Part shown: positions 1-64,000 of the stretch, in pieces
Layout: every line of letters begins with the position of its first letter
Numbering within the stretch: position 1 is the first letter of the stretch
Assembly (NCBI RefSeq): GCF_000723165.1
Contig: NZ_HG322949.1
Span: 4,639,711-4,703,710, forward strand
Direction of reading: 5' to 3'
Source of the DNA: Janthinobacterium agaricidamnosum NBRC 102515 = DSM 9628
Lineage (GTDB): Bacteria > Pseudomonadota > Gammaproteobacteria > Burkholderiales > Burkholderiaceae_D
Length of the DNA stretch: 64,000 nt
Translations under genes and position numbers: made by a program
The notes under the pieces: model-generated
What the model was told of the DNA's origin: nothing
Databases searched by the model: none
What the model saw: only the letters and a program-made list of their open reading frames with translations

Positions 1-453
1 CCATGTTCAAACTTCGTGGCAGAAACTGACGGCACCGGCGGGGACAGATTGCTCATGATATCGAATAAGGGCTAAAGGGCTAAGGGCTGAAAAAAGAGAA
101 CGCCATGATGGGCGGCAAGAAGCGGCCAAAATGGAAGCCAAGCTTAATGGATTTATACTGGGCTACGCAAGCAATCTTTGTAGTTTAAGTACAGGATTTG
201 CACTTTTTAAGGGAGAAATGCGAGAAAACAGACATTTATCAAAGGTAGTCAAACTACGTCCGCTCCCCGAAAGCAAGCGCTGACACACCGTTAAGTCCTT
301 GATATTCAAGGAATTTATACGAAAAAGGACGGAATGGCGTGATTTTCAAGCGTGACGACCGCAATTCATGGCTGACTGGCGACAGCCGGCAACGCAGTTG
401 GTATTTTTACTACCAATTCATAGTAAAAATACCGTAGTCGCCGGGCGTGACGA
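1..453. other. Intergenic, no gene recognised
   Basis: I see no convincing coding region here; short open frames lack a plausible start and family resemblance. The stretch is less GC-rich than the genes. It contains a short AGGGCT-type triplicated motif at about 67-91 and, at its right end, the strong hairpin listed separately at 400-433. The gene that precedes this stretch lies outside the window. Confidence 0.5.
400..433 (-). terminator. Strong AT-rich hairpin downstream of the DedA-rhodanese gene
   Basis: GGTATTTTTACTA (400-412) is perfectly inverted at 421-433 around an 8-base loop. It lies 20 bases beyond the stop codon of the DedA-rhodanese gene on the minus strand, where a terminator is expected. 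It is not followed by a clean T tract, although T runs lie inside the arms, so it may serve as a 3' end stabiliser rather than a classical Rho-independent terminator. Confidence 0.45.
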
Positions 454-1416
454 TTACAGGCTGCCGGCCAGTCCCGGCGTGACGGCTGGCGCCGGCGGCT
501 CGCTGCCGCGGGTGGCCGCATTCCATGCGTCCAGACCGCCGTGCAGCGGCTTGGCGCGGTGGAATCCATGTTCATGCAGGATTTTTGCCACGTGGGCGGC
601 GGTGACGTCGTTGGGGCAACTGCAATACACGATGATGTCGCTATCCTTGTCATAGGCTTGCAGCACCACCGGTTCGCCGCCGTTAAAGAACAGCGCGCCC
701 GGCACCGCCGGCTCCAGCCCCTGGGCGGTGACGCTGCGCGCATCGACCAGCACCGGTTCCCTGCCCTCGTTGATCATGTCGAGCAATTCCTCGATGCCGA
801 TACGGTCGACTTGCAATGCTTGGCGAAAACGTTTGCGTTCGATGTATTTATACAGCAGGAACAAACCCAGCAAGACCATCAGCACGACCAGCGCGGTGGT
901 GCCCATGGTGCTGAGGGTATCGAGCACGCTTTGCACGCTGGCATGGAAATAGGCGCCGATGGCGATGCCCGCGCCGCTCCACAGCAACGCGCCGAGGAAA
1001 CTGAAACACAGGAATTTTTCCAGCCGGGTGCCCATTGCGCCCGACATCGGCGCGGCGATGGTATTAAAGCCCGGAATGAACTTGGCGACGATCAACGCCT
1101 TCGGCCCCCAGCGGTTGAAATTGTCTTCGGTCTGGCTGACGCAATAATCGGGCGACAACGATATCCGGCACAGCAATTTCAAAATCCGCTTGCCAAAATA
1201 CCGTCCCGCGCGATACCACGTAAAATCGCTGATCATGCACGCCAGCAAAGCTACCCCCAGTACCGAATACCAGTGCATATCGCCATCGACGGCCAGCGCG
1301 CCCGCCACGATCAGGATCGGATAGGCGGGTATCGGCAATCCTGCCTGTTCGACCAGGACGATCGCAAACACGATCAGGACGCCGTAATGTTCGAGGAGAT
1401 GAATGAGGGTTGGCAT
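454..1416 (-). CDS. DedA-family membrane protein fused to a rhodanese domain
   Basis: A 320-residue protein. Residues 1 to about 190 form a DedA/SNARE-associated membrane domain: hydrophobic segments near 10-30, 35-62, 135-158 and 172-190, plus the family motif around 111-126 (KFIPGFNTIAAPMSG). Residues 200-310 are a rhodanese-like domain with the active-site loop beginning at Cys265 (YCSCPND). DedA proteins are polytopic inner-membrane proteins linked to lipid flipping (undecaprenyl phosphate or phospholipid) and membrane homeostasis. The rhodanese part should face the cytoplasm and could carry a persulfide or act as a sulfur sensor; that is inference. The fused arrangement is a recurrent architecture in proteobacteria. 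It is a single gene with a hairpin after its stop. Substrate unknown. Confidence 0.9.
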   Translation of the reverse strand: MPTLIHLLEHYGVLIVFAIVLVEQAGLPIPAYPILIVAGALAVDGDMHWYSVLGVALLACMISDFTWYRAGRYFGKRILKLLCRISLSPDYCVSQTEDNFNRWGPKALIVAKFIPGFNTIAAPMSGAMGTRLEKFLCFSFLGALLWSGAGIAIGAYFHASVQSVLDTLSTMGTTALVVLMVLLGLFLLYKYIERKRFRQALQVDRIGIEELLDMINEGREPVLVDARSVTAQGLEPAVPGALFFNGGEPVVLQAYDKDSDIIVYCSCPNDVTAAHVAKILHEHGFHRAKPLHGGLDAWNAATRGSEPPAPAVTPGLAGSL

Positions 1417-1560
1417 GTTGGTATTTTATCCCATCTGACCTGATCAAGTATGGGCGTACTCCAGGATTAAGGCAGCAAGCATGCGGCTTGTAGCCATTGC
1501 GCAACTTACTTTTTCCTATATATCGACATCCGACATAAACACAAGCCTCAACGATTTTAT

Positions 1561-2619
1561 ATGACAACCCAGCCTACCCCGAGGACAACCCCGATGCCCC
1601 ATCCATATTTCACCATCAACCATCGCGCCGCCATGCTGCTGGCGGCCGCGCTGCCGGCAGTAATACAGAGCGCCCAGGCCGCCGGCCCGTCCTACGGCGT
1701 CGAACTGCAAGGTTTCAGCTATCCCCATCCGATCCAGTCGTTCAACTTCATATCGCAGGGCCAGCCGCTGAAAATGGCGTATATGGACGTGGCGCCGAAA
1801 GGCACGCCGAACGGCCAGACCGCGGTGCTATTGCACGGAAAGAATTTCTGCGGCGCAACGTGGGAGCAGACCATCACCGCGCTCAGCGAGACCGGCTACC
1901 GGGTGGTGGCGCCGGATCAGATCGGCTTTTGCGCATCGACCAAGCCAGAACATTATCAATATACTTTCCAGCAACTGGCCGGCAATACCGCGGCGCTGCT
2001 GCAGCATATCGGCGTGACGCGCAGCGTCGTCATCGGCCATTCGACCGGCGGCATGCTGGCCACCCGTTATGCGCTGATGTATCCGCAAGCCGTGTCGCGG
2101 CTGGTACTGGTCAATCCGATCGGGCTGGAAGACTGGAAGGCGCTGGGCGTGCCGCACCGCACGGTCGACCAGTGGAACGAGCGCGAATTGAAACTCAGCG
2201 CCGAGTCGGTGCGGAACTATGAAAAATCGACCTATTACGTGAATCGCTGGAAACCGGAATATGAGCGCTGGGTCGACATGGTGGTCGGCTTGAACCAGGG
2301 TCCGGGCCACCAGCTGGTGGCGTGGAATTCGGCACTGATCTACGACATGATCTTCACCCAGCCGGTGATCTATGAATTCCCGCTGCTGAAAATGCCGGTC
2401 GCGCTGATGATAGGCGACGCCGACACCACCGCGATCGGCAGCGACATCGCGCCGCCGGAGGTCAAGGCCAGGGTCGGCCATTACGAAGTACTGGGCAAGC
2501 AAGCGGTCAAGCTGATCCCGCAAGGCCAGCTGATCGAATTCCCGGGCCTCGGCCATGCGCCGCAAATGGAGCAGCCGGACGCCTTCCACAAGGAACTGTT
2601 GAAAGTGCTGGCCCGGTAA
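1561..2619 (+). CDS. Secreted alpha/beta-hydrolase
   Basis: An alpha/beta-hydrolase fold protein of up to 352 residues. The nucleophile elbow is GHSTGG with Ser161. An oxyanion-loop HGK stands near residue 92, an acid candidate lies in IGDAD near residue 283, and the catalytic His is in GLGHAPQ near 338. The N-terminus has a hydrophobic stretch ending in a run of alanines (AAALPAVIQSAQA, about 28-40) that looks like a signal peptide, so the enzyme is probably periplasmic. A second ATG at 1594 fits better because GAGGAC lies just upstream; the first ATG has no clear ribosome-binding site. It is close to epoxide-hydrolase or haloperoxidase-like esterases, but the substrate cannot be read from sequence. 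Convergent with the ABC operon. Confidence 0.85.
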   Translation: MTTQPTPRTTPMPHPYFTINHRAAMLLAAALPAVIQSAQAAGPSYGVELQGFSYPHPIQSFNFISQGQPLKMAYMDVAPKGTPNGQTAVLLHGKNFCGATWEQTITALSETGYRVVAPDQIGFCASTKPEHYQYTFQQLAGNTAALLQHIGVTRSVVIGHSTGGMLATRYALMYPQAVSRLVLVNPIGLEDWKALGVPHRTVDQWNERELKLSAESVRNYEKSTYYVNRWKPEYERWVDMVVGLNQGPGHQLVAWNSALIYDMIFTQPVIYEFPLLKMPVALMIGDADTTAIGSDIAPPEVKARVGHYEVLGKQAVKLIPQGQLIEFPGLGHAPQMEQPDAFHKELLKVLAR

Positions 2620-2706
2620 TTGATTACGCCGCCGGAGTGGCCATATTTTGACAGGGCGGTTGCCTGTTCGCTCCTGCCCGGCTACCTGGCGATTGGCCAG
2701 CCACGC

Positions 2707-4551
2707 TTATCTGGCCGGCGCCGGGCTCATGCCGCGCGCCGGGGTCGATTGCGAATCGATATCGATATAGCGCCACTCTTCCAGCAAGAAGGGATGCTTC
2801 TTGTAGCCCAGCACATTCTTTTGCGCCAGCACATTGCTGACGCTCGCATAGCCGATCAGCACGCCGCCGGTCACTTCCAGCCGGCGCGCCATTTGACGGT
2901 ACAGCGCGGCGCGTTCCGGGCCGGCCGGTAATGTCTGGCTGGCCACATACCATTGATCGTATTGCGCATCCTGGTAGCAATTATTATTGCTCTGGTAAGA
3001 ATTCGGGCCGTAAAACGATTGCATGAAACTATCGCCGTCAGGAGTATCGGCGGCCATTGGCGCGTAGAACGCTTGCGACTTGCAATTCTTTAGTTCTTCG
3101 ATCAGGTCGCCGACTGTTTTCAACTCGGTTTCCATCTGGATGCCGAGCGCGGTATAGGCCTTGCGCCATAACTCGGCGCGCAGCACGCCGGCGCTGCTGC
3201 TGACCGATGAAAAATGGATCAGCAGCGGTTTGCCGTCCGGTAAAGTGCGCCAGCCATCCGGGCCTTTTTTGTAGCCGAAGCGGTCGAGCAGCTTGTTGGC
3301 CAGCACCGGATCGTATTGCAGCACACTTGTGTAGTCCGGATCGTAGCCAGTCATGCCCGGCGCGACCGGATGGTCCTGGCGCTGGCCCTCGCCACGCAAG
3401 GCAATGCGGATTTCCTGATTCACATCGTAGGCCATTGCCATGGCCCGGCGCAACGCGATCTTTTCTTTCGAGAAGCCACCGACTACCGGATCTTTCATAT
3501 TCCAGTAGTAGGCATTGATGGTCGGGGCCAAAAAGCGCGACAGTTGCACTCCCCTGGCGGCCAGTTCCGGCCGCAGCTTGCCGTCCTGCAGCGCTTTCGC
3601 CGCCAGCTCGCCATGCAGCGCGAACAGATCGGCGGCGCCGCTCTGGAACGACAGCCAGCCCGACTGGCCTTCGGTCTGGATGCTGATGTCGATGCGGCCG
3701 ATCTGCGGCATCCTCTTGCCCTTCATCTGGGACACGATGCGCTGGTCGTCGGGATCGGCGCCAGGCGCGACATCCCAGGTTTCCGGCAAATGGTCGGTAT
3801 TTTCATCCAATACGATACGGCTGCCGCGCACCCACTCGCCCAATTTGTAAAAGCTGGTGCCGACCGGATTCGACCCGACCGCGCCCTTGACATCGCCATA
3901 GCGTTCGACCACTTCACGCGCCAGCGCGGCGGCGGGCACCTGCGCCAGCAGCAGCGCAAAATTGAAATTGGCCTGCTTCAGATGGATGCGCAACGTGTAT
4001 GGATCGAGCAACTCGAAACCGGCGACATTCTTGTCATAACTAAACTTCTTGTTTTTCCGGGCATCGGCCACCAATTCATCCAGGCCAAGCACCGCATCCT
4101 GTAATAAGGTGCTGTTCGGCGAGAACAGCCGCGGATCGGACAAGCGTTTCCAGGAGTACACAAAATCGGCCATCGTCAATGTGCGGCGCTTGCCCTTGAA
4201 GGCGGGGTCCGGCGTGAACAACATGCCTTTTTTGAGGCGGATGGTATAGGTCTTGCCATCGGCCGAAATGTCCGGCATCGCGGCCGCCGCTTGCGGTATC
4301 ACCTTGACCGGACGGGCCAGGTAATCATAGGTGTACAAGGTATCGAAAATGGCGTGTTCGATCACCAGGCTGGATTCATCGTTCGAGGTGGCCGGATCGA
4401 GGCCGGTCTCGGCGGCCGGCAAGATGTAATGCAAGACCTTCAGCGGCGCCGGCGCAGGGCTGGCCGCGGCCAGCGTGGGCATCGCGGTCAAGCCGACACA
4501 GCCAGCCAGCGCCAGGCGGCGCATCCATGGTGATTTCATTGTAACTTTCAT
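2707..4551 (-). CDS. Peptide-type ABC transporter substrate-binding protein (second copy)
   Basis: A periplasmic solute-binding protein of family 5 (oligopeptide/dipeptide/nickel type), 614 residues, with an N-terminal signal sequence (MKSPWMRRLALAGCVG, cut after a run of alanines). It is the last gene of the importer operon, 66 bases after the ATPase gene. It is clearly paralogous to the first gene of the same operon: both share VLHYILPAAETG or VLRYILPAAETG at the mature N-terminus, YTIRLKKG, FVYSWKRL, and a C-terminal YIDID. The likely start is the internal ATG at 4539 (MKSPW), matching the start of the paralogue. Two binding proteins feeding one permease suggests two substrate specificities. 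The ligand is unknown; peptides are the default for the family. Confidence 0.9.
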   Translation of the reverse strand: MKVTMKSPWMRRLALAGCVGLTAMPTLAAASPAPAPLKVLHYILPAAETGLDPATSNDESSLVIEHAIFDTLYTYDYLARPVKVIPQAAAAMPDISADGKTYTIRLKKGMLFTPDPAFKGKRRTLTMADFVYSWKRLSDPRLFSPNSTLLQDAVLGLDELVADARKNKKFSYDKNVAGFELLDPYTLRIHLKQANFNFALLLAQVPAAALAREVVERYGDVKGAVGSNPVGTSFYKLGEWVRGSRIVLDENTDHLPETWDVAPGADPDDQRIVSQMKGKRMPQIGRIDISIQTEGQSGWLSFQSGAADLFALHGELAAKALQDGKLRPELAARGVQLSRFLAPTINAYYWNMKDPVVGGFSKEKIALRRAMAMAYDVNQEIRIALRGEGQRQDHPVAPGMTGYDPDYTSVLQYDPVLANKLLDRFGYKKGPDGWRTLPDGKPLLIHFSSVSSSAGVLRAELWRKAYTALGIQMETELKTVGDLIEELKNCKSQAFYAPMAADTPDGDSFMQSFYGPNSYQSNNNCYQDAQYDQWYVASQTLPAGPERAALYRQMARRLEVTGGVLIGYASVSNVLAQKNVLGYKKHPFLLEEWRYIDIDSQSTPARGMSPAPAR

Positions 4552-4617
4552 TATGTGCAGCGTGGCCCCGCCAGGGAAAAACCGCCGCAGCGCGCACTGG
4601 CGCTCCGGCGGGTGCCG

Positions 4618-6339
4618 CTACAGCTGCATGCCGCGGGGAATCGCGCCGAGCAGGGTTTGCGTATAAGGATGGGTAGGATTACGGTACAACTCATCCGAAT
4701 TCGCGATCTCGACCACCGCGCCCTGGTTCATCACCATCACCTGGTCGGCGATATATTTGACCACTGACAAGTCGTGCGAAATGAAGATGTAGCTGAGGCC
4801 GAATTCATCCTGCAAATCCTGCAGCAAATTCAAGACCTGGGCTTGCACCGATACGTCCAGCGCCGACACCGATTCATCGCACACCAGGATTTCCGGCTGC
4901 ATCGTCAGGCAGCGCGCGATCGCGATGCGCTGGCGCTGGCCGCCGGAGAATTCATGCGGATAACGGTGGAATGCTTGCGCCGGCAAGCCGACCTTTTCCA
5001 GCAGCCAATAGGCTTTTTCGATGCGCTCCTTGTCGTTGCCGCCGATCTTGTGGATGCGCATCGGCTCCAGCAAGATTTGTCCGACAGTAAAACGCGGATT
5101 CAGCGACGCATACGGATTCTGGAAAATAATCTGGATGCGGCGTTTATACGGCAAGTATTCGCGGTCCGGCATGGCGATCAAGTCCTTGCCTTCGAACATG
5201 GCGGTACCGCCGGTCGCCTTGTGCAGACGCAACAAGGTCAAACCAACGGTGGTCTTGCCGGAACCGGATTCGCCGACCACGCCGAGGGTCTTGCCGCGCG
5301 GCAGGTTGAACGATACATCCTTGACGGCCTTGAATTCGCGCTTGCCGAACAGCCCTTCGCGCAGGTAAAAACTCTTGCTGAGGTTTTTCACCACCAGCAC
5401 GTTTTCATCGTCCGGCACATAACCCCGGCTGCGTTCGCGCACTTCGATGCCGGGACCGGCGCTGCCATTCAGGTAATCGTTGATGATCGGCAAACGCCAA
5501 GGCCGGTGATCCAGCGATGGACGGCAATGCAGCAATGCCTTGGTGTAGGAATCTTGCGGGTCGTCGAATACTTGCCTGACGTCGCCCGTTTCGCGCACTT
5601 CGCCATGGCGCATCACGATGACCTGGTCGGCGATCTCGCCCACCAGGCCCAGGTCGTGGGTGATGAACAAGACCGACATCTGGTGTTTCTTTTGCAGCTT
5701 GGCGATCAAATCCATGATCTGCTTCTGGATCGTCACGTCGAGCGCGGTGGTCGGCTCGTCGGCGATCAGCAATTTCGGTTCGCAGGCGATCGCCATCGCG
5801 ATCATCACGCGCTGCTGCTGGCCGCCCGACATCTGGTTCGGATAAGCGTCGATCTTGGTCTTCGGATCGGGAATCCCGACTTCTTCCAGCAATGCCAGCG
5901 TGCGGGCGCGGGCTTGCTTGCGGTCCATGCCCATGTGCTGGCGCAATACTTCGGCGATCTGGAAACCGACCGTGAACACCGGATTCAGCGACGACATCGG
6001 TTCCTGGAAGATCATCGAAATATCCTTGCCGCACATGTCGCGCCGCTCGGCGATGGACAGTTTCAGCAAGTCGCGGCCGTCGAAGAAAATGCCGCTGGCC
6101 GGATCGATGATGGTGTTATCCGGCGGCAGCAGCCCCATCACCGCCAGCGAACTGACCGACTTGCCGCTGCCGGACTCGCCGACCAGCGCCACGGTGGCAT
6201 TGCGCGGTATGTTGAAGGAAAGGCCTTTGACGGCTTCGAAGGTATTCTTTTTATCGAGCCGGAACGTGACGCGCAGATTGCGCACTTCCAGCAAATTGTC
6301 CGGACTCATGGGAGCTTGATTGGTATGTGCTTGATGCAT
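4618..6339 (-). CDS. ABC transporter ATP-binding protein, tandem nucleotide-binding domains
   Basis: A 573-residue cytoplasmic ATPase carrying two complete ABC domains in one chain, as in YejF or GsiA. Domain 1 has Walker A GESGSGKS at about 54-61, the signature MSGGQQQR and Walker B LLIADEPTTALD. Domain 2 has Walker A GESGSGKT near residue 355, the signature FSGGQRQR and Walker B ILVCDESVSALDVSVQAQ. Each domain ends with the oligopeptide-transporter C-terminal region. It powers the two permeases encoded immediately upstream; 12 bases separate it from the preceding permease gene. A later ATG (MSPDNLLEV) is an alternative start. In domain 2 the usual DEP is DES, which some homologues share. 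Confidence 0.95.
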   Translation of the reverse strand: MHQAHTNQAPMSPDNLLEVRNLRVTFRLDKKNTFEAVKGLSFNIPRNATVALVGESGSGKSVSSLAVMGLLPPDNTIIDPASGIFFDGRDLLKLSIAERRDMCGKDISMIFQEPMSSLNPVFTVGFQIAEVLRQHMGMDRKQARARTLALLEEVGIPDPKTKIDAYPNQMSGGQQQRVMIAMAIACEPKLLIADEPTTALDVTIQKQIMDLIAKLQKKHQMSVLFITHDLGLVGEIADQVIVMRHGEVRETGDVRQVFDDPQDSYTKALLHCRPSLDHRPWRLPIINDYLNGSAGPGIEVRERSRGYVPDDENVLVVKNLSKSFYLREGLFGKREFKAVKDVSFNLPRGKTLGVVGESGSGKTTVGLTLLRLHKATGGTAMFEGKDLIAMPDREYLPYKRRIQIIFQNPYASLNPRFTVGQILLEPMRIHKIGGNDKERIEKAYWLLEKVGLPAQAFHRYPHEFSGGQRQRIAIARCLTMQPEILVCDESVSALDVSVQAQVLNLLQDLQDEFGLSYIFISHDLSVVKYIADQVMVMNQGAVVEIANSDELYRNPTHPYTQTLLGAIPRGMQL

Positions 6340-6351
6340 GGCGCTTCCTGT

Positions 6352-7491
6352 TTATTTCACTTTGGGATCGAGCGCATCGCGCAGCGCATCGGTAAACAGC
6401 GAGAACGCCGTCACCAGTACCGCCATCGCCACCGCTGCGGCGGTCAATTGCCACCACTTGCCAAGAATCAATTCGTTTTGCGCCTCGTTCAGCATGCTGC
6501 CCCAGGACACCACGCCGACCGGCACGCCGAAACCGAGGAAGCTCAGGATCACCTCGGCCTTGATGAAACCGACCACCAGGATCGACATTTGCACCAGCGC
6601 CACGTGGCTGATGTTCGGGAAGATGTGCGAGAACATCTTGCGCCAGTGCGACGCGCCGATCGCGTCGGCCGCCATCACGTATTCGCGTGCCTTGTGCTTG
6701 ATGTATTCGGCGCGGATCTGGCGGTACGGCCCGGTCCAGCCGGTCAGGCCGAGGATCAGCACGATGGTGGTCACGCCTTTTTGCTGCAATACGGCGGCCA
6801 CCGTCAAGATCATCAGGATCGATGGGATCGACGTGAAGATGCTGTAGAACCAGTTAAAGAAATCGTCGATGAAGCCGCCGTAATAACCGGAAAACGCGCC
6901 GAACAAGGTGCCGAGGATGACTGCCAGCAAGGCCGCCACCAGGCCGACCACGATCGACGTTTCGGCGCCCTTGATGGTTTTCTTGAGGATGTCATGGCCC
7001 CACTTGTCGGCGCCGAACGGCAGCGTTTCGCGCTTGGCCAGCACGCCGCCCTCGCGCACATGGCCGAGTGCGATATGCAATTGCGTCATCTCGGCCGCCA
7101 GCGGATCGGCCACGCCGTACATATCGATGGTCAGCGACGGATCGCGGCCGATTTCGGCCTTCAACTGGCGGATATCCTCGGCCAGCGGATCGAGCACATT
7201 GACCGGGGTCGGCGCATCGGCGTCGACCGCTTTCCTGACCGCGAAACCGGAAGTGGCGTCGGCGCCGACAAAGGCCGGCGGTGCATAACTGACAGCGACT
7301 TCGTTTTCCCAGTCGGACACGATCAAGCCGCTGGCCGACAGCACCAGCATCAACAGGAACGCGCCGACCACGGCCAGTGCCGCCATGGCGACTTTATCGG
7401 CGCGCAAACGGCGCCAGGCCAGCGCCCACAGGCCGGGCGAGGCGATGGCCGGCGCAGCGGCCGCCGGCGAAATGGTTGTATTCGACATCAC
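6352..7491 (-). CDS. ABC transporter permease, OppC/YejE type
   Basis: A 379-residue inner-membrane permease of the dipeptide/oligopeptide (DppC/OppC/YejE) class. It has one N-terminal membrane segment (about 35-57), a long periplasmic insertion of about 120 residues as in YejE, then five membrane segments. The EAA loop facing the ATPase is in the region REYVMAADAIGASHWRKMFSHIFPN. It starts 5 bases after the preceding permease gene, so the two are almost certainly translationally coupled, and it should form a heterodimer with that protein. The long insertion favours the Yej-like subgroup over classical OppC. Confidence 0.93.
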   Translation of the reverse strand: MMSNTTISPAAAAPAIASPGLWALAWRRLRADKVAMAALAVVGAFLLMLVLSASGLIVSDWENEVAVSYAPPAFVGADATSGFAVRKAVDADAPTPVNVLDPLAEDIRQLKAEIGRDPSLTIDMYGVADPLAAEMTQLHIALGHVREGGVLAKRETLPFGADKWGHDILKKTIKGAETSIVVGLVAALLAVILGTLFGAFSGYYGGFIDDFFNWFYSIFTSIPSILMILTVAAVLQQKGVTTIVLILGLTGWTGPYRQIRAEYIKHKAREYVMAADAIGASHWRKMFSHIFPNISHVALVQMSILVVGFIKAEVILSFLGFGVPVGVVSWGSMLNEAQNELILGKWWQLTAAAVAMAVLVTAFSLFTDALRDALDPKVK

Positions 7492-7496
7492 TATCC

Positions 7497-8435
7497 TTAC
7501 TTCAGTTGTACGCGTGGATCGACCGCCTGATACATCAGGTCAGTGAGCAAGTTGAAGATCATGGTGGCGACGGCGACATACACGGTAATCGCCTTGATCA
7601 CCGGAAAATCGCTGCGCTCGACGGCCAGGATCACTTCGCGGCCGATGCCGGGGATGCCGAAGAACCGTTCCAGCAGGAACGCGCCGATCAGCAGCGCCGG
7701 CAAGTTGGACATCACATAGGTGATGATCGGAATCGCCGCGTTGCGCAGCACGTGGACCCACATGATGCGGCCTTCCTTCAAGCCCTTGGCGCGCGCGGTG
7801 CGCACATAATCCTGGCTCGCCTCATCCAGCACGAAGGTGCGGAACAGGCGCAGCGTCGGCGCGATCGATACCGCCAGGCCGATCAGGATCGGCAGCGTCG
7901 AATAGCGCAGCAGGTTTTCCCAGAAACTGTCGCCCCAGCCTTGCACCGGGAACAGGCCCAGCTTGTAGGCGAAACCGTACTGGAACACGATGATGTAGAC
8001 CAGGATGCTGATCGACATGCCGACGGTGCAGGCGATCATCACCGCGCGGTCGGTCAGCGAGCCGCGCACGAAGGCGATCACCAGCGCCAGCGCGATGCCG
8101 AAGAAGGTTTCCAGGATGGTCAGCGGTATCAGCACCGTCAGCGACGGGCCGAGCCGGCTGGCGATGATGTGCGACACGGTTTCGCCGGTGGCCCAGCTCT
8201 GGCCAAAATCGAAGGTGACGATTTGCTTGATGAAAATCCACAACTGGATGTAGTACGGCTGGTCGACGCCCAGCTGGCGGCGGATATTGGCGATGCTTTC
8301 GGCATTAGACATCTTGCCGGCCAGGATGTAGGCCGGATCGCCGCCGACCCAGTTAAACAAGATAAACACCAGCAAGACCACGCCCAGCATGGTGGGCAGC
8401 ATTTGCCACAGGCGGCGCAGGATATAAGCAAACAT
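7497..8435 (-). CDS. ABC transporter permease, OppB/DppB type
   Basis: A 312-residue inner-membrane permease of the DppB/OppB class with six predicted membrane segments. It has the typical opening (MFAYILRRLWQMLPTMLGVV), the cytoplasmic EAA-type loop around DYVRTARAKGLKEGRIMWVHVLRNA, and the C-terminal ending AVDPRVQLK common in this family. It is the second gene of the operon, 28 bases after the first substrate-binding protein and 5 bases before the partner permease. Together with that partner it forms the translocation channel. Confidence 0.95.
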   Translation of the reverse strand: MFAYILRRLWQMLPTMLGVVLLVFILFNWVGGDPAYILAGKMSNAESIANIRRQLGVDQPYYIQLWIFIKQIVTFDFGQSWATGETVSHIIASRLGPSLTVLIPLTILETFFGIALALVIAFVRGSLTDRAVMIACTVGMSISILVYIIVFQYGFAYKLGLFPVQGWGDSFWENLLRYSTLPILIGLAVSIAPTLRLFRTFVLDEASQDYVRTARAKGLKEGRIMWVHVLRNAAIPIITYVMSNLPALLIGAFLLERFFGIPGIGREVILAVERSDFPVIKAITVYVAVATMIFNLLTDLMYQAVDPRVQLK

Positions 8436-8463
8436 GATATTTCCTAAAAGTTATAAGCAGCGC

Positions 8464-10272
8464 TTATTTAGCCAGCGCCGGGTCGATATCGATGTATTGG
8501 AATTCCTCCAGCAGCACTGGATGCTTCTTGTAGCCGAGCACGGTCTTTTGCGCCAGCATATTGCGGTAGCGGGCATAGCCGATCAGCGAACCGGCGTTCA
8601 CTTCCAGCTGGCGTGCCATCTTGTGGTACAGCGCGTCGCGTTCCGGACCGTCCGGCAATTTCTGGCTGGCGGCATACCATTGGTCATATACCGGGTCCTG
8701 GTAACAGCCATTGTTATTCTGCTTGGCGTTCGGACCGTAAAACAATTGCATGAAGTTATCGCCGTCCGGATAGTCGGCAATCCATGGCGCGGTACGCGTC
8801 TGCAACTTGCAATTCTTTTCCTCTTTCATGATGTCGCTGAAAATCATGCGGTCGTTTTCCATCCTGATGCCGATCGCGTTGTAGGTCTTGCGCCACATCT
8901 CGGCTTGCAGCACGCCATTGGCTTCGTTGCGCGACACATAGCGGATCAGCAGCGGCTTGCCGTCCGGCAAAGTCCGCCAGCCATCCGCGCCCTTCTTGTA
9001 GCCGAATTTGTCGAGCAGCTTGTTGGCCAGCACCGGATCGTATTGCAGCAAGCTCTTGTATTTGGGATCGTAGCCGACCACGCCCGGCGGGATCGGATAG
9101 TCGAGGCGCTGGGCCTGGCCATTCCACACGATGCGGATTTCCTCATCGATATTGTGGGCCATCGCAATCGCGCGGCGCAGTGCGATTTTCTCTTTCGAGA
9201 AACCGCCCAGTACCGGATCTTCCATATTCCAGTAGTAATACGTCATTTCCGGATCCAACAGGCGCGACAGTTGCACGCCCTTGGTCGCCAGTTCCGGCCG
9301 CAACTTGCCGTCGAGCATCGCTTTCGGCGCCAGCGGACCATCCAGCCAGAACAGGTCGGTGCCGCCGCTCTGGAATGACAGCCAGCGCGACTGATCTTCG
9401 ATCATCACGCTGATCTCGATGCGGCCGATTTGCGGTATCTTCTTGCCCTTCATCTGGGCCACGATGCGCTGGTCGTCGGGATCGTCGCCAGCCTGGAAAT
9501 TCCAGGTTTCCGGCAAATGGTCGGTGTTTTCATTCAAGACGATGCGGTTGCCGCGCACCCACTCGCCCAATTTATAAAAGGCGCTGCCGACCGGGTTCGA
9601 CGCGACCTCGCCCTTGATATCGCCATATTTCTCGACCACTTCGCGCGCCAGCGCCGACGTCGGCTGATGCGCCAGCACCATCGGCAAATTGAAGTCGGTC
9701 TGTTTCAGGTGGATACGCAGCGTGTACGGATCGAGGATCTCGAAACCGGCGACATTCTTGTCGTAATCGAGTTTATTGGTTTTCTTGGCTTCTGCCGCCA
9801 ACTCATCAAAGCCGACGATCTTGTTTTCAAACAGCCAGCTATGCGGCGACGCCAGGCGCGGATCGAACAAGCGCTTCCAGGAATACACAAAGTCGGCCAT
9901 CGTCAATTCGCGGCGCTTGCCCTTGAACGCTGGATCGGGCGTAAACAAGATGCCCTTTTTCAAGCGGATGGTGTACGTCTTGCCATCGGCCGAAATTTCC
10001 GGCAGCGCGGCGGCCGCTTGCGGCACGATCCTGGCCGGACGCGCCAGGTAGTCATAGGTATACAGCGTGTCGAACATCGCCTGGACAATCAGGTTGCTGT
10101 ACAGGTCGCGCGCGGTGGCTGGATCAAAACCAGTTTCGGCGGCCGGTAAGATATAGCGCAAAACCTTGACCGGCGCTTTGGCGGCGGCCGCGGCGCTGGC
10201 GGCCAGCGGCGTGATACCGGCCATGCCGATACAGGCGGCCAGCGCCAGGCGGCGTATCCATGGTGACTTCAT
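8464..10272 (-). CDS. Peptide-type ABC transporter substrate-binding protein (first copy)
   Basis: A family 5 solute-binding protein and first gene of the importer operon, 602 residues from the ATG at 10272. The open frame extends to 10287, but the internal start is preferred because GGAAAGG lies 7 bases before it and the signal peptide then begins MKSPWIRRLALAACIG, as in the paralogue at the other end of the operon. The signal peptide ends near a run of alanines. Conserved blocks shared with the paralogue run along the whole length, so the two arose by duplication. It delivers the ligand to the permease pair. Expected ligand is an oligopeptide; the family also covers other compounds, so this is not certain. 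Confidence 0.92.
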   Translation of the reverse strand: MKSPWIRRLALAACIGMAGITPLAASAAAAAKAPVKVLRYILPAAETGFDPATARDLYSNLIVQAMFDTLYTYDYLARPARIVPQAAAALPEISADGKTYTIRLKKGILFTPDPAFKGKRRELTMADFVYSWKRLFDPRLASPHSWLFENKIVGFDELAAEAKKTNKLDYDKNVAGFEILDPYTLRIHLKQTDFNLPMVLAHQPTSALAREVVEKYGDIKGEVASNPVGSAFYKLGEWVRGNRIVLNENTDHLPETWNFQAGDDPDDQRIVAQMKGKKIPQIGRIEISVMIEDQSRWLSFQSGGTDLFWLDGPLAPKAMLDGKLRPELATKGVQLSRLLDPEMTYYYWNMEDPVLGGFSKEKIALRRAIAMAHNIDEEIRIVWNGQAQRLDYPIPPGVVGYDPKYKSLLQYDPVLANKLLDKFGYKKGADGWRTLPDGKPLLIRYVSRNEANGVLQAEMWRKTYNAIGIRMENDRMIFSDIMKEEKNCKLQTRTAPWIADYPDGDNFMQLFYGPNAKQNNNGCYQDPVYDQWYAASQKLPDGPERDALYHKMARQLEVNAGSLIGYARYRNMLAQKTVLGYKKHPVLLEEFQYIDIDPALAK

Positions 10273-10312
10273 GTAAAACCTTTCCATCTCTGTTATTTCC
10301 GCATTGAATTAG

Positions 10313-10328
10313 TGCACTGTGATCGCCA
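10313..10328 (-). promoter_or_regulatory. Candidate sigma-54 promoter of the ABC importer operon
   Basis: On the minus strand TGGCGATCACAGTGCA has GG and GC separated by exactly 10 bases, with TGGC at -24 and TGCA at -12, as in sigma-54 promoters. It lies about 40 bases before the chosen start of the first binding-protein gene. The intervening positions deviate from the best consensus, and I see no clear activator sites upstream, so this is a candidate only. Peptide importers are often under nitrogen control. Confidence 0.4.
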
Positions 10329-10519
10329 TCCGCTGGATTGCAGCCGACAGCTTCCAAGTTCCATCCCTGTGGCGCAAACTCTACGCAAGATTTGTGCCTT
10401 GCCCGCAAGGTACAGGCGTTTCCCCGCCGCGTCAAAAAAAGGCGTAACGATAACGCATATTTCGCGCCTCAGGCTTAAGGCATGGGGGTTGAAAAAGACC
10501 GTGATGCAGCGCAACATAG

Positions 10520-10531
10520 TTGTCTAGACAT
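10520..10531. promoter_or_regulatory. Palindromic operator candidate TTGTCTAGACAT
   Basis: A 10-base perfect palindrome TGTCTAGACA with flanking T/T. It resembles sites of GntR/HutC-type regulators such as the GlcNAc regulators NagQ and DasR, whose core is GTCTAGAC. It stands between the divergent ABC operon and the TonB receptor, so it could control either. No regulator gene is adjacent. Confidence 0.35.
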
Positions 10532-10627
10532 GACATTGCTGCGACGCAGCAAATTGACACAAAAACATATCCGTAGGAACCCTTACGTTGCTTCTCATTG
10601 TAAAGTTGAAATCTAAAAAATTTCAAT

Positions 10628-10661
10628 ATGCTGCTTTGCAGCATTTATTTTTTATTTTTTT
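10628..10661 (+). terminator. Terminator-like hairpin inside the upstream region of the first TBDR
   Basis: ATGCTGC (10628-10634) and GCAGCAT (10638-10644) form a 7-base stem with a 3-base loop, followed by a long T-rich tail up to about 10661. It has the form of a Rho-independent terminator reading rightwards, yet no gene precedes it on this strand. It could end a small RNA, end read-through, or act as a leader attenuator if transcription of the receptor starts further left. Confidence 0.4.
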
Positions 10662-10722
10662 GATATTCCTAAAAAAGCATCGAAAATTATGTTGTTTCTA
10701 TGCCGAATAAGAACGCTCTTCG

Positions 10723-10752
10723 TTGACACTCAAAGCCGCCAAGTGGTCTTAT
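10723..10752 (+). promoter_or_regulatory. Candidate sigma-70 promoter of the first TBDR
   Basis: A perfect -35 box TTGACA at 10723-10728, an 18-base spacer and the -10-like TCTTAT (four of six consensus bases). It would give a leader of about 120 bases before the start codon at 10882. Confidence 0.35.
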
Positions 10753-10881
10753 GACCCCGAGGAAAAATAACTGAATAGAATTTTTCCACATCGATTGCCG
10801 ACGCAGCAATCGCCTTTGAAAAAAAATGCCGAACGTCTTGCTTACCCGGCCGGACCGACGGTTTTAATGGGAGTTTTGAGA

Positions 10882-13656
10882 ATGATGATGGAAAAAGCTA
10901 TATCCCGCTCGGTACGCCTGATTTGCTCAGGTGGTATTGCTGCGGTCACCCTCGGCATGCTGGCGCAGCCGGCCATGGCGCAAGACGCCAACGTGCAGCG
11001 GGTGGAAGTCACCGGGTCGAGCATCAAGCGCGCCACCGCCGAAACCGCGTCGCCGGTACAAATCATCACCAGTGACGACTTGCTCAAATCGGGCAAGGCG
11101 ACGGTCTCCGAATACCTGCAAACCCTGACCGCCGATGGCGCAGGTTCGCTGCCTACCGGCTTCGGCAACGGTTTTGCCGCCGGTTCCACCGCGATTTCGC
11201 TGCGTGGCCTGGGTGCGACCTCGACGCTGGTACTGCTGAACGGCCGCCGCATGGCGCCGTTCGCCCGCGCCGACGATGGCCAGAAAAGCTTCACCGACCT
11301 GTCGACCATCCCGATGCAAATCGTCGAGCGGATCGAGATCCTGAAAGACGGCGCTTCGTCCACCTACGGCGCCGATGCGATCGCCGGCGTGGTCAACATC
11401 ATCTTGCGCAAGGACTTCGAAGGCTTGACCGTCAAAGCCGATAGCGGCATTTCCGGCTATGGCGACGACAAGCAGAACAAAGCCTCGATCACGTATGGCA
11501 AGGGCAACCTTGAGACCGACAAATATAACTTCGTCATCAACGCCGAATACAACCAGTCGGACATGCTGATGAATACCGACCGGTCCAGCCGCAAATGGAT
11601 CGGCAAGAGCGACCTGCGCGCCTATGGCTATCCGCTGTCGAACCAGTTCACCACCGGCCAGCTTACCAGCAACCCCGGCGCCAGCCCCACCGGTTCGATC
11701 TTCAATCCGAATACCGGCAAGTATGTTTCCCTGCCGGGCTGCTCCGCACTGTCGACCACCACGCCGCAAGACCCGAATGGCGGCTGCGCATGGAACCAGG
11801 ATCAGTTCCGCTCGATGCAGCCCAAGATCGAGTCGGTCAATCTCTACACCCGCGGCACCTGGCAGCTCAATAGCGAGACCCAGGCTTACGCCGAAGCCGG
11901 CTACTCGAAGCGCGATACCGCCTTTACCGTGATCCCGCCTTCGGTCAGCCAGGTTGTCGCCTTTCCTGGCGGCGTAATCAACTATGGCGCCGGCGCCAAT
12001 GCCGTGCAACTGGCCGCGTCTCATCCGCAAAATCCGTATGGCCAGGCGGTCAACCTGCGCTATTCCGCATTCGACGTGGGCCCGAGCACACGCCAGGCCA
12101 ATAACGAGTTCAGCCGCTTCGTGGTCGGCCTCAAAGGTTCGGCGATGGGCTGGGATTACGATACCGGCTTCACCCACTCCGAATCAAAGCTGCACCTCGA
12201 TTACAGCAATATGCTGAACATGAAAGTGCTCAAGGCCGCATTGGGCGATCCAACCAGCAAGTACTTCCCGTACTACATCGGTTCGCAGGCGTACAAGAAC
12301 CCGGCTTCGCTGTATGCCGCCATGGTGACCCACGCCACCTCCGATTCGACCACCAAGCTCGACATCATCGACTTCAAGGCATCGCGTGAACTGTTCGCCC
12401 TGCCGGGCGGTAACCTGGGTATCGCGGTCGGCGCGGAACACCGGCGCGATAAACTCGACAATCCTTCGCTGTCGGGCACCGAAGACGGCTCGATCAACAC
12501 CAGCTATGTGGCCGCCAAAGGTGACAGCAAAGTGTCCGCGGTATTCGTCGAACTGCTGGCGCCGGTACTGAAAACAGTGGAATTGTCGGGCGCAGTACGT
12601 TACGACAAATACGACAACTTCTCGTCGACCACGCCAAAACTGGGCGCCAAATGGACCCCGCTGAAAACCTTCGCCTTGCGCGGCACGTATTCGGAAGGTT
12701 TCCGCGCACCCGGCCCAGCGGAAAGCAATAGCAGCTCGCAATCGACCGGCAACTCGACCGTGCGCGATCCTATCCGTTGCCCGAACGGCAAGAAACTGCC
12801 TGGCGCCGACGATGCGGATTGCAGCATCACGATCTCGGCAATCAAAGTCGGCAATCCGGATCTGCGTCCTGAAACGTCCAAAGGCTACACCCTGGGCATG
12901 GTATGGGATCCGATCGACAACCTGAGCCTGTCGCTGGACGGCTGGAAAATCAAACGCAGCGATGAAATCAATCCAACGACCTACAGCGATGCAGCCGCCT
13001 TGCCTAGCGCGGTCCGCAATCCGAACAATAACCTGACCATCAACGGCGTCGTGGTGCCGAACACGGGCAGCTTGTTGATCGTCAATGCGCCCTACCGCAA
13101 CTCGAGCTTCACCGAAATCAAAGGTGTCGACCTGGATGTGAAACAACGCTTGCGCCTGGGCGCATACGGCCGCGCCACCATCGGCCTGACCTGGACCCAC
13201 GTCGCCTCGTGGGTACGTGCCGAATCGGACACGGCACGCTCTCAATATGCCGGCACCCATGGCAATTGCGATACGTCGGACTGCGCCGGCACGCCGAAAG
13301 ACAAGATCAACGTCACCGGTTCCTGGGACCTGGGCAACTGGAATGTCAGCGGCATCATCAATTACCGCTCCGACATGAAGAACGTGCGGGTTGAAGGCGA
13401 TCCTTGCGCCTCCCAGTTGACGGACGGTACGCCTGCGCCTAACGGTTGCAAGATCGCATCGTTCACCACGCTCGATCTGTCGACACGCTGGAATTACAGC
13501 AAGCAACTGCAATTGTTCGCGTCGATCAACAACGTGACCGATAAAGTTGCGCCACTCGATCCATTGACTTACGGCGGCATCAGCTACAACCCGATGGACG
13601 CCAGCGGCGCCATCGGCCGCTACTTCAAGGTCGGCGCCAGCTACAAATTCTTTTAA
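10882..13656 (+). CDS. TonB-dependent outer-membrane receptor (subfamily A)
   Basis: A 924-residue TonB-dependent receptor. The start is the first of three ATGs at 10882, behind GGAGTTTTGAGA, a leader sequence also seen before the next receptor. A signal peptide ends at MLAQPAMA|QD, followed by the TonB-box-like VQRVEVTGSSIKR. The plug domain shows ISLRGLGATSTLVLLNGRRMAP and VERIEILKDGASSTYGADAIAGVVN. The rest is the 22-strand beta barrel, ending in an aromatic residue (YKFF) as needed for outer-membrane assembly. Its C-terminal block (KVAPLDPLTYGGISYNPMD) places it with the receptors at 18248 and 35723. It should import a large substrate (siderophore, oligosaccharide or peptide) using TonB energy. 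No catabolic or siderophore genes lie beside it to reveal the ligand. Confidence 0.92.
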   Translation: MMMEKAISRSVRLICSGGIAAVTLGMLAQPAMAQDANVQRVEVTGSSIKRATAETASPVQIITSDDLLKSGKATVSEYLQTLTADGAGSLPTGFGNGFAAGSTAISLRGLGATSTLVLLNGRRMAPFARADDGQKSFTDLSTIPMQIVERIEILKDGASSTYGADAIAGVVNIILRKDFEGLTVKADSGISGYGDDKQNKASITYGKGNLETDKYNFVINAEYNQSDMLMNTDRSSRKWIGKSDLRAYGYPLSNQFTTGQLTSNPGASPTGSIFNPNTGKYVSLPGCSALSTTTPQDPNGGCAWNQDQFRSMQPKIESVNLYTRGTWQLNSETQAYAEAGYSKRDTAFTVIPPSVSQVVAFPGGVINYGAGANAVQLAASHPQNPYGQAVNLRYSAFDVGPSTRQANNEFSRFVVGLKGSAMGWDYDTGFTHSESKLHLDYSNMLNMKVLKAALGDPTSKYFPYYIGSQAYKNPASLYAAMVTHATSDSTTKLDIIDFKASRELFALPGGNLGIAVGAEHRRDKLDNPSLSGTEDGSINTSYVAAKGDSKVSAVFVELLAPVLKTVELSGAVRYDKYDNFSSTTPKLGAKWTPLKTFALRGTYSEGFRAPGPAESNSSSQSTGNSTVRDPIRCPNGKKLPGADDADCSITISAIKVGNPDLRPETSKGYTLGMVWDPIDNLSLSLDGWKIKRSDEINPTTYSDAAALPSAVRNPNNNLTINGVVVPNTGSLLIVNAPYRNSSFTEIKGVDLDVKQRLRLGAYGRATIGLTWTHVASWVRAESDTARSQYAGTHGNCDTSDCAGTPKDKINVTGSWDLGNWNVSGIINYRSDMKNVRVEGDPCASQLTDGTPAPNGCKIASFTTLDLSTRWNYSKQLQLFASINNVTDKVAPLDPLTYGGISYNPMDASGAIGRYFKVGASYKFF

Positions 13657-13680
13657 TTCGCACTTGAATTAAATCAGCAA

Positions 13681-13710
13681 GGGACGGTGAGTGATCACCG
13701 TCCCTTTTTT
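13681..13710 (+). terminator. Rho-independent terminator of the first TBDR
   Basis: GGGACGGTGA and TCACCGTCCC form a perfect 10-base stem around GTGA, followed directly by six T residues. It lies 24 bases after the receptor stop codon. Confidence 0.9.
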
Positions 13711-14039
13711 ATTGCCCCCTCTCTGCTCCCTGCCTCTCATCGTCGTCCCTCGCGCCATCCTTCCACCCCGGCCGTCGTCACCAGGCCAGCACAATCAGCG
13801 CCATTCTTGCAAAATCTCAAATATCTTTTCCGCAATTGTTGTTTAAACACACAAACGTCTATGCAATGTTGACTTTTTGTCGATCAAATAGTTACATTCC
13901 ATGGATGCAAAATGGTAAACATTTTTCGTTGATTTTTTATTACATGATGTAATGGCCAAACAGCCGTTCGCCTTGTCTGGCGACGCCGCCGGCCGTTTTC
14001 AATCTAGTCACCCGTGCTGTTCCATCTGGAGTTTTGAAT
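13711..14039. other. Intergenic leader of the second TBDR
   Basis: About 330 bases with no gene. The left third is C/T-rich and featureless. The right part is AT-rich and holds TTACAT-containing sites (TTACAT at about 13891-13896 and the palindrome at 13939-13953), and then the ribosome-binding site GGAG at 14028-14031. Confidence 0.6.
13939..13953. promoter_or_regulatory. Palindromic operator candidate ATTACATGATGTAAT
   Basis: Perfect 7-base arms around a single G. It is about 87 bases before the start codon of the second TBDR. Related TGTAACA/TGTTACA inverted repeats lie before the other two members of the same receptor subfamily, which points to a common DNA-binding regulator. The regulator is not identified. 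Confidence 0.45.
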
Positions 14040-16694
14040 ATGATCAGAGAAATACCGCTATCCCGCTCGATCCGCATCATCTGCGCCGCAGGCCTCGGCT
14101 TGCTGGCCTTGCCGGTGCTGGCCCAGGAAGCCGCGCCTGAAACGGTGCAACGCGTCGAAATCACCGGGTCGTCGATCAAACGGCTGGTATCGGAAACCGC
14201 CAATCCGCTCACCGTCTTCAAGGCGGAAGAATTCGCCAAGCAAGGCTTGACGACGGCGCAGGAAGTACTCAGCAAGATTCCATCGAATGCATCGAGCCTG
14301 GGCAGCGGCAACGCGGTCGGCGGCAATACCAGCGGCTTGCCGACCGGCGGCCAGGCCAGCGCCGACTTGCGCGGCCTGGGCGGCGACAAAACCCTGGTCC
14401 TGCTGAATGGCCGGCGCATCGCCAACCATCCATACGACGGCGCCAGCGTCGACTTGAACATCATCCCGATTTCCGCGCTGGACCGGGTCGAAGTGCTGCG
14501 CGACGGCGCCTCGGCGATCTACGGCACCGACGCGATCGGCGGCGTGATCAACTTCATCACCAAGCGCTCGATCAATGTCACCAATATCACCGCCGAACTG
14601 ATAACACCGGAACACAAGGGCGGCGCCGAGCAGCGCATCAACCTGTCGTCCGGCTTCGGCAAGCTCGATACCCAGGGCTACAACATCTTCGGCGTGCTCG
14701 ATTATCACAAGCAAGGCGTGCTGACTTCGCAAGACCGCGATTTCTCGAAAACCGGCATCATCCCGAACCGCGGCCTGGCCTTGACCAGCGGCACCACCTT
14801 CCCCGGTAATTATTTCGATCCAGGTTCAGGCGTCACCGGCAATCCGGGTTTCGCCAGCGGTTGCAACCCGCCGCTGTCGGTGCCGGGAAACGGCACTTGC
14901 CGCCAGGATTACACGCGCCAGATCGACGATTTGCCGAAGCAGGAACAATTGGCATTCTTCGGCAAGGGCGCCTTCAAGCTTGGCGACGGCCACCTGGCCA
15001 CCGTCGAGTATTTGCACTCCGAGAACAAGGTCCAGTCGCGCACCGCGCCCCCGCCGCAAATCGAACTGGTGCTGCCGAATACCAGCAAGTATTACCCGGG
15101 TAATCCTGGCGGCGGCGTGCCGGCCCAGGCCGGCCTGTCGGGCCAGCCATTGATCGTCAACTGGCGCCCGACCGAGGCGGGGCAACGGCAAATCGATTCG
15201 AAAGGCACGGCCGACCGGCTGGTGCTGGCGCTGGAAGGCGAACTGGCCGGCTGGGACTATAAAACCGGCCTGACCTATTCGATCAGCAAATCGGCGGAAA
15301 ACTTTACCGGCGGTTATGTGCAAGACGCATCGTTCGCGGCCGGCGTGCGCAACGGCATCCTCAATCCATTCGCCGCGCAAGACGCGGCCGGCGCCGCCTA
15401 CCTGGCCAGCACCGCATTGCGTGGCGAGGTGCAAAACGCCAAGGTCACCACCACCGGTTTCGATATCAAGGGCAGCCGCGAATTGACGCAACTGGCCGGC
15501 GGCCCGCTGGCGATCGCGCTGGGCGGCGAATTGCGCCATGAAAAAGCCGCCTTCAACGTCAACCGCGATATCGCCAGCCAGGCCACCAGTTCCGGCCTGT
15601 CCGGCTCGCAGTCGAAAGACGGTTCGCGCAATATCGAAGCGGTGTTCGGCGAAGTCAACTTGCCGCTGATTAAGGACCTGGAAGTCAACCTGGCGGTGCG
15701 TTTCGATAACTACAGCGACGTCGGCAATACCACCAACCCGAAACTGGGCGTGCGTTACCAGGCCAGCAAACAAGTCGTGCTGCGCGGTTCGGCCAGCACC
15801 GGCTTCCGCGCGCCGACGCTGTTTGAAAAAAATGCGCCGCCATCGAAAAACGATACCAACGATAGCTACGACGATCCGATCCTGTGCCCGGGCGGCAAGC
15901 CGACGCCGGCCGCCAATCCGCTGCGCGATTGCGATTTGCAGCAATTCAAGCTGCAAGGCGGCAATGCCAACCTGAAACCGGAAAAATCGAAAACCTTCGC
16001 CTTCGGCGTGGTGCTGGAACCGATCCCGGAAATCACCGTGGCGCTCGATTACTGGAATATCCATTTGAAGGACAAGATCGCCGCGTTGCCGGAACAATCG
16101 ATCTACGGCAACTATGAGAAATACAAGGCCTTGTTCTTGCGCAATCCGGACGGTTCGCCGTACGCGATCCTGGACTTGAACGACAACCTGGGCGAGGTCA
16201 AGACCGACGGTATCGATGTCAGCTTGAATGCACGTTTGCCGCGCACCAATGGTTACGGCGACTTCAGCCTGTCGGTGGATGGCACTTATGTCCACAAATA
16301 CGATTACCAGAACGAGCGCGATGGCGCATTCATCAGCAACGTCGGACGTTACGCCGATAATAATCCAGTGTTCCGCTGGAAACATACGGCGGCGCTGAAC
16401 TGGCGCCTGGGCAATTGGGGCGCGACCGTGTCGCAAACCTATAAGTCGCGCTATACCGACCAGAACAATGTCGATGCGCAATACCAGCACGATGTGTCGT
16501 CGTACAGCTTGTGGAATCTGTCGGGCAGCTACACCGGCTTCAAGGGCGTGCTGGTGACGGCGGGTGTCAAGAACCTGTTCGACAAGGAACCGCCATTCTC
16601 CAACCAGGGCTCGCTGTTCCAGAAGGGTTACGATCCGCGCTACACCGACCCGGTCGGCCGCGCGTTCTACCTGCGCGGCAGCTACACGTTTTAA
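14040..16694 (+). CDS. TonB-dependent outer-membrane receptor (subfamily B)
   Basis: An 884-residue TonB-dependent receptor. The start is the ATG at 14040, eight bases behind GGAG; the frame opens slightly earlier at a TTG that is not needed. Signal peptide ends near LLALPVLA|QE. A TonB-box-like VQRVEITGSSIKR follows, then a plug domain with ADLRGLGGDKTLVLLNGRR and VEVLRDGASAIYGTDAIGGVIN. The beta barrel ends with AGVKNLFDKEPPFSNQ and GRAFYLRGSYTF. That ending, different from the subfamily A receptors on either side, matches the receptors at 41926 and 45443. Ligand unknown. Confidence 0.92.
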   Translation: MIREIPLSRSIRIICAAGLGLLALPVLAQEAAPETVQRVEITGSSIKRLVSETANPLTVFKAEEFAKQGLTTAQEVLSKIPSNASSLGSGNAVGGNTSGLPTGGQASADLRGLGGDKTLVLLNGRRIANHPYDGASVDLNIIPISALDRVEVLRDGASAIYGTDAIGGVINFITKRSINVTNITAELITPEHKGGAEQRINLSSGFGKLDTQGYNIFGVLDYHKQGVLTSQDRDFSKTGIIPNRGLALTSGTTFPGNYFDPGSGVTGNPGFASGCNPPLSVPGNGTCRQDYTRQIDDLPKQEQLAFFGKGAFKLGDGHLATVEYLHSENKVQSRTAPPPQIELVLPNTSKYYPGNPGGGVPAQAGLSGQPLIVNWRPTEAGQRQIDSKGTADRLVLALEGELAGWDYKTGLTYSISKSAENFTGGYVQDASFAAGVRNGILNPFAAQDAAGAAYLASTALRGEVQNAKVTTTGFDIKGSRELTQLAGGPLAIALGGELRHEKAAFNVNRDIASQATSSGLSGSQSKDGSRNIEAVFGEVNLPLIKDLEVNLAVRFDNYSDVGNTTNPKLGVRYQASKQVVLRGSASTGFRAPTLFEKNAPPSKNDTNDSYDDPILCPGGKPTPAANPLRDCDLQQFKLQGGNANLKPEKSKTFAFGVVLEPIPEITVALDYWNIHLKDKIAALPEQSIYGNYEKYKALFLRNPDGSPYAILDLNDNLGEVKTDGIDVSLNARLPRTNGYGDFSLSVDGTYVHKYDYQNERDGAFISNVGRYADNNPVFRWKHTAALNWRLGNWGATVSQTYKSRYTDQNNVDAQYQHDVSSYSLWNLSGSYTGFKGVLVTAGVKNLFDKEPPFSNQGSLFQKGYDPRYTDPVGRAFYLRGSYTF

Positions 16695-16710
16695 TTTAAA
16701 ACGCGCTTGA

Positions 16711-16747
16711 AAAACCGCCGCCGGCAGCGATGCCGGCGGCGGTTTTT
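16711..16747. terminator. Bidirectional terminator between the second TBDR and aroG
   Basis: AAAACCGCCGCCGGCA and TGCCGGCGGCGGTTTT form a 16-base perfect stem around GCGA, followed by T residues on the plus strand and matched by A residues on the other side. It serves both convergent genes. Confidence 0.9.
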
Positions 16748-16758
16748 ATTTTATCGGC

Positions 16759-17820
16759 TCAGTTCTCGTCCTGCAAACGGCGCTGTTTGACCGCCGCCGC
16801 CAGCGTTTCCAGCACCGCCACGCTGCTTTGCCAATCGATGCAGCCATCGGTGACCGACTGGCCGTACACCAGTTCCTTGCCCGGCACCAGGTCCTGACGT
16901 CCCGCCACCAGGTGCGACTCTACCATCACGCCGACGATGCGGCTGTCGCCGCTCGCCACCTGGGCCGCGATATCGGTGCACACCGGCACCTGGTTTTCCG
17001 GTTTTTTGGAACTGTTGGCGTGCGAAGCGTCGATCATCAGGCGCGCCGCCAGGCCTTGGGCGCCGATCGCCTTGCATGCTTCTTCGACGCTGACCGCGTC
17101 ATAATTCGGCGCCTTGCCGCCGCGTAAGATGATGTGGCAATCTTCGTTGCCGTTGGTCGATACGATCGCCGAGTGGCCGCCCTTGGTGACCGACAGGAAA
17201 TGATGCGGCTGCGACGCGGCCTTGATCGCTTCCACCGCGATCTTGACGTTGCCGTCGGTGCCGTTCTTGAAACCGACCGGACAGGACAAACCGGACGCCA
17301 GTTCGCGGTGCACCTGCGATTCGGTGGTGCGCGCGCCGATCGCGCCCCAGCTGATCAAGTCGGCGATGTATTGCGGACTGATCACGTCGAGGAATTCGGT
17401 GCCGGCCGGCAAGCCCAGTTCGTTGATGTCACGCAGCAATTCGCGCGCCATGCGCAAGCCGTCATTGATGCGGAAACTGTTATCCATGTAGGGATCGTTG
17501 ATCAAGCCTTTCCAGCCCACCGTGGTGCGCGGTTTTTCGAAATACACGCGCATGACGATTTCCAGTTCGCCGGCGAAACGGGCGCGTTCCTTGACCAGCA
17601 GGCGCGCATATTCCATCGCCGCCTTGGTGTCGTGGATCGAGCACGGCCCGATGACGACCATCAGGCGGTCATCCTGGCCGTGCAGGATGCGGTGCAGCGC
17701 GATACGCGCGGCGGCGGCGGTTTGTCCGGCCTGTTCCGAGCACGCGAATTCGCGGATCAGATGCGACGGCGGGGTCAGTTCCTTCATTTCGCGGATGCGC
17801 AGGTCATCGGTGCGTGGCAT
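16759..17820 (-). CDS. aroG: 3-deoxy-7-phosphoheptulonate (DAHP) synthase, class I
   Basis: The first enzyme of the shikimate pathway, joining phosphoenolpyruvate and erythrose 4-phosphate; cytoplasmic and metal-dependent. 353 residues from the ATG at 17820, close to AroG/AroF length; the frame extends to 17847 but TTGGAGAA before the internal ATG decides the start. Family blocks are all visible: VVIGPCSIHD near residue 60, RVYFEKPRTTVGWKGLINDP, GLPAGTEFLDVISPQYIADLISWGAIGARTTESQ, FKNGTDGN and MIDASHANSSKKPENQ. Upstream on the same strand is a leader peptide, alternative pairings and a terminator that together look like a Phe/Tyr attenuator (listed separately). This predicts regulation by charged tRNA-Phe and tRNA-Tyr. 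Which isozyme it is by allostery cannot be read here. Confidence 0.93.
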   Translation of the reverse strand: MPRTDDLRIREMKELTPPSHLIREFACSEQAGQTAAAARIALHRILHGQDDRLMVVIGPCSIHDTKAAMEYARLLVKERARFAGELEIVMRVYFEKPRTTVGWKGLINDPYMDNSFRINDGLRMARELLRDINELGLPAGTEFLDVISPQYIADLISWGAIGARTTESQVHRELASGLSCPVGFKNGTDGNVKIAVEAIKAASQPHHFLSVTKGGHSAIVSTNGNEDCHIILRGGKAPNYDAVSVEEACKAIGAQGLAARLMIDASHANSSKKPENQVPVCTDIAAQVASGDSRIVGVMVESHLVAGRQDLVPGKELVYGQSVTDGCIDWQSSVAVLETLAAAVKQRRLQDEN

Positions 17821-17862
17821 GGTGTTCTCCAAAAAAATTAAGATCAAATAAATCGTCGAGGT

Positions 17863-17893
17863 AAAAAAAAACCGCCATCGCTGGCGGTTTTTT
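17863..17893 (-). terminator. Attenuator terminator upstream of aroG
   Basis: On the minus strand CCGCCA, loop GCGA and TGGCGG form a GC-rich stem followed by nine T residues, extended by an A/T stem. It sits between the leader peptide (17938-18006) and the aroG start (17820), so transcription from the upstream promoter must pass it. Its first arm (17882-17887) can pair instead with GGCGG at the 3' end of the leader reading frame (17946-17950). That gives the mutually exclusive structures of a classical attenuator. Confidence 0.75.
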
Positions 17894-17937
17894 AGAATTT
17901 GCTGGGATCTCGCTATTGCTGCTACGTGAACCGGCCG

Positions 17938-18006
17938 CTACTCCACCGCCTTTGGGTTGGAATTGCTAAAGTAAAAATAGCTGGTAAAAAACGCGGAGCG
18001 TAACAT
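17938..18006 (-). CDS. Candidate aroG leader peptide, rich in Phe and Tyr
   Basis: A 22-codon open frame on the minus strand starting MLRSAFFTSYFYF, so six of residues 6-13 are Phe or Tyr. It ends with TAG 45 bases before the terminator hairpin. Ribosomes stalled on the Phe/Tyr codons would leave GGCGG near the stop codon free to pair with CCGCC of the terminator and let RNA polymerase continue into aroG. Ribosomes reaching the stop would cover GGCGG and allow termination. Upstream is a short GGA-containing site and a promoter about 35 bases away. Phe/Tyr are the end products of the pathway that AroG starts. Too short to be recognised by homology; the call rests on the arrangement. Confidence 0.7.
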   Translation of the reverse strand: MLRSAFFTSYFYFSNSNPKAVE

Positions 18007-18040
18007 GCAGAAAATCCAATAAATGTGTGACTGTTGGATG

Positions 18041-18070
18041 ACTATAACAACAATCGGCCACGCTTGGCAA
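18041..18070 (-). promoter_or_regulatory. Candidate sigma-70 promoter of the aroG leader
   Basis: On the minus strand TTGCCA (18070-18065) and TATAGT (18046-18041) are separated by 18 bases; each differs from consensus at one position. Transcription would begin near 18034, about 28 bases before the leader-peptide ATG. Confidence 0.6.
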
Positions 18071-18073
18071 GCG
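18061..18073. promoter_or_regulatory. Palindrome overlapping the aroG -35 box
   Basis: CGCTTGGCAAGCG has 6-base perfect arms around one G and covers the proposed -35 box of the aroG leader promoter. A repressor bound here would block the promoter. It also lies in the upstream region of the divergent receptor gene. Confidence 0.3.
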
Positions 18074-18192
18074 ATTGTCGCGCGGCACTATGTCGCATGC
18101 CGGCCACAACACCGCTGAAAGACGCGCACCACTGATGCATCTCCAAGGCCGAAAAGGGCAACGGCGAAGACTGGATCGTCTCGCCAACCGAT

Positions 18193-18211
18193 GCGCCGGC
18201 CGCGCCGGCGC
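18193..18211 (+). promoter_or_regulatory. GC-rich hairpin in the leader of the third TBDR
   Basis: GCGCCGGC, loop CGC and GCCGGCGC form an 8-base perfect stem, followed by a run of C and not T. It is 36 bases before the receptor start codon and could influence translation. Confidence 0.3.
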
Positions 18212-18247
18212 CCCCCCGATTGTTAGCTTGTCACCTAGGAGATCGAC

Positions 18248-21103
18248 ATGACTGAAACACTGTTGTCGCGCATGCGTTATACCGTTGCCGGAGCCGGCAT
18301 CCTGCTGGCGCTTCCCGCGCAGGCGCAAGCGCAGGAAGGCAGTCCGCAAGTGGTGCCGCGGGTTGAAATTACCGGCTCCAACATCCGCCGCGCGCAAGCC
18401 GAGACGGCGTCGCCGGTACAAACCCTGAGCGCGGCCGACATCGAAAAATCGGGCAAGACCAGCGTCGCCGAATTACTGCAGACGCTGGCGGTTGATAACC
18501 AGGGTTCGGTACCCAGCAACTTCGGCAACGGTTTTGCCGCCGGCGCGGCCGGCGTGTCGCTGCGCGGGCTGGGCGCCGCGTCGACGCTGGTGCTGCTGAA
18601 CGGCCGCCGGGTCGCGCCGTACGGCCTGGCCGACGATGGCCAGAAAGTGTTTTCCGACCTGAACATCATTCCGCTCGAAGCGGTGGAGCGGGTCGAAATC
18701 CTCAAGGACGGCGCGTCGGCGATCTACGGTTCCGATGCGATCGCCGGCGTGGTCAACGTCATCTTGCGCAAGGATTACCAGGGCACCGCCATCAAGGCCA
18801 GCTACGGCAAGTCGCGCTACCGGGACGGGCGCGATAGCCGGGTGTCGCTGACCCATGGTTTCGGCGACCTCGACAACGACCGCTACAACCTGCTGCTGAA
18901 TCTCGAATACGGCGAAAAACGCGAAATCTGGAACCACGACCGCGACGGCCGCGGCGCGATCGGCCGCGGCGCGATCGGCCGCGCCGACTTGCGCGACCAG
19001 GGTTTCAGCGCCGTCGAGGCGCTCGGCGGCACCGGCGCCATCACCACCAATAACGCGGCCGGCAACGCCATCAACGGCAATGTGCGCAATCCCGCCACCT
19101 TCGATTATTACAACCGCGGCAACCTGGCCGGGACCGGCTTCACGCGCCAGTTTCCCGCCGCGGCCTGCGGCAACTTCACCGGCCACCCGCAAGGCGATCC
19201 GGGCGGCGGCTGCCTGATCGATGCGCAACAAATCTATAGCCAGATCCAGCCGCAACAAAAAACCGTCAACTTCTTCGGCCGCGGCGCGTACCAGATCAAC
19301 CCCGGCCTGCAGACTTATGCCGAACTGAATCTGTACCACAGCGATACGCACTCCGCCACCACGCCGTCGAGCGTCAGCGGCTCGGTCGGTTCGCCGGCTG
19401 GTCCGGTCAGCAATGCCGGCGCGGCGCTGGGCGCGGATCATCCGGACAATCCGTATTTCGGCACGGCGGCGCGGCTGCGCTACCTGGCGGCCGATGTCGG
19501 CCCGCGCGTGTCCGACATCGAATCGACCTTCGTGCGGCTGGTGGCCGGTATCAAGGGCAGCGTGGCCGGATGGGACATCGACAGCGCGCTGCTGTATTCG
19601 CAAAACAAGATCAGCCACGATCAAACCGGCTATTTGCAGCGCAACGTCGCGTTCGCGCTGCTCAATCCGACGCCGGCCAATGTCGCCGCCGCCCAGCTGA
19701 ATCCGGCCTACGCGGCGCTGCCGCCGGGCAGCGTGTGGCGCATCGCCGAAAACGCCGGCCTGAATTCGGCCGCGCTGTATGCCGCGCTGTCGCCGCAACT
19801 GTCGAACGACGCCAGAACCCGCCTGTCGCAAATCGACTTCAAGGCCAGCCGCGAATTGAACCAGTTGCCGGGCGGTGCGCTGGGTCTCGCGCTGGGCGCC
19901 GAATTTCGCCATGAAACCACCGAGCTGGGACCGACGCCAGGCACGGAAACCGGCAACATCATCGGCCTCGGCTACTCCGCCTACAAAGGCAACCGCAACT
20001 CGTCGGCGCTGTATGCGGAATTGCTGGCGCCGGTGCTGAAAACGCTGGAATTGTCGGCCGCGCTGCGCGCCGACCATTTTTCCGATGTCGGCAATTCCTA
20101 CACGCCGAAGATCGGCGCCAAATGGACGCCGCTGCGCGAGCTGGCGCTGCGCACCACTTTCGCCAAGGGTTTCCGCGCGCCCAGCGCGGCGGAAAACGGC
20201 GTCGGCGGACTGGCGGCGTTTTCCACCGCCGCCGATCCGCTGCGCTGCGCACTGGGCGTCGCGGCGGCGTGCGACCCGGCCTCGATCGCGGTGATCACGT
20301 CGCCCAATCCCGCCTTGCAGCCGGAACGTTCGAAAAGCTATTCGGCGGGACTGATCTGGGACCCGCGCCCGCGCAGCAGCGTATCGCTGGATGTGTGGGA
20401 AATCAGGCGCACCAATGAAATCAACCAGGAGCAGACCGACGCCGCGATCGCCGCCGGCCATATCGCGCGCGATCCCAGCACCGCCACCGCCATCCCCGGC
20501 GATCCGGGCGCGATCACGGCGGTGCTGGCCAATTACGTCAATTCGGCCAGCACCAAGGTGCGCGGCGCCGACCTCGATGCGCGCCAGGGCTTTGCGCTGG
20601 GGAACGGATGGGGCAACCTGACCTTCGACCTGAAATGGACCCATCTGTTCAAATGGCTGCGCACCGAACAGGATGGCAGCCAGCGCGACTTTGCCGGCAC
20701 CCACGGCAATTGCGACGTGACCAACTGCATCGGCACGCCGGATGACCGGGTCAACCTCGGCGCGACATGGGAACGCAACGACTGGCGCGTGTCGGCGCTG
20801 GCCAATTACCGGGGTTCGCTCAGCAACACCGCCTTCAAGGATGACCCGGACGGCTGCGCCAGCCATTTTGCCGACGGCAGCGATGCGCCGCGCGGCTGCA
20901 AAATTGCGTCGTTCACCACCATCGACCTGACCTTGCGCTGGAAGGCGGCGCCGCGCATCGAAGTGTTCGGCTCGATCCAGAACCTGTTCGACAAGATCGC
21001 GCCGCTCGATCCGCTGACCTATGGCGCGGTGTCGTACAATCCGCTCGACTACAGCGGCGCGGTGGGGCGTTATTTCAGCGCAGGCATGCGCTACAAGTTT
21101 TAA
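18248..21103 (+). CDS. TonB-dependent outer-membrane receptor (subfamily A)
   Basis: A 951-residue TonB-dependent receptor with AGGAG seven bases before its ATG. The signal peptide ends near ALPAQAQA|QE. Next come the TonB-box-like VPRVEITGSNIRR, a plug with VSLRGLGAASTLVLLNGRRVAPYG and VERVEILKDGASAIYGSDAIAGVVN, and a barrel ending KIAPLDPLTYGAVSYNPLDYSG and MRYKF. It is very similar throughout to the receptor at 35723. A 15-base tandem repeat at 18946-18975 adds a repeated IGRGA unit absent from that relative. Paired cysteines in extracellular-loop regions (CGNF...GGGC, GNCDVTNC) are shared by the subfamily. Ligand unknown; divergent from the aroG leader. Confidence 0.92.
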   Translation: MTETLLSRMRYTVAGAGILLALPAQAQAQEGSPQVVPRVEITGSNIRRAQAETASPVQTLSAADIEKSGKTSVAELLQTLAVDNQGSVPSNFGNGFAAGAAGVSLRGLGAASTLVLLNGRRVAPYGLADDGQKVFSDLNIIPLEAVERVEILKDGASAIYGSDAIAGVVNVILRKDYQGTAIKASYGKSRYRDGRDSRVSLTHGFGDLDNDRYNLLLNLEYGEKREIWNHDRDGRGAIGRGAIGRADLRDQGFSAVEALGGTGAITTNNAAGNAINGNVRNPATFDYYNRGNLAGTGFTRQFPAAACGNFTGHPQGDPGGGCLIDAQQIYSQIQPQQKTVNFFGRGAYQINPGLQTYAELNLYHSDTHSATTPSSVSGSVGSPAGPVSNAGAALGADHPDNPYFGTAARLRYLAADVGPRVSDIESTFVRLVAGIKGSVAGWDIDSALLYSQNKISHDQTGYLQRNVAFALLNPTPANVAAAQLNPAYAALPPGSVWRIAENAGLNSAALYAALSPQLSNDARTRLSQIDFKASRELNQLPGGALGLALGAEFRHETTELGPTPGTETGNIIGLGYSAYKGNRNSSALYAELLAPVLKTLELSAALRADHFSDVGNSYTPKIGAKWTPLRELALRTTFAKGFRAPSAAENGVGGLAAFSTAADPLRCALGVAAACDPASIAVITSPNPALQPERSKSYSAGLIWDPRPRSSVSLDVWEIRRTNEINQEQTDAAIAAGHIARDPSTATAIPGDPGAITAVLANYVNSASTKVRGADLDARQGFALGNGWGNLTFDLKWTHLFKWLRTEQDGSQRDFAGTHGNCDVTNCIGTPDDRVNLGATWERNDWRVSALANYRGSLSNTAFKDDPDGCASHFADGSDAPRGCKIASFTTIDLTLRWKAAPRIEVFGSIQNLFDKIAPLDPLTYGAVSYNPLDYSGAVGRYFSAGMRYKF
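18946..18983 (+). repeat. 15-base tandem repeat within the third TBDR
   Basis: The unit CGGCCGCGGCGCGAT occurs twice head to tail (18946-18960, 18961-18975) and a third partial copy follows. It is in frame and adds five residues per unit, probably through slippage, in an early barrel loop. Confidence 0.85.
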
Positions 21104-21119
21104 AGCGGATCTAACGCGG

Positions 21120-21153
21120 GCATAACCCGGACGCTTGCGCTTCCGGGTTATGC
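21120..21153. terminator. Bidirectional hairpin between the third TBDR and tldD
   Basis: GCATAACCCGGA and TCCGGGTTATGC form a 12-base perfect stem around a 10-base loop, midway between the two convergent stop codons. There is no good T tract, so termination strength is uncertain. Confidence 0.6.
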
Positions 21154-21168
21154 TTGCGGACTGGCGAT

Positions 21169-22659
21169 TTACGCGGTGCCGCCGACCGTCACGCCATCGA
21201 TGCGCAGCGTCGGCTGGCCGACGCCGACCGGCACGCTCTGGCCTTCCTTGCCGCACACGCCGACGCCGGAATCGAGGCGCATGTCGTTGCCGATCATCGA
21301 GACCCGGTTCAATACATCGGGACCGTTGCCGATCAGCGTAGCGCCCTTGACCGGATAGGTGATCTTGCCGTCTTCGATCATATACGCTTCGCTGGCCGAG
21401 AACACGAACTTGCCGTTGGTGATATCGACCTGGCCGCCGCCGAAATTGACCGCGTACAGACCGTTCTTGACCGACGCGAGAATTTCACCCGGATCCTTAT
21501 CGCCGCCCAGCATATAGGTGTTGGTCATGCGCGGCATCGGCAAGTGGGCAAACGATTCACGGCGCGCATTGCCGGTGACCGGCATTTTCATCAGACGCGC
21601 ATTCATCGTATCCTGGATATAGCCTTTCAGGATGCCGTCCTCGATCAGCGTGGTGCACTGGGTCGGATTGCCTTCGTCATCCATGTTCAGCGAACCGCGG
21701 CGGTCGGCCAGCGTGCCGTCGTCGACCACGGTGACGCCCTTGGCGGCCACGCGCTGGCCAATCTGGCCGGAAAACGCCGACGAACCCTTGCGGTTGAAAT
21801 CGCCTTCCAGGCCATGGCCGATCGCTTCGTGCAGCAGGATGCCGGGCCAGCCCGGCCCCAGCACGATGGTCATCGGACCGGCCGGCGCCGGACGCGCATC
21901 GAGGTTGACGATGGCCGAATTGACCGCGTCGGTGGCGTATTGCTCCAGCAGCGCGTCGTCGAAATACGCATAGCTGTAACGCCCGCCGCCGCCGGACGAG
22001 CCCATTTCGCGGCGTCCGTTCTGCTCGGCGATGACGGTCACCGACAGGCGCACCAGCGGCCGGATGTCGGCCGCCAGCACGCCGTCGCTGCGCACCACCA
22101 GCACCACGTCGTATTCGCCGGCCAGGCCAGCCATCACTTGCACCACGCGCGTATCCTTGGCGCGGGCGATTTTTTCTACCCGTTCCAGCAACTTGACCTT
22201 GGCGGTGGCATCCAGCGACGTCAGCGGATCGTTCGGCAAATACAGCGCACGGCCGCCCTGCTGCGTCATGCTGGACGCGACCTTGATCTTGCCGGCGCCG
22301 GCGCGCGCGATGGTACGCGTGGCGGCCGCCGCTTCCAGCAAGGCGCGTTCGGAAATGTCATCGGAATACGAAAAAGCCGTCTTGTCGCCGGACACGGCGC
22401 GCACGCCGACGCCCTGGTCGATCGAAAAACTGCCGGTCTTGACGATGCCCTCTTCCAGGCTCCAGCCCTCGTTCTTGGTGAACTGGAAGTACAGGTCGGC
22501 GTAATCGACCTTGTGGGTAAACATGCTGCCAAGCGCTTTCAGCAGCTTGTCTTCATCCAGCCCGAACGGCGTCAGCAAGATGTCGCGCGCCACGGCCAGC
22601 GTTGAGAGATTGGGTTCGAATGGAATCATGATCCTGTCTTTTTTATCGGTTAATGCCAT
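21169..22659 (-). CDS. tldD: Metalloprotease TldD
   Basis: TldD of the TldD/TldE (PmbA) pair, a zinc-dependent protease that degrades unfolded peptides and helps process peptide products such as microcin B17 and control CcdA. 496 residues, E. coli length being 481. Landmarks: VDYADLYFQ, GSFSIDQGVGVRAVSG, the metal-site motif HEAIGHGLEGD (HExxxH) and the C-terminal glycine-rich region. A second ATG at 22629 has AGGA upstream and may be the real start; it would give 486 residues. It is the last gene of the minus-strand set yhdP - amidase - tldD, a conserved neighbourhood in beta- and gammaproteobacteria. The partner pmbA is not in the window. Confidence 0.95.
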   Translation of the reverse strand: MALTDKKDRIMIPFEPNLSTLAVARDILLTPFGLDEDKLLKALGSMFTHKVDYADLYFQFTKNEGWSLEEGIVKTGSFSIDQGVGVRAVSGDKTAFSYSDDISERALLEAAAATRTIARAGAGKIKVASSMTQQGGRALYLPNDPLTSLDATAKVKLLERVEKIARAKDTRVVQVMAGLAGEYDVVLVVRSDGVLAADIRPLVRLSVTVIAEQNGRREMGSSGGGGRYSYAYFDDALLEQYATDAVNSAIVNLDARPAPAGPMTIVLGPGWPGILLHEAIGHGLEGDFNRKGSSAFSGQIGQRVAAKGVTVVDDGTLADRRGSLNMDDEGNPTQCTTLIEDGILKGYIQDTMNARLMKMPVTGNARRESFAHLPMPRMTNTYMLGGDKDPGEILASVKNGLYAVNFGGGQVDITNGKFVFSASEAYMIEDGKITYPVKGATLIGNGPDVLNRVSMIGNDMRLDSGVGVCGKEGQSVPVGVGQPTLRIDGVTVGGTA

Positions 22660-22692
22660 TGTAGGGGATAGCGGCGACGCTTGCCCGAAAGC

Positions 22693-23490
22693 TTACATGG
22701 TGCGGTGCAGCAAAGCGGGCAGCGACTGGCGCACGCCGGCCAGGTAGGATGGATCGATGGCGCCGCCGACCACGCCCTCGCCTTCCGGCAGCACCGCCTT
22801 GATCTCGCCCCACGGGTCGATCAGCATGCTGTGGCCCCAGGTGCGCCGGCCATTGGCATGCCGCCCGCCCTGCGCCGACGCCAGCACGTAGCACTGGTTT
22901 TCGATGGCCCGCGCGCGCAGCAGGATTTCCCAGTGCGCCAGGCCGGTGGTGTGGGTGAAGGCGGCCGGCACCACGATCAGCGCGCAATCGCCCATCGCCC
23001 GGTACAGTTCCGGGAAACGCAGGTCGTAGCACACCGACAGGCCGACCTTGCCGAACGGCGCCTCGAAACTGCCGACCGCCGCGCCCGGCACGATGGTGCG
23101 CGATTCGTTATACGATTCTTCGCCCCTGGTAAAACCGAACAAATGTATCTTGTCGTAGCGCCCGGCCGGCTGGCCCGATGGATCGTAGACCAGCGTGGTG
23201 TTCAGCACCTTGCCTTCGGTATCGGACACCAGCGGCAAGGTGCCGCCGATCAGCCAGATGCCGTGCCGGCTCGCCATGTCGGCCATGCAGTCCTGGATCG
23301 GTCCGCTGCCGGGACGCTCGGCATGCGCCACCTTGTCGGTTTCTTGGTGGCCCATGATGGCCCAGTATTCCGGCAACAGCACCAGGCTGGCGCCGTCCGC
23401 GGCCGCCTGCCCGACCAGCCGGCGCGCGCTGGCCAGGTTGTCGCTGACGGATGGCGACGAAATCATTTGTATTGCGGCGACTGTATTCAT
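22693..23490 (-). CDS. Carbon-nitrogen hydrolase (Nit1/nitrilase-type amidase)
   Basis: A 265-residue enzyme of the nitrilase superfamily with the catalytic triad Glu41 (LLPEYW), Lys114 (YDKIHLFGF) and Cys154 (SVCYDLRFPELYR). The best-fitting group is the Nit1/YbeM type, known to hydrolyse deaminated glutathione, a metabolite repair reaction; other omega-amidase activities are possible. Cytoplasmic, no signal peptide. It begins 9 bases after the yhdP stop codon and is followed closely by tldD, so the three are likely cotranscribed. Confidence 0.9.
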   Translation of the reverse strand: MNTVAAIQMISSPSVSDNLASARRLVGQAAADGASLVLLPEYWAIMGHQETDKVAHAERPGSGPIQDCMADMASRHGIWLIGGTLPLVSDTEGKVLNTTLVYDPSGQPAGRYDKIHLFGFTRGEESYNESRTIVPGAAVGSFEAPFGKVGLSVCYDLRFPELYRAMGDCALIVVPAAFTHTTGLAHWEILLRARAIENQCYVLASAQGGRHANGRRTWGHSMLIDPWGEIKAVLPEGEGVVGGAIDPSYLAGVRQSLPALLHRTM

Positions 23491-23499
23491 GGTCTGACC

Positions 23500-26400
23500 T
23501 TATTTAGCGGTGTTCTTGGCATCGGCGGCAGGCACAGGCAATGGCGCCATCTTTTCCGGATCGAGCTTGGTCACCTGCGGCGCTTTCCACGGCCCCTTGA
23601 TTTGCATATGGTAAGTCAACGCCTTCATCACCGGCGCCCGCAAAAACAGTTGCGCCAGGAAACTGCCGATGCCGATCACCGGGTTCACCGCCAGCGCATA
23701 CACCAGCGGGCCGGTGCCGAGGTTAAATTCAGGAATCACCACCACCTGCAGATTGGTTGATTCATTGGCGATGTCGGCCGTGCCATCCATCAAGACAGTG
23801 GCGGCGACGCCATGCATTTTCAAGTTCTCGGTTTTCACCACGCCGTGGCTGATGCTGGCGTTGGCCGTGATGCCGTCGAACGCCAGCCCTTCCGAAAAGA
23901 CATCGTGGAAATCGAGCTTCAACAAGCGCGGCAACGCTTGCAAGCTCAGCACGCCGAGCAATTTGGCGGCGCCGGGGTCTTGCTTCAGGAATTGCCCGGA
24001 CTCGACATTCATCTGGATCTGGCCCGACAGCGTCGGAATATCCAGCGAATACGGCAAGCCTTTCCATGCGATGTCGCCGCTCAGCTTGCCCTTGCCGCGC
24101 CGCACCGTATCGGCGAAGCCAAACCGGTCCAGCAACTTGCCGGCGTCGATGATGTCGAGATTAAAATTCAGGCTGGTGGTGCTGTCGCCGTCCTTGATGA
24201 CCCATTTGCCGCTGCCCTTCAATTCGCCGTCCGGCGTGGCCAGGCCCAGCTTGCCGATGCGCCATTCGCGGCCGCCGGCCGCGATCGTATTGTAGGCACG
24301 CAACTCCAGCCGGCCGAGCTGCTTGTTGAACAGTTCAAAGCGTTCAGCAATGATATCGAGCGACGGGATGCTTTGCGCCGCGCTCTTATTATTTTCAAGT
24401 AAGTTCTTGACCTCGGCGGCGTCCGCTTCCGGTATCGTCAGCGACGACAGCCGCGCCGTCATCTTGCCGAGGCCGGACGGGGTTTCGATCCAGGTCACAT
24501 AACCGGCCACCTGTTTCGCTTCGATATTGGCTTGCCACACGTCTTTTTGATGGGTCGCGCCGACCACCACGTTTTCCAGCTTGCGCTCGCCCAGCAGCAA
24601 TTCGCCGGCGCGCGCCGCCATCGCATCCGGGATCACGTACTGGCCGATGTCGGGCATGTCGCCGCTGTCGGCCGTCTCGTCCTTGCCGCCGGACGGTCCG
24701 GCGATCGCGCTGCCGGCCGCGATCCACGCATCGACGTCGAGCGACTTCATGTTGACGTTGAGCGCCATGCCGCTGTCCGGTTCGGGCGCCGCCACGTTGA
24801 CGCCGATGCCGCCGCGCAGCAGGCGCCACGGCTCCTTGCCCTGTTTCTGGCGCTGGTAGCGGGCGGCGATGCCGGAACCGACATTGATGCGGATGTCGTC
24901 GCTGCGCACGCCCGCGTCATTGGCCACATTGCCGGTCAACACAAACCGCACCGGCAAGCTGTCGCCGGCGTTTTTCTTCAGCGGCGCCGGAAAATCCAGT
25001 CCCATGCCGGTCAATGGCGAATCGACCGCGACCACCACCTGATGGTCGCGCGCCGTGATCAGGCCGGAGTAGCGCGCGCCGCCGCTCACATGCCCGGCCA
25101 GGCGCTGCATCACCGGCGCCGGGTAAGTCTTGCGCAAGCCTTCGGCCGTCATCGCGCCGGCGATCCGCACCTGGATCGAATTATCCTTTTGGGTGCCGCC
25201 GGAAATCGCCACCGGGCCGCCCAGCAAGTTGCCGTTCAAGCCATTCAGGTTGACGCCTTTTTCATTAAATTCGATCTTGCCGGTGCCGCCCAGCACCGGC
25301 GGCAAATCGCGGAACAGCACCACGTCGTTGCCGCCCAATTGCACGCTGCCCTGCACCTTCGATTCCAGCAGGTGCGACAGCGGCAAATGCAGCTTCAAGG
25401 CCAGCTTGGCGTTACCGGTGGCCAAGGTTTCATCGGTAAAATGATCGATCCATCCCAGCACCGGCGAGGCAGCCACGTACTTGAGGAATTCCTGCATCGG
25501 CGCGGCCGCGTTGCCGTCGATGTCGAGCATCATGTCGTGCAAGGTCAGGTCGGGGATCACCGCCTTGACGGCCGACAGCGCCGCGCCGCCGGTGGTGGCG
25601 GTGTCGCCGCGAATTTCCATGCGCGCCCGGTCGAACACAAAACTGCCCTTGATATGTTCGGCTTGCGGCCACAGCGGGGCCTTGCCGTCGGCCGCGTATT
25701 CGCCGGGCGCATAATTCAGGCGGGCGTCGGCCAGCTTGCCGGCGACGCGGAATTCGCCGGCCGCGCGCTGCGCCGCCGTGTCGGCCTTGAACGGGAATTC
25801 CGCCAAGTCGCCGCGCAGGCGCACGCTGACATCGTGCGCCATGCCGTCTTCCAGCGCGCCGGTCAGCCAGTGGTGCAAGTCCGGTGGGGTTTCCAGGGGT
25901 AAATAACGGCCGATGGTCTTCAAGTCGAAATTATCCAGCGTGCCGCTGATGTCGACCTGGCCCGGGCCGCTGCCGGCGGCATCGAGCGGCAGCACGTGGC
26001 TGCCCTTCAGGCTGCCTTTCAAGCCTTGCTGCACAAAATCGAATTGCTCGACCTGCACCCGCAATTGTTTTTTATCTTCGAACATCCAGCGCGCCAGCAC
26101 ATTCATGGTCTCGAACGGCATGGCCGGTTCGCTGAAATAGCCGGGCATTTTCAACAGCAAGTCGTGCGAGCGGATGGTCAGCGCGCCGCCCTTGTCGCTG
26201 GCGTCTATGCTGCCGCTCAAGTTTTCAAAGCCGGGCAGCGCCGGCGCGGCGGCCAGCGCCATGCCGGTGGCCGTCTTCGGCTGGGCCGGCCTGGCCGCCT
26301 GCGGATTCAAGCCCAGGCCATCGAGCTGGCCACGGATGCGATAAGACGTAACAGCCGGCAACTCCCCCTGCCATTCGGCGGAAAAATCCTGCAAGCGGCC

Positions 26401-27693
26401 GCGCGGCGCCACTTCCTCGAGCATGCCACGCTGTTGTGGGCTCATCGGCAAACGGCCGGCCAGCGCGGCCAGCGTTTGCAAGTCGAGCAATTTGGCCTCG
26501 ATGCGCATCTTTTGCGGCTTGCCCCTGGCCGCCGCCACATATTGTTCAGACAAAGTGGTCGGCGGCAAGCTGAGGCCGTCGCTGGTTTCCAGAGAGAAAT
26601 TGGTCAACACCACCGAATGGCCGCGCGCGCCAAAGGTCGGCTTGCTGTCCGGCGCTTCTGCCATGAAATCTTCTTTGGCGGAGATGCGGCCATCGACCTT
26701 GCGCAAATCCAGTTGCGGCACATCCTTAGCCAAGCGCGCCTGCACCTCGGACAAATGCAGGTCGGCGGTAAAGCCGGCCAGCTTGGCGTGATCCAGGCTG
26801 ATCCACGCGCGCAAGGCGCCCTTGCCTTGCGACAACTCAAACGAGGTATTCACATAATTGCCGACATAGCTGCGCCACACCGCCAGGTCGGCATTCTTCA
26901 AGTCGGCATACAGCTCGCCTTTCCACATCGTCACATCGGACAGACGCGCGGCGAACGCCGGATGCGAAAAGTTGGCGCGCACATCCAGCGGCGCGGCCAG
27001 CGCGGCCGGCGGCGTCGCTTGCAAGCCCAGCTGGTGATTGCGCCATTTATTACGCAGTAACAGATTGACATTGTCCAGCGCCAGCTCGGGGCGCTGGTAC
27101 TGGTCGTCAGTCCAGCGCAGCCTGCCTTCGCGGATGACGATTTCGCGCTGCGACAAGACCCAGTCGGCGCCCTTGCCATCGGCGCCGGGCCTGGTCTCGA
27201 TCAAGATGCCGGCCACATACAGCTTGCCGTCCGTGGCGCGCCGGATATCGAGGTCGGGCCGGATGATTTCCAGCGATTCGAAACGCACCGTGCCGTACAG
27301 CACGCTCCACCAGGACAAGGTGGCCGATACGCTCGGCAAGCTCAGCGCCTGGCGGCCATCCTTGTCGTGGACCGTGACGTCGCCAAGGAACAAGCTGGGC
27401 CGCAAGCCGTTCCACGACGCATAGATGCGCGCGATGGCGACCGGATTGCCGAGCGCCTTGCTGGCCAGCCGTTCGATATCGCCCTTGTAATAGTCAATGT
27501 TCGGCAACACCGCATACCGCAGGAATAAAAACACGACGGCAAACGCGAAATACGCCAGCAAGGCCAGCTTGATGGTGAAGCCCAGCACATGGTGGCTGGC
27601 CAGGTTGGCCATCCGATAGGCGGCGCGAAGCCGGCTCCAGCGCACGGCCAGGGGCACATGTGCGGTCGCGCTTTGCTCCGGCGGTTTTTGCAT
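23500..27693 (-). CDS. yhdP: YhdP-family AsmA-like envelope protein
   Basis: A 1397-residue protein of the YhdP/TIGR02099 family. It has one membrane segment near residues 38-60 and then a very long periplasmic part made of repeating beta-rich segments, ending in the AsmA-like C-terminal region (FLKQDPGAAKLLGVLSLQALPRLLKLDFHDVF). AsmA-like proteins of this size are bridge-like lipid carriers; YhdP, with TamB and YdbH, moves phospholipids from the inner to the outer membrane in E. coli. A short proline-rich tail follows the last domain. First gene of the yhdP - amidase - tldD set; divergent from glnE. Confidence 0.93.
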   Translation of the reverse strand: MQKPPEQSATAHVPLAVRWSRLRAAYRMANLASHHVLGFTIKLALLAYFAFAVVFLFLRYAVLPNIDYYKGDIERLASKALGNPVAIARIYASWNGLRPSLFLGDVTVHDKDGRQALSLPSVSATLSWWSVLYGTVRFESLEIIRPDLDIRRATDGKLYVAGILIETRPGADGKGADWVLSQREIVIREGRLRWTDDQYQRPELALDNVNLLLRNKWRNHQLGLQATPPAALAAPLDVRANFSHPAFAARLSDVTMWKGELYADLKNADLAVWRSYVGNYVNTSFELSQGKGALRAWISLDHAKLAGFTADLHLSEVQARLAKDVPQLDLRKVDGRISAKEDFMAEAPDSKPTFGARGHSVVLTNFSLETSDGLSLPPTTLSEQYVAAARGKPQKMRIEAKLLDLQTLAALAGRLPMSPQQRGMLEEVAPRGRLQDFSAEWQGELPAVTSYRIRGQLDGLGLNPQAARPAQPKTATGMALAAAPALPGFENLSGSIDASDKGGALTIRSHDLLLKMPGYFSEPAMPFETMNVLARWMFEDKKQLRVQVEQFDFVQQGLKGSLKGSHVLPLDAAGSGPGQVDISGTLDNFDLKTIGRYLPLETPPDLHHWLTGALEDGMAHDVSVRLRGDLAEFPFKADTAAQRAAGEFRVAGKLADARLNYAPGEYAADGKAPLWPQAEHIKGSFVFDRARMEIRGDTATTGGAALSAVKAVIPDLTLHDMMLDIDGNAAAPMQEFLKYVAASPVLGWIDHFTDETLATGNAKLALKLHLPLSHLLESKVQGSVQLGGNDVVLFRDLPPVLGGTGKIEFNEKGVNLNGLNGNLLGGPVAISGGTQKDNSIQVRIAGAMTAEGLRKTYPAPVMQRLAGHVSGGARYSGLITARDHQVVVAVDSPLTGMGLDFPAPLKKNAGDSLPVRFVLTGNVANDAGVRSDDIRINVGSGIAARYQRQKQGKEPWRLLRGGIGVNVAAPEPDSGMALNVNMKSLDVDAWIAAGSAIAGPSGGKDETADSGDMPDIGQYVIPDAMAARAGELLLGERKLENVVVGATHQKDVWQANIEAKQVAGYVTWIETPSGLGKMTARLSSLTIPEADAAEVKNLLENNKSAAQSIPSLDIIAERFELFNKQLGRLELRAYNTIAAGGREWRIGKLGLATPDGELKGSGKWVIKDGDSTTSLNFNLDIIDAGKLLDRFGFADTVRRGKGKLSGDIAWKGLPYSLDIPTLSGQIQMNVESGQFLKQDPGAAKLLGVLSLQALPRLLKLDFHDVFSEGLAFDGITANASISHGVVKTENLKMHGVAATVLMDGTADIANESTNLQVVVIPEFNLGTGPLVYALAVNPVIGIGSFLAQLFLRAPVMKALTYHMQIKGPWKAPQVTKLDPEKMAPLPVPAADAKNTAK

Positions 27694-27751
27694 CAGTAAG
27701 CTAATAAATCGGGTCCGGCATCAAATGGATTGCTAAAATCGCCTGGATGTT

Positions 27752-27770
27752 TATTCTTTGATAAAGAATA
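27752..27770. promoter_or_regulatory. Palindrome in the yhdP/glnE divergent region
   Basis: TATTCTTT, three bases, AAAGAATA: perfect 8-base arms. It sits about 60 bases before yhdP in a 248-base region between divergent genes. It may be an operator or a hairpin. Confidence 0.3.
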
Positions 27771-27941
27771 GTACCCTTGCGTCCAGGCTGCGCCTCCCTT
27801 ACCATCGTTCCAGAGACAGCCTCCGGCCAGGTAGGGCGCCGCCAGGCAGCGTCTGCTGCTGCGCCCACGGTAGCGCCTGCGGCCTAATTTTACCGCATAC
27901 CCTGCGGAAACCCGCCACTTTAGGAAGCGAAACCAATAACA

Positions 27942-30716
27942 ATGAGCACATCCCCCCTGATCCGCGCTTCCCGTTTTTACCAGCGCTGGCTGAATGCCGC
28001 TCCGGAACGGGCCGCCAAGATGGAACAATTCGCCGCCGCGCCGCTGGCCGGGGCCGACCTGGACGCCTTGCTGGCGGCCGAAAGCGCGGCGGTATCGCCG
28101 CCGCTGCCCTTGCAGCGCGCGATGCGCCGCCTGCGCAACCTGCTGGTCTGCGGCTTGATCCGGCGCGACCTGGACGGTCTTGCCGACCTGCATGAAGTGG
28201 TCACCGCCATGACCGAGTTCGCCGATTTTGCGATCCGGCGCCATGTGCGGGCCTTGATGGCCGACATGGTGGCCTTGCACGGCATGCCGGTCGGCGCAGA
28301 GTCCGGCGAAGCGCAGGAATTGATGGTGCTGGCGATGGGCAAGCAAGGCGGCGGCGAGCTGAATGTATCGTCCGACATCGACCTGATCTTCGTGTACCCG
28401 GAAGATGGCGATACGCAAGTAACCGAAGCCGGCCAGCGCAGCCTGTCCAACCATGAATTTTTCATCCGTCTTGGCAAGAAGCTGATCGCGGCGCTGTCGG
28501 AAATCACCGAAGACGGCTTTACGTTCCGGGTCGACATGGCGTTGCGGCCGAACGGCGGTTCCGGCCCGCTGGCGGCCAGCCTGGCGATGGTCGAGCAATA
28601 CCTGATCGTCCAGGGCCGCGAGTGGGAACGCTACGCCTGGGTCAAGGCGCGCGCGGTGACCGGCACGGCGGCCGATATCGCCGCGCTGGACGCCATCGTG
28701 CGGCCGTTCGTGTTCCGCCGCTACCTCGATTTCGGCGTCATCGACGCGATCCGCACCATGCATGGCCAGATACGCGCCGAGGTCAACCGGCAGGAGCGGC
28801 TGCATCCTGACCGCAGCAACAACGTCAAGCTAGGCCGCGGCGGAATCCGCGAAATCGAATTCCTGGCGCAGGTGTTTCAATTGATACGAGGCGGCCGCGA
28901 CACGGCGCTGCGCGACCGTTCGACCCGGGCCACCTTGCGCGTGGTGGCCGAAAAAGGCTTGCTGGAACCGGCCATCGTCGAGCAACTGCTGGCGTCGTAC
29001 ACCTTCTTGCGCAATCTGGAACACCGTCTGCAATACCTGGACGACGCACAAACCCACACCTTGCCGGCCAACGACAGCGACCGGCTGCTGGTCGCGCACA
29101 TGATGGGTTTGCCCGACACGGCCACCCTGCTGGGCCAGCTGGAAGCGCACCGGGTATTCGTCGCCGGCCAGTTCGATGAAATGTTCAGCGACAAGAGCAG
29201 CGCGCCGGCCGACGGCAAGCTGGACCCGCAGTCGAGCAATGACTGCGCCGATCCGGACAACCATGAAGCGATCGAGGCGCGTTTCGCGGCGCTCGGTTTC
29301 AGCGATCCGGCCGGCGCCGCGCGGCGCCTGATCGCCACGTGGCAGGCGCCGCGCCTGCAATCGCTGCCGGAAGCGAGCCGCAACCGGCTGGTGGCGCTGG
29401 TCAACTCGGCCCTGCCGCTGATCGCTTCCTGCGGCCAGCCGGCCAACGGCGCCAACCATCTGGCGACGCTGGGCCGCCTGCTCGATTTCCTGGAAGCCAT
29501 CGCGCGCCGTTCGGCCTACCTGTCGCTGCTGACCGAATATCCGCATACGCTGGCGCGGGTGGTGCGCATGGTGTGCGCCAGCGGCTGGGCCGCGACTTTC
29601 CTGACCCAGCATCCTATCCTGCTCGATGAATTGCTCGATGAGCGGCTGCACAATTCGGTGCCCGACCCGGCCGCGCTGGCGCTCGACCTGCAACAGCAAC
29701 TGGCCGGCGCCAGCGGCGATACCGAACGGCAAATGGATATCTTGCGCGAAGTGCATCATGCGCAATTGTTCCACTGGCTGGCGCAAGACCTGGCCGGCGA
29801 CCTGACGGTCGAAAAGCTGGCGGATTATTTGTCGTCGCTGGCCGACATCATTGTCGCCGCGACCATCCAGGGCGCGTGGCAGACCGTCGCCACGCGCCAC
29901 CGCGAGGTGCCGAAATTCGCCGTCATCGCGTACGGCAAGCTGGGCGGCAAGGAACTCGGGTACGTGTCGGACCTGGACGTGATCTTCCTGTTCGACGACG
30001 ACGACCAGGAAGCGCCGATGCTGTACGCCAAGCTGGCGCAGCGCTTCATCACATGGATGACGGCGCATACCTCGGCCGGCATCCTGTTCGATATCGATAT
30101 CGCGCTACGTCCCGACGGCGCTTCAGGTATGCTGGTGTCCAGCGTACAGGCATTCGAGAAATACCAGGACAGCTCGGCGTGGATCTGGGAACACCAGGCG
30201 TTGACGCGGGCCCGTTTCTGCGCCGGCGACATCGCCATCGGCCAGCGTTTCGAGCGCATCCGCGACAAGGTGCTGCGCAAGGAACGTTCCGAAAGCTGCG
30301 GCTTGAAACAGGAAGTGGTGAACATGCGCAAGAAAATGCGCGACGCCCATCCTGCCAAGCCGCCGCTGTTTGATCTGAAACAAGATCCGGGCGGCATGAT
30401 CGATATCGAATTCATGGTGCAATACCTGGTCTTGCAATATGCGGCGCGCTACCCGGAATTGACGGCCAACGCCGGCAATATCGCCCTGCTGAAACTATGC
30501 GGCCAGCTCGGCCTGATCGATGCCGCCCTGGCGGCCAAGGTCGGCGACGCTTACCGCGCGCTGCGCAAGATGCAGCACCAGATGCGTTTGCAGGGCCAGG
30601 ATCTGGCGCGGGTCGAACCGTCCGTATTGCAGGAACATGCGGATCACGTCATTACTTTATGGAATAGTTTATTCGGCGCCAGCACACAGGATGGAGCGCC
30701 GCATGAGAACCAGTGA
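27942..30716 (+). CDS. glnE: Bifunctional glutamine synthetase adenylyltransferase/adenylyl-removing enzyme
   Basis: GlnE attaches and removes AMP on the regulatory tyrosine of GlnA under control of PII (GlnB) and glutamine. 924 residues, normal for betaproteobacteria. Two nucleotidyltransferase domains are visible: the N-terminal adenylyl-removing domain with GMGKQGGGELNVSSDIDLIF near residues 130-150 and the C-terminal adenylyltransferase domain with YGKLGGKELGYVSDLDVIF near 660-680. A PII-binding region lies between them. GGAAGCG stands upstream of the ATG. Its target glnA, encoded in this window at 53651-55066, keeps the adenylylation motif LYHLPPEE. Confidence 0.97.
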   Translation: MSTSPLIRASRFYQRWLNAAPERAAKMEQFAAAPLAGADLDALLAAESAAVSPPLPLQRAMRRLRNLLVCGLIRRDLDGLADLHEVVTAMTEFADFAIRRHVRALMADMVALHGMPVGAESGEAQELMVLAMGKQGGGELNVSSDIDLIFVYPEDGDTQVTEAGQRSLSNHEFFIRLGKKLIAALSEITEDGFTFRVDMALRPNGGSGPLAASLAMVEQYLIVQGREWERYAWVKARAVTGTAADIAALDAIVRPFVFRRYLDFGVIDAIRTMHGQIRAEVNRQERLHPDRSNNVKLGRGGIREIEFLAQVFQLIRGGRDTALRDRSTRATLRVVAEKGLLEPAIVEQLLASYTFLRNLEHRLQYLDDAQTHTLPANDSDRLLVAHMMGLPDTATLLGQLEAHRVFVAGQFDEMFSDKSSAPADGKLDPQSSNDCADPDNHEAIEARFAALGFSDPAGAARRLIATWQAPRLQSLPEASRNRLVALVNSALPLIASCGQPANGANHLATLGRLLDFLEAIARRSAYLSLLTEYPHTLARVVRMVCASGWAATFLTQHPILLDELLDERLHNSVPDPAALALDLQQQLAGASGDTERQMDILREVHHAQLFHWLAQDLAGDLTVEKLADYLSSLADIIVAATIQGAWQTVATRHREVPKFAVIAYGKLGGKELGYVSDLDVIFLFDDDDQEAPMLYAKLAQRFITWMTAHTSAGILFDIDIALRPDGASGMLVSSVQAFEKYQDSSAWIWEHQALTRARFCAGDIAIGQRFERIRDKVLRKERSESCGLKQEVVNMRKKMRDAHPAKPPLFDLKQDPGGMIDIEFMVQYLVLQYAARYPELTANAGNIALLKLCGQLGLIDAALAAKVGDAYRALRKMQHQMRLQGQDLARVEPSVLQEHADHVITLWNSLFGASTQDGAPHENQ

Positions 30717-30750
30717 ATATCGCTGCAAAACATCGCAGCAAAGGAGCAAC

Positions 30751-31512
30751 ATGCACTTCCCGTATCTGTTCCACCTCAGCGGCGACAAACGCAATGTACG
30801 CACCGATCGCCATCTGGGCTGCTTATTGGCCTTTATCGCCGGCATGGTCAATGTCGGCGGCTTTTTGGCAATTGGCAGCTATACCTCGCACATGACCGGC
30901 CTCCTGTCGGCCATGGCTGACGATCTGGTCGATGGCAATGTCTCCGTGGTACTGGCGGCGCTCAGCGCGTGGGGCGCTTTCCTCGGGGGCGCGGCGATTA
31001 CCGCGCTGCTGGTCAACTGGGGCAGGCGCCGCAAATTGCACAGCCGCTTCGCGCTATGTCTGCAACTGGAAGCCGCACTGCTATTGTTCTTCGGCCTGGG
31101 CGGCACCTACCTGGCCGGCATGCGCGACTTGCTGGCGCCCGCCACGCTGCTGCTCTTGTGCTTCATCATGGGCTTGCAAAACGCCATCATCACCACCGTG
31201 TCGGGCGCCGTGATCCGCACCACCCATGTGACCGGATTATCGACCGATATCGGCATCGAACTTGGCAAGCTGATCTATTACAACCGGCGCCAGCTGCCCG
31301 AACTGACCGTCACGGCCAACCGCCAGAAACTGCAATTGCACTCGTTGCTCGTCGCCTACTTTTTCGCCGGCGGCGTGTGCGGCGCACTGGGTTCCCAGCA
31401 TATCGATTTTTTCAGCGCCACCATCCTGCTGTCGCTGATACTGGGCGCACTGTCGATCGGCCCGGTCTGGCGCGACGTGCGCATCCTGGCGCGCTTTTAT
31501 CGCCGCAAATAA
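30751..31512 (+). CDS. YoaK/DUF1275 family membrane protein
   Basis: A 253-residue polytopic membrane protein of the DUF1275 (YoaK) family. The start is the ATG at 30751 behind AAGGAG; the open frame runs further upstream into glnE and is not used. About six hydrophobic segments are visible, with the family's opening pattern LGCLLAFIAGMVNVGGFLAIGSYTSHMTG and a central GLQNAIITTVSGAVIRTTHVTG. The family has no firmly established function. It begins 34 bases after glnE and may be cotranscribed with it, without an evident functional link. Confidence 0.9.
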   Translation: MHFPYLFHLSGDKRNVRTDRHLGCLLAFIAGMVNVGGFLAIGSYTSHMTGLLSAMADDLVDGNVSVVLAALSAWGAFLGGAAITALLVNWGRRRKLHSRFALCLQLEAALLLFFGLGGTYLAGMRDLLAPATLLLLCFIMGLQNAIITTVSGAVIRTTHVTGLSTDIGIELGKLIYYNRRQLPELTVTANRQKLQLHSLLVAYFFAGGVCGALGSQHIDFFSATILLSLILGALSIGPVWRDVRILARFYRRK

Positions 31513-31514
31513 TA

Positions 31515-31548
31515 AAAAGCCCGCCGGCTTGAAACGCGGCGGGCTTTT
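31515..31548. terminator. Bidirectional terminator between the YoaK gene and gap
   Basis: AAAAGCCCGCCG and CGGCGGGCTTTT form a 12-base perfect stem around a 10-base loop. A run of T on each strand suits the two convergent genes. Confidence 0.88.
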
Positions 31549-31596
31549 GCGAATATCGCTGCCGGCTTATTCAGCCGGCATTTATTTTTCCAACAC

Positions 31597-32607
31597 TTAT
31601 TTGGCCGACATCAAGGCCACGGTGGTGTCCAGCATGCGGTTCGAGAAACCCCACTCATTGTCGTACCACGACGACACCTTGACCAGGCGGCCCGACACTT
31701 TGGTCAGGGTCGCGTCGAAGTTCGACGAAGCAGGATTGTGGTTGAAGTCGATCGATACCAGCGGTTCGGTCTGGTACGTCAGGATACCGGTCAACGCGCC
31801 TTCGGACGCGGTCTTCATCAGCGCGTTGACTTCGTCGACGGTGGTGTCGCGCTTGGCGATGAACGACAGGTCGACCAGCGACACGTTGATGGTCGGCACG
31901 CGGATCGCGAAACCGTCCAGCTTGCCGTTCAATTCAGGCAGCACCAGGCCAACCGCGGCGGCGGCGCCGGTCTTGGTCGGGATCATGCTCATGGTGGCCG
32001 AACGGGCGCGGCGCAAGTCTTCATGCATCACGTCGGACAAGACCTGGTCGTTGGTATAAGCATGCACGGTGGTCATCAGGCCGCTTTCGATGCCGATCGC
32101 GTCATTCAGCGGCTTGACCAGCGGAGCCAGGCAGTTGGTGGTGCACGATGCATTCGAAATCACGGTATCCGTGGCTTTCAGCACCTGGTGATTGACGCCG
32201 TACACGATGGTGGCGTCGACATCCTTGCCGCCTGGCGCGGAAATGATGACTTTCTTGGCGCCGCCCTTCAGGTGGGCCGACGCTTTTTCCTTGGTGGTGA
32301 AAAAGCCGGTGCACTCCAGCACCACGTCCACGCCCAGCTCGCCCCATGGGATTTCTGCCGGGTTGCGCTGTGCGAAGACGCGGATCGGATCGCCGTTCAC
32401 GATCATGTTGTCGCCTTCGACGGTGACGGTGCCAGGGAACTTGCCATGCGCCGTATCGTAGCGGGTCAGGTGGGCGTTCGACTTGGCGTCGCCGAGGTCG
32501 TTAATCGCCACGATCTGGATATCTTGTTTCTTGCCGCCTTCATAGAATGCGCGCAAGACATTGCGGCCGATGCGGCCATAACCGTTGATTGCAACTTTGA
32601 TCGTCAT
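31597..32607 (-). CDS. gap: Glyceraldehyde-3-phosphate dehydrogenase, type I
   Basis: The NAD-dependent glycolytic enzyme, 336 residues. The N-terminal Rossmann motif is [10 protein letters not shown], the catalytic cysteine is Cys155 in [12 protein letters not shown], and His in HAYTNDQ completes the active site. GGAG lies 7 bases before the ATG. It follows transketolase on the same strand after 101 bases, an arrangement (tkt-gap) common in betaproteobacteria, often with pgk next; here a convergent terminator and the YoaK gene follow instead. Confidence 0.97.
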
Positions 32608-32708
32608 ACTCTGCTCCTGATTAAAAAGATGAGGTACTTGGCACTACATTCTCATTGATGGTGTTACTACCGACGGCGGCCCGGCCTGAACCCGGCCGCC
32701 TTGATTCC

Positions 32709-34709
32709 TTATGCCGCGGCGATCACCGACTTCGCCTTGGCCACCACGTTGTCCACGGTAAAGCCGAAATGCTTGAACAAGACACTGGCCGGCGCGGATT
32801 CGCCGAAGGTGTCGATGCCGACCACGGCGCCTTCCAGGCCGACGTATTTGTACCAGAAACTGGTCACGCCTGCCTCGATAGCCACCCGTGGCGTGCCTTT
32901 GGTCAACACGCCGGCCTTGTAGGCGGCATCCTGGCGGTCATACACGTCGGCCGACGGCATCGATACCACGCGGGCCGCGATGCCTTCGGACGCCAGCGCG
33001 CTGGCGGCGGCGACCGCCAGTTCCACTTCGGAACCGGTGGCGATCAAGATCACCTGGGCGTCGGCGACGTCTTGCAGCACGTAGCCGCCACGGCTGATGT
33101 CGGCGATCTGTTCGGCGCTGCGCTCTTGATACGGCAAGTTCTGGCGCGAGAAGATCAGCGTCGACGGGCCATCCTTGCGGCGCACGGCGGCGCCCCAGGC
33201 GGCGGCCGATTCGACGGTGTCGCATGGACGCCAGTTGTCCAGGTTCGGGATCAGCCGCATGGCCGACACGTGTTCGACCGATTGGTGGGTCGGGCCGTCT
33301 TCGCCGAGGCCGATCGAATCGTGGGTGAACACGAAGATCGAACGCAGTTTCATCAGCGCGGCCATGCGCAGCGCATTGCGGCTGTAATCGGAGAAGGTCA
33401 GGAAGGTCGCGCCAAACGGGATGTAGCCGCCATGCAGCACGATGCCGTTCATGATCGCGCTCATGCCGAATTCGCGCACGCCATAGTTGATGTGGTTGCC
33501 AGGCTTGCCGGAACGCACAGCGATCGATTCTTTCCAGTTGGTCAGGTTCGAGCTGGTCAGGTCGGCCGAACCGCCGAGGAATTCAGGCAGCGCCGGCGCC
33601 AGCGCCTGGATCGCGTTCTGGCTGGCCTTGCGGGTGGCGATGTTTTCTTTTTTCTCGACGCACGAGGCGATCGCGGCGGCCAGCACGGTGTCGAAGTTTT
33701 CCGGCAAGTCGCCTTTCATGCGGCGCGACAATTCGGCGGCTTGTTGCGGGAATTGCGCGCTGTACGCGGCAAAACGCTGGTTCCAGTCGTTTTCCAGCAA
33801 CGCGCCCTGTTCTTTCGCATCCCAGGCGGCGTACATGTCCGCCGGCATTTCGAATGGCGCGGCGTCCCAGCCGATGTAAGCGCGCACTGCCGCGATTTCC
33901 TTGTCGCCCAGCGCGGCGCCGTGCACTTTGTCGCCGCCTTGCAAATTAGGCGAACCCTTGCCGATGATGGTCTTGCAGCAGATCAGCGTCGGCTTGTCGG
34001 ACGTCTTGGCGGCGGTGATGGCGGCGTCCAGCGCGGCCACGTCATGGCCGTCGACGGCCGGGATCACGTTCCAGCCATAGGATGCGAAACGTTGCGGCGT
34101 GTCGTCGGTGAACCAGCCCTCGACCTTGCCGTCGATCGAAATGCCGTTGTCGTCGTACAGTGCGATCAGCTTGTTCAAGCCGAGGGTGCCGGCCAGCGAA
34201 CACACTTCGTGCGAGATGCCTTCCATCAGGCAACCGTCGCCGAGGAAGGCGTACGTGTAGTGATCGACGATATCGAAACCTGGACGGTTGAATTCAGCCG
34301 CCAGCAATTGTTCCGACAAGGCCATGCCGACCGCGTTGGCGATACCCTGGCCCAGCGGACCGGTGGTGGTTTCGACGCCCGGCGTGATATCGACTTCCGG
34401 GTGGCCCGGGGTTTTCGAATGCATCTGGCGGAACGCGCGCAGGTCGTCCATCGACAGGTCGTAGCCGGTCAGGTGCAGCAGCGAGTAATGCAACATCGAG
34501 CCGTGGCCGTTGGACAGCAGGAAGCGGTCGCGGTTCAGCCATTTGGGATTGGCTGGATTGTGGCGATAATGACCACTCCACAATGCGACGGCGATCTCGG
34601 CCATGCCCATCGGCATGCCCGGGTGGCCGGAATTAGCTTGTTGTACAGCGTCCATCGCCAGTGCGCGGATCGCATTGGCCATCTTGGTGGTAGGGAGCGT
34701 AGATTTCAT
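32709..34709 (-). CDS. tkt: Transketolase
   Basis: A thiamine diphosphate enzyme of the pentose phosphate pathway, 666 residues. Visible landmarks: [59 protein letters not shown], the ThDP motif [18 protein letters not shown] ... DDN, and in the second domain [20 protein letters not shown]. It yields erythrose 4-phosphate, one of the two substrates of the DAHP synthase encoded at 16759. Upstream gene of the tkt-gap pair; divergent from rsmE. The second Met (34682) is a weaker alternative start. Confidence 0.97.
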
Positions 34710-34891
34710 GGTGGTGTGGTCAATCGCGGAGTTTGGATTCGTTTGCAGTAGGGCTTGCTACTTTGGGGACGAAGTATTTTACCAGACCGGGGGTGTGCGA
34801 ATTAAAATTGCACCGCGAAGTCGCGGGTTTTTACTGTGCTTTTGTGCAACTTCGTCATTTTTTAGCTGTTTTTACTTTTCCAGGACTTTGC

Positions 34892-35617
34892 ATGCCGCGT
34901 TTTTTTTGCCCACAAGAACTCGCCGTCGGCGCCCAGCTCACCCTGCCGGAGGCGGTAGCCCACCATATACAAGTGGTGCGGCTGGCGCCGGGCCACGACA
35001 TCACCCTGTTCAACGGCCAGGGCGGCGAATACCTGGCCACCTTGTCCAGCATCGAAAAGCGCCGCGTCACGGCCCAGATCGTGCAGCACCTGCCGCGCGA
35101 AACCGAATTGCCGTACGCGGTGACGCTGGCCCAGGCCTTGCCGGAAGCGTCGAAAATCGACTGGATCATCGAAAAGGCGATCGAACTGGGCGCGTCCGGC
35201 ATCGAGCCGCTGGCGGCGCAACGCTGCGTGGTGCGCCTGTCGGCCGAGCGGGCGGAGAAAAAACATGCGCATTGGCAAGGAATCATCGTCTCGGCGTCCG
35301 AACAAAGCGGCCGCAACCGGCTGGCGCAACTGGCCCCGCTGCAAGACTTCAAAAGCTGGATCAGCCACAGCGATCGCAGCCAGCGCATCATCCTGACGCC
35401 GCGCGCCGGGCAATCGCTGGCCGGCTGGGCCCGTGAACAGGCGCCGCAAGCGGTGACGCTGATGATCGGCCCGGAAGGCGGTTTCAGTATCGACGAAGAA
35501 AACCTGGCCATCGCCAACGGCGCGCTGGCGCTGGCGATGGGGCCGCGCATCTTGCGCACCGAAACGGCGGGCCTGGCGGCGCTGGCGGCGCTCAATGCCT
35601 GCTGGGGCGGCATGTAG
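34892..35617 (+). CDS. rsmE: 16S rRNA m3U1498 methyltransferase RsmE
   Basis: The SPOUT-class methyltransferase that modifies U1498 of 16S rRNA. 241 residues from the ATG at 34892 (MPRFFCPQEL), which matches the family length of about 243; an earlier in-frame ATG at 34733 would add an unsupported extension. An N-terminal PUA-like domain is followed by the knotted SAM-binding domain with MIGPEGGFSIDEENLA and GPRILRTETAGLAALAAL near the C-terminus. Confidence 0.95.
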   Translation: MPRFFCPQELAVGAQLTLPEAVAHHIQVVRLAPGHDITLFNGQGGEYLATLSSIEKRRVTAQIVQHLPRETELPYAVTLAQALPEASKIDWIIEKAIELGASGIEPLAAQRCVVRLSAERAEKKHAHWQGIIVSASEQSGRNRLAQLAPLQDFKSWISHSDRSQRIILTPRAGQSLAGWAREQAPQAVTLMIGPEGGFSIDEENLAIANGALALAMGPRILRTETAGLAALAALNACWGGM

Positions 35618-35644
35618 GCAAGCCGGCATCGATCCTGCACCCAT

Positions 35645-35680
35645 AAAAAAACGCCTCGCGGCTAGCCGCGAGGCGTTTTT
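35645..35680. terminator. Bidirectional terminator between rsmE and the fourth TBDR
   Basis: A long palindrome (ACGCCTCGCGGC and its inverse around TA) flanked by A residues on the left and T residues on the right. It ends both convergent genes. Confidence 0.92.
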
Positions 35681-35722
35681 GCTTGACAAGTGAAGGCGCC
35701 TCAATGGAGCGCCATCACGTCA

Positions 35723-38575
35723 TCAGAAGGCGTATTTCAAACCACCGGTGAAGTAACGGCCAACCGCGCCGGCATAGTCCAGCGGATTGTACGATTGTGC
35801 GCCGTAGGTCAGCGGATCCAGTGGAGCGCGCTTGTCGAACAGGTTCTGGATGGTGCCGAACAGTTCAGCCTTGTCGGTCAACTTCCAGCGGCCGGTCAGG
35901 TCGATACTGGTGAACGATGCCAGTTTGCAACCGGTAGGCGCATCGTCGCCATTGGCAAAGTGGAATGCGCAACCGTCCGGATCGTTCTTGAACAGCGTGT
36001 TTTTCAAGGTGCCGCGATAGTTGGCGCTGGTCGTCAGGCGCAGCTTGTTCAACTCCCAGGTCAATGCCAGGTTGACGCGGTTATCCGGGGTACCCATGCA
36101 GTTACTCACGTCGCAATTGCCGTGGGTGCCTGCGAAGTCGCGCGAAGAACCATCCTTTTCGGTACGGGTAAAGGTGAACAGGTGAGTCCACTTCGCATCG
36201 AAAGTCAGCTTGCCGTAGCCTGCACCCAGATCCAGGCCTTGACGGAAGTCAACGTCAACGCCGCGTACCTTGGTTTCAGCCGAGTTCACATATTTGGCCA
36301 GTACCGCGGTAATCGCGCCTGGATCGCCAGCCTTAGTGGAGGTCGATGGGTCGCGCGCCACATGGCCGGCCGCGATTGCGGCGGTGGTATCTTCCTGGTT
36401 GATTTCGTTGGTGCGTTTGATTTGCCAGAAATCAATCGTCAGATTGGTCTTAGGCAGTGGATCCCACACGAAACCGATGTTGGCGCTCTTCGACTTTTCT
36501 GGTGACAGGTCAGGATTAGGCGACGTGATGATCGCAATTTGGCTGGCCGCGCAAGCGGTAGCCACACCCAGTGCGCAACGCAGCGGGTCACTGGCCGACG
36601 AGAATGCCGCCAGGCCGCCCTTGCCGTTTTCCGCCGCGCTAGGGGCGCGGAAGCCTTTGGCAAACGAGCCGCGCAAGGCGAATTCCTTGACCGGGTTCCA
36701 TTTCAAGCCGACTTTAGGCGTATAGGAATTGCCGACATCGGAAAAATGGTCGGCCCGCAACGCGCCCGACAATTCAACACCTTTCCATACCGGCGCCACC
36801 AGTTCCGAGTAAATCGCACTGACATTGCGCTGGCCAGCGTAAGCCGAATAACCGAGGCCGATGATATTGCCGGTATCGGTGCCGGAGGTCGGTTCCAGTT
36901 CGGTCGACTCATGGCGGAACTCGGCCCCTACCGCGATGCCCAGCGCACCGCCCGGCAACTGGCCGAATTCACGCGACGCCTTGAAGTCGACTTGCGCCAT
37001 CTTGGTGGTCGCATCGTTCGAAATCGTTGGCGACAATGCGGCATACAGGGCTTTCGAATTCAAGCCGGCATTTTCACCGATGCGCCAGAAGGTGCCTGGA
37101 GGCAATGCGGCGTAGGCCGGATGTTTCATCGCGGAAGCAACGTTGACTGCATCACCCGGGTTCAGCAGTGCGAACGCGACATCGCGTTGCAAATAACCGT
37201 TACGTTCGTTCGACACCTTGTTTTGCGAGTACAGCAATGCCGTATCGAAATCCCAGCCGGCATAGCTGCCTTTCAGACCCGCGACAAAGCGCAGGAAGGT
37301 CGAATCGATCGAGCTGACGCGCGGACCGACATCGCCCGCCAGGTAACGCAAGCGCGCCGCGGTACCAAAATACGGGTTGTCCGGATGGTTGGCGCCCAGG
37401 GCAACCGCCGCATTGCTGACCGGACCGCCAGGATAACCGACGTTGGCGTTGACGCCGGAAGGCGTGGTCGACGATACCGACTGGCTGGTGAAGACGTTGG
37501 CTTCGGTGTAAGCCTGCAGATCGGAGTTGAGCTGGAAGGTGCCGCGGAAGAATATATTACCGGTTTCCTGGCTAGGCTGCATCTGGCCGTATTGCTGTGG
37601 ACCGTCGATCAGGCAACCACCGCCTGGATCGCCCTGCGGGTGATTGGTAAAGTTCGAGCAAGCGGCACCAGGAAATTGGCGCGTAAAGCCGGTGCCAGCA
37701 CCGAGGTTGCCGCGGTTATAATAATTGTTGGTCAGCGGATTGCGCACGTTGCCGTTGATCGCGCTAACGGCCGCGTTCGGGCCGGTGATCGCACCGGTGC
37801 CGCCCAGTGCTTCCTGGGCGCTGAAACCGTAGTTGCGCAAGTCAACCGCGCCGATATAGCCGCGGTCGGAACGGTCGCGGTTCCACACTTCGTTTTTCTT
37901 GCCGTATTCAAAACTCGTGATGATGTTGTATTTATCGACAGCGATATCGCCGAAACCATGCGTGATCGCCAGGCGCGCATCCTGGCCATCGCGGTAGCCG
38001 GATTCGCCAAAACTCGCCTTGATCGTGGTGCCCTGGAAATCCTTGCGCAAGATGATATTTACCACGCCGGCGATCGCGTCGGAACCATAAATTGCCGATG
38101 CGCCGTCTTTCAGAATCTCAACCCGCTCGACCGCATCGGCAGGAATGATATTCAAGTCGGAAAATACTTTTTGACCGTCATCGGCCAACCCGTAAGGAGC
38201 AATCCGGCGGCCATTCAATAATACCAGCGTGGAGGCGGTGCCCAGGCCGCGCAGGGAAATACCCGAAGCGCCGGCGGCAAAACCGTTGCCGAAACTGGTC
38301 GGTACCGAACCCTGATTATCAACCGCCAAAGTCTGCAGCAATTCGGCGACGGTCGACTTACCGGATTTTTCAATGTCGGCGCGGCTCAGCGTTTGTACCG
38401 GCGATACGCCTTCAGCTTGTGCGCGGCGAATATTCGAACCGGTAATTTCTACCCGTTGCACGGTGGAGCCGGAGGCTGGCGCTTCTTGCGCCATCGCAGG
38501 TTGCGCCAGCAAACCGAGCGCTATGCCTGAAAACATCAGGCGCAACGAGCGTGATAATACGGTTTCTGTAATCAT
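35723..38575 (-). CDS. TonB-dependent outer-membrane receptor (subfamily A)
   Basis: A 950-residue TonB-dependent receptor. The start is the ATG at 38575 behind AAGGA; the frame extends 31 codons further but without a signal. The signal peptide (MITETVLSRSLRLMFSGIALG) ends at LAQPAMA|QE. TonB-box-like VQRVEITGSNIRR, then plug motifs ISLRGLGTASTLVLLNGRRIAPYG and VERVEILKDGASAIYGSDAIAGVVN. The barrel ends APLDPLTYGAQSYNPLDYAG and KYAF. It is the closest relative of the receptor at 18248. Codon use is less GC-biased than in that relative, as in the receptors at 41926 and 45443, which may reflect high expression or a separate history. Ligand unknown. Confidence 0.92.
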   Translation of the reverse strand: MITETVLSRSLRLMFSGIALGLLAQPAMAQEAPASGSTVQRVEITGSNIRRAQAEGVSPVQTLSRADIEKSGKSTVAELLQTLAVDNQGSVPTSFGNGFAAGASGISLRGLGTASTLVLLNGRRIAPYGLADDGQKVFSDLNIIPADAVERVEILKDGASAIYGSDAIAGVVNIILRKDFQGTTIKASFGESGYRDGQDARLAITHGFGDIAVDKYNIITSFEYGKKNEVWNRDRSDRGYIGAVDLRNYGFSAQEALGGTGAITGPNAAVSAINGNVRNPLTNNYYNRGNLGAGTGFTRQFPGAACSNFTNHPQGDPGGGCLIDGPQQYGQMQPSQETGNIFFRGTFQLNSDLQAYTEANVFTSQSVSSTTPSGVNANVGYPGGPVSNAAVALGANHPDNPYFGTAARLRYLAGDVGPRVSSIDSTFLRFVAGLKGSYAGWDFDTALLYSQNKVSNERNGYLQRDVAFALLNPGDAVNVASAMKHPAYAALPPGTFWRIGENAGLNSKALYAALSPTISNDATTKMAQVDFKASREFGQLPGGALGIAVGAEFRHESTELEPTSGTDTGNIIGLGYSAYAGQRNVSAIYSELVAPVWKGVELSGALRADHFSDVGNSYTPKVGLKWNPVKEFALRGSFAKGFRAPSAAENGKGGLAAFSSASDPLRCALGVATACAASQIAIITSPNPDLSPEKSKSANIGFVWDPLPKTNLTIDFWQIKRTNEINQEDTTAAIAAGHVARDPSTSTKAGDPGAITAVLAKYVNSAETKVRGVDVDFRQGLDLGAGYGKLTFDAKWTHLFTFTRTEKDGSSRDFAGTHGNCDVSNCMGTPDNRVNLALTWELNKLRLTTSANYRGTLKNTLFKNDPDGCAFHFANGDDAPTGCKLASFTSIDLTGRWKLTDKAELFGTIQNLFDKRAPLDPLTYGAQSYNPLDYAGAVGRYFTGGLKYAF

Positions 38576-39207
38576 TGTTCGGTCCTTGAATATATAAATA
38601 TCTAAGTAAAGCCGCCATCTGGTAAATGGAGACTGACAAATTTCCAAATCTTTGTATGTTTCACCCACTGAGACCTTGGGTCCGCAAACCCGTATCGGGC
38701 CGGCGTGCCACTACCTGTAAACATGCCTGTTTCAGCCTTCTTGACGGGCCGCTTTTACGCTTGGGAATTGGCTTTATGGGCGGACTTCCCAATGCTGCAT
38801 TTATTTGAATTAACCTCAATTCAAGTCTCTCATCAAAACATATCAAAACATTCACTGTCAATCGTTCATCCCTGCCTAATGCGTATAAACAACACTTACC
38901 CGGTCATTTTTGAAATGTAAAACGCTGATGAGCAAAAAATATGCCATATAAAATATAAAAATTTAGAAATCATTTCAATTGGAAATAAATAATAAAAATA
39001 TATCGTATTGATTTGCGAAATTATTCCTTAGAGCAACTTTTTCCCAAGCTGGCTGCTTGCGGGAAGCAGCGCAAGCTTTCCGCCCAGTTCGATACAGGTA
39101 AAATAGCGTCTTGAATCACGGCAGCGACTGACACAGCGCTTGCCGCCGCGCCAAGAATATCGCCGCCAGCCGCCTGGCCGGCGCCAGAAAATTTCCGGAA
39201 ATAAAAT
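38576..39207. other. Long divergent intergenic region (fourth TBDR / FAD oxidoreductase)
   Basis: About 630 bases without a gene. Towards the receptor there is an AT-rich leader containing a GC-rich island at about 38660-38760. The far part (38800-39040) is strongly AT-rich and would carry the receptor promoter: TTGACA on the minus strand near 38855-38860, with no good -10 box recognised. The right 170 bases lead to the oxidoreductase and show nothing specific. Confidence 0.5.
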
Positions 39208-40842
39208 ATGTTGCGACTCAACCAAGTAAAACTCCCGCTCGACCATGACGAGGCGGCGCTGCCCGCCGCAATCCTGGCCCGCCTCGGAATTAGCGCGGAC
39301 GCCCTGCTCGGCTACACCGTATTCAAGCGCAGCTACGACGCGCGCAAACGCAGCGCGGTGGTGCTGACCTATGCGCTCGATGTCGAGGCCAAAGGCGAAG
39401 CGGCGCTGCTGGCCCGCCTGAAGCACGACAGCCATTTGATGCCGGCGCCCGACACCAGCTACCAATTTGTCGCCAACGGCGAACAATTGGCCGGCCACGA
39501 CCACAACTTGCGCCCGGTCGTCATCGGCACCGGCCCGTGCGGCCTGTTCGCGGCGCTGATCCTGGCGCAGATGGGCTTGCGCCCGATCATCCTGGAGCGC
39601 GGCAAGCAAGTACGCGAGCGCACCGTCGACACCTTCGGCTTCTGGCGCAAGCGCGAATTGAACCCGGAATCGAATGTGCAATTCGGCGAAGGCGGCGCCG
39701 GCACTTTTTCGGACGGCAAGCTGTACAGCCAAATCAAGGATCCGAAACACTATGGCCGCAAAGTCTTGACCGAGTTCGTCAAGGCCGGCGCGCCGGAAGA
39801 AATCATGTATGTCAGCAAGCCGCACATCGGTACCTTCCGGCTGGTCAAGATGGTCGAGCAAATGCGGACCACCATCGAGGAGCTGGGCGGCGAATACCGC
39901 TTCGAGAGCAAGGTTACCGATATTGACATCGAAGCTGGCGCCGGCGGCCAGCGCGGCCAGGTGCGCGGCTTGCTGCTGGCCAATGGTGAGCGGATCGCCG
40001 CCAACCACGTGGTGCTGGCGATCGGCCACAGCGCACGCGACACTTTTGAAATGTTGTATGAACGCGGCGTGTATATCGAGGCAAAACCGTTTTCGATCGG
40101 TTTCCGCGTCGAACACCCGCAATCGCTGATCGACCAATGCCGTTTCGGACCGAGCGCCGGCCATCCCATCCTCGGCGCGGCCGACTACAAGCTGGTGCAT
40201 CACGCCAGCAATGGCCGTTCGGTGTACAGCTTTTGCATGTGCCCGGGCGGCACCGTCGTGGCGGCGGCGTCCGAACCGGGCCGTCTGGTGACCAATGGCA
40301 TGAGCCAGTATTCGCGCAATGAACGCAACGCCAACAGCGCGATCGTGGTCGGCATCACGCCGGCCGACTATCCAGGCCATCCGCTGGCCGGCATCGCGCT
40401 GCAGCGCGAACTGGAAGAACGCGCCTTTGCGCTGGGCGGCGGCAATTACGATGCGCCGGGCCAACTGGTGGGCGACTTCGTGGCGGGCCGCGCGTCGACC
40501 GAATTCGGCGCCGTGCTCCCGTCGTACAAGCCGGCGGTGCACCTGACCGACCTGGCGCCGTCGCTGCCGGAATACGCGATCAGCGCACTGCGTGAAGCCT
40601 TCCCTGCCTTTAACAAGCAAATCAAGGGTTATTACAAGGCCGATGCGGTATTGACCGGTGTCGAGACGCGCACCTCGTCGCCGATCCGCATCAAGCGCCG
40701 CGACGACGACCTGCAAAGCCTGAACACGCTGGGCCTGTTCCCGGCCGGTGAAGGCGCCGGTTATGCCGGCGGCATCCTGTCGGCCGCGGTCGACGGCATC
40801 AAGGTGGCCGAGGCGCTGGCCTTGTCGATGGCCGCGGCCTGA
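39208..40842 (+). CDS. Uncharacterised FAD-dependent oxidoreductase (COG2509-type)
   Basis: A 544-residue flavoprotein of the family usually called uncharacterised FAD-dependent dehydrogenases. An N-terminal domain of about 95 residues precedes the Rossmann motif VVIGTGPCGLFAALILAQMG near 104-123, followed by LERGKQVRERTVDTFGFW, FGEGGAGTFSDGKLYSQ and a C-terminal FAD-contacting GLFPAGEGAGYAGGILSAAVDG. The variant GTGPCG replaces the more common GxGxxG. It resembles geranylgeranyl-reductase and HI0933-like flavoproteins only distantly. The physiological substrate is unknown. It stands alone, and its 3' end faces a TBDR remnant. Confidence 0.88.
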   Translation: MLRLNQVKLPLDHDEAALPAAILARLGISADALLGYTVFKRSYDARKRSAVVLTYALDVEAKGEAALLARLKHDSHLMPAPDTSYQFVANGEQLAGHDHNLRPVVIGTGPCGLFAALILAQMGLRPIILERGKQVRERTVDTFGFWRKRELNPESNVQFGEGGAGTFSDGKLYSQIKDPKHYGRKVLTEFVKAGAPEEIMYVSKPHIGTFRLVKMVEQMRTTIEELGGEYRFESKVTDIDIEAGAGGQRGQVRGLLLANGERIAANHVVLAIGHSARDTFEMLYERGVYIEAKPFSIGFRVEHPQSLIDQCRFGPSAGHPILGAADYKLVHHASNGRSVYSFCMCPGGTVVAAASEPGRLVTNGMSQYSRNERNANSAIVVGITPADYPGHPLAGIALQRELEERAFALGGGNYDAPGQLVGDFVAGRASTEFGAVLPSYKPAVHLTDLAPSLPEYAISALREAFPAFNKQIKGYYKADAVLTGVETRTSSPIRIKRRDDDLQSLNTLGLFPAGEGAGYAGGILSAAVDGIKVAEALALSMAAA

Positions 40843-40928
40843 GCGGGCGCGCAAAAAAAAACCACCGACCTGACGGCGGCGGGTGTCGAGAATCCGGCAT
40901 CGCAATGATGCCGGACAATCGCTAGCGC

Positions 40929-41290
40929 TTAGAACCTGGCCGAGCCGGACAGGTAGAAGGTGCGTCCCAGCGGGCTGCTGTAACGGCCGTCGTAGCCGAC
41001 CTGGTTACCGCCGCCGGCAATACGGTGCGAGAACGATGGGTCCTTATCCATCAGGTTACGGATGCCGGCGGTCAGTACCAAGCCTTTTTTCAGCTCGGCA
41101 CGGGTTTGCCAGTCAAAGGTGTAATACGACGACACATCGCGTTCGATGCCGACAAAATCACCCAGCGTACCATCCGGATTGACTCCCTTGACCACGCCAT
41201 CATCTTCAGGATAGGCACCAGCAATTCGGCAAACGTGCCCCAGTTTTTACGCGAGGCATCCACCGATATGGCAGTAATGTAATGCCGGAA
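40929..41290 (-). pseudogene. Decayed TonB-dependent receptor remnant (C-terminal pieces)
   Basis: The minus strand encodes the last strands of a TBDR barrel: WQTRAELKKGLVLTAGIRNL, then SPLGRTFYLSGSARF and a stop at 40929, an ending like that of subfamily B. In a different frame just upstream is a separate barrel piece, SRKNWGTFAELLVPILK, which in intact receptors lies some 300 residues earlier. So an internal deletion and a frameshift near 41205-41215 joined two distant pieces, and the plug domain and signal peptide are gone. It cannot make a receptor. It lies just before the duplicated receptor pair, possibly a fossil of an earlier copy. Confidence 0.8.
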
Positions 41291-41925
41291 CGGCATTGTC
41301 GAGGGTGGCGCCGGCTTGAAAATCAAGCTCGAGAAAGAAGCACGCAAGGCGCGGCGCGCCTGCCCGAGGCCCGACAAACGGCAATGACAGCCAGATTAAC
41401 TAAAGTTAACTTTTGGTTATAAAAAAGACATGTCTCAATAAAAATACTGTATTGACATCTAAAAAACGCCGTATTTTTTATTGTGTGGTATTTTTACATC
41501 ACTTTCATAATTGTGTCAGAACTGTTACAAAATACGGGGAAATACAAGGGACAATCCTCTTATGCATTTAACAAATGACTCTCCAGCAGTATTTCGCACT
41601 TCACCTTCTTCCCAATGAAAATCAGATTTCATATCAAAAAATCTTGACAAAAACAATAAACTAAAAGAAATAAAATGGCGTGTAACATTTTGTTACATAT
41701 TCGCCTTATATGTTACATCCTTCATTAAATCCTCTGATTAGCTTCCTCTTTAATAACTTTTCCTACCCGGAGGCAAGTCCGGCCGTTTGACAGCCAATCG
41801 CGAGCGGTGGTCTCATGCACGAGCTGAATTCTCCCGAATTCCCACTAGAGAGAAGATCAGTTGCGTGTTCATGAAGAAATTTTGCACATAAGTTAATAGC
41901 AATTCTCCCCCGGAGTTACAGAAAT
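41291..41925. other. Long AT-rich leader region of the fifth TBDR
   Basis: No gene seen. From about 41445 it is homologous to the region before the sixth TBDR (from about 44965): TTGACA (41452-41457 and 44972-44977), TGTTACAAAATACG, a TGTAACA-N3-TGTTACA inverted repeat, a second TATGTTACATCC, and the shared CCGGCCGTTTGACAGCCAAT block about 140 bases before the start codons. The long conserved untranslated stretch suggests a structured or regulated leader. Confidence 0.65.
41681..41697. promoter_or_regulatory. Inverted repeat TGTAACA-TTT-TGTTACA
   Basis: Perfect 7-base arms around three bases. A degenerate version stands at the equivalent place before the next receptor (45202-45218), and a further TGTTACA follows at 41711-41717. 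It resembles the ATTACAT palindrome before the second TBDR, all three receptors belonging to subfamily B. Confidence 0.45.
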
Positions 41926-44643
41926 ATGATGATGGAAACTGTGTTATCGCGTTCGCTGCGCCTGATGTTTTCCGGCAGCGCCGTGGTAGTTAGCCTGGGC
42001 CTGCTGGCCCAACCGGCGATGGCCGAAGATGCACCGGTCCAACGCGTGGAAATTACTGGTTCGGCAATCAAACGTATCGATGCCGAAACCTCGGTGCCAG
42101 TCACCGTGATCAAGATGGATGACCTGAAAAAAGATGGCGTCACCACCATCGAACAAATCATGTCGACCCTGAGCTCGGCGCAAGCTACGCAAACCACCAG
42201 CCAGGTAGTTGGTAAAAGCACCGGTGGTGCTTCGTTCGCCAACCTGCGCGGTATCGGTGCCAACAAGACCCTGATCTTGCTGAACGGCCGCCGCCTGGCG
42301 AACAATGCGCTGGATAGCTCCGCGCCCGACTTGAACCTGATTCCCTTTGCCGCGATCGAACGCGTCGAAGTGTTGCGCGACGGCGCATCGTCGCTGTACG
42401 GCAGCGATGCGGTCGGCGGCGTCATCAACTTCATCACCCGCAAGGACTTCCAGGGCGGCGTGGTCACCGTTGGCGGCGATACGCCGCAGCGGGCTGGCGG
42501 CTCCAGTAATAGCACCAACATCGCCTACGGCATCGGCGACATGGCCAAGGACGGCTTCAATCTGTTCGCTGTACTCGATCATCAGGAACAGCACCGTATT
42601 GGCGGTACCCAGCGCCCATTCAACAGCCGTTATGCAGGCGGCTTGTCGCCAACCACCAGCCCGGCAAATTACTTCCAGGGCGGTAATAGCGGTAACCCTG
42701 CGGGCGGCAACTGCGGCAGTACCCCGAACTTGATTTCGGATGGCGGCAGCGGCTGTCAAGAGACAACTTCCAGCTTCGTTGATTATGTTCCAAAAAGCGA
42801 GCGCACCACCGGCTTGATCAAGGGTACATTGAAACTCAATGAAAACCATGAACTGGGCATTGAATACCTTGGCAGCCAAAGCAAGGTGCAAAGCCAGATC
42901 GCGCCGTTGCCATACGGCGGCTTGATCCAGAATATCCGTCGTCCTGACGGCACACTGAATCCTTACTATCCAGGCAATGGCAATTTCACGCCTAACATAC
43001 CGTTGGATCCGAATTTCTCCGTGGCAAACATGCCAGCCGGCGCCAAACCTGGTTTTGTGCACACCAAATGGCGCGACTTGCCAAATGGCACACGTAGCGA
43101 TGAAAACATCAACAAGCAACAACGCCTGGTCGTTTCGCTGACCGGCGTGCTGGCTGGCTGGGATTACAATGCGGCGCTGACCTACAATGAAAACAAGGTC
43201 GATGAAAACCTGTACGGCTATAGCGATGGCGGCATCATCACCAAGGGCGTGCGCGACGGCGTGATCAATCCGTACGGTCCGCAAGACGCTGCCGGTACCG
43301 CATTGCTGAACAGCGCCGCGCTAAGCGGCCGGGTGCAAAGTGCCAAAGGCACCACCACCGGCGCCGATTTCAACGCCAGCCGCGAATTGAGCGACTGGCT
43401 GGGCGCCGGCCGCCCTGCTGCGCTGGCAATCGGTGCACAAACCAGCCATGAGAGCTTCACCAATACAGCCGACCCTGTACTGGCAGCAAAAGTCATCGCC
43501 AGCACCGGGATTGACCCAAACACCAACAATACGGGTTCACGCAACGTTTCAGCTTTGTTCAGCGAATTGAACGTGCCGATCACCAAAATGCTGGATGTGA
43601 CCGCCGCCGTACGTTACGACAAGTACAGCGATTTCGGTAGCACCACCAACCCGAAAGTCAGTTTCCGCCTGCAACCGAACAAACAAGTCTTGCTGCGCGG
43701 TTCGTATTCGACGGGCTTCCGTGCTCCATCGCTGTATGAATTGTATTCGGCGCCGACGTTCACCAGCGTGTCGCAACAGAACGATCCGGTCAATTGCCCT
43801 GGCGGTGTGCCCGCGCCAGGCAAACCACGGGCCGCAAATTGCAACCAGCAATTTCAAGCCATGATTGGCGGTAATAAAAACCTGAACCCGGAAAAATCGA
43901 AAAATGCGACCCTCGGCATTGTGATCGAACCGATCAACAACCTGACCGTCAGCGCTGATTTGTGGGCCATCGAGCTGAAACATTCGATCAGCTTCTTGAG
44001 CGAAAATGATATTTTCGCCAATCCGACCCAGTACGCCAGCACCTATCACCGTAATGCTTCCGGCGACCTGGCTACCGACGGTTCGCAATGCCCTGATCCA
44101 GCCACTTGCGGCTATATCGATCAGCGTAACCTGAACCTGGGCGGCGTGCAGACCAATGGCGTCGATCTGGGCAGCACCTACCGTTGGCGTTCAGCCGCCT
44201 GGGGTACTTATGCGGTGGCAATGAACGCAACCTACGTGCATAAATATCAATACCAGAATACCGAAGGCGGTGACTGGGTTCAAGGCGTAGGCGCATACAC
44301 CGGCAAAAATGGTCCTGTATTCCGCTGGCAAAACAATATCACCCTGAACTGGAACAAGGGTGATTTCGGTGCCGGTCTGGCCGCGCATTACAAATCCGGC
44401 TATGTCGATGCACAGACTCAGTTCAACAAGACTAACAACGTTGTCGCTTCGTACACCACGTTTGACGGTTATGGTTCATGGACGGCGTTCAAAGGCTTCA
44501 CGTTAACCGCAGGGGTGCGCAATCTGTTCGACCGCGATCCTCCGCTGAGCTACCAGACCGATGCATTCCAGGCTGGCTACGATCCACGTTTTTCCGATCC
44601 AACCGGCCGCACGTTCTACCTGCGCGGCTCATATAGCTTCTAA
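41926..44643 (+). CDS. TonB-dependent outer-membrane receptor (subfamily B, first tandem copy)
   Basis: A 905-residue TonB-dependent receptor, CGGAG nine bases before the ATG. The signal peptide begins MMMETVLSRSLRLMFSGSAV and ends at LAQPAMA|ED. TonB-box-like VQRVEITGSAIKR; plug motifs ANLRGIGANKTLILLNGRR and VEVLRDGASSLYGSDAVGGVIN; barrel end AGVRNLFDRDPPLSYQ and GRTFYLRGSYSF. It is nearly identical along its whole length to the receptor at 45443, with differences concentrated in loops such as the segment around residues 230-260. The long leader and a strong terminator are also shared. Import substrate unknown. Confidence 0.93.
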   Translation: MMMETVLSRSLRLMFSGSAVVVSLGLLAQPAMAEDAPVQRVEITGSAIKRIDAETSVPVTVIKMDDLKKDGVTTIEQIMSTLSSAQATQTTSQVVGKSTGGASFANLRGIGANKTLILLNGRRLANNALDSSAPDLNLIPFAAIERVEVLRDGASSLYGSDAVGGVINFITRKDFQGGVVTVGGDTPQRAGGSSNSTNIAYGIGDMAKDGFNLFAVLDHQEQHRIGGTQRPFNSRYAGGLSPTTSPANYFQGGNSGNPAGGNCGSTPNLISDGGSGCQETTSSFVDYVPKSERTTGLIKGTLKLNENHELGIEYLGSQSKVQSQIAPLPYGGLIQNIRRPDGTLNPYYPGNGNFTPNIPLDPNFSVANMPAGAKPGFVHTKWRDLPNGTRSDENINKQQRLVVSLTGVLAGWDYNAALTYNENKVDENLYGYSDGGIITKGVRDGVINPYGPQDAAGTALLNSAALSGRVQSAKGTTTGADFNASRELSDWLGAGRPAALAIGAQTSHESFTNTADPVLAAKVIASTGIDPNTNNTGSRNVSALFSELNVPITKMLDVTAAVRYDKYSDFGSTTNPKVSFRLQPNKQVLLRGSYSTGFRAPSLYELYSAPTFTSVSQQNDPVNCPGGVPAPGKPRAANCNQQFQAMIGGNKNLNPEKSKNATLGIVIEPINNLTVSADLWAIELKHSISFLSENDIFANPTQYASTYHRNASGDLATDGSQCPDPATCGYIDQRNLNLGGVQTNGVDLGSTYRWRSAAWGTYAVAMNATYVHKYQYQNTEGGDWVQGVGAYTGKNGPVFRWQNNITLNWNKGDFGAGLAAHYKSGYVDAQTQFNKTNNVVASYTTFDGYGSWTAFKGFTLTAGVRNLFDRDPPLSYQTDAFQAGYDPRFSDPTGRTFYLRGSYSF

Positions 44644-44674
44644 TCAGTAGCAGCCTCGGCTGATGACTTAGCAC

Positions 44675-44708
44675 AACGCCCGGGAACAATTTTTCCGGGC
44701 GTTTTTTT
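44675..44708 (+). terminator. Rho-independent terminator of the fifth TBDR
   Basis: AACGCCCGG and CCGGGCGTT form a perfect stem followed by seven T residues. The same structure follows the duplicate receptor at 48190. Confidence 0.9.
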
Positions 44709-44850
44709 ATGATGTATACACCGTCGACAGACGGATCCTGATGTACCTGCCGAGTACCTTCCAGGCCTGCTCGCGGCCCCCAGCCCTTACACAATGGTCT
44801 GGATGATATGCATGCGCCCCAACGTCCCGGATGCGCCTCGTAGTACAAAT
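44707..44850 (-). pseudogene. Fossil 3' end of a histidine kinase
   Basis: Read on the minus strand, this stretch matches the last 40 or so codons of the kinase encoded at 48222-49076. The ending AWKVLGRYIRIRLSTVYTS followed by a stop aligns with VWAVESPGCRIRMRLPLVCQA, and the DNA shares GGATGATATGCATGC exactly. The frame is broken before that, and everything upstream (the catalytic domains) is missing. Its position after the duplicated terminator shows that the receptor duplication carried along the convergent neighbour, which then decayed. Confidence 0.72.
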
Positions 44851-45442
44851 TAGCCGCAGGTATGCACTGTTACATTCTTTATCCCTATTCCCAAAATGCA
44901 TGTCCGGCAGTAGTCGGGAAGGCATTAACTCTTAGTTGCGAAACAGACGCATCCACAAGGAAAATGCTCTATTGACATTCAAATAAAACATCATTTTTTC
45001 ATTTTGTGGTGTTTCCACATCACTTTCCCTATTGTGACAATACTGTTACAAAATACGCGAAAAATCGTGTTTCCCAGCTATTAGCAGCTTAATACATCTT
45101 GTTTTTTTACCGTCTCTGCATTTCCCTTTTTCCCAATGAAAAACAAATTAATCGATATAAATTATTAACAAAAAAAGTAATCAAAAAAGAATCGAATGAC
45201 ATGTAAGATTTTGTTACTAATTGTATTTATATGTTACATCCATCATCAAATCCGCCGATTGTCTTTCTCTTTAATAACTTTTCACGTGTCGAGAAAAATC
45301 CGGCCGTTTGACAGCCAATCTCGACCAGTGGTTTCATGAACAAACTGATTTCTCATCCATTCTCAGACGAGAAGATCAGTTGCAAGTTCATGAAAAAATT
45401 TTGCATATAAGCCAATAAAAATTCTCCCCCGGAGTGATAGAT
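44851..45442. other. Long leader region of the sixth TBDR
   Basis: No gene seen. From about 44965 it repeats the leader of the fifth TBDR, including TTGACA (44972-44977), TGTTACAAAATACG, the degenerate inverted repeat TGTAAGATTTTGTTACT (45202-45218), TATGTTACATCC and the CCGGCCGTTTGACAGCCAAT block. The 100 bases before 44965 are not shared and show nothing recognisable. Confidence 0.6.
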
Positions 45443-48163
45443 ATGATGATGGAAACTGTGTTGTCGCGTTCGCTGCGCCTGATGTTTTCCAGCGGCGCCG
45501 TGGTAGCAAGCCTGGGTCTGCTGGCCCACCCCGCGATGGCCGAAGATGCGCCGGTTCAACGCGTGGAAATTACCGGTTCGGCAATCAAACGCATTGATGC
45601 CGAAACCTCGGTACCGGTCACCGTGATCAAGATGGACGACCTGAAAAAAAATGGCGTCACCACCATCGAACAAGTGATGGCCAACCTGAGTGCCGCCCAA
45701 TCGACGCAAGGCACCAGCCAATCTGTGGGCAGCGGCACTGGAGGCGCCTCGTTCGCCGACTTGCGCGGCATCGGCGCCAACAAGACGCTGGTCTTGCTGA
45801 ACGGCCGCCGCCTGGCCAATAATGCGCTGGACAGCTCGGCGCCCGACTTGAACCTGATTCCGTTCGCCGCGCTCGAGCGCGTCGAAGTATTGCGCGACGG
45901 CGCATCCTCGCTGTACGGCAGCGATGCGGTCGGCGGCGTGATCAACTTTATCACCCGCAAGGATTTCCAGGGCGGCGTGGTGACCATCGGCGGCGATACG
46001 CCGCAACGCGCTGGCGGCTCCAGCAATAACGCCAACATCGCCTACGGCATCGGCGACATGGCCAAGGACGGCTTCAATGTATTCGCCGTGGTCGACCACC
46101 AGGAACAGCACCGCATCGGCGGTACCCAGCGCCCGTTCAACACCCGTTATGCGGGCGGCTTGTCGCAAAGCCCGAGCCCTGCCAATTACTCCCAGGGCGG
46201 CAGCAGCGGCAACCCGCTGGGTGGCAACTGCGCCAGCGCTCCGAACCTGATTTCAGATGGCGGCAGCGGCTGCCAGGAAACGACCTCGAGCTTCGTCGAT
46301 TATGTGCCGAAAAGCGAGCGCACCACCGGCTTGATCAAGGGCACGCTGAAACTCAATGAAAACCATGAACTGGGCATTGAATACCTGGCCAGCCAAAGCA
46401 AGGTGCAAAGCCTGGTCGCGCCTGTGCCATACGGCGCCCTGATACAAAATATCCGGCGTCCTGACGGCACGCTGAATCCTTACTATCCCGGCAATGGCAA
46501 CTTCACGCCGAACATTCCACTGGATCCGAATTTCACCGTGGCAAATATGCCGGATGGCGCACAGCCTGGTTTTGTCAAAACCAAATGGCGCGACTTGCCG
46601 AATGGCTCGCGCACCGATGAAAGCATCAACAAGCAACAACGCCTGGTCGTTTCACTGACCGGCGTGCTGGCTGGCTGGGATTACAATACAGCGCTGACCT
46701 ACAATGAAAACAAGGTCCAGGAAAACATCTACGGCTATAGCGATGGCGACATCATCGGCAAAGGCGTGCGCGACGGCGTGATCAACCCGTACGGCCCGCA
46801 AGACGCGGCCGGCACGGCATTGCTGAACAGCGCGGCGGTCAGCGGCTCGCTGCAGACCGCCAAAGGAAAGACCACCGGCATCGACTTCAACGCCAGCCGC
46901 GAAGTGGGCGACTGGCTGGGCGCCGGCCGTCCTGCTGCGCTGGCGGTCGGTGCACAAACCAGCCACGAAAGCTTCACGGACGTGGCCGAGCCGGTATTGG
47001 CGCAAAAAGTCATCGCCAGCAATGGCCTCGATCCGAACACCAACAACACCGGTTCACGCAACGTTTCAGCGTTGTTTACCGAATTGAACGTGCCGATCAC
47101 CAAAATGCTGGATGTGACCGCCGCCGTACGTTACGACAAGTACAGCGATTTCGGCAGCACCACCAACCCGAAACTCAGTTTCCGTCTGCAGCCGAACAAG
47201 CAAGTCTTGCTGCGCGGTTCCTATTCGACAGGATTCCGCGCTCCATCGCTGTATGAACTGCATTCGGCGCCGGTGTATACCAATATCTCTGCGCAACAGA
47301 ACGATCCGGTCAATTGCCCTGGCGGCGTACCCATTCCAGGCAAATCAAGGGCAGACAATTGCGGCCAGCAATTTCAGGCGCTGCGTGGCGGCAATGCCAA
47401 CCTGCAGCCTGAGAAATCGCAAAATGCGACTCTGGGTATCGTTGTCGAGCCTATCAACAACCTGACGCTGAGCGCCGATTTGTGGGCCATCGAACTGAAG
47501 CACTCGATCAACTACCTGAGCGAAAATGACATCTTCGCCAATCCGGCCCAGTATGCCGGCACCTATCACCGCACTGCCACCGGCGACCTGGCTACCGACG
47601 GTTCGCAATGTCCTGATCCGGCCACTTGCGGTTATGTCGACCAGCGCGACCTGAACCTGGGCGGCGTCAAGACCAACGGCGTCGACCTGGGCGCCAACTA
47701 TCGCTGGCGTTCGGCTGCCTGGGGCGATTACTCGGTGGTGATGAACGCAACCTATGTCCACAAGTATGAATACCAGAATAGCGAAGGCGGCGACTGGGTG
47801 CAGGGCGTAGGCGCTTACACCGGTAAAAACGGCCCGGTGTTCCGCTGGCAAAACAATATCACCCTGAACTGGAACAAGGGTGATTTCGGCGCCGGTCTGG
47901 CCGCGCATTACAAATCCGGTTATGTCGATGCACAGACGGATTTCAACACCACCAACAACGTCGTCGCGTCGTACACCACGTTCGACGGTTACGGCTCCTG
48001 GAAGGCGTTCAAGAACTTCACGCTGACCGCGGGCGTGCGTAATCTGTTCGACCGCGATCCTCCGTTGAGCTACCAGACCGATACCTTCCAGGCTGGCTTC
48101 GACCCGCGCTTTACCGACCCGACCGGCCGCACGTTCTACATGCGTGGCTCGTATAACTTCTAA
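45443..48163 (+). CDS. TonB-dependent outer-membrane receptor (subfamily B, second tandem copy)
   Basis: A 906-residue TonB-dependent receptor. The start is the ATG at 45443, eight bases after GGAG; an in-frame GTG at 45434 lies inside that site and is not the start. Signal peptide ends LAHPAMA|ED; then VQRVEITGSAIKR, plug motifs ADLRGIGANKTLVLLNGRR and VEVLRDGASSLYGSDAVGGVIN, and barrel end AGVRNLFDRDPPLSYQ and GRTFYMRGSYNF. It is the duplicate of the receptor at 41926. Substitutions are scattered, with clusters in presumed extracellular loops, so the two could differ in ligand preference or timing. Codons are more GC-rich at third positions than in the other copy. Confidence 0.93.
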   Translation: MMMETVLSRSLRLMFSSGAVVASLGLLAHPAMAEDAPVQRVEITGSAIKRIDAETSVPVTVIKMDDLKKNGVTTIEQVMANLSAAQSTQGTSQSVGSGTGGASFADLRGIGANKTLVLLNGRRLANNALDSSAPDLNLIPFAALERVEVLRDGASSLYGSDAVGGVINFITRKDFQGGVVTIGGDTPQRAGGSSNNANIAYGIGDMAKDGFNVFAVVDHQEQHRIGGTQRPFNTRYAGGLSQSPSPANYSQGGSSGNPLGGNCASAPNLISDGGSGCQETTSSFVDYVPKSERTTGLIKGTLKLNENHELGIEYLASQSKVQSLVAPVPYGALIQNIRRPDGTLNPYYPGNGNFTPNIPLDPNFTVANMPDGAQPGFVKTKWRDLPNGSRTDESINKQQRLVVSLTGVLAGWDYNTALTYNENKVQENIYGYSDGDIIGKGVRDGVINPYGPQDAAGTALLNSAAVSGSLQTAKGKTTGIDFNASREVGDWLGAGRPAALAVGAQTSHESFTDVAEPVLAQKVIASNGLDPNTNNTGSRNVSALFTELNVPITKMLDVTAAVRYDKYSDFGSTTNPKLSFRLQPNKQVLLRGSYSTGFRAPSLYELHSAPVYTNISAQQNDPVNCPGGVPIPGKSRADNCGQQFQALRGGNANLQPEKSQNATLGIVVEPINNLTLSADLWAIELKHSINYLSENDIFANPAQYAGTYHRTATGDLATDGSQCPDPATCGYVDQRDLNLGGVKTNGVDLGANYRWRSAAWGDYSVVMNATYVHKYEYQNSEGGDWVQGVGAYTGKNGPVFRWQNNITLNWNKGDFGAGLAAHYKSGYVDAQTDFNTTNNVVASYTTFDGYGSWKAFKNFTLTAGVRNLFDRDPPLSYQTDTFQAGFDPRFTDPTGRTFYMRGSYNF

Positions 48164-48189
48164 GCGGCAATAGCAAGCTGGCTTGGCAC

Positions 48190-48224
48190 AACGCCCGGGA
48201 GCAGTTTTCCCGGGCGTTTTTTTA
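48190..48224 (+). terminator. Rho-independent terminator of the sixth TBDR
   Basis: AACGCCCGGGA and TCCCGGGCGTT form an 11-base perfect stem followed by seven T residues; its right edge touches the stop codon of the convergent kinase gene. Confidence 0.9.
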
Positions 48225-49076
48225 CGCCTGACAGACCAGCGGCAGGCGCATCCGGATGCGGCAACCGGGGCTTTCCACAGCCCACACCTCACCGCCCAGC
48301 TGCTGCACGATGGTGTGGATGATATGCATGCCCAGCCCCGAACCGCCCTGGCCGCGGGTGGTCGTGAAAAACGGTTCGAACAAGCGTGCGCGCACCTCCG
48401 GCGCCAGGCCAACGCCATCGTCGGCAAACTCCAGCAGCAGCCATTCGCCAGCCGCGCCTGTTTGACTACCCGCCGCGATGCGGATCACACCGGGGCCGCC
48501 ATCCGGATAGCCGTGACGCACGCTGTTCATCAACAGGTTCGACAAGATCTGCCCCGTCTTGCCAGCCGGCAGGCACACCTTGCACGCAGCGTCGATATCG
48601 AGTTCGACGCGCAGCGCGGCCCTGTTCAATTCAGGACTGTGCGCCAACACCACCCCGGCCACATACTCGCGCAGCGCCAGCTCGGCCATATAGTCGCTGC
48701 CCTGGTCGACCGCCAACTGCTTGAAATTGCCGATCAATTCCGCGGCCCGCGCCAGGTTGCGCTCGACCAGTTGCGCCGCTTCCTTCAATTTGCCGCTCAA
48801 GGCGCTCAATTCGGAACGGCTGACTTTCTCGCCGCCCAGCAAGGCCAGCATCTGGTCGGCATAACTGCCCATGCTGGACGCGGCCGTCAGCGCCACGCCG
48901 ACCGGCGTATTGACGTCATGCGCGACGCCGGCCACCAGCGCGCCCAGCGCCGCCATCGGCTCTTGCTCGATCAGCTGAGTTTGCGCAGCCAGCAACGCTT
49001 CCTCCAGCTGCGCCCGGCGCTCGGCGTCGAACAACGCACGATCTGCTGGAGAGCTGGGAGTGCGGCTGGTATCCAC
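48222..49076 (-). CDS. Sensor histidine kinase core, apparently lacking its sensor part
   Basis: A 284-residue histidine kinase. A coiled-coil lead-in (EEALLAAQTQLIEQEPMAALGALVAG) precedes the phospho-acceptor His53 in VAHDVNTPVG; the ATPase domain shows the N box NLLMNSVRHG, G1 FADDGVGL, the F box LFEPFFTT and G2 GGSGLGMHI. The frame opens with a GTG at 49076 and is closed by a TGA eight codons upstream. No ribosome-binding site, membrane segment or PAS/HAMP sensor domain is present, whereas relatives with this lead-in usually carry long N-terminal sensors. So it may be 5'-truncated or a soluble kinase fed by another sensor. No response regulator adjoins it. Convergent with the sixth TBDR. 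Confidence 0.75.
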   Translation of the reverse strand: MDTSRTPSSPADRALFDAERRAQLEEALLAAQTQLIEQEPMAALGALVAGVAHDVNTPVGVALTAASSMGSYADQMLALLGGEKVSRSELSALSGKLKEAAQLVERNLARAAELIGNFKQLAVDQGSDYMAELALREYVAGVVLAHSPELNRAALRVELDIDAACKVCLPAGKTGQILSNLLMNSVRHGYPDGGPGVIRIAAGSQTGAAGEWLLLEFADDGVGLAPEVRARLFEPFFTTTRGQGGSGLGMHIIHTIVQQLGGEVWAVESPGCRIRMRLPLVCQA

Positions 49077-49233
49077 GACGCGGCCTGGAGGTCTATATCA
49101 CGATAGAAAGGGACGAGATGGACGGCGCCTGGGCGCCGCCAATTTCCGTCATGCAAGCTGAATCGGTGCTGCGGACGGTCAACCATGATTGTATCTCAAA
49201 ATATTATCGTCGAATACATTATTGCTAATTTTT

Positions 49234-50199
49234 TTACAACCATCCGGAGCGCTTGAAGCGGTAATACAAATAACCGCACACGCTGACCATCACCAGCACC
49301 GCGGCCGGATAGCCGTATTTCCATTCCAGTTCCGGCATCAGCTTGAAGTTCATGCCCCACACGCCGGCGAAGGCGGTGAAGATCGCGAAGATCGCGGCCC
49401 ACGCCGCCAACTGCTTGTTGACTTCGCTCTCATCGATGGCGACCATCGACAGGTTCACCTGGATTGCCGTGCCGATGGTGTCGCGGATGGTGTCGAGCGT
49501 GCCGTTGATGCGGTACAGGTGGTCGTGCACGTCGCGGAAATAATCCTGGGTATCGCGGCACATCGGCGGCACCCGCCCGCCATGCAGCTTGCCGACCGCT
49601 TCCATCAGCGGGCCGACCACGTGGCGCAGCACCATGATCTTGCGTTTCAACTGGTACAGGCGTTCGATATTGTCGCGTTCCGAGCCGCGGTCGAAAATCC
49701 GGTCCTCGATCAATTCCAGTTCCGATTCCAGCGCATCGACCACCGGGAAATACCGGTCGACCACCGCATCCATCAACGCATACAGCACAAAAGCCGAACC
49801 CTGGCGCAGCAAATGCGGCTCGTGTTCGGCGCGCGCGCGCACGCCGAGGAAACCCTGCGAACTATGGCTGCGTGCCGACAACACATAATTCTCGCCGACA
49901 AAGATATCGACTTCGCCCAGCACCAGCTCGTCGCCGACCATTTCCACCGTCTGCACCACCGCAAACAGCGAATCGCCGTATTCCTCGATCTTGGGGCGCT
50001 GGTGACCGCGCTGGGCGTCTTCCACCGCCAGCTCGTGCAGGTTGAACTCTTGCTGCATCTGTTTCAGTTCTTCCGGCTGCGCATCGCGCAACGCGACCCA
50101 GACGAAACAATCGGGGCGTTCGACGTAATCGCTGATTGCTTCGATCGGAATGTCGGCCAGTTTTTTACCGTCCTGATAGGCCACGCAATTGATCAGCAT
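49234..50199 (-). CDS. corA: CorA-type magnesium/cobalt transporter
   Basis: A CorA channel for Mg2+ (also Co2+/Ni2+), 321 residues from the ATG at 50199 (MLINCVAYQ); the frame extends to 50253, but GATGGA before the internal ATG and family length favour the shorter protein. The large cytoplasmic alpha/beta and helical domain is followed by two C-terminal membrane helices. The pore motif GMN lies in GVWGMNFKLMPELEW at the end of the first helix, and the chain ends with the basic YRFKRSGWL typical of CorA. Single gene, downstream of the ntr block on the same strand. Confidence 0.95.
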   Translation of the reverse strand: MLINCVAYQDGKKLADIPIEAISDYVERPDCFVWVALRDAQPEELKQMQQEFNLHELAVEDAQRGHQRPKIEEYGDSLFAVVQTVEMVGDELVLGEVDIFVGENYVLSARSHSSQGFLGVRARAEHEPHLLRQGSAFVLYALMDAVVDRYFPVVDALESELELIEDRIFDRGSERDNIERLYQLKRKIMVLRHVVGPLMEAVGKLHGGRVPPMCRDTQDYFRDVHDHLYRINGTLDTIRDTIGTAIQVNLSMVAIDESEVNKQLAAWAAIFAIFTAFAGVWGMNFKLMPELEWKYGYPAAVLVMVSVCGYLYYRFKRSGWL

Positions 50200-50289
50200 A
50201 CAAATTCCATCAAAAATGGGCGCGCGGATAGGAGTAGCGCGCCCGGCAAGCAAGAGCTTACCTGATCGGAGGAAATTTGGAAGCGGAGC

Positions 50290-50314
50290 GCAGGCCGGCG
50301 CAGCGCCGGCCTGC
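50290..50314 (-). terminator. GC-rich hairpin after ntrC
   Basis: GCAGGCCGGCG and CGCCGGCCTGC pair perfectly around a 3-base loop a few bases beyond the ntrC stop codon. No T tract follows on the minus strand, so it may stabilise the 3' end or terminate only partly. Confidence 0.5.
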
Positions 50315-50318
50315 GGGA

Positions 50319-51821
50319 TCAGTCGTCCTTGGCGCCGTCGATGCCCAGTTCGGCGATCTTGCGGGTGATGGTGTTGCGGCCGATGCCCAGCCGGACCGCC
50401 GCATCGTTCTTGCGGCCGTGGGTATGCTTCAGTGCGGTCTTGATCAGCGCCGACTCGAATTGGCGGCCCAGCAGCGCCATCACTTCCGGCTGGCCGGCGC
50501 TGAGCATGCTGGCGGCCTGCAATTCCAGCAAGCCGATCCAGCCCGGCGCGGTGCCGTTGGCCGGCGCCGCCGCATCGAACACCATGCCGCCCGCCGCATG
50601 GCCATGCCCGGCTCCGGCAGGCGCGGCGTGGCCACCGTCAGGCAGCGACAGCGCGGCCGGCACCTCCTGGCCCTGGGTCAATTCCAGCGGCAAGTCCTTG
50701 ATTTCGACGGTTTGCCCCGGCGCCATCACGGTGATCCAGTTGCACAGGTTTTCCAGCTGGCGCACATTGCCCGGCAAGTCCAGGCCGCTGAGGAAGTGCA
50801 TCGTCGATTCGCTCATGCGCTTCGCTTCGACACCCAGCTGGCGCGCGCTTTGCACCAGGAAGTGACGCACCAAAATGGGGATATCTTCACGGCGCTCCCT
50901 CAAACTGGGCAGGCGCAAGCGGATCACATTCAGGCGGTGATACAAGTCTTCGCGAAACAAGCCATCGCGCACGCGCTGTTCCAGGTTTTGGTGCGTCGCG
51001 GTAATCACCCGCACATTGGCTTTCAAGGGCTGATGGCCGCCGACGCGGTAGAAATGGCCGTCCGACAGTACCCGCAGCAAACGGGTTTGCAAGTCAAATG
51101 GCATGTCGCCGATTTCATCCAGGAACAAAGTACCATTCTCGGCTTGCTCGAAACGGCCGCGGCGGGTGGTTTGCGCGCCGGTAAACGCGCCGCGCTCATG
51201 GCCGAACAGTTCCGATTCCAGCAAATCCTTGGGAATCGCCGCCGTGTTCAGGGCGATAAACGGTTGCGCCGCGCGCGGACTGTGCTTGTGCAGCGCGCGC
51301 GCCACCAATTCCTTGCCGGTGCCCGATTCGCCGGTGATCAGCACCGTCACATTCGATTGCGACAGCCGGCCGATGGCGCGAAAAACCTCTTGCATGGCGG
51401 GTGCCTGGCCGAGGATTTCCGGCGTTTCGCTGGGACCGGACTCGACGCTGGTTTCGCGCAGGCTTTCATCGAGCGCGCGGCGTATCAGTTCGACCGCCTT
51501 GTCGATGTCGAACGGCTTGGCCAGGTATTCGAAAGCGCCGCCCTGGAACGCCGCGACCGCCGAATCGAGGTCGGAAAAGGCCGTGATGATGATCACCGGC
51601 AAGCCCGGAAAGCGCGACTTGACGGTTTGCAGCAATTCCAGCCCGGAAGCGCCGGGCATGCGGATATCCGACACCAGCACTTGCGGCGTGTCGAATTCGA
51701 GTGCGGCGATCGCATCGCGCGCATTGGCAAAACTCTTGGTGGCGAGGTTTTCACGCGCCAGCGCTTTTTCCAGCACCCAGCGGATTGATTCGTCGTCGTC
51801 TACGATCCAGATTGGCTTCAT
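50319..51821 (-). CDS. ntrC: Nitrogen-regulation response regulator NtrC
   Basis: NtrC (GlnG), a sigma-54 activator, 500 residues. The receiver domain has phospho-acceptor Asp52 (VLVSDIRMPG) and the acidic pocket DDDE near 8-11. The AAA+ domain has Walker A GESGTGKE, the sigma-54 contact motif GAFTGA and Walker B GTLFLDEIGD. A Fis-type helix-turn-helix closes the protein (AAVRLGIGRNTITRKIAELGI). The linker before it carries a Gly/Ala/His-rich stretch. When phosphorylated by NtrB it activates sigma-54 promoters such as the one found here upstream of glnA. It follows ntrB after 65 bases. Confidence 0.97.
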   Translation of the reverse strand: MKPIWIVDDDESIRWVLEKALARENLATKSFANARDAIAALEFDTPQVLVSDIRMPGASGLELLQTVKSRFPGLPVIIITAFSDLDSAVAAFQGGAFEYLAKPFDIDKAVELIRRALDESLRETSVESGPSETPEILGQAPAMQEVFRAIGRLSQSNVTVLITGESGTGKELVARALHKHSPRAAQPFIALNTAAIPKDLLESELFGHERGAFTGAQTTRRGRFEQAENGTLFLDEIGDMPFDLQTRLLRVLSDGHFYRVGGHQPLKANVRVITATHQNLEQRVRDGLFREDLYHRLNVIRLRLPSLRERREDIPILVRHFLVQSARQLGVEAKRMSESTMHFLSGLDLPGNVRQLENLCNWITVMAPGQTVEIKDLPLELTQGQEVPAALSLPDGGHAAPAGAGHGHAAGGMVFDAAAPANGTAPGWIGLLELQAASMLSAGQPEVMALLGRQFESALIKTALKHTHGRKNDAAVRLGIGRNTITRKIAELGIDGAKDD

Positions 51822-51886
51822 TAGTGTCTGCGTCCCGCAATATGGATTTCATTTGATGGGATACGAATCCAGGGCGGCCCCCCCGC

Positions 51887-52969
51887 TTATGGCAAGGGTA
51901 AAACGATCCTGAAATCGGTATATCCAGGCCGGCTCTCGCACTCGATCACGCCCATATGCTGCTGCACGAAAGTTTGTGCCAGCGTCAATCCCAAACCGCT
52001 GCCGCCTTCCCTGCCCGATACCAGCGGATAGAAAATACGGTCGCGGATCTGCGGCGAGATGCCCGGTCCATTGTCGATGATATGCAAGTCTAATGCCAGC
52101 CCGTAACGGACCTTGGCCAAGGTCACCTGGCGCGCCACCCGGGTCTTGAAAACCAGCTCGGCATCGCCGGTGTCGATGCGTTCCGACAAAGCCTGGGCCG
52201 CGTTGTGTGCGATGTTGAGCACGGTTTGTATCAATTGTTCCTTGTCGCCGCGAAACTCGGGGATCGACGCATCGTAATCGCGCAAGATCGTCAAGCCGCT
52301 GGGAAACTCGGCCAGGATCAGGCTGCGCACCCGTTCGCACACTTCATGGATATTCACGTCGCCGACGATATGCGGCCGGCGGTGCGGCGCCAGCAGGCGG
52401 TCGACCAGGGTTTGCAGGCGGTCGGCTTCCTTGATGATGACCTGGGTATATTCGCGCAGCGCGGTCAGGTGCAGCGCCGGCAATTCCATTTCCAGCAATT
52501 GCGCCGCGCCGCGGATGCCGCCCAGCGGATTCTTGATTTCATGGGCCAGGTTGCGGATCAGCTCCTTGTGGACCTGGCTTTGGTCGAGGATGCGCTCTTC
52601 GCGGTCCAGCTTCAGTTGCTGCACGTTTTCGCGCAATTCGATCAGGACCGCATTGGCCGGATCGTCCAGCGCGCTGATGATGCTATGCACGTGCAATGGA
52701 TCGCGGCCGCTGCGTTCCAGCGTCAAATCCTGGCGCAGGTCGGAAAATTTATGTTCCTGCGCCTGCAGGCAAATCGCCGCCAATTCCTCGGGATTCGAAA
52801 ACAGCGACGTCAGCTTTTGGCGCGACAGCGCTTTCAGCGAACTTTCCAGCAAGTTTTCCGCCGCCGGATTGGCATAGTCGATATGACCGCCGGCGTCGAG
52901 CAGGATTACCGCCGACGCCAGCCATTGCAGGCCGGCCAGTTTGGCTTCATGGGGATGCACAGCAGTCAT
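51887..52969 (-). CDS. ntrB: Nitrogen-regulation sensor kinase NtrB
   Basis: NtrB (GlnL), the cytoplasmic kinase/phosphatase of NtrC controlled by PII protein. 360 residues: PAS domain at about 14-70 (AVILLDAGGHIDYANPAAENLL), phospho-acceptor His143 in NLAHEIKNPLGG, and the ATPase domain with N box NIAHNAAQAL, G1 IIDNGPGI and G2 GGSGLGLTLAQ. Its ATG overlaps the stop codon of the DUF4124 gene by four bases (ATGA), so the two are translationally coupled. Part of the glnA - DUF4124 - ntrB - ntrC block. Confidence 0.97.
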   Translation of the reverse strand: MTAVHPHEAKLAGLQWLASAVILLDAGGHIDYANPAAENLLESSLKALSRQKLTSLFSNPEELAAICLQAQEHKFSDLRQDLTLERSGRDPLHVHSIISALDDPANAVLIELRENVQQLKLDREERILDQSQVHKELIRNLAHEIKNPLGGIRGAAQLLEMELPALHLTALREYTQVIIKEADRLQTLVDRLLAPHRRPHIVGDVNIHEVCERVRSLILAEFPSGLTILRDYDASIPEFRGDKEQLIQTVLNIAHNAAQALSERIDTGDAELVFKTRVARQVTLAKVRYGLALDLHIIDNGPGISPQIRDRIFYPLVSGREGGSGLGLTLAQTFVQQHMGVIECESRPGYTDFRIVLPLP

Positions 52970-53511
52970 CGGATATTCGCAATCTCGCGTTTCAAAGCCT
53001 CGACGTTTTTCTCCGCCCGGCTGACGTTGTCTTTCATTAAAGCCACCCGCTCCTGGTATTTGGCGTAATTACGCTCATTCCCATTACGTTCCGGCTCGCC
53101 ATTGTTGTAGTCCTTTTTCAGCGCCGCCAGCTTGGCTTCCTCGCTGCGCAACTCATCGAGCAAGATCTGGCGCCGGTCGTTGTCGCGCGCCTTTTGCTCG
53201 GCGCTGTCGACTTTCGGGAAGTCGCCCGGCGACGCCGCAGGTCCGGCCGCCGCCGGGCCGCGCGCGGATGAGGCAGCGGGACCGCTGCGCTTCGGCGGCG
53301 CCGGGATCGCCGCCGGCAAATCGAGCGCCTTGCACTTGCCTTTGCGGTTGGTATCGGTCAATTCCTTTTGGCCGTTGGCGTCGACGCACAGGTAAATTTC
53401 CCCTTCGGCGTGCGCCACTGCAGGGGCAACCAGCCCGGCCAGCGCCGCCAGCGACATCCATAGCGCCACGATGTTTTGCTTGTTCAATCCGCTTGTCTTC
53501 CTTGTCAGCAT
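52966..53511 (-). CDS. DUF4124-domain envelope protein in the glnA-ntrBC block
   Basis: A protein of about 181 residues with a signal peptide (ALWMSLAALAGLVAPAVAHA), an N-terminal DUF4124-like segment (EGEIYLCVDANGQKELTDTNRKGKC), a Pro/Ala-rich linker and a C-terminal coiled coil (LLDELRSEEAKLAAL and NVSRAEKNVEALKREI). It should be periplasmic; no function is known for the domain. The start is uncertain: ATG at 53511, or a TTG at about 53487 that has AAGGAAGAC in front and begins right before the signal peptide; the frame runs even to 53637. Genes of this kind occur between glnA and ntrB in many betaproteobacteria. It overlaps ntrB by ATGA and follows the glnA terminator. Confidence 0.8.
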   Translation of the reverse strand: MLTRKTSGLNKQNIVALWMSLAALAGLVAPAVAHAEGEIYLCVDANGQKELTDTNRKGKCKALDLPAAIPAPPKRSGPAASSARGPAAAGPAASPGDFPKVDSAEQKARDNDRRQILLDELRSEEAKLAALKKDYNNGEPERNGNERNYAKYQERVALMKDNVSRAEKNVEALKREIANIR

Positions 53512-53576
53512 GAATCGCGGCCACGCGCGACGACTCCGTTCACGCTGAATATACAACAGGAAACCCTGACAGCCAT

Positions 53577-53612
53577 AAAAAAACGCGAGGAAACCGTAGT
53601 CCGCCTCGCGTT
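53577..53612 (-). terminator. Rho-independent terminator of glnA
   Basis: On the minus strand AACGCGAGG and CCTCGCGTT pair around a 13-base loop and are followed by seven T residues. A second small hairpin (GCCGGTGT/ACACCGGC, 53625-53641) lies between it and the glnA stop. This separates glnA from the DUF4124-ntrB-ntrC genes, which then need partial read-through or their own promoter. Confidence 0.85.
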
Positions 53613-53650
53613 CTTGCTGTCCGCGCCGGTGTGACACCGGCCCATCATGA

Positions 53651-55066
53651 TTACAGCGAGTAGTACATATCGAATTCAGCAGGATGCGTGGTCATGCGCA
53701 TGCGCTGCACGTCCTGCATTTTCAATTCGATGTAAGCGTCGATCATCGAATCGCTGAATACACCGCCGCGTGTCAGGAATTCGCGGTCCTTGTTCAGCGC
53801 ATCCAGCGCTTCTTCCAGCGAGGCGCAGACGGTAGGGATCAGTGCATCTTCCTCAGGCGGCAGATGGTACAGATCTTTCGATGCGGCTTCGCCCGGATGG
53901 ATCTTGTTGGCAACGCCGTCCAGGCCAGCCATCAGCAAGGCTGCGAAGCACAGGTATGGGTTGGCCAGTGGATCCGGGAAACGCGCTTCGACGCGGCGGC
54001 CTTTTGGATTGGCGACGTGCGGAATACGGATCGATGCGGAACGGTTCTTCGCCGAGTACGCCAGTTTTACTGGCGCTTCGTAGCCTGGCACCAGGCGTTT
54101 GTACGAGTTGGTGCCTGGGTTGGTGATCGCGTTCAAGGCCTTGGCGTGCTTGATGATGCCGCCGATATAGTACAGCGCGAAATCGGACAGGCCGGCATAA
54201 CCGTCGCCGGCGAACAGGTTTTTGCCATCTTTCCATACGGATTGATGCACGTGCATGCCGGAACCGTTGTCGCCAACGATAGGTTTAGGCATGAAGGTGG
54301 CGGTCTTGCCATAGCTGTGGGCCACGTTCCAGACCACGTATTTCAGGTTCTGGGTCCAGTCGGCGCGCTCGACCAGCGTCGAGAACTTGGTGCCGATTTC
54401 GTTTTGGCCAGCGCCAGCCACTTCGTGGTGGTGCACTTCGACCGGGATGCCCAGCGATTCCAGGATCAGGCACATTTCCGAACGCATGTCCTGGAAGCTG
54501 TCGACTGGAGGAACCGGGAAGTAGCCGCCCTTGACGGTAGGACGATGGCCGCTGTTGCCGCCTTCGATATCCTTGCCGGTCGACCAGGAACCTTCGTCGG
54601 AACCGATCTTGACGAAGCAGCCCGACATGTCGATTTTCCAGCGGACGTTGTCGAAGATAAAGAATTCTGGTTCTGGACCGAAATAAGCGGTGTCGCCGAT
54701 GCCGGACGATTTCAAGTACGCTTCAGCGCGCTTGGCGATCGAGCGCGGATCGCGGTCGTAACCCTTGCCGTCCGACGGTTCGATCACGTCGCACTGCATG
54801 AACAGGGTGGTTTCTTCCATGAACGGGTCGATGTTGGCCGTATTAGGATCTGGCATCAGCAGCATGTCCGAAGCTTCAATGCCTTTCCAGCCGGCGATCG
54901 ACGAACCGTCGAAAGCGTGACCGGATTCGAACTTGTCCATATCGAAGTGCGACACGGGAACCGTCACGTGCTGCTCTTTACCACGGGTATCGGCAAAGCG
55001 GAAATCAACGAATTTGACTTCGTTGTCTTTAACCATCTTCAAGACTTCTGCGGCTGTCATTGCCAT
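53651..55066 (-). CDS. glnA: Glutamine synthetase, type I
   Basis: The dodecameric enzyme that makes glutamine from glutamate and ammonia using ATP; 471 residues, standard for proteobacterial GSI. Visible blocks: beta-grasp opening [61 protein letters not shown] and, near residue 400, the adenylylation site LYHLPPEE with the regulatory Tyr used by GlnE. AGGAGATACGC precedes the ATG. Upstream are a sigma-54 promoter and NtrC-like sites; downstream, after a terminator, DUF4124-ntrB-ntrC. Confidence 0.98.
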
Positions 55067-55170
55067 GCGTATCTCCTAAATGAATGTGGGGTGAGCCGAC
55101 CAAGTGCTTCCGGGTTGTTAATGCAGCACGAAGCAAACATTGCGTGCGACCAAAACTCAAACGAAATGAT

Positions 55171-55186
55171 AGCAGATTCCATGCCA
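55171..55186 (-). promoter_or_regulatory. Sigma-54 promoter of glnA
   Basis: On the minus strand TGGCATGGAATCTGCT matches the sigma-54 consensus at nearly all conserved positions, with GG and GC 10 bases apart. It lies about 105 bases before the glnA ATG. Its regulator NtrC is encoded in the same block. Confidence 0.75.
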
Positions 55187-55250
55187 GCTTCTGGCAGCTT
55201 CTGGCAAACTTCAGGGATGGCGGCAACTGCCTGAAAATACTGGCCTATTT

Positions 55251-55312
55251 TTGCACCAGGATATTTTCCGCACCAATTTGCACCGCATCAGAATTGCACT
55301 AAACAAGTGCGG
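55251..55312. promoter_or_regulatory. NtrC-like enhancer sites upstream of glnA
   Basis: The clearest site is the palindrome GCACT-AAACA-AGTGC at 55296-55310 inside TTGCACTAAACAAGTGCGG. Further half sites TTGCACC (55251) and GCACCAATTTGCACC (about 55270-55284) lie between it and the promoter. They are 80-140 bases upstream of the -12/-24 elements, the usual enhancer distance for NtrC. Confidence 0.65.
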
Positions 55313-55371
55313 AAAACGAATAACGCACTATTATTGTGCATTTTTGAAGAAAGTCGACAAAATGCAAGGCC

Positions 55372-55395
55372 ATGGTGCAAAGCTTCGCGCACCAT
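55372..55395. promoter_or_regulatory. Inverted repeat before the rhodanese gene
   Basis: ATGGTGC and GCACCAT, 7-base arms separated by 10 bases, lie just upstream of a perfect -10 box TATAAT (55406-55411) that would serve the rhodanese gene. The half sites are like those near glnA, so NtrC or another regulator could bind and repress here. Confidence 0.4.
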
Positions 55396-55442
55396 CGTCA
55401 CGCACTATAATTGATTGATCCATCCACCAACCGGAGAGCACC

Positions 55443-55907
55443 ATGACTAGCAGCAACGACATCCTGGCCGCCGCACATGATCGCGGCGTGGCAGCCGCCA
55501 CGCCGTACGCCGGCGCCGTCACGCCACAAGAGGCCTACGCCTTGCTGCAAGCCGACAGCAACGTCAAATTGATCGACGTGCGCACCAATGCCGAGCGCGA
55601 CTGGATCGGCCGGCCGGCCATCGCCGAAGCCCAGCATGGTGCGGTGCAATGGAGCACTTACCCGGGCGGCGTCGCCAATCCCGACTTCCTGGCGCAACTG
55701 GCGGCCAGCGCCACCCACGATCAGGTGCTGCTGTTCCTGTGCCGCTCCGGCGTGCGCTCGCGCCACGCCGCCAGGCTGGCCACCGAAAACGGCTACCGGC
55801 ATTGCTACGATATCCTGGAAGGCTTCGAAGGCGACAAGGATGAACATGGCCACCGCAAGCATGTCGGCGGCTGGTGCAAGGCGGAGTTACCTTGGCTGGG
55901 CGCTTGA
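55443..55907 (+). CDS. Single-domain rhodanese-like sulfurtransferase
   Basis: A 154-residue cytoplasmic rhodanese. The domain starts near residue 25 (VTPQEAYALLQ), with LIDVRTNAERDWIGRP and the active-site loop CRSGVRS beginning at Cys100, and a conserved C-terminal GHRKHVGGWCKAELPW. The CRSGVRS loop fits thiosulfate sulfurtransferase or persulfide carrier proteins. GGAGAG precedes the ATG. Divergent from glnA across a 376-base region; a -10 box TATAAT is 32 bases upstream. No sulfur-metabolism genes adjoin. Confidence 0.92.
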   Translation: MTSSNDILAAAHDRGVAAATPYAGAVTPQEAYALLQADSNVKLIDVRTNAERDWIGRPAIAEAQHGAVQWSTYPGGVANPDFLAQLAASATHDQVLLFLCRSGVRSRHAARLATENGYRHCYDILEGFEGDKDEHGHRKHVGGWCKAELPWLGA

Positions 55908-55947
55908 AGATGTAGGGTTTTTTTCCCTTCATGGCCAACTGAACCCA

Positions 55948-57318
55948 TCACACCACCTGCACGCCGTCCGGCACCGGATGGCCCTGCAAGCTGAAGATGC
56001 GCTTGCGGACAAAATTGATATGGCTGCGCAAGGCGTACAAGCTGTCGGCGAACGAGAGCGGGATCGAGATCTGGTTGACCAGCTCCTCGATCTGGTCCAG
56101 GCGTTTCAATTGCTCCGCATAAATCTCGCTGCGCTGCGCCCCTGCCGCTTGCTCCAGCGCCTGCTCGACGCTGCGCAACTGGCCGTACCAGCGGTACAGC
56201 CGCGAACGGATGCGCCACACGTACAGCGGCGGCACCACGCGCGACAGCGGCAGTATCAACGCGCCCAGCGCCACCACCAGCACCCACATGCGGTCGAAGA
56301 AATTGGCTAGCCAGAAACTCATATAGCGCTGCAGCATAGGCGGACCATCCTTGTAATACTTGGCCGCCTCGCGCGCCACCGGTATCTCGGTATAACGCGG
56401 CGACGGAAATTGGCCTTGCTGCTGGAACCAGCCGGTGCCGCCGTGGATCTGTCCGGCGGCTTGCACGAACAGGTCGATCAGCGCCGGATGCACGTCTTCG
56501 CGCGCCACCAGCGTGGCGGTCGGCGCGATCAAATGATAATCCTGGGCCGGCAAGTCGCGCCCCAGGTCGACGATGCCGCGCGGCAGCACCACATGGGTCA
56601 GGAATGGCAAGCGGCGCGTGTAGGCCTCGGCCTGCACAAAGTCGAACAGCTTGATGCCCGGGGTTTGCAGCAGCATCTGGATCAGCGGCGCTTCCGGTGC
56701 GGAACTGAAGACCAGGCCGTCGATGCGTCCTTCCAGCAATTCCACCGTGGCCGGCGTGTTTTGCAGCGTGCTGACGCTCAAATCCTTCGCTTCGACGCCG
56801 TTCACCGCCAGCACTTGCCGGAACAATCCCGGCACGCCGGTGCCTTCCGGCCCCAGGTTGATCTTCAAGCCCTTCAATTGCGTCAACTGGGTGACGGCCA
56901 GATCTTCGCGCAGGAACAGCCAGACCGGTTCGGTGAACAGGCTGCCCAGCGAAATCAGGCCGCGCCGTTCGGCTTCCTGCTGTTCGGTCGAACCGCTTTG
57001 CACAAACGCGATATCGACCGCGCCCTGGTTCAGCCGCTGCAAATTTTCCAGCGATCCCAGCGACGGTTTTAAGGCCACCTTGATGCCGTGCCGGGCCAGC
57101 GCGGCCGCGTATTTCTTGCCGAATTCTTCGTAGGCGCTGTTTTCCTGGCCGGTCGACAAGGTCACCTGTTTCGGCGGCGCCGGGTCGACCAGCCAGTACG
57201 CGAGGCCGCAAATGGCGGCAATCAGCAAGATGGTCGGCCCCGCCGTGACCAGCAGGTCGCGCAAGGAAAAGCGGCTGAACGCCAGGATTTTGGACATGGT
57301 GCGGTGCATAGGTTTCAT
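55948..57318 (-). CDS. Membrane-anchored TAXI-family TRAP solute-binding protein
   Basis: A TAXI-family solute-binding protein of about 456 residues from the ATG at 57318 (the frame opens at a TTG at 57339). A non-cleaved-looking N-terminal membrane segment (ILLIAAICGLAYWLV) is followed by the binding domain (VTLSTGQENSAYEEFGKKYAAAL, KINLGPEGTGVPGLFRQVL), then a second membrane segment (VLVVALGALILPLSRVVPPLYVW) and a cytoplasmic coiled-coil tail of about 90 residues. Normal TAXI proteins are free in the periplasm and serve a fused DctQM permease; none is encoded nearby. The anchored form may act as a sensor or scaffold rather than a transporter part; that is inference. Confidence 0.85.
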   Translation of the reverse strand: MKPMHRTMSKILAFSRFSLRDLLVTAGPTILLIAAICGLAYWLVDPAPPKQVTLSTGQENSAYEEFGKKYAAALARHGIKVALKPSLGSLENLQRLNQGAVDIAFVQSGSTEQQEAERRGLISLGSLFTEPVWLFLREDLAVTQLTQLKGLKINLGPEGTGVPGLFRQVLAVNGVEAKDLSVSTLQNTPATVELLEGRIDGLVFSSAPEAPLIQMLLQTPGIKLFDFVQAEAYTRRLPFLTHVVLPRGIVDLGRDLPAQDYHLIAPTATLVAREDVHPALIDLFVQAAGQIHGGTGWFQQQGQFPSPRYTEIPVAREAAKYYKDGPPMLQRYMSFWLANFFDRMWVLVVALGALILPLSRVVPPLYVWRIRSRLYRWYGQLRSVEQALEQAAGAQRSEIYAEQLKRLDQIEELVNQISIPLSFADSLYALRSHINFVRKRIFSLQGHPVPDGVQVV

Positions 57319-57424
57319 GGCTACACACGATGCCAACAATTATTCAACTATGCAAGGACGATTAACGCAGACAGCGCCACATCACTTGAGATACAGTATA
57401 TAAAAACCATCACGGGAGAACATT

Positions 57425-58048
57425 GTGTTAAAAATTCTGGGCAAGGCGGCATCCATCAATGTGCGCAAGGTGTTGTGGACTTGTGAAGAAATCGGCGTCC
57501 CGTTCGAGCGCGAAGACTGGGGCGCGGGTTTTCGCTCGACCGGCGAAGCGTCGTTCGTGCAATTGAATCCGAATGCGATGGTGCCGGTGATCCTGGATGA
57601 CGATTTTGTGTTGTGGGAATCGAATGCGATTTGCCGCTACCTGAGCGCCCGCCACGGCCGCGACGACTTGCTGCCGGCCGAGCCGAAAGCGCGCGCGCTG
57701 GTCGAGCAATGGATGGACTGGCAATTAGCCGACTTGAACAATTCCTGGCGTTACGCCTTCATGTCGCTGGTAAAGAACAGCCCGGCCCACCAGGATCCGG
57801 CCGATCTGGCGGCCGGCGTGGCCAACTGGAACAAGCATATCGGCATCCTGGAGCGCCACTTGGCGCAGGGGCGCGCATTTGTCGCCGGCGACAGTTTTAC
57901 GCTGGCCGACGTGGTGCTGGGACTGTCGGTCAACCGCTGGCTGATGACGCCGATCACGCGGCCGGACGCGCCGGCGGTGGCGGCCTATTACGAGCGCCTG
58001 AGCAAGCGCCCGGGCTTCCTCGAATATGGCCGCAACGGCCTGCCCTGA
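57425..58048 (+). CDS. Glutathione S-transferase family protein
   Basis: A 207-residue cytoplasmic GST. The N-terminal thioredoxin-fold domain has KILGKAASINVRKVLWTCEEIGVPFEREDWG with the SxN motif that activates glutathione, then MVPVILDDDFVLWESNAICRYL, the glutathione gamma-glutamyl site (ES). The C-terminal helical domain contains the N-capping region LADVVLGLSVNRW. The start is a GTG with GGGAGAA seven bases upstream. Substrate unknown; divergent from the TAXI gene and convergent with the penicillin-binding protein. Confidence 0.92.
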   Translation: MLKILGKAASINVRKVLWTCEEIGVPFEREDWGAGFRSTGEASFVQLNPNAMVPVILDDDFVLWESNAICRYLSARHGRDDLLPAEPKARALVEQWMDWQLADLNNSWRYAFMSLVKNSPAHQDPADLAAGVANWNKHIGILERHLAQGRAFVAGDSFTLADVVLGLSVNRWLMTPITRPDAPAVAAYYERLSKRPGFLEYGRNGLP

Positions 58049-58072
58049 ACGTCTTGTCAAGCGCTCAGGACT

Positions 58073-61000
58073 TTATTTGCCGCACTGCTGCAGCGCAGTG
58101 TCGGCACTGGCCGGCGGTTCGATCAGCGGCATCAGGCTCGGCGCCAGCACCACCAGCAATTGCACCGGCAGCGCGCTGGTGAAATCGTAGTTCTTCGATT
58201 CCGGGCCGCGCACATACGCGGTCATGCTGCCAAAGAAACGTTCGCCGATGTTGAACACAAACGTCGCCGAGCGGTTCACATAACGCGACTCGATCAAGCG
58301 TCCGCCGGCGCCGTACACGTCGAAACGCTGGTCGCCGGTACCGGTCTTGCCGCCCACCGGAATCACGCTGCCGTCCGCTTGCACGAAGGCGTTCTTGACG
58401 CGCTTGGCGGTGCCGTCCGACACCACTTCGCGGATCGCGCTGGCCACCGCGCGCGCCACCTCCGGCGCCAGCACCTGTTCGCCCAACACCTTGTCGCTGC
58501 GCTTGACGGTGGTGTCGTACGGCGTGCCGGGCGCGAAATGCAGCGAGTCGATGCGCTGGCCCGGCTTGCGCACGCCGCCGTTGATGATGATGCCCATCAA
58601 TTCGGCCAGCGCCGCCGGCCGGTCGGCCGAAGCGCCCAGCGTGGTCGCGTACGACGGCACCAGCGAATCGAATGGATAGCCCATCTTTTTCCACTGGCGG
58701 TGGATTTCGAGGAAGGCTTCGACTTCCAGCAAGCCGGCGATGCGCCGGTCCTGCGCATGCTTGCGGTGCGTATTGAACAGCCATTTATAGACTTCCTGGC
58801 GCTCCTTCTCGCTGGCCGCGACCATTTGCGTCAGCGTCGACCCTTCGTGGGTGCGCAAATAAGCGACCATCCACAATTCCAGCGGATGCACATTGGCCAG
58901 GTAGCCGCGGTCGGCCAGCGACCAGTTTTCCATCGCATATTGCTGGTACATCCTGGCGATGCGTTCCGGCGGCACTTCGTTTTGCGACGGCAAGTTGGCG
59001 CCGAGGAAGGCGGCAAATTGCTCCAGGCTGGCTTGCGGCGCGATGCTGCGATAAATATTGGCCAGCCGCACCGGCGTCGGCCGTATGCTGGCCAGCAAGA
59101 TTTTCTCTTGCTCGTCGACGCTCTTGCCCTTGTATTTCTGGTAGAAGCGGTGCAGGAATTCGCGCCCTTCCTTGTCGGCGAAACGGCTCAGGTATTCGGC
59201 CCGGCGCGGATCGTCGGCATCGGCCAGCAACGACGCCGACGAGGTCGGCGACTGGAACATGTAGAAGCGCGCCACGTCGCGCATCAGGCGCACGAACACC
59301 AGGTTGGTCGACTGGCGCAGCGCCTGCTGCACGGTCAGGATGCGGCTGTCGTCCAGTTTCGAGAAGTTGCCGAAATGATGCAAGCCGCCGCCGGTGAAAA
59401 AACCCTCGCCCGGATTGCCGGAATATTTGCGCTCCATCGCCGCCGCCAGCATGGCCGGCAAATTGCGTGCCGCGCCGACCGGAAGCGCCTTGAAGTAAGC
59501 GATCGCCCACAGCGAAATCATGTCTTTCGGGTCGACCACGGCCTGGTTCAACTGGACCCCATCCATGCCGCCATACCGCTTGTGCAACTGATCGACGATA
59601 TCCAGGTAACTGACCAGCGTGCGCAACTTGGCGGTCGAGCCGAGGTCGAGCTTGGCGCCGTCGTTGATGTCGAGCGGCTGGTCGAAATTATCGGTTTGCA
59701 GGCGCAAATAATTGACCTTGTCGCCCTTTTCCAGCAAGGTGAAGCTGTACACCACATTGGCCGGATCGCCATTGCCCAGCATGCCCTTGCCGGTCAGGCC
59801 GGCCTTCTTGGCCACTTCCGGATCGCGCAATTCACGCAAGACCGATGTGACGGCCTTTTGCGCCTGCGCATCGAGCGTGCTGACCACATCCAGGTCGAGC
59901 CGATCGAGGTTATACAAGCGATTGTCTCCCAGCAAGCCGGCCAAATGGTTGCGCACCGCGTTAGACGCCTTGCGCGACACAAACGATGTCGAGGCTTCGG
60001 ACGGCACCGCGATCGACGCGGCCGGGTGCAGTTTTTGCGCCAGCGCCAGGTCGCGCAATTGCGGCGTGATGATGCCGGCCTGCGCCAGCAGCCGCAAATG
60101 GCTGTTGGCCAGCACTTCCAGGTCTTCATCGCCGGCGCCCAGGTAATGCGACGGACGGCGCTGCGCGATCAGCAGGCTGAGCGCCTGCTTGTAGGCCAGC
60201 GCGGCGGCCGGCTGGTCCAGCTTGCCTTTCAAATCACGGCTTACTTCGGCGAAATCGCGGCCGTACCAGACCCACATGCCGTCGCCGATGCCATTGACTT
60301 CGCCGTAGCCGGTCTTGGCCGACAGCGGCACGGTATTCAGGTAATCGACGACGATCTGGCGCCGCGCTTCGGTGGTGTCTTCGCCGCCCTGGTAGGCGCG
60401 CAAGCTGGCTGAAATCATTTGCAGCAGCTTGTCCTTCATCGAATTGGTGCGGCCGTCTTCCGAATGGCGGTATTTTTCGATCTGGGTCGCCAGCGTGCTG
60501 CCGCCGCCGCCGCGATGGCCGCCGAACAGGTTCAATGCCTTGTCCAGCACCGCCTTGCTGAGGCGGTCCCATTCGACCGCCGGATTGCGTTTCGGATAGC
60601 GGGTATCGAGCAACTCGCGGTTTTCAATGAACAGCAGGCTTTGCACCAGGATCGGCGGGGTATCCTTGAAATCGCTGTAGATGCGTTCCGGATAGCGCGC
60701 GGTGAACAGCGGCTGGGCGCGGCAATCGAGGATATCCAGGCCGATCCGGGTTTTCTCGCGGTAAGTGGCGAACAGGCCCATGTCGGCCAGTTGCACCATC
60801 TTCGGCGAAAAACGCGCTTGCGACGTGACTTCGTAATCGCGGTTTTTCAGCTTGGCCAGATAGTCGGGCAAGTTGGCATAACCGAGACGCTCGTCGTACG
60901 GGCTGTTTTGCGGGAAACGGATCAATGCGGCGGGACTGGCGCCCGGCTCGACCTTGTACTGCAGTTTTTCGACCAGCGTCGTGAAAAACTCGGCCTGCAA

Positions 61001-61195
61001 GGTCGAGGTGCGCATTTCATGCACGCCCCATAGCCCGGCCCCGGCCAGCAAGGCGACCAGCAGGCCGAACAGCGCCCACTTGGTGCGCCGGAAGCGCTTG
61101 CGCTTCGGCGGCGGATTATCAGGCGCCGCCGAGGAAGCCAGGTCGGCGTCCGTGGCGGCTTGGGCGTGGGCCAGATGTGCGCCTTGTTCTGTCAT
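58073..61195 (-). CDS. Class A penicillin-binding protein (transglycosylase/transpeptidase)
   Basis: A 1040-residue bifunctional peptidoglycan synthase. A basic cytoplasmic tail and one membrane segment (residues 39-57) are followed by a glycosyltransferase 51 domain (FIENREL at about 189-195 with the likely catalytic Glu191; GGGGSTLATQIEKYRHS at 229-245). Then comes a transpeptidase domain with the nucleophile motif STAK at 520-523 and KTGT at 950-953. The family usually has 750-850 residues; extra length lies between the two domains and in the transpeptidase domain. It does not match PBP1a, 1b or 1c ordering closely and is probably an accessory class A enzyme. Monocistronic. Confidence 0.88.
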   Translation of the reverse strand: MTEQGAHLAHAQAATDADLASSAAPDNPPPKRKRFRRTKWALFGLLVALLAGAGLWGVHEMRTSTLQAEFFTTLVEKLQYKVEPGASPAALIRFPQNSPYDERLGYANLPDYLAKLKNRDYEVTSQARFSPKMVQLADMGLFATYREKTRIGLDILDCRAQPLFTARYPERIYSDFKDTPPILVQSLLFIENRELLDTRYPKRNPAVEWDRLSKAVLDKALNLFGGHRGGGGSTLATQIEKYRHSEDGRTNSMKDKLLQMISASLRAYQGGEDTTEARRQIVVDYLNTVPLSAKTGYGEVNGIGDGMWVWYGRDFAEVSRDLKGKLDQPAAALAYKQALSLLIAQRRPSHYLGAGDEDLEVLANSHLRLLAQAGIITPQLRDLALAQKLHPAASIAVPSEASTSFVSRKASNAVRNHLAGLLGDNRLYNLDRLDLDVVSTLDAQAQKAVTSVLRELRDPEVAKKAGLTGKGMLGNGDPANVVYSFTLLEKGDKVNYLRLQTDNFDQPLDINDGAKLDLGSTAKLRTLVSYLDIVDQLHKRYGGMDGVQLNQAVVDPKDMISLWAIAYFKALPVGAARNLPAMLAAAMERKYSGNPGEGFFTGGGLHHFGNFSKLDDSRILTVQQALRQSTNLVFVRLMRDVARFYMFQSPTSSASLLADADDPRRAEYLSRFADKEGREFLHRFYQKYKGKSVDEQEKILLASIRPTPVRLANIYRSIAPQASLEQFAAFLGANLPSQNEVPPERIARMYQQYAMENWSLADRGYLANVHPLELWMVAYLRTHEGSTLTQMVAASEKERQEVYKWLFNTHRKHAQDRRIAGLLEVEAFLEIHRQWKKMGYPFDSLVPSYATTLGASADRPAALAELMGIIINGGVRKPGQRIDSLHFAPGTPYDTTVKRSDKVLGEQVLAPEVARAVASAIREVVSDGTAKRVKNAFVQADGSVIPVGGKTGTGDQRFDVYGAGGRLIESRYVNRSATFVFNIGERFFGSMTAYVRGPESKNYDFTSALPVQLLVVLAPSLMPLIEPPASADTALQQCGK

Positions 61196-61821
61196 GGATG
61201 CGGTCAGTAATTGTTACGGTGAATGCTCGCTGCACTGCCTTGTACACTGTGCCGCCACGCACTCTCAAGCCACCTCGAAAAACCGTCGCGAGCAAGCTCA
61301 ATGCCGGGTCGAGTAGCGCAGCTGTGCGCAGGTACAGCGAGCAACGCAGGCCCGGCAGTGGGCTGCGCAGCAGGTTTTTCGAGGTGCCACCAAGGTTGCG
61401 TTCGGCGCATGCTTCCATTCCACCACATCGGCGTGCAAGCGACAGGTGAGCACGCATAAAAACCTTGCTTCAGTTAAGATTTTCGCAAAAAAACAACGGC
61501 TACGCCATGGCAAGCGTACACAGCAAGGAAAAGTTGAGCCTGGGAAGAATAATTTGCCGGCCGGATAGCGGCCCGAAAAAGCGCCGCGCACTCCTTGCCG
61601 CGCATCCGGTTCTGTCCGTCATTACTTCACAATTATTTTCTACGGCCTGCTGATACGTTTTTATTGATACAGCCCTATGTATCCATTAAAAAATCAGCAT
61701 GCTGTCTTACTTTCAATTGAAAATCAATAATAAAAATTCGTGAATACAATTTCACAATTATTTAATTTACAAAATTACCTAACTGAAACAGTGGAATATC
61801 CATGAAAGCGCGGCAAACGAT
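61196..61821. other. Intergenic region with nested inverted repeats
   Basis: About 625 bases with no convincing gene. The left part is GC-rich and contains the nested inverted repeat at 61271-61386. The right part (61640-61800) is strongly AT-rich, marking the border of the type VI effector island. Confidence 0.5.
61271..61386. repeat. Nested inverted-repeat element
   Basis: Outer arms CACCTCGAAAAACC (61271-61284) and GGTTTTTCGAGGTG (61373-61386) are perfect 14-base inverses. Inside are TGCCGGG/CCCGGCA (61302-61308 and 61351-61357) and a small hairpin GCGCA-GCTG-TGCGC near 61316-61329. The whole 116-base unit could fold into one branched RNA or cruciform. It might be a small mobile element or a non-coding RNA upstream of the penicillin-binding protein gene. 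Confidence 0.55.
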
Positions 61822-62099
61822 ATGTCATGCGACCTGATCGCCACGATTTCCTCCGCGCTGGCGGCATACGGCAGCGCGACGCGGCTGTATGTATTGGCGC
61901 TTGATCATGGCGCTGCCGACGGCTTGCTGATCGAAGCGTTCGACGACGGGCAAGTCCACCCAATTAGCTCGCGCGATCTCATATCGTCTTGTCGCTCCAG
62001 GCCGGGATCGCACCGACCTCCCTGCCCGGCCAGGCTGCATGTCGGCCTGGCCGACGACAGCCGTTTCGACAAGGTCGGCGCTAGCGGTCAATCAAAATG
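61822..62099 (+). pseudogene. Broken VgrG N-terminus
   Basis: The frame from 61822 reads MSCDLIATISSALAAYGSATRLYVLAL ... GLLIEAF, like the start of type VI VgrG spike proteins of this bacterial group. At about 61983 the VgrG-like sequence jumps frame (VLSLQAGIAPTSLPGQAA) and at about 62036 it returns to the first frame (LHVGLADDSRF), so two compensating indels scramble some 17 residues. Soon after, the resemblance stops and the frame ends at 62099, about 90 codons into a protein normally of 600-900 residues. It is therefore a truncated relic, though it could still be translated as a 92-residue peptide. Just before the DUF3304 and DUF2235 genes, where vgrG is expected. Confidence 0.7.
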
Positions 62100-62129
62100 A
62101 AGCAATCTATCCCGGAAAAGGAATCTGTC

Positions 62130-62753
62130 ATGCTGCTTGTTAAGTACCGCAGTGCCCTGGTTCTGGCGGCTGCCTTATCCGCCGCCACATCTGCCGCGAT
62201 GGCAGGCGGCATCCAGTCGCTCAATTACTCGTCGCGCGAGGTTGGCTATATCGCCGTGGAAAATCCCGGCAACACCAACAGCGGCGGCGGTGGCGATGCG
62301 CTCAATCCATATTCCGGGGGCGGCACGATTTGCTGCTTCGAGGTTCCGGAAAAATGGCATCCGGACTTGCAAGTCGTGGTGGCCTATCAGTTTTATCCTG
62401 ATCCGACCATGCACAGGGAAACCGTTACTATTCCACCGTATCCGAAAGGCGAGGCCGGCGACATATGGCTGATTGTGTATGAGGACAGCAGTGTCGGCGC
62501 GGTGGTGTCGAAATATGGTCCCAGCTTGCCGGAATGGCCGGGGAAAATCAAAGGCTATCCGGTGCCGTCGAAGGAGTATCGGATGAAGTTGCGCCAGGAA
62601 AAAATAAAGAGAGAGAAGGATTGGCTACACGCTATGGAGAGAGGGCTTCAAGGCGATACCAGTGATTTATCAACTATGGAGTTGGAGAGATTGAAATCAG
62701 CAATTGAGTCGAAGAAAAAAACCATTCAATACTTGGAAGGGCGTAATCCATGA
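62130..62753 (+). CDS. DUF3304 protein, putative periplasmic partner of the T6SS lipase
   Basis: A 207-residue protein from the ATG at 62130, preceded by AAAGGA; the frame extends to 62097 without a ribosome-binding site. A signal peptide (LVLAAALSAATSAAMA) is followed by the DUF3304 pattern: LNYSSREVGYIAVENPGN, a glycine-rich stretch, GGTICCFEVPEKWHPDL and VTIPPYP. The C-terminal 60 residues are highly charged and helical. Such proteins are found beside type VI lipase effectors, often several in a row, and are candidates for periplasmic immunity. Its stop codon overlaps the start of the lipase gene (ATGA), so both are made together. Immunity function is inference from position. Confidence 0.75.
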   Translation: MLLVKYRSALVLAAALSAATSAAMAGGIQSLNYSSREVGYIAVENPGNTNSGGGGDALNPYSGGGTICCFEVPEKWHPDLQVVVAYQFYPDPTMHRETVTIPPYPKGEAGDIWLIVYEDSSVGAVVSKYGPSLPEWPGKIKGYPVPSKEYRMKLRQEKIKREKDWLHAMERGLQGDTSDLSTMELERLKSAIESKKKTIQYLEGRNP

Positions 62754-64000
62754 CCGCTTTTTTAGCTGATGTTTATCCTCTTGTTAAAAATGATCCATCG
62801 GATTTTTCTCATTTTTTTGACGAAAAGAAGGAGATGCCTATTTGGGAGAAGTTTGCTCTCAGCCGGGAATGCCCCATCCCCGGCTTCCCTCCGTCATGCA
62901 TCGCCAACCTGTTTTTCGGCTTCTTTTTCGACGGCACCAACAACAATCTGAAGCGGGATGCGCCGCTGCATGCGCACAGCAATGTGGCCCGTTTGTACCG
63001 TGCCTTTCCGGGCGGTAAGGACGCGCATGGCAGCGATGCGTGGCCGGAACTGGAAACGACTTATCACAAGAGCTTTTTCCGCACCTATGTGCCGGGTGTC
63101 GGTACACGTTTCGATGAGGTCGGCGATAGCGGCGAAGGTTTCAGTCCCTTCACCAGCGACCGCGCGCGTGGCCTGGCGTTCGCTTACAAGGGGGAAAACC
63201 GCATCATCTGGGCCTTGGTCGAAGCGGTCAACAATGTGTACAGGTATTACACCGATACGCCGCTGGTGGACAATGCGAGGTTCACAAAAGAATTTAATAA
63301 ACTGAAGCTGCCCAGCGGCGTGCGGCCGTCCAGTGGGTTGACTACCGCCTTCACCGCCATCCTGGAAGAACTGCACGACAAGCTGAAGCCTTTCGTGCCG
63401 GCCGACATGCCTGGCAAAAGCCGCGATAAAGGCCAGGTGCAAGCGATATTCGTGTCGATGTTCGGTTTTTCGCGCGGTGCGGCGCAAGCGCGATCCTTTG
63501 CCAACTGGTTTATCTGGCTGTGCCAGCTCGACGCAAAACTCAGTAACCGCCAGGCCGTCAAGCAGCCCCGAACCTTGAGCCTGGGCACGATCGATGTCAC
63601 CTTCGATTTCCTGGGCCTGTTCGACACCGTCGCGTCGGTGGGACTGGCCGCATCCTCGCCTGTGCTCAGCGTCGTCGTCGACGGTCACGGAGCATGGTCG
63701 GATACGGAAGTGTCGTTGCGGATACCGACCAATCCGGGGCCGACCGCATGCCTGCACCTGGTGTCCGGACATGAAATAAGGCGTTCTTTTCCGCTCGATT
63801 CGGTGGCTTACCTGAGCAATACGCCGCCCAATTGCAAGGAGATTGTGTTTCCTGGCGTGCACTCCGATATCGGCGGCGGTTATTCTCCGCTGGACCAGGG
63901 CCGCGGCACCGATCCGCAAGGCGGCGACTTGATCTCGCGCATGACGCTGGCGACCATGTACCGCGCCGCCCGTCTGGCAGGGGTGCCGCTGAAACTGGAG
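62750..64000 (+). CDS. DUF2235 (Tle1-type) phospholipase effector, cut by the window end
   Basis: An open frame of at least 417 codons that continues past the window. Residues from about 54 show the DUF2235 opening FFGFFFDGTNNN; the nucleophile elbow GFSRGAAQAR has Ser241 in the GxSxG arrangement; later GLFDTVASVG and PGVHSDIGGGY are the other family blocks carrying catalytic acid/His candidates. DUF2235 proteins include Tle1, the type VI secretion lipases that attack phospholipids of competing bacteria. The start ATG overlaps the preceding gene by four bases. The broken vgrG and the DUF3304 gene upstream support a T6SS effector module. The C-terminus is not visible. Confidence 0.85.
   Translation, partial: MTAFLADVYPLVKNDPSDFSHFFDEKKEMPIWEKFALSRECPIPGFPPSCIANLFFGFFFDGTNNNLKRDAPLHAHSNVARLYRAFPGGKDAHGSDAWPELETTYHKSFFRTYVPGVGTRFDEVGDSGEGFSPFTSDRARGLAFAYKGENRIIWALVEAVNNVYRYYTDTPLVDNARFTKEFNKLKLPSGVRPSSGLTTAFTAILEELHDKLKPFVPADMPGKSRDKGQVQAIFVSMFGFSRGAAQARSFANWFIWLCQLDAKLSNRQAVKQPRTLSLGTIDVTFDFLGLFDTVASVGLAASSPVLSVVVDGHGAWSDTEVSLRIPTNPGPTACLHLVSGHEIRRSFPLDSVAYLSNTPPNCKEIVFPGVHSDIGGGYSPLDQGRGTDPQGGDLISRMTLATMYRAARLAGVPLKLE

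Follow-up and report, generated by a model that had tools for sequence, protein, structure and literature searches.

DAHP synthase catalyses the first step towards the aromatic amino acids and forms the entry to the shikimate pathway. For one of its genes, in the actinobacterium C. glutamicum, an attenuator (aroR-aroF) was reportedly described by Neshat et al. in 2014. The leader aroR with its Phe-Tyr-Phe codons precedes aroF (PMC11802643, PMC4046766), and the available text describes a ribosome-mediated attenuator that responds to Phe, Tyr being without effect (PMC11802643). The leader in front of aroG that we describe here likewise has Phe-Tyr-Phe codons before a DAHP synthase gene and would likewise act through ribosome-mediated attenuation, but compared with the available description of aroR its aromatic run is longer, is found in many families of one order outside the actinobacteria and sometimes includes Trp, whereas a Phe-only response has been reported for C. 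glutamicum. A second precedent is the uORFC-13-1 motif, a predicted Phe-coding uORF upstream of Acholeplasma aroF (PMC8632094). It too has at least one Phe codon and adjoins a terminator before a DAHP synthase gene, but in the part of that paper available to us it comprises 24 sequences from one genus and environmental DNA and is described with a different base-paired substructure. PMC11802643 also treats the E. coli leaders pheL (of pheA), pheST and trpL. Control codons, mutually exclusive pairings and a terminator make up their working principle as they do that of the aroG leader, but the genes they regulate are others. Among proteobacteria, Table 7 of PMC1173090 gives predicted attenuators, taken from a prediction site, before Vibrio operons led by DAHP synthase and containing tyrA; a leader peptide is not described in the accessible part of that paper. 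The original prediction for the present locus had called ribosome-mediated attenuation of a DAHP synthase gene by both Phe and Tyr a less described mode of control, a statement to be qualified in view of the C. glutamicum and Acholeplasma precedents. Among the papers listed from the open-licence literature we found no report of such an attenuator in a beta-proteobacterium, although one may already be in print. Within Rfam 15, no family exceeded its threshold in the window (the whole 64-kb stretch of DNA that was analysed), and the Phe_leader family RF01859 reached 20.5 bits (E 0.34), below its cut-off of 55. The kind of attenuator is known, and the aroG leader is best read as a well supported, widely distributed and classical member of it.

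Anatomy of the aroG leader region

The gene that would be regulated, aroG (16762–17820, minus strand), encodes a class I (AroG-type) DAHP synthase: its product scores above the cut-off of the NCBIfam AroG equivalog NF006723 (582.4 bits, cut-off 568), matches PF00793 and has Phe-regulated or Phe-sensitive DAHP synthases among its top PDB matches. The host genome measures 5.95 Mb, and the nearest named relatives of aroG among the matches listed belong to Janthinobacterium. On the minus strand a promoter-like pair (18070–18041), a leader frame (18006–17938), a terminator (17893–17863) and the aroG ATG (17820) follow each other in this order. The original prediction had named a TTGCCA-18-TATAGT pair, a 22-codon frame containing FFTSYFYF and a terminator with a nine-T tail ahead of the ATG, and all three were confirmed. 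The sigma-70-like promoter (18041–18070, minus strand) consists of TTGCCA at 18070–18065, a spacer of 18 nt and TATAGT at 18046–18041; with 10 of 12 matches it is the sole site in a promoter scan of 17800–18250 (mean of shuffles 0.3), and the same scan gave no second promoter-like site between the terminator and the aroG ATG. Transcription would start near 18034. A loose promoter pattern also lies upstream of 50 of the 77 named leaders introduced below.

The leader peptide frame (17938–18006, minus strand) runs from an ATG at 18006 to a UAG stop at 17938 and encodes 22 codons, MLRSAFFTSYFYFSNSNPKAVE, so that a short frame rich in codons for the end products Phe and Tyr precedes the gene. Its control codons F6 F7 T8 S9 Y10 F11 Y12 F13 occupy 17968–17991 (minus strand). 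The Shine-Dalgarno sequence is weak, an SD-like trinucleotide being present in 53 of the 77 named leaders. Downstream of the control codons the transcript can fold into a 1:2 hairpin (17937–17966, minus strand; arms 17966–17954 and 17949–17937; −10.4 kcal/mol), which has the UAG stop inside and would compete with the antiterminator. The 5' arm of the latter, region 2 (17940–17950, minus strand), reads GGCGGU plus GGAGU, its GGCGG at 17950–17946 lying within the last leader codons. Region 3 (17882–17898, minus strand; AUUCU...ACCGCC(A)) serves both as the 3' arm of the antiterminator and as the 5' arm of the intrinsic terminator (17863–17893, minus strand), AAAAAACCGCCA-GCGA-TGGCGG followed by nine T, which folds at −16.8 kcal/mol (ViennaRNA) between the leader frame and aroG. 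A simple terminator scan of 17800–18250 lists no terminator, in our reading because pairing through the A/T tracts consumes the T run. The 172-nt leader RNA has a z-score of −2.73 against 200 shuffles.

This layout is more than chance. Over both strands of the window there are two ORFs of at most 45 codons with at least six F, Y or W in nine codons, and only the aroG leader has a terminator within 130 nt. When the 350-nt upstream region was simulated 4000 times with a first-order Markov model, such an ORF arose in 112 cases and an ORF together with a terminator in a single one.

In the window, a TonB-dependent receptor gene (18248–21103, plus strand) sits between tldD (21169–22659, minus strand) and aroG; it contains a 15-base perfect tandem duplication at 18950–18979 (protein GRGAIGRGAIGRADL). 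At two other loci, L024 and that of genome G013 (L250), the end of a tldD-like gene lies directly before aroG, and the leader was not seen at either.

Conservation in the family and distribution in the order

The alignment of relatives called for in the original prediction was carried out on a named set, the best 80 of 589 confirmed aroG loci, and our own finder recovered leader and terminator at 77 of these orthologous loci; the misses are L024 and L062, where the leader was not seen, and L079 (Candidatus Burkholderia humilis), which has a differing leader frame. Sixty-seven of the 77 leaders are of the type found in the window. All 67 contain Phe-(Ser/Cys) ahead of region 2, and its last occurrence there served as the anchor, so that the Phe at this codon is given by the choice of anchor. 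The codon preceding the anchor Phe encodes Tyr in 59 leaders, written as both TAC and TAT, Trp in seven leaders of Massilia/Telluria type and His in one; Phe stands two codons before the anchor in 63 of the 67 and six codons before it in 61. Non-aromatic residues are kept as well, namely Ser behind the last Phe in 66 of the 67, Ala in 64 and Pro in 57. TTT makes up 76% of the Phe codons in the leaders versus 19% in the aroG genes. The remaining ten leaders, from Paraburkholderia, Caballeronia and Burkholderia sp., have the form FYFYFFW(H/Y)L(K/R)PLADREG.

A covariance model (R1), built on 54 sequences of less than 90% identity from the same family and from Burkholderia relatives, has matches in 139 of 145 family genomes, in most of them a single one, and the count of genomes includes four with a best E above 1e-4 and possibly some training-set species. 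Matches in the own family and in the Burkholderia relatives are expected by construction, because the model was trained on them. In the 21 matches compared with aroG positions, the match lies at most 55 nt upstream of the gene. Second matches in a genome did not reveal other genes under the same leader. In G094, G047 and G032 they are terminators that no aromatic-rich leader precedes (at best 2, 3 and 4 aromatic residues in nine), that in G027 is the opposite strand of its own leader and that in G122 a leader at a contig end. The one in G139 (L245, G139:C1:1347-1491) lies in front of an additional copy of aroG, into which its leader frame continues without a stop.

Across the order, 87 of 110 genomes have a match, and upstream regions were taken for 100 of the listed matches, 78 in the AroG group (at least 58% identity) and 22 in a paralogous group. 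At 22 of the 78 AroG loci, and not at the other 56, an ATG leader with at least four aromatic residues in nine is combined with a complementary region 2 and a downstream terminator. These 22 loci span 11 families (f3, f4, f8, f9, f10, f11, f18, f21, f38, f42 and f48) besides f1, that of the window. Their peptides differ and the layout is the same, with a region 2 that is complementary to the terminator arm and lies 5–14 nt past the last aromatic codon. Trp occurs within the aromatic run in 12 of the 22, and two runs contain Phe alone (FFFGFF in L120, FFFTF in L163). At one further locus, L179, there are a leader and a model match, and our own finder gave no terminator. R1 itself matches 53 of 250 genomes of the order, and its weak matches in f5, f14, f28 and f40 were left out of the family count. 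In the 22 upstream regions of the paralogue class (about 50% identity) no such leader was found; L212 of this class, which the automatic filter had let through, lacks a CCGCC arm and was removed by hand. Outside the order, one of 60 loci of the class qualifies (L259). At two other loci outside the order, L300 and L303, DAHP synthase genes are preceded by uORFs with the endings FYYYFS and FYFYYYFSA and, by our own finder, no terminator; these are possibly another type of aromatic control. By eye, the presence of Trp in the leader showed no relation to how many DAHP synthases there are.

Exclusive pairings and the position of the ribosome

According to the original prediction, GGCGG at the end of the leader frame and the first arm of the terminator would allow mutually exclusive pairings, and this was borne out in the 54 non-redundant sequences. 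The share of paired cells is 98% in the GGCGG/CCGCC helix, which hardly varies within the family, and 68.7% in its extension in the antiterminator. The seven outer pairs of the terminator are formed in all cells; the 1:2 hairpin reaches 86.7%, and three of its pairs show a change on both sides. For both structures the paired cells and the covariation score lie above all 500 shuffles. Further pair types did not exceed the shuffles (337/500 and 457/500), nor did antiterminator pairs changed on both sides (473/500). RNAalifold, run on the alignment, predicted the terminator only and neither the 1:2 hairpin nor the antiterminator, which is perhaps to be expected of mutually exclusive structures. 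Pairing of regions 2 and 3 was also compared after exchange of partners between leaders. In the 22 order-wide leaders the own duplex reached −20.6 kcal/mol versus −18.3 kcal/mol when swapped, and in 38 leaders −18.9 versus −17.0 kcal/mol; in either set 0 of 5000 permutations was as good. In 29 of the 38 leaders, no other upstream 40-mer does as well as region 2. The rank of the own partner lies anywhere from 1 to 38 of 38, and the preference for it is therefore an average effect. In the window, the antiterminator (GGCGGU/ACCGCC plus extension) excludes the terminator, as is characteristic of attenuators.

The influence of the ribosome was modelled by barring the nucleotides under it from pairing. 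The edge of this mask lay 15 nt from the P site, and the folded transcript extended as far as region 3. This could be done for 97 of 100 leaders, three being without exact motifs. Without a ribosome the antiterminator had a median probability of 0.01; it was 1.00 when the last aromatic codon occupied the A site and 0.00 for a ribosome at the stop. A ribosome on the final aromatic codon let the antiterminator form in 96 of 97 leaders, the remaining one not being evaluable, and a ribosome at the stop codon prevented it in all 97, an outcome nearly built in because the mask there covers region 2. A stall thus frees region 2 in the folding model, and the stop position covers it. For the leader of the window the probability was 0.29 without a ribosome, 0.93–0.94 at codons 2–5, 0.21–0.22 at codons 6–10, 0.97–1.00 at codons 11–15, 0.79 at codon 16, 0.06 at codon 17 and 0 from codon 18 onward; the codons effective in control are thus likely F11, Y12 and F13. 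Averaged over all leaders, the probability was 0.98–0.99 at the final two codons of the run and 0.72–0.79 farther upstream, so at equilibrium the 1:2 hairpin is not everywhere a strong competitor and in many leaders a weak one; even without a ribosome the antiterminator formed in 10 of 97 leaders. Mask edges of 13 and 17 nt gave the same shape of profile. Aromatic codons make up 578 of 929 antitermination-permitting codons versus 83 of 718 others. An equilibrium model of this kind supports the stall state well and informs little on the untranslated state.

The attenuator interpretation of the original prediction passed its own refutation test, since leader codons and alternative pairing are conserved in relatives, and is supported by these results. 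It is very probable, judging from sequence and folding model, that aroG is controlled by a ribosome-mediated transcription attenuator of the trpL/pheL type. With ample Phe-tRNA and Tyr-tRNA, the ribosome would reach the UAG at 17938 and cover region 2, region 3 would form the terminator and transcription would end near 17863. When charged Phe- or Tyr-tRNA is scarce, the ribosome would stall on codons 11–13 (F-Y-F) and cover the 5' arm of the 1:2 hairpin; the freed GGCGGU(GGAGU) would then pair with (AUUCU)ACCGCC, the terminator would be blocked and aroG transcribed.

Amino acids sensed and control of aromatic synthesis

Sensing of Tyr besides Phe is suggested by the codons. The attenuator might instead sense Phe only, the Tyr codons being passengers of a U/A-rich run. 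For C. glutamicum aroR this has been reported, aroF being unaffected by Tyr availability despite Phe-Tyr-Phe (PMC11802643, as far as the available text goes), and the Phe-only runs of L120 and L163 would fit as well. We nevertheless consider it rather unlikely here, given that Tyr or Trp stands before the last Phe in 66 of 67 leaders with exchange of TAC and TAT, that seven leaders have TGG, two base changes away from TAC, and that the folding model gives a probability of 1.00 for a stall at codon 12. A very improbable reading is that the leader peptide or the terminated RNA works in trans, like the published trans-acting peTrpL of Sinorhizobium (PMC7298713, seen in part), attenuation being secondary: the peptide is indeed kept beyond its aromatic codons (Ser, Pro and Ala, as above), but the conserved non-aromatic codons overlap arms of the RNA hairpins, and other families retain the RNA layout with different peptides. 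That the hairpin merely ends a different transcript, with the ORF arising incidentally, is hardly credible, for although its symmetry suffices for termination in both directions, the adjoining upstream gene (18248–21103, plus strand) is divergent, the next minus-strand gene upstream, tldD, ends 3 kb off, and leader and terminator recur jointly at the loci of relatives.

With attenuation by both Phe and Tyr as the preferred reading, we tentatively propose, at somewhat less than even confidence, that the leader acts as an OR gate, in which a shortage of either Tyr (or Trp) or Phe opens the entry to the shikimate pathway and which lineages retune by exchange of single codons, as from Tyr to Trp in the seven leaders of Massilia/Telluria type or with FYFYFFW in the ten of Burkholderia type. 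Such behaviour would arise because the last control codons put Tyr (or Trp) and Phe side by side.

The host genome seems to have a separate Trp attenuator before trpE: upstream of a trpE-like gene (L254, G000:C1:5061929, plus strand) lies a Trp-rich leader, MFPNEKHNVNQTGSIEAWLWRRWQSWAK, that ends in a stop and has an inverted repeat and a run of T behind it. Upstream of its two paralogous DAHP synthases (L002, L003) and of pheA (L253) no aromatic-rich leader was found over the 699–753 nt scanned, with at best 2, 2 and 3 aromatic residues in nine, and a search of the genome for a class II DAHP synthase gave no match. According to the accessible part of PMC5343134, many gamma-proteobacteria have kept TrpR and TyrR, which other classes lack. 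In 30 family genomes searched, TrpR was not found over the cut-off, and PF18024 exceeded its cut-off in eight, the host genome included (28.0 versus 27 bits). Presumably PF18024 is not specific for TyrR, so these matches do not settle its presence.

The aroG leader adds a conserved regulatory element that is without a match over threshold in Rfam 15, and the natural exchange of Tyr and Trp at one codon makes the sensing of several amino acids by a single leader directly testable. The attenuator reading predicts control of the entry to aromatic amino acid synthesis in many members of a large bacterial order; if the OR-gate proposal is true, RNA would serve in much of this order as repression by TyrR and TrpR does in enterics.
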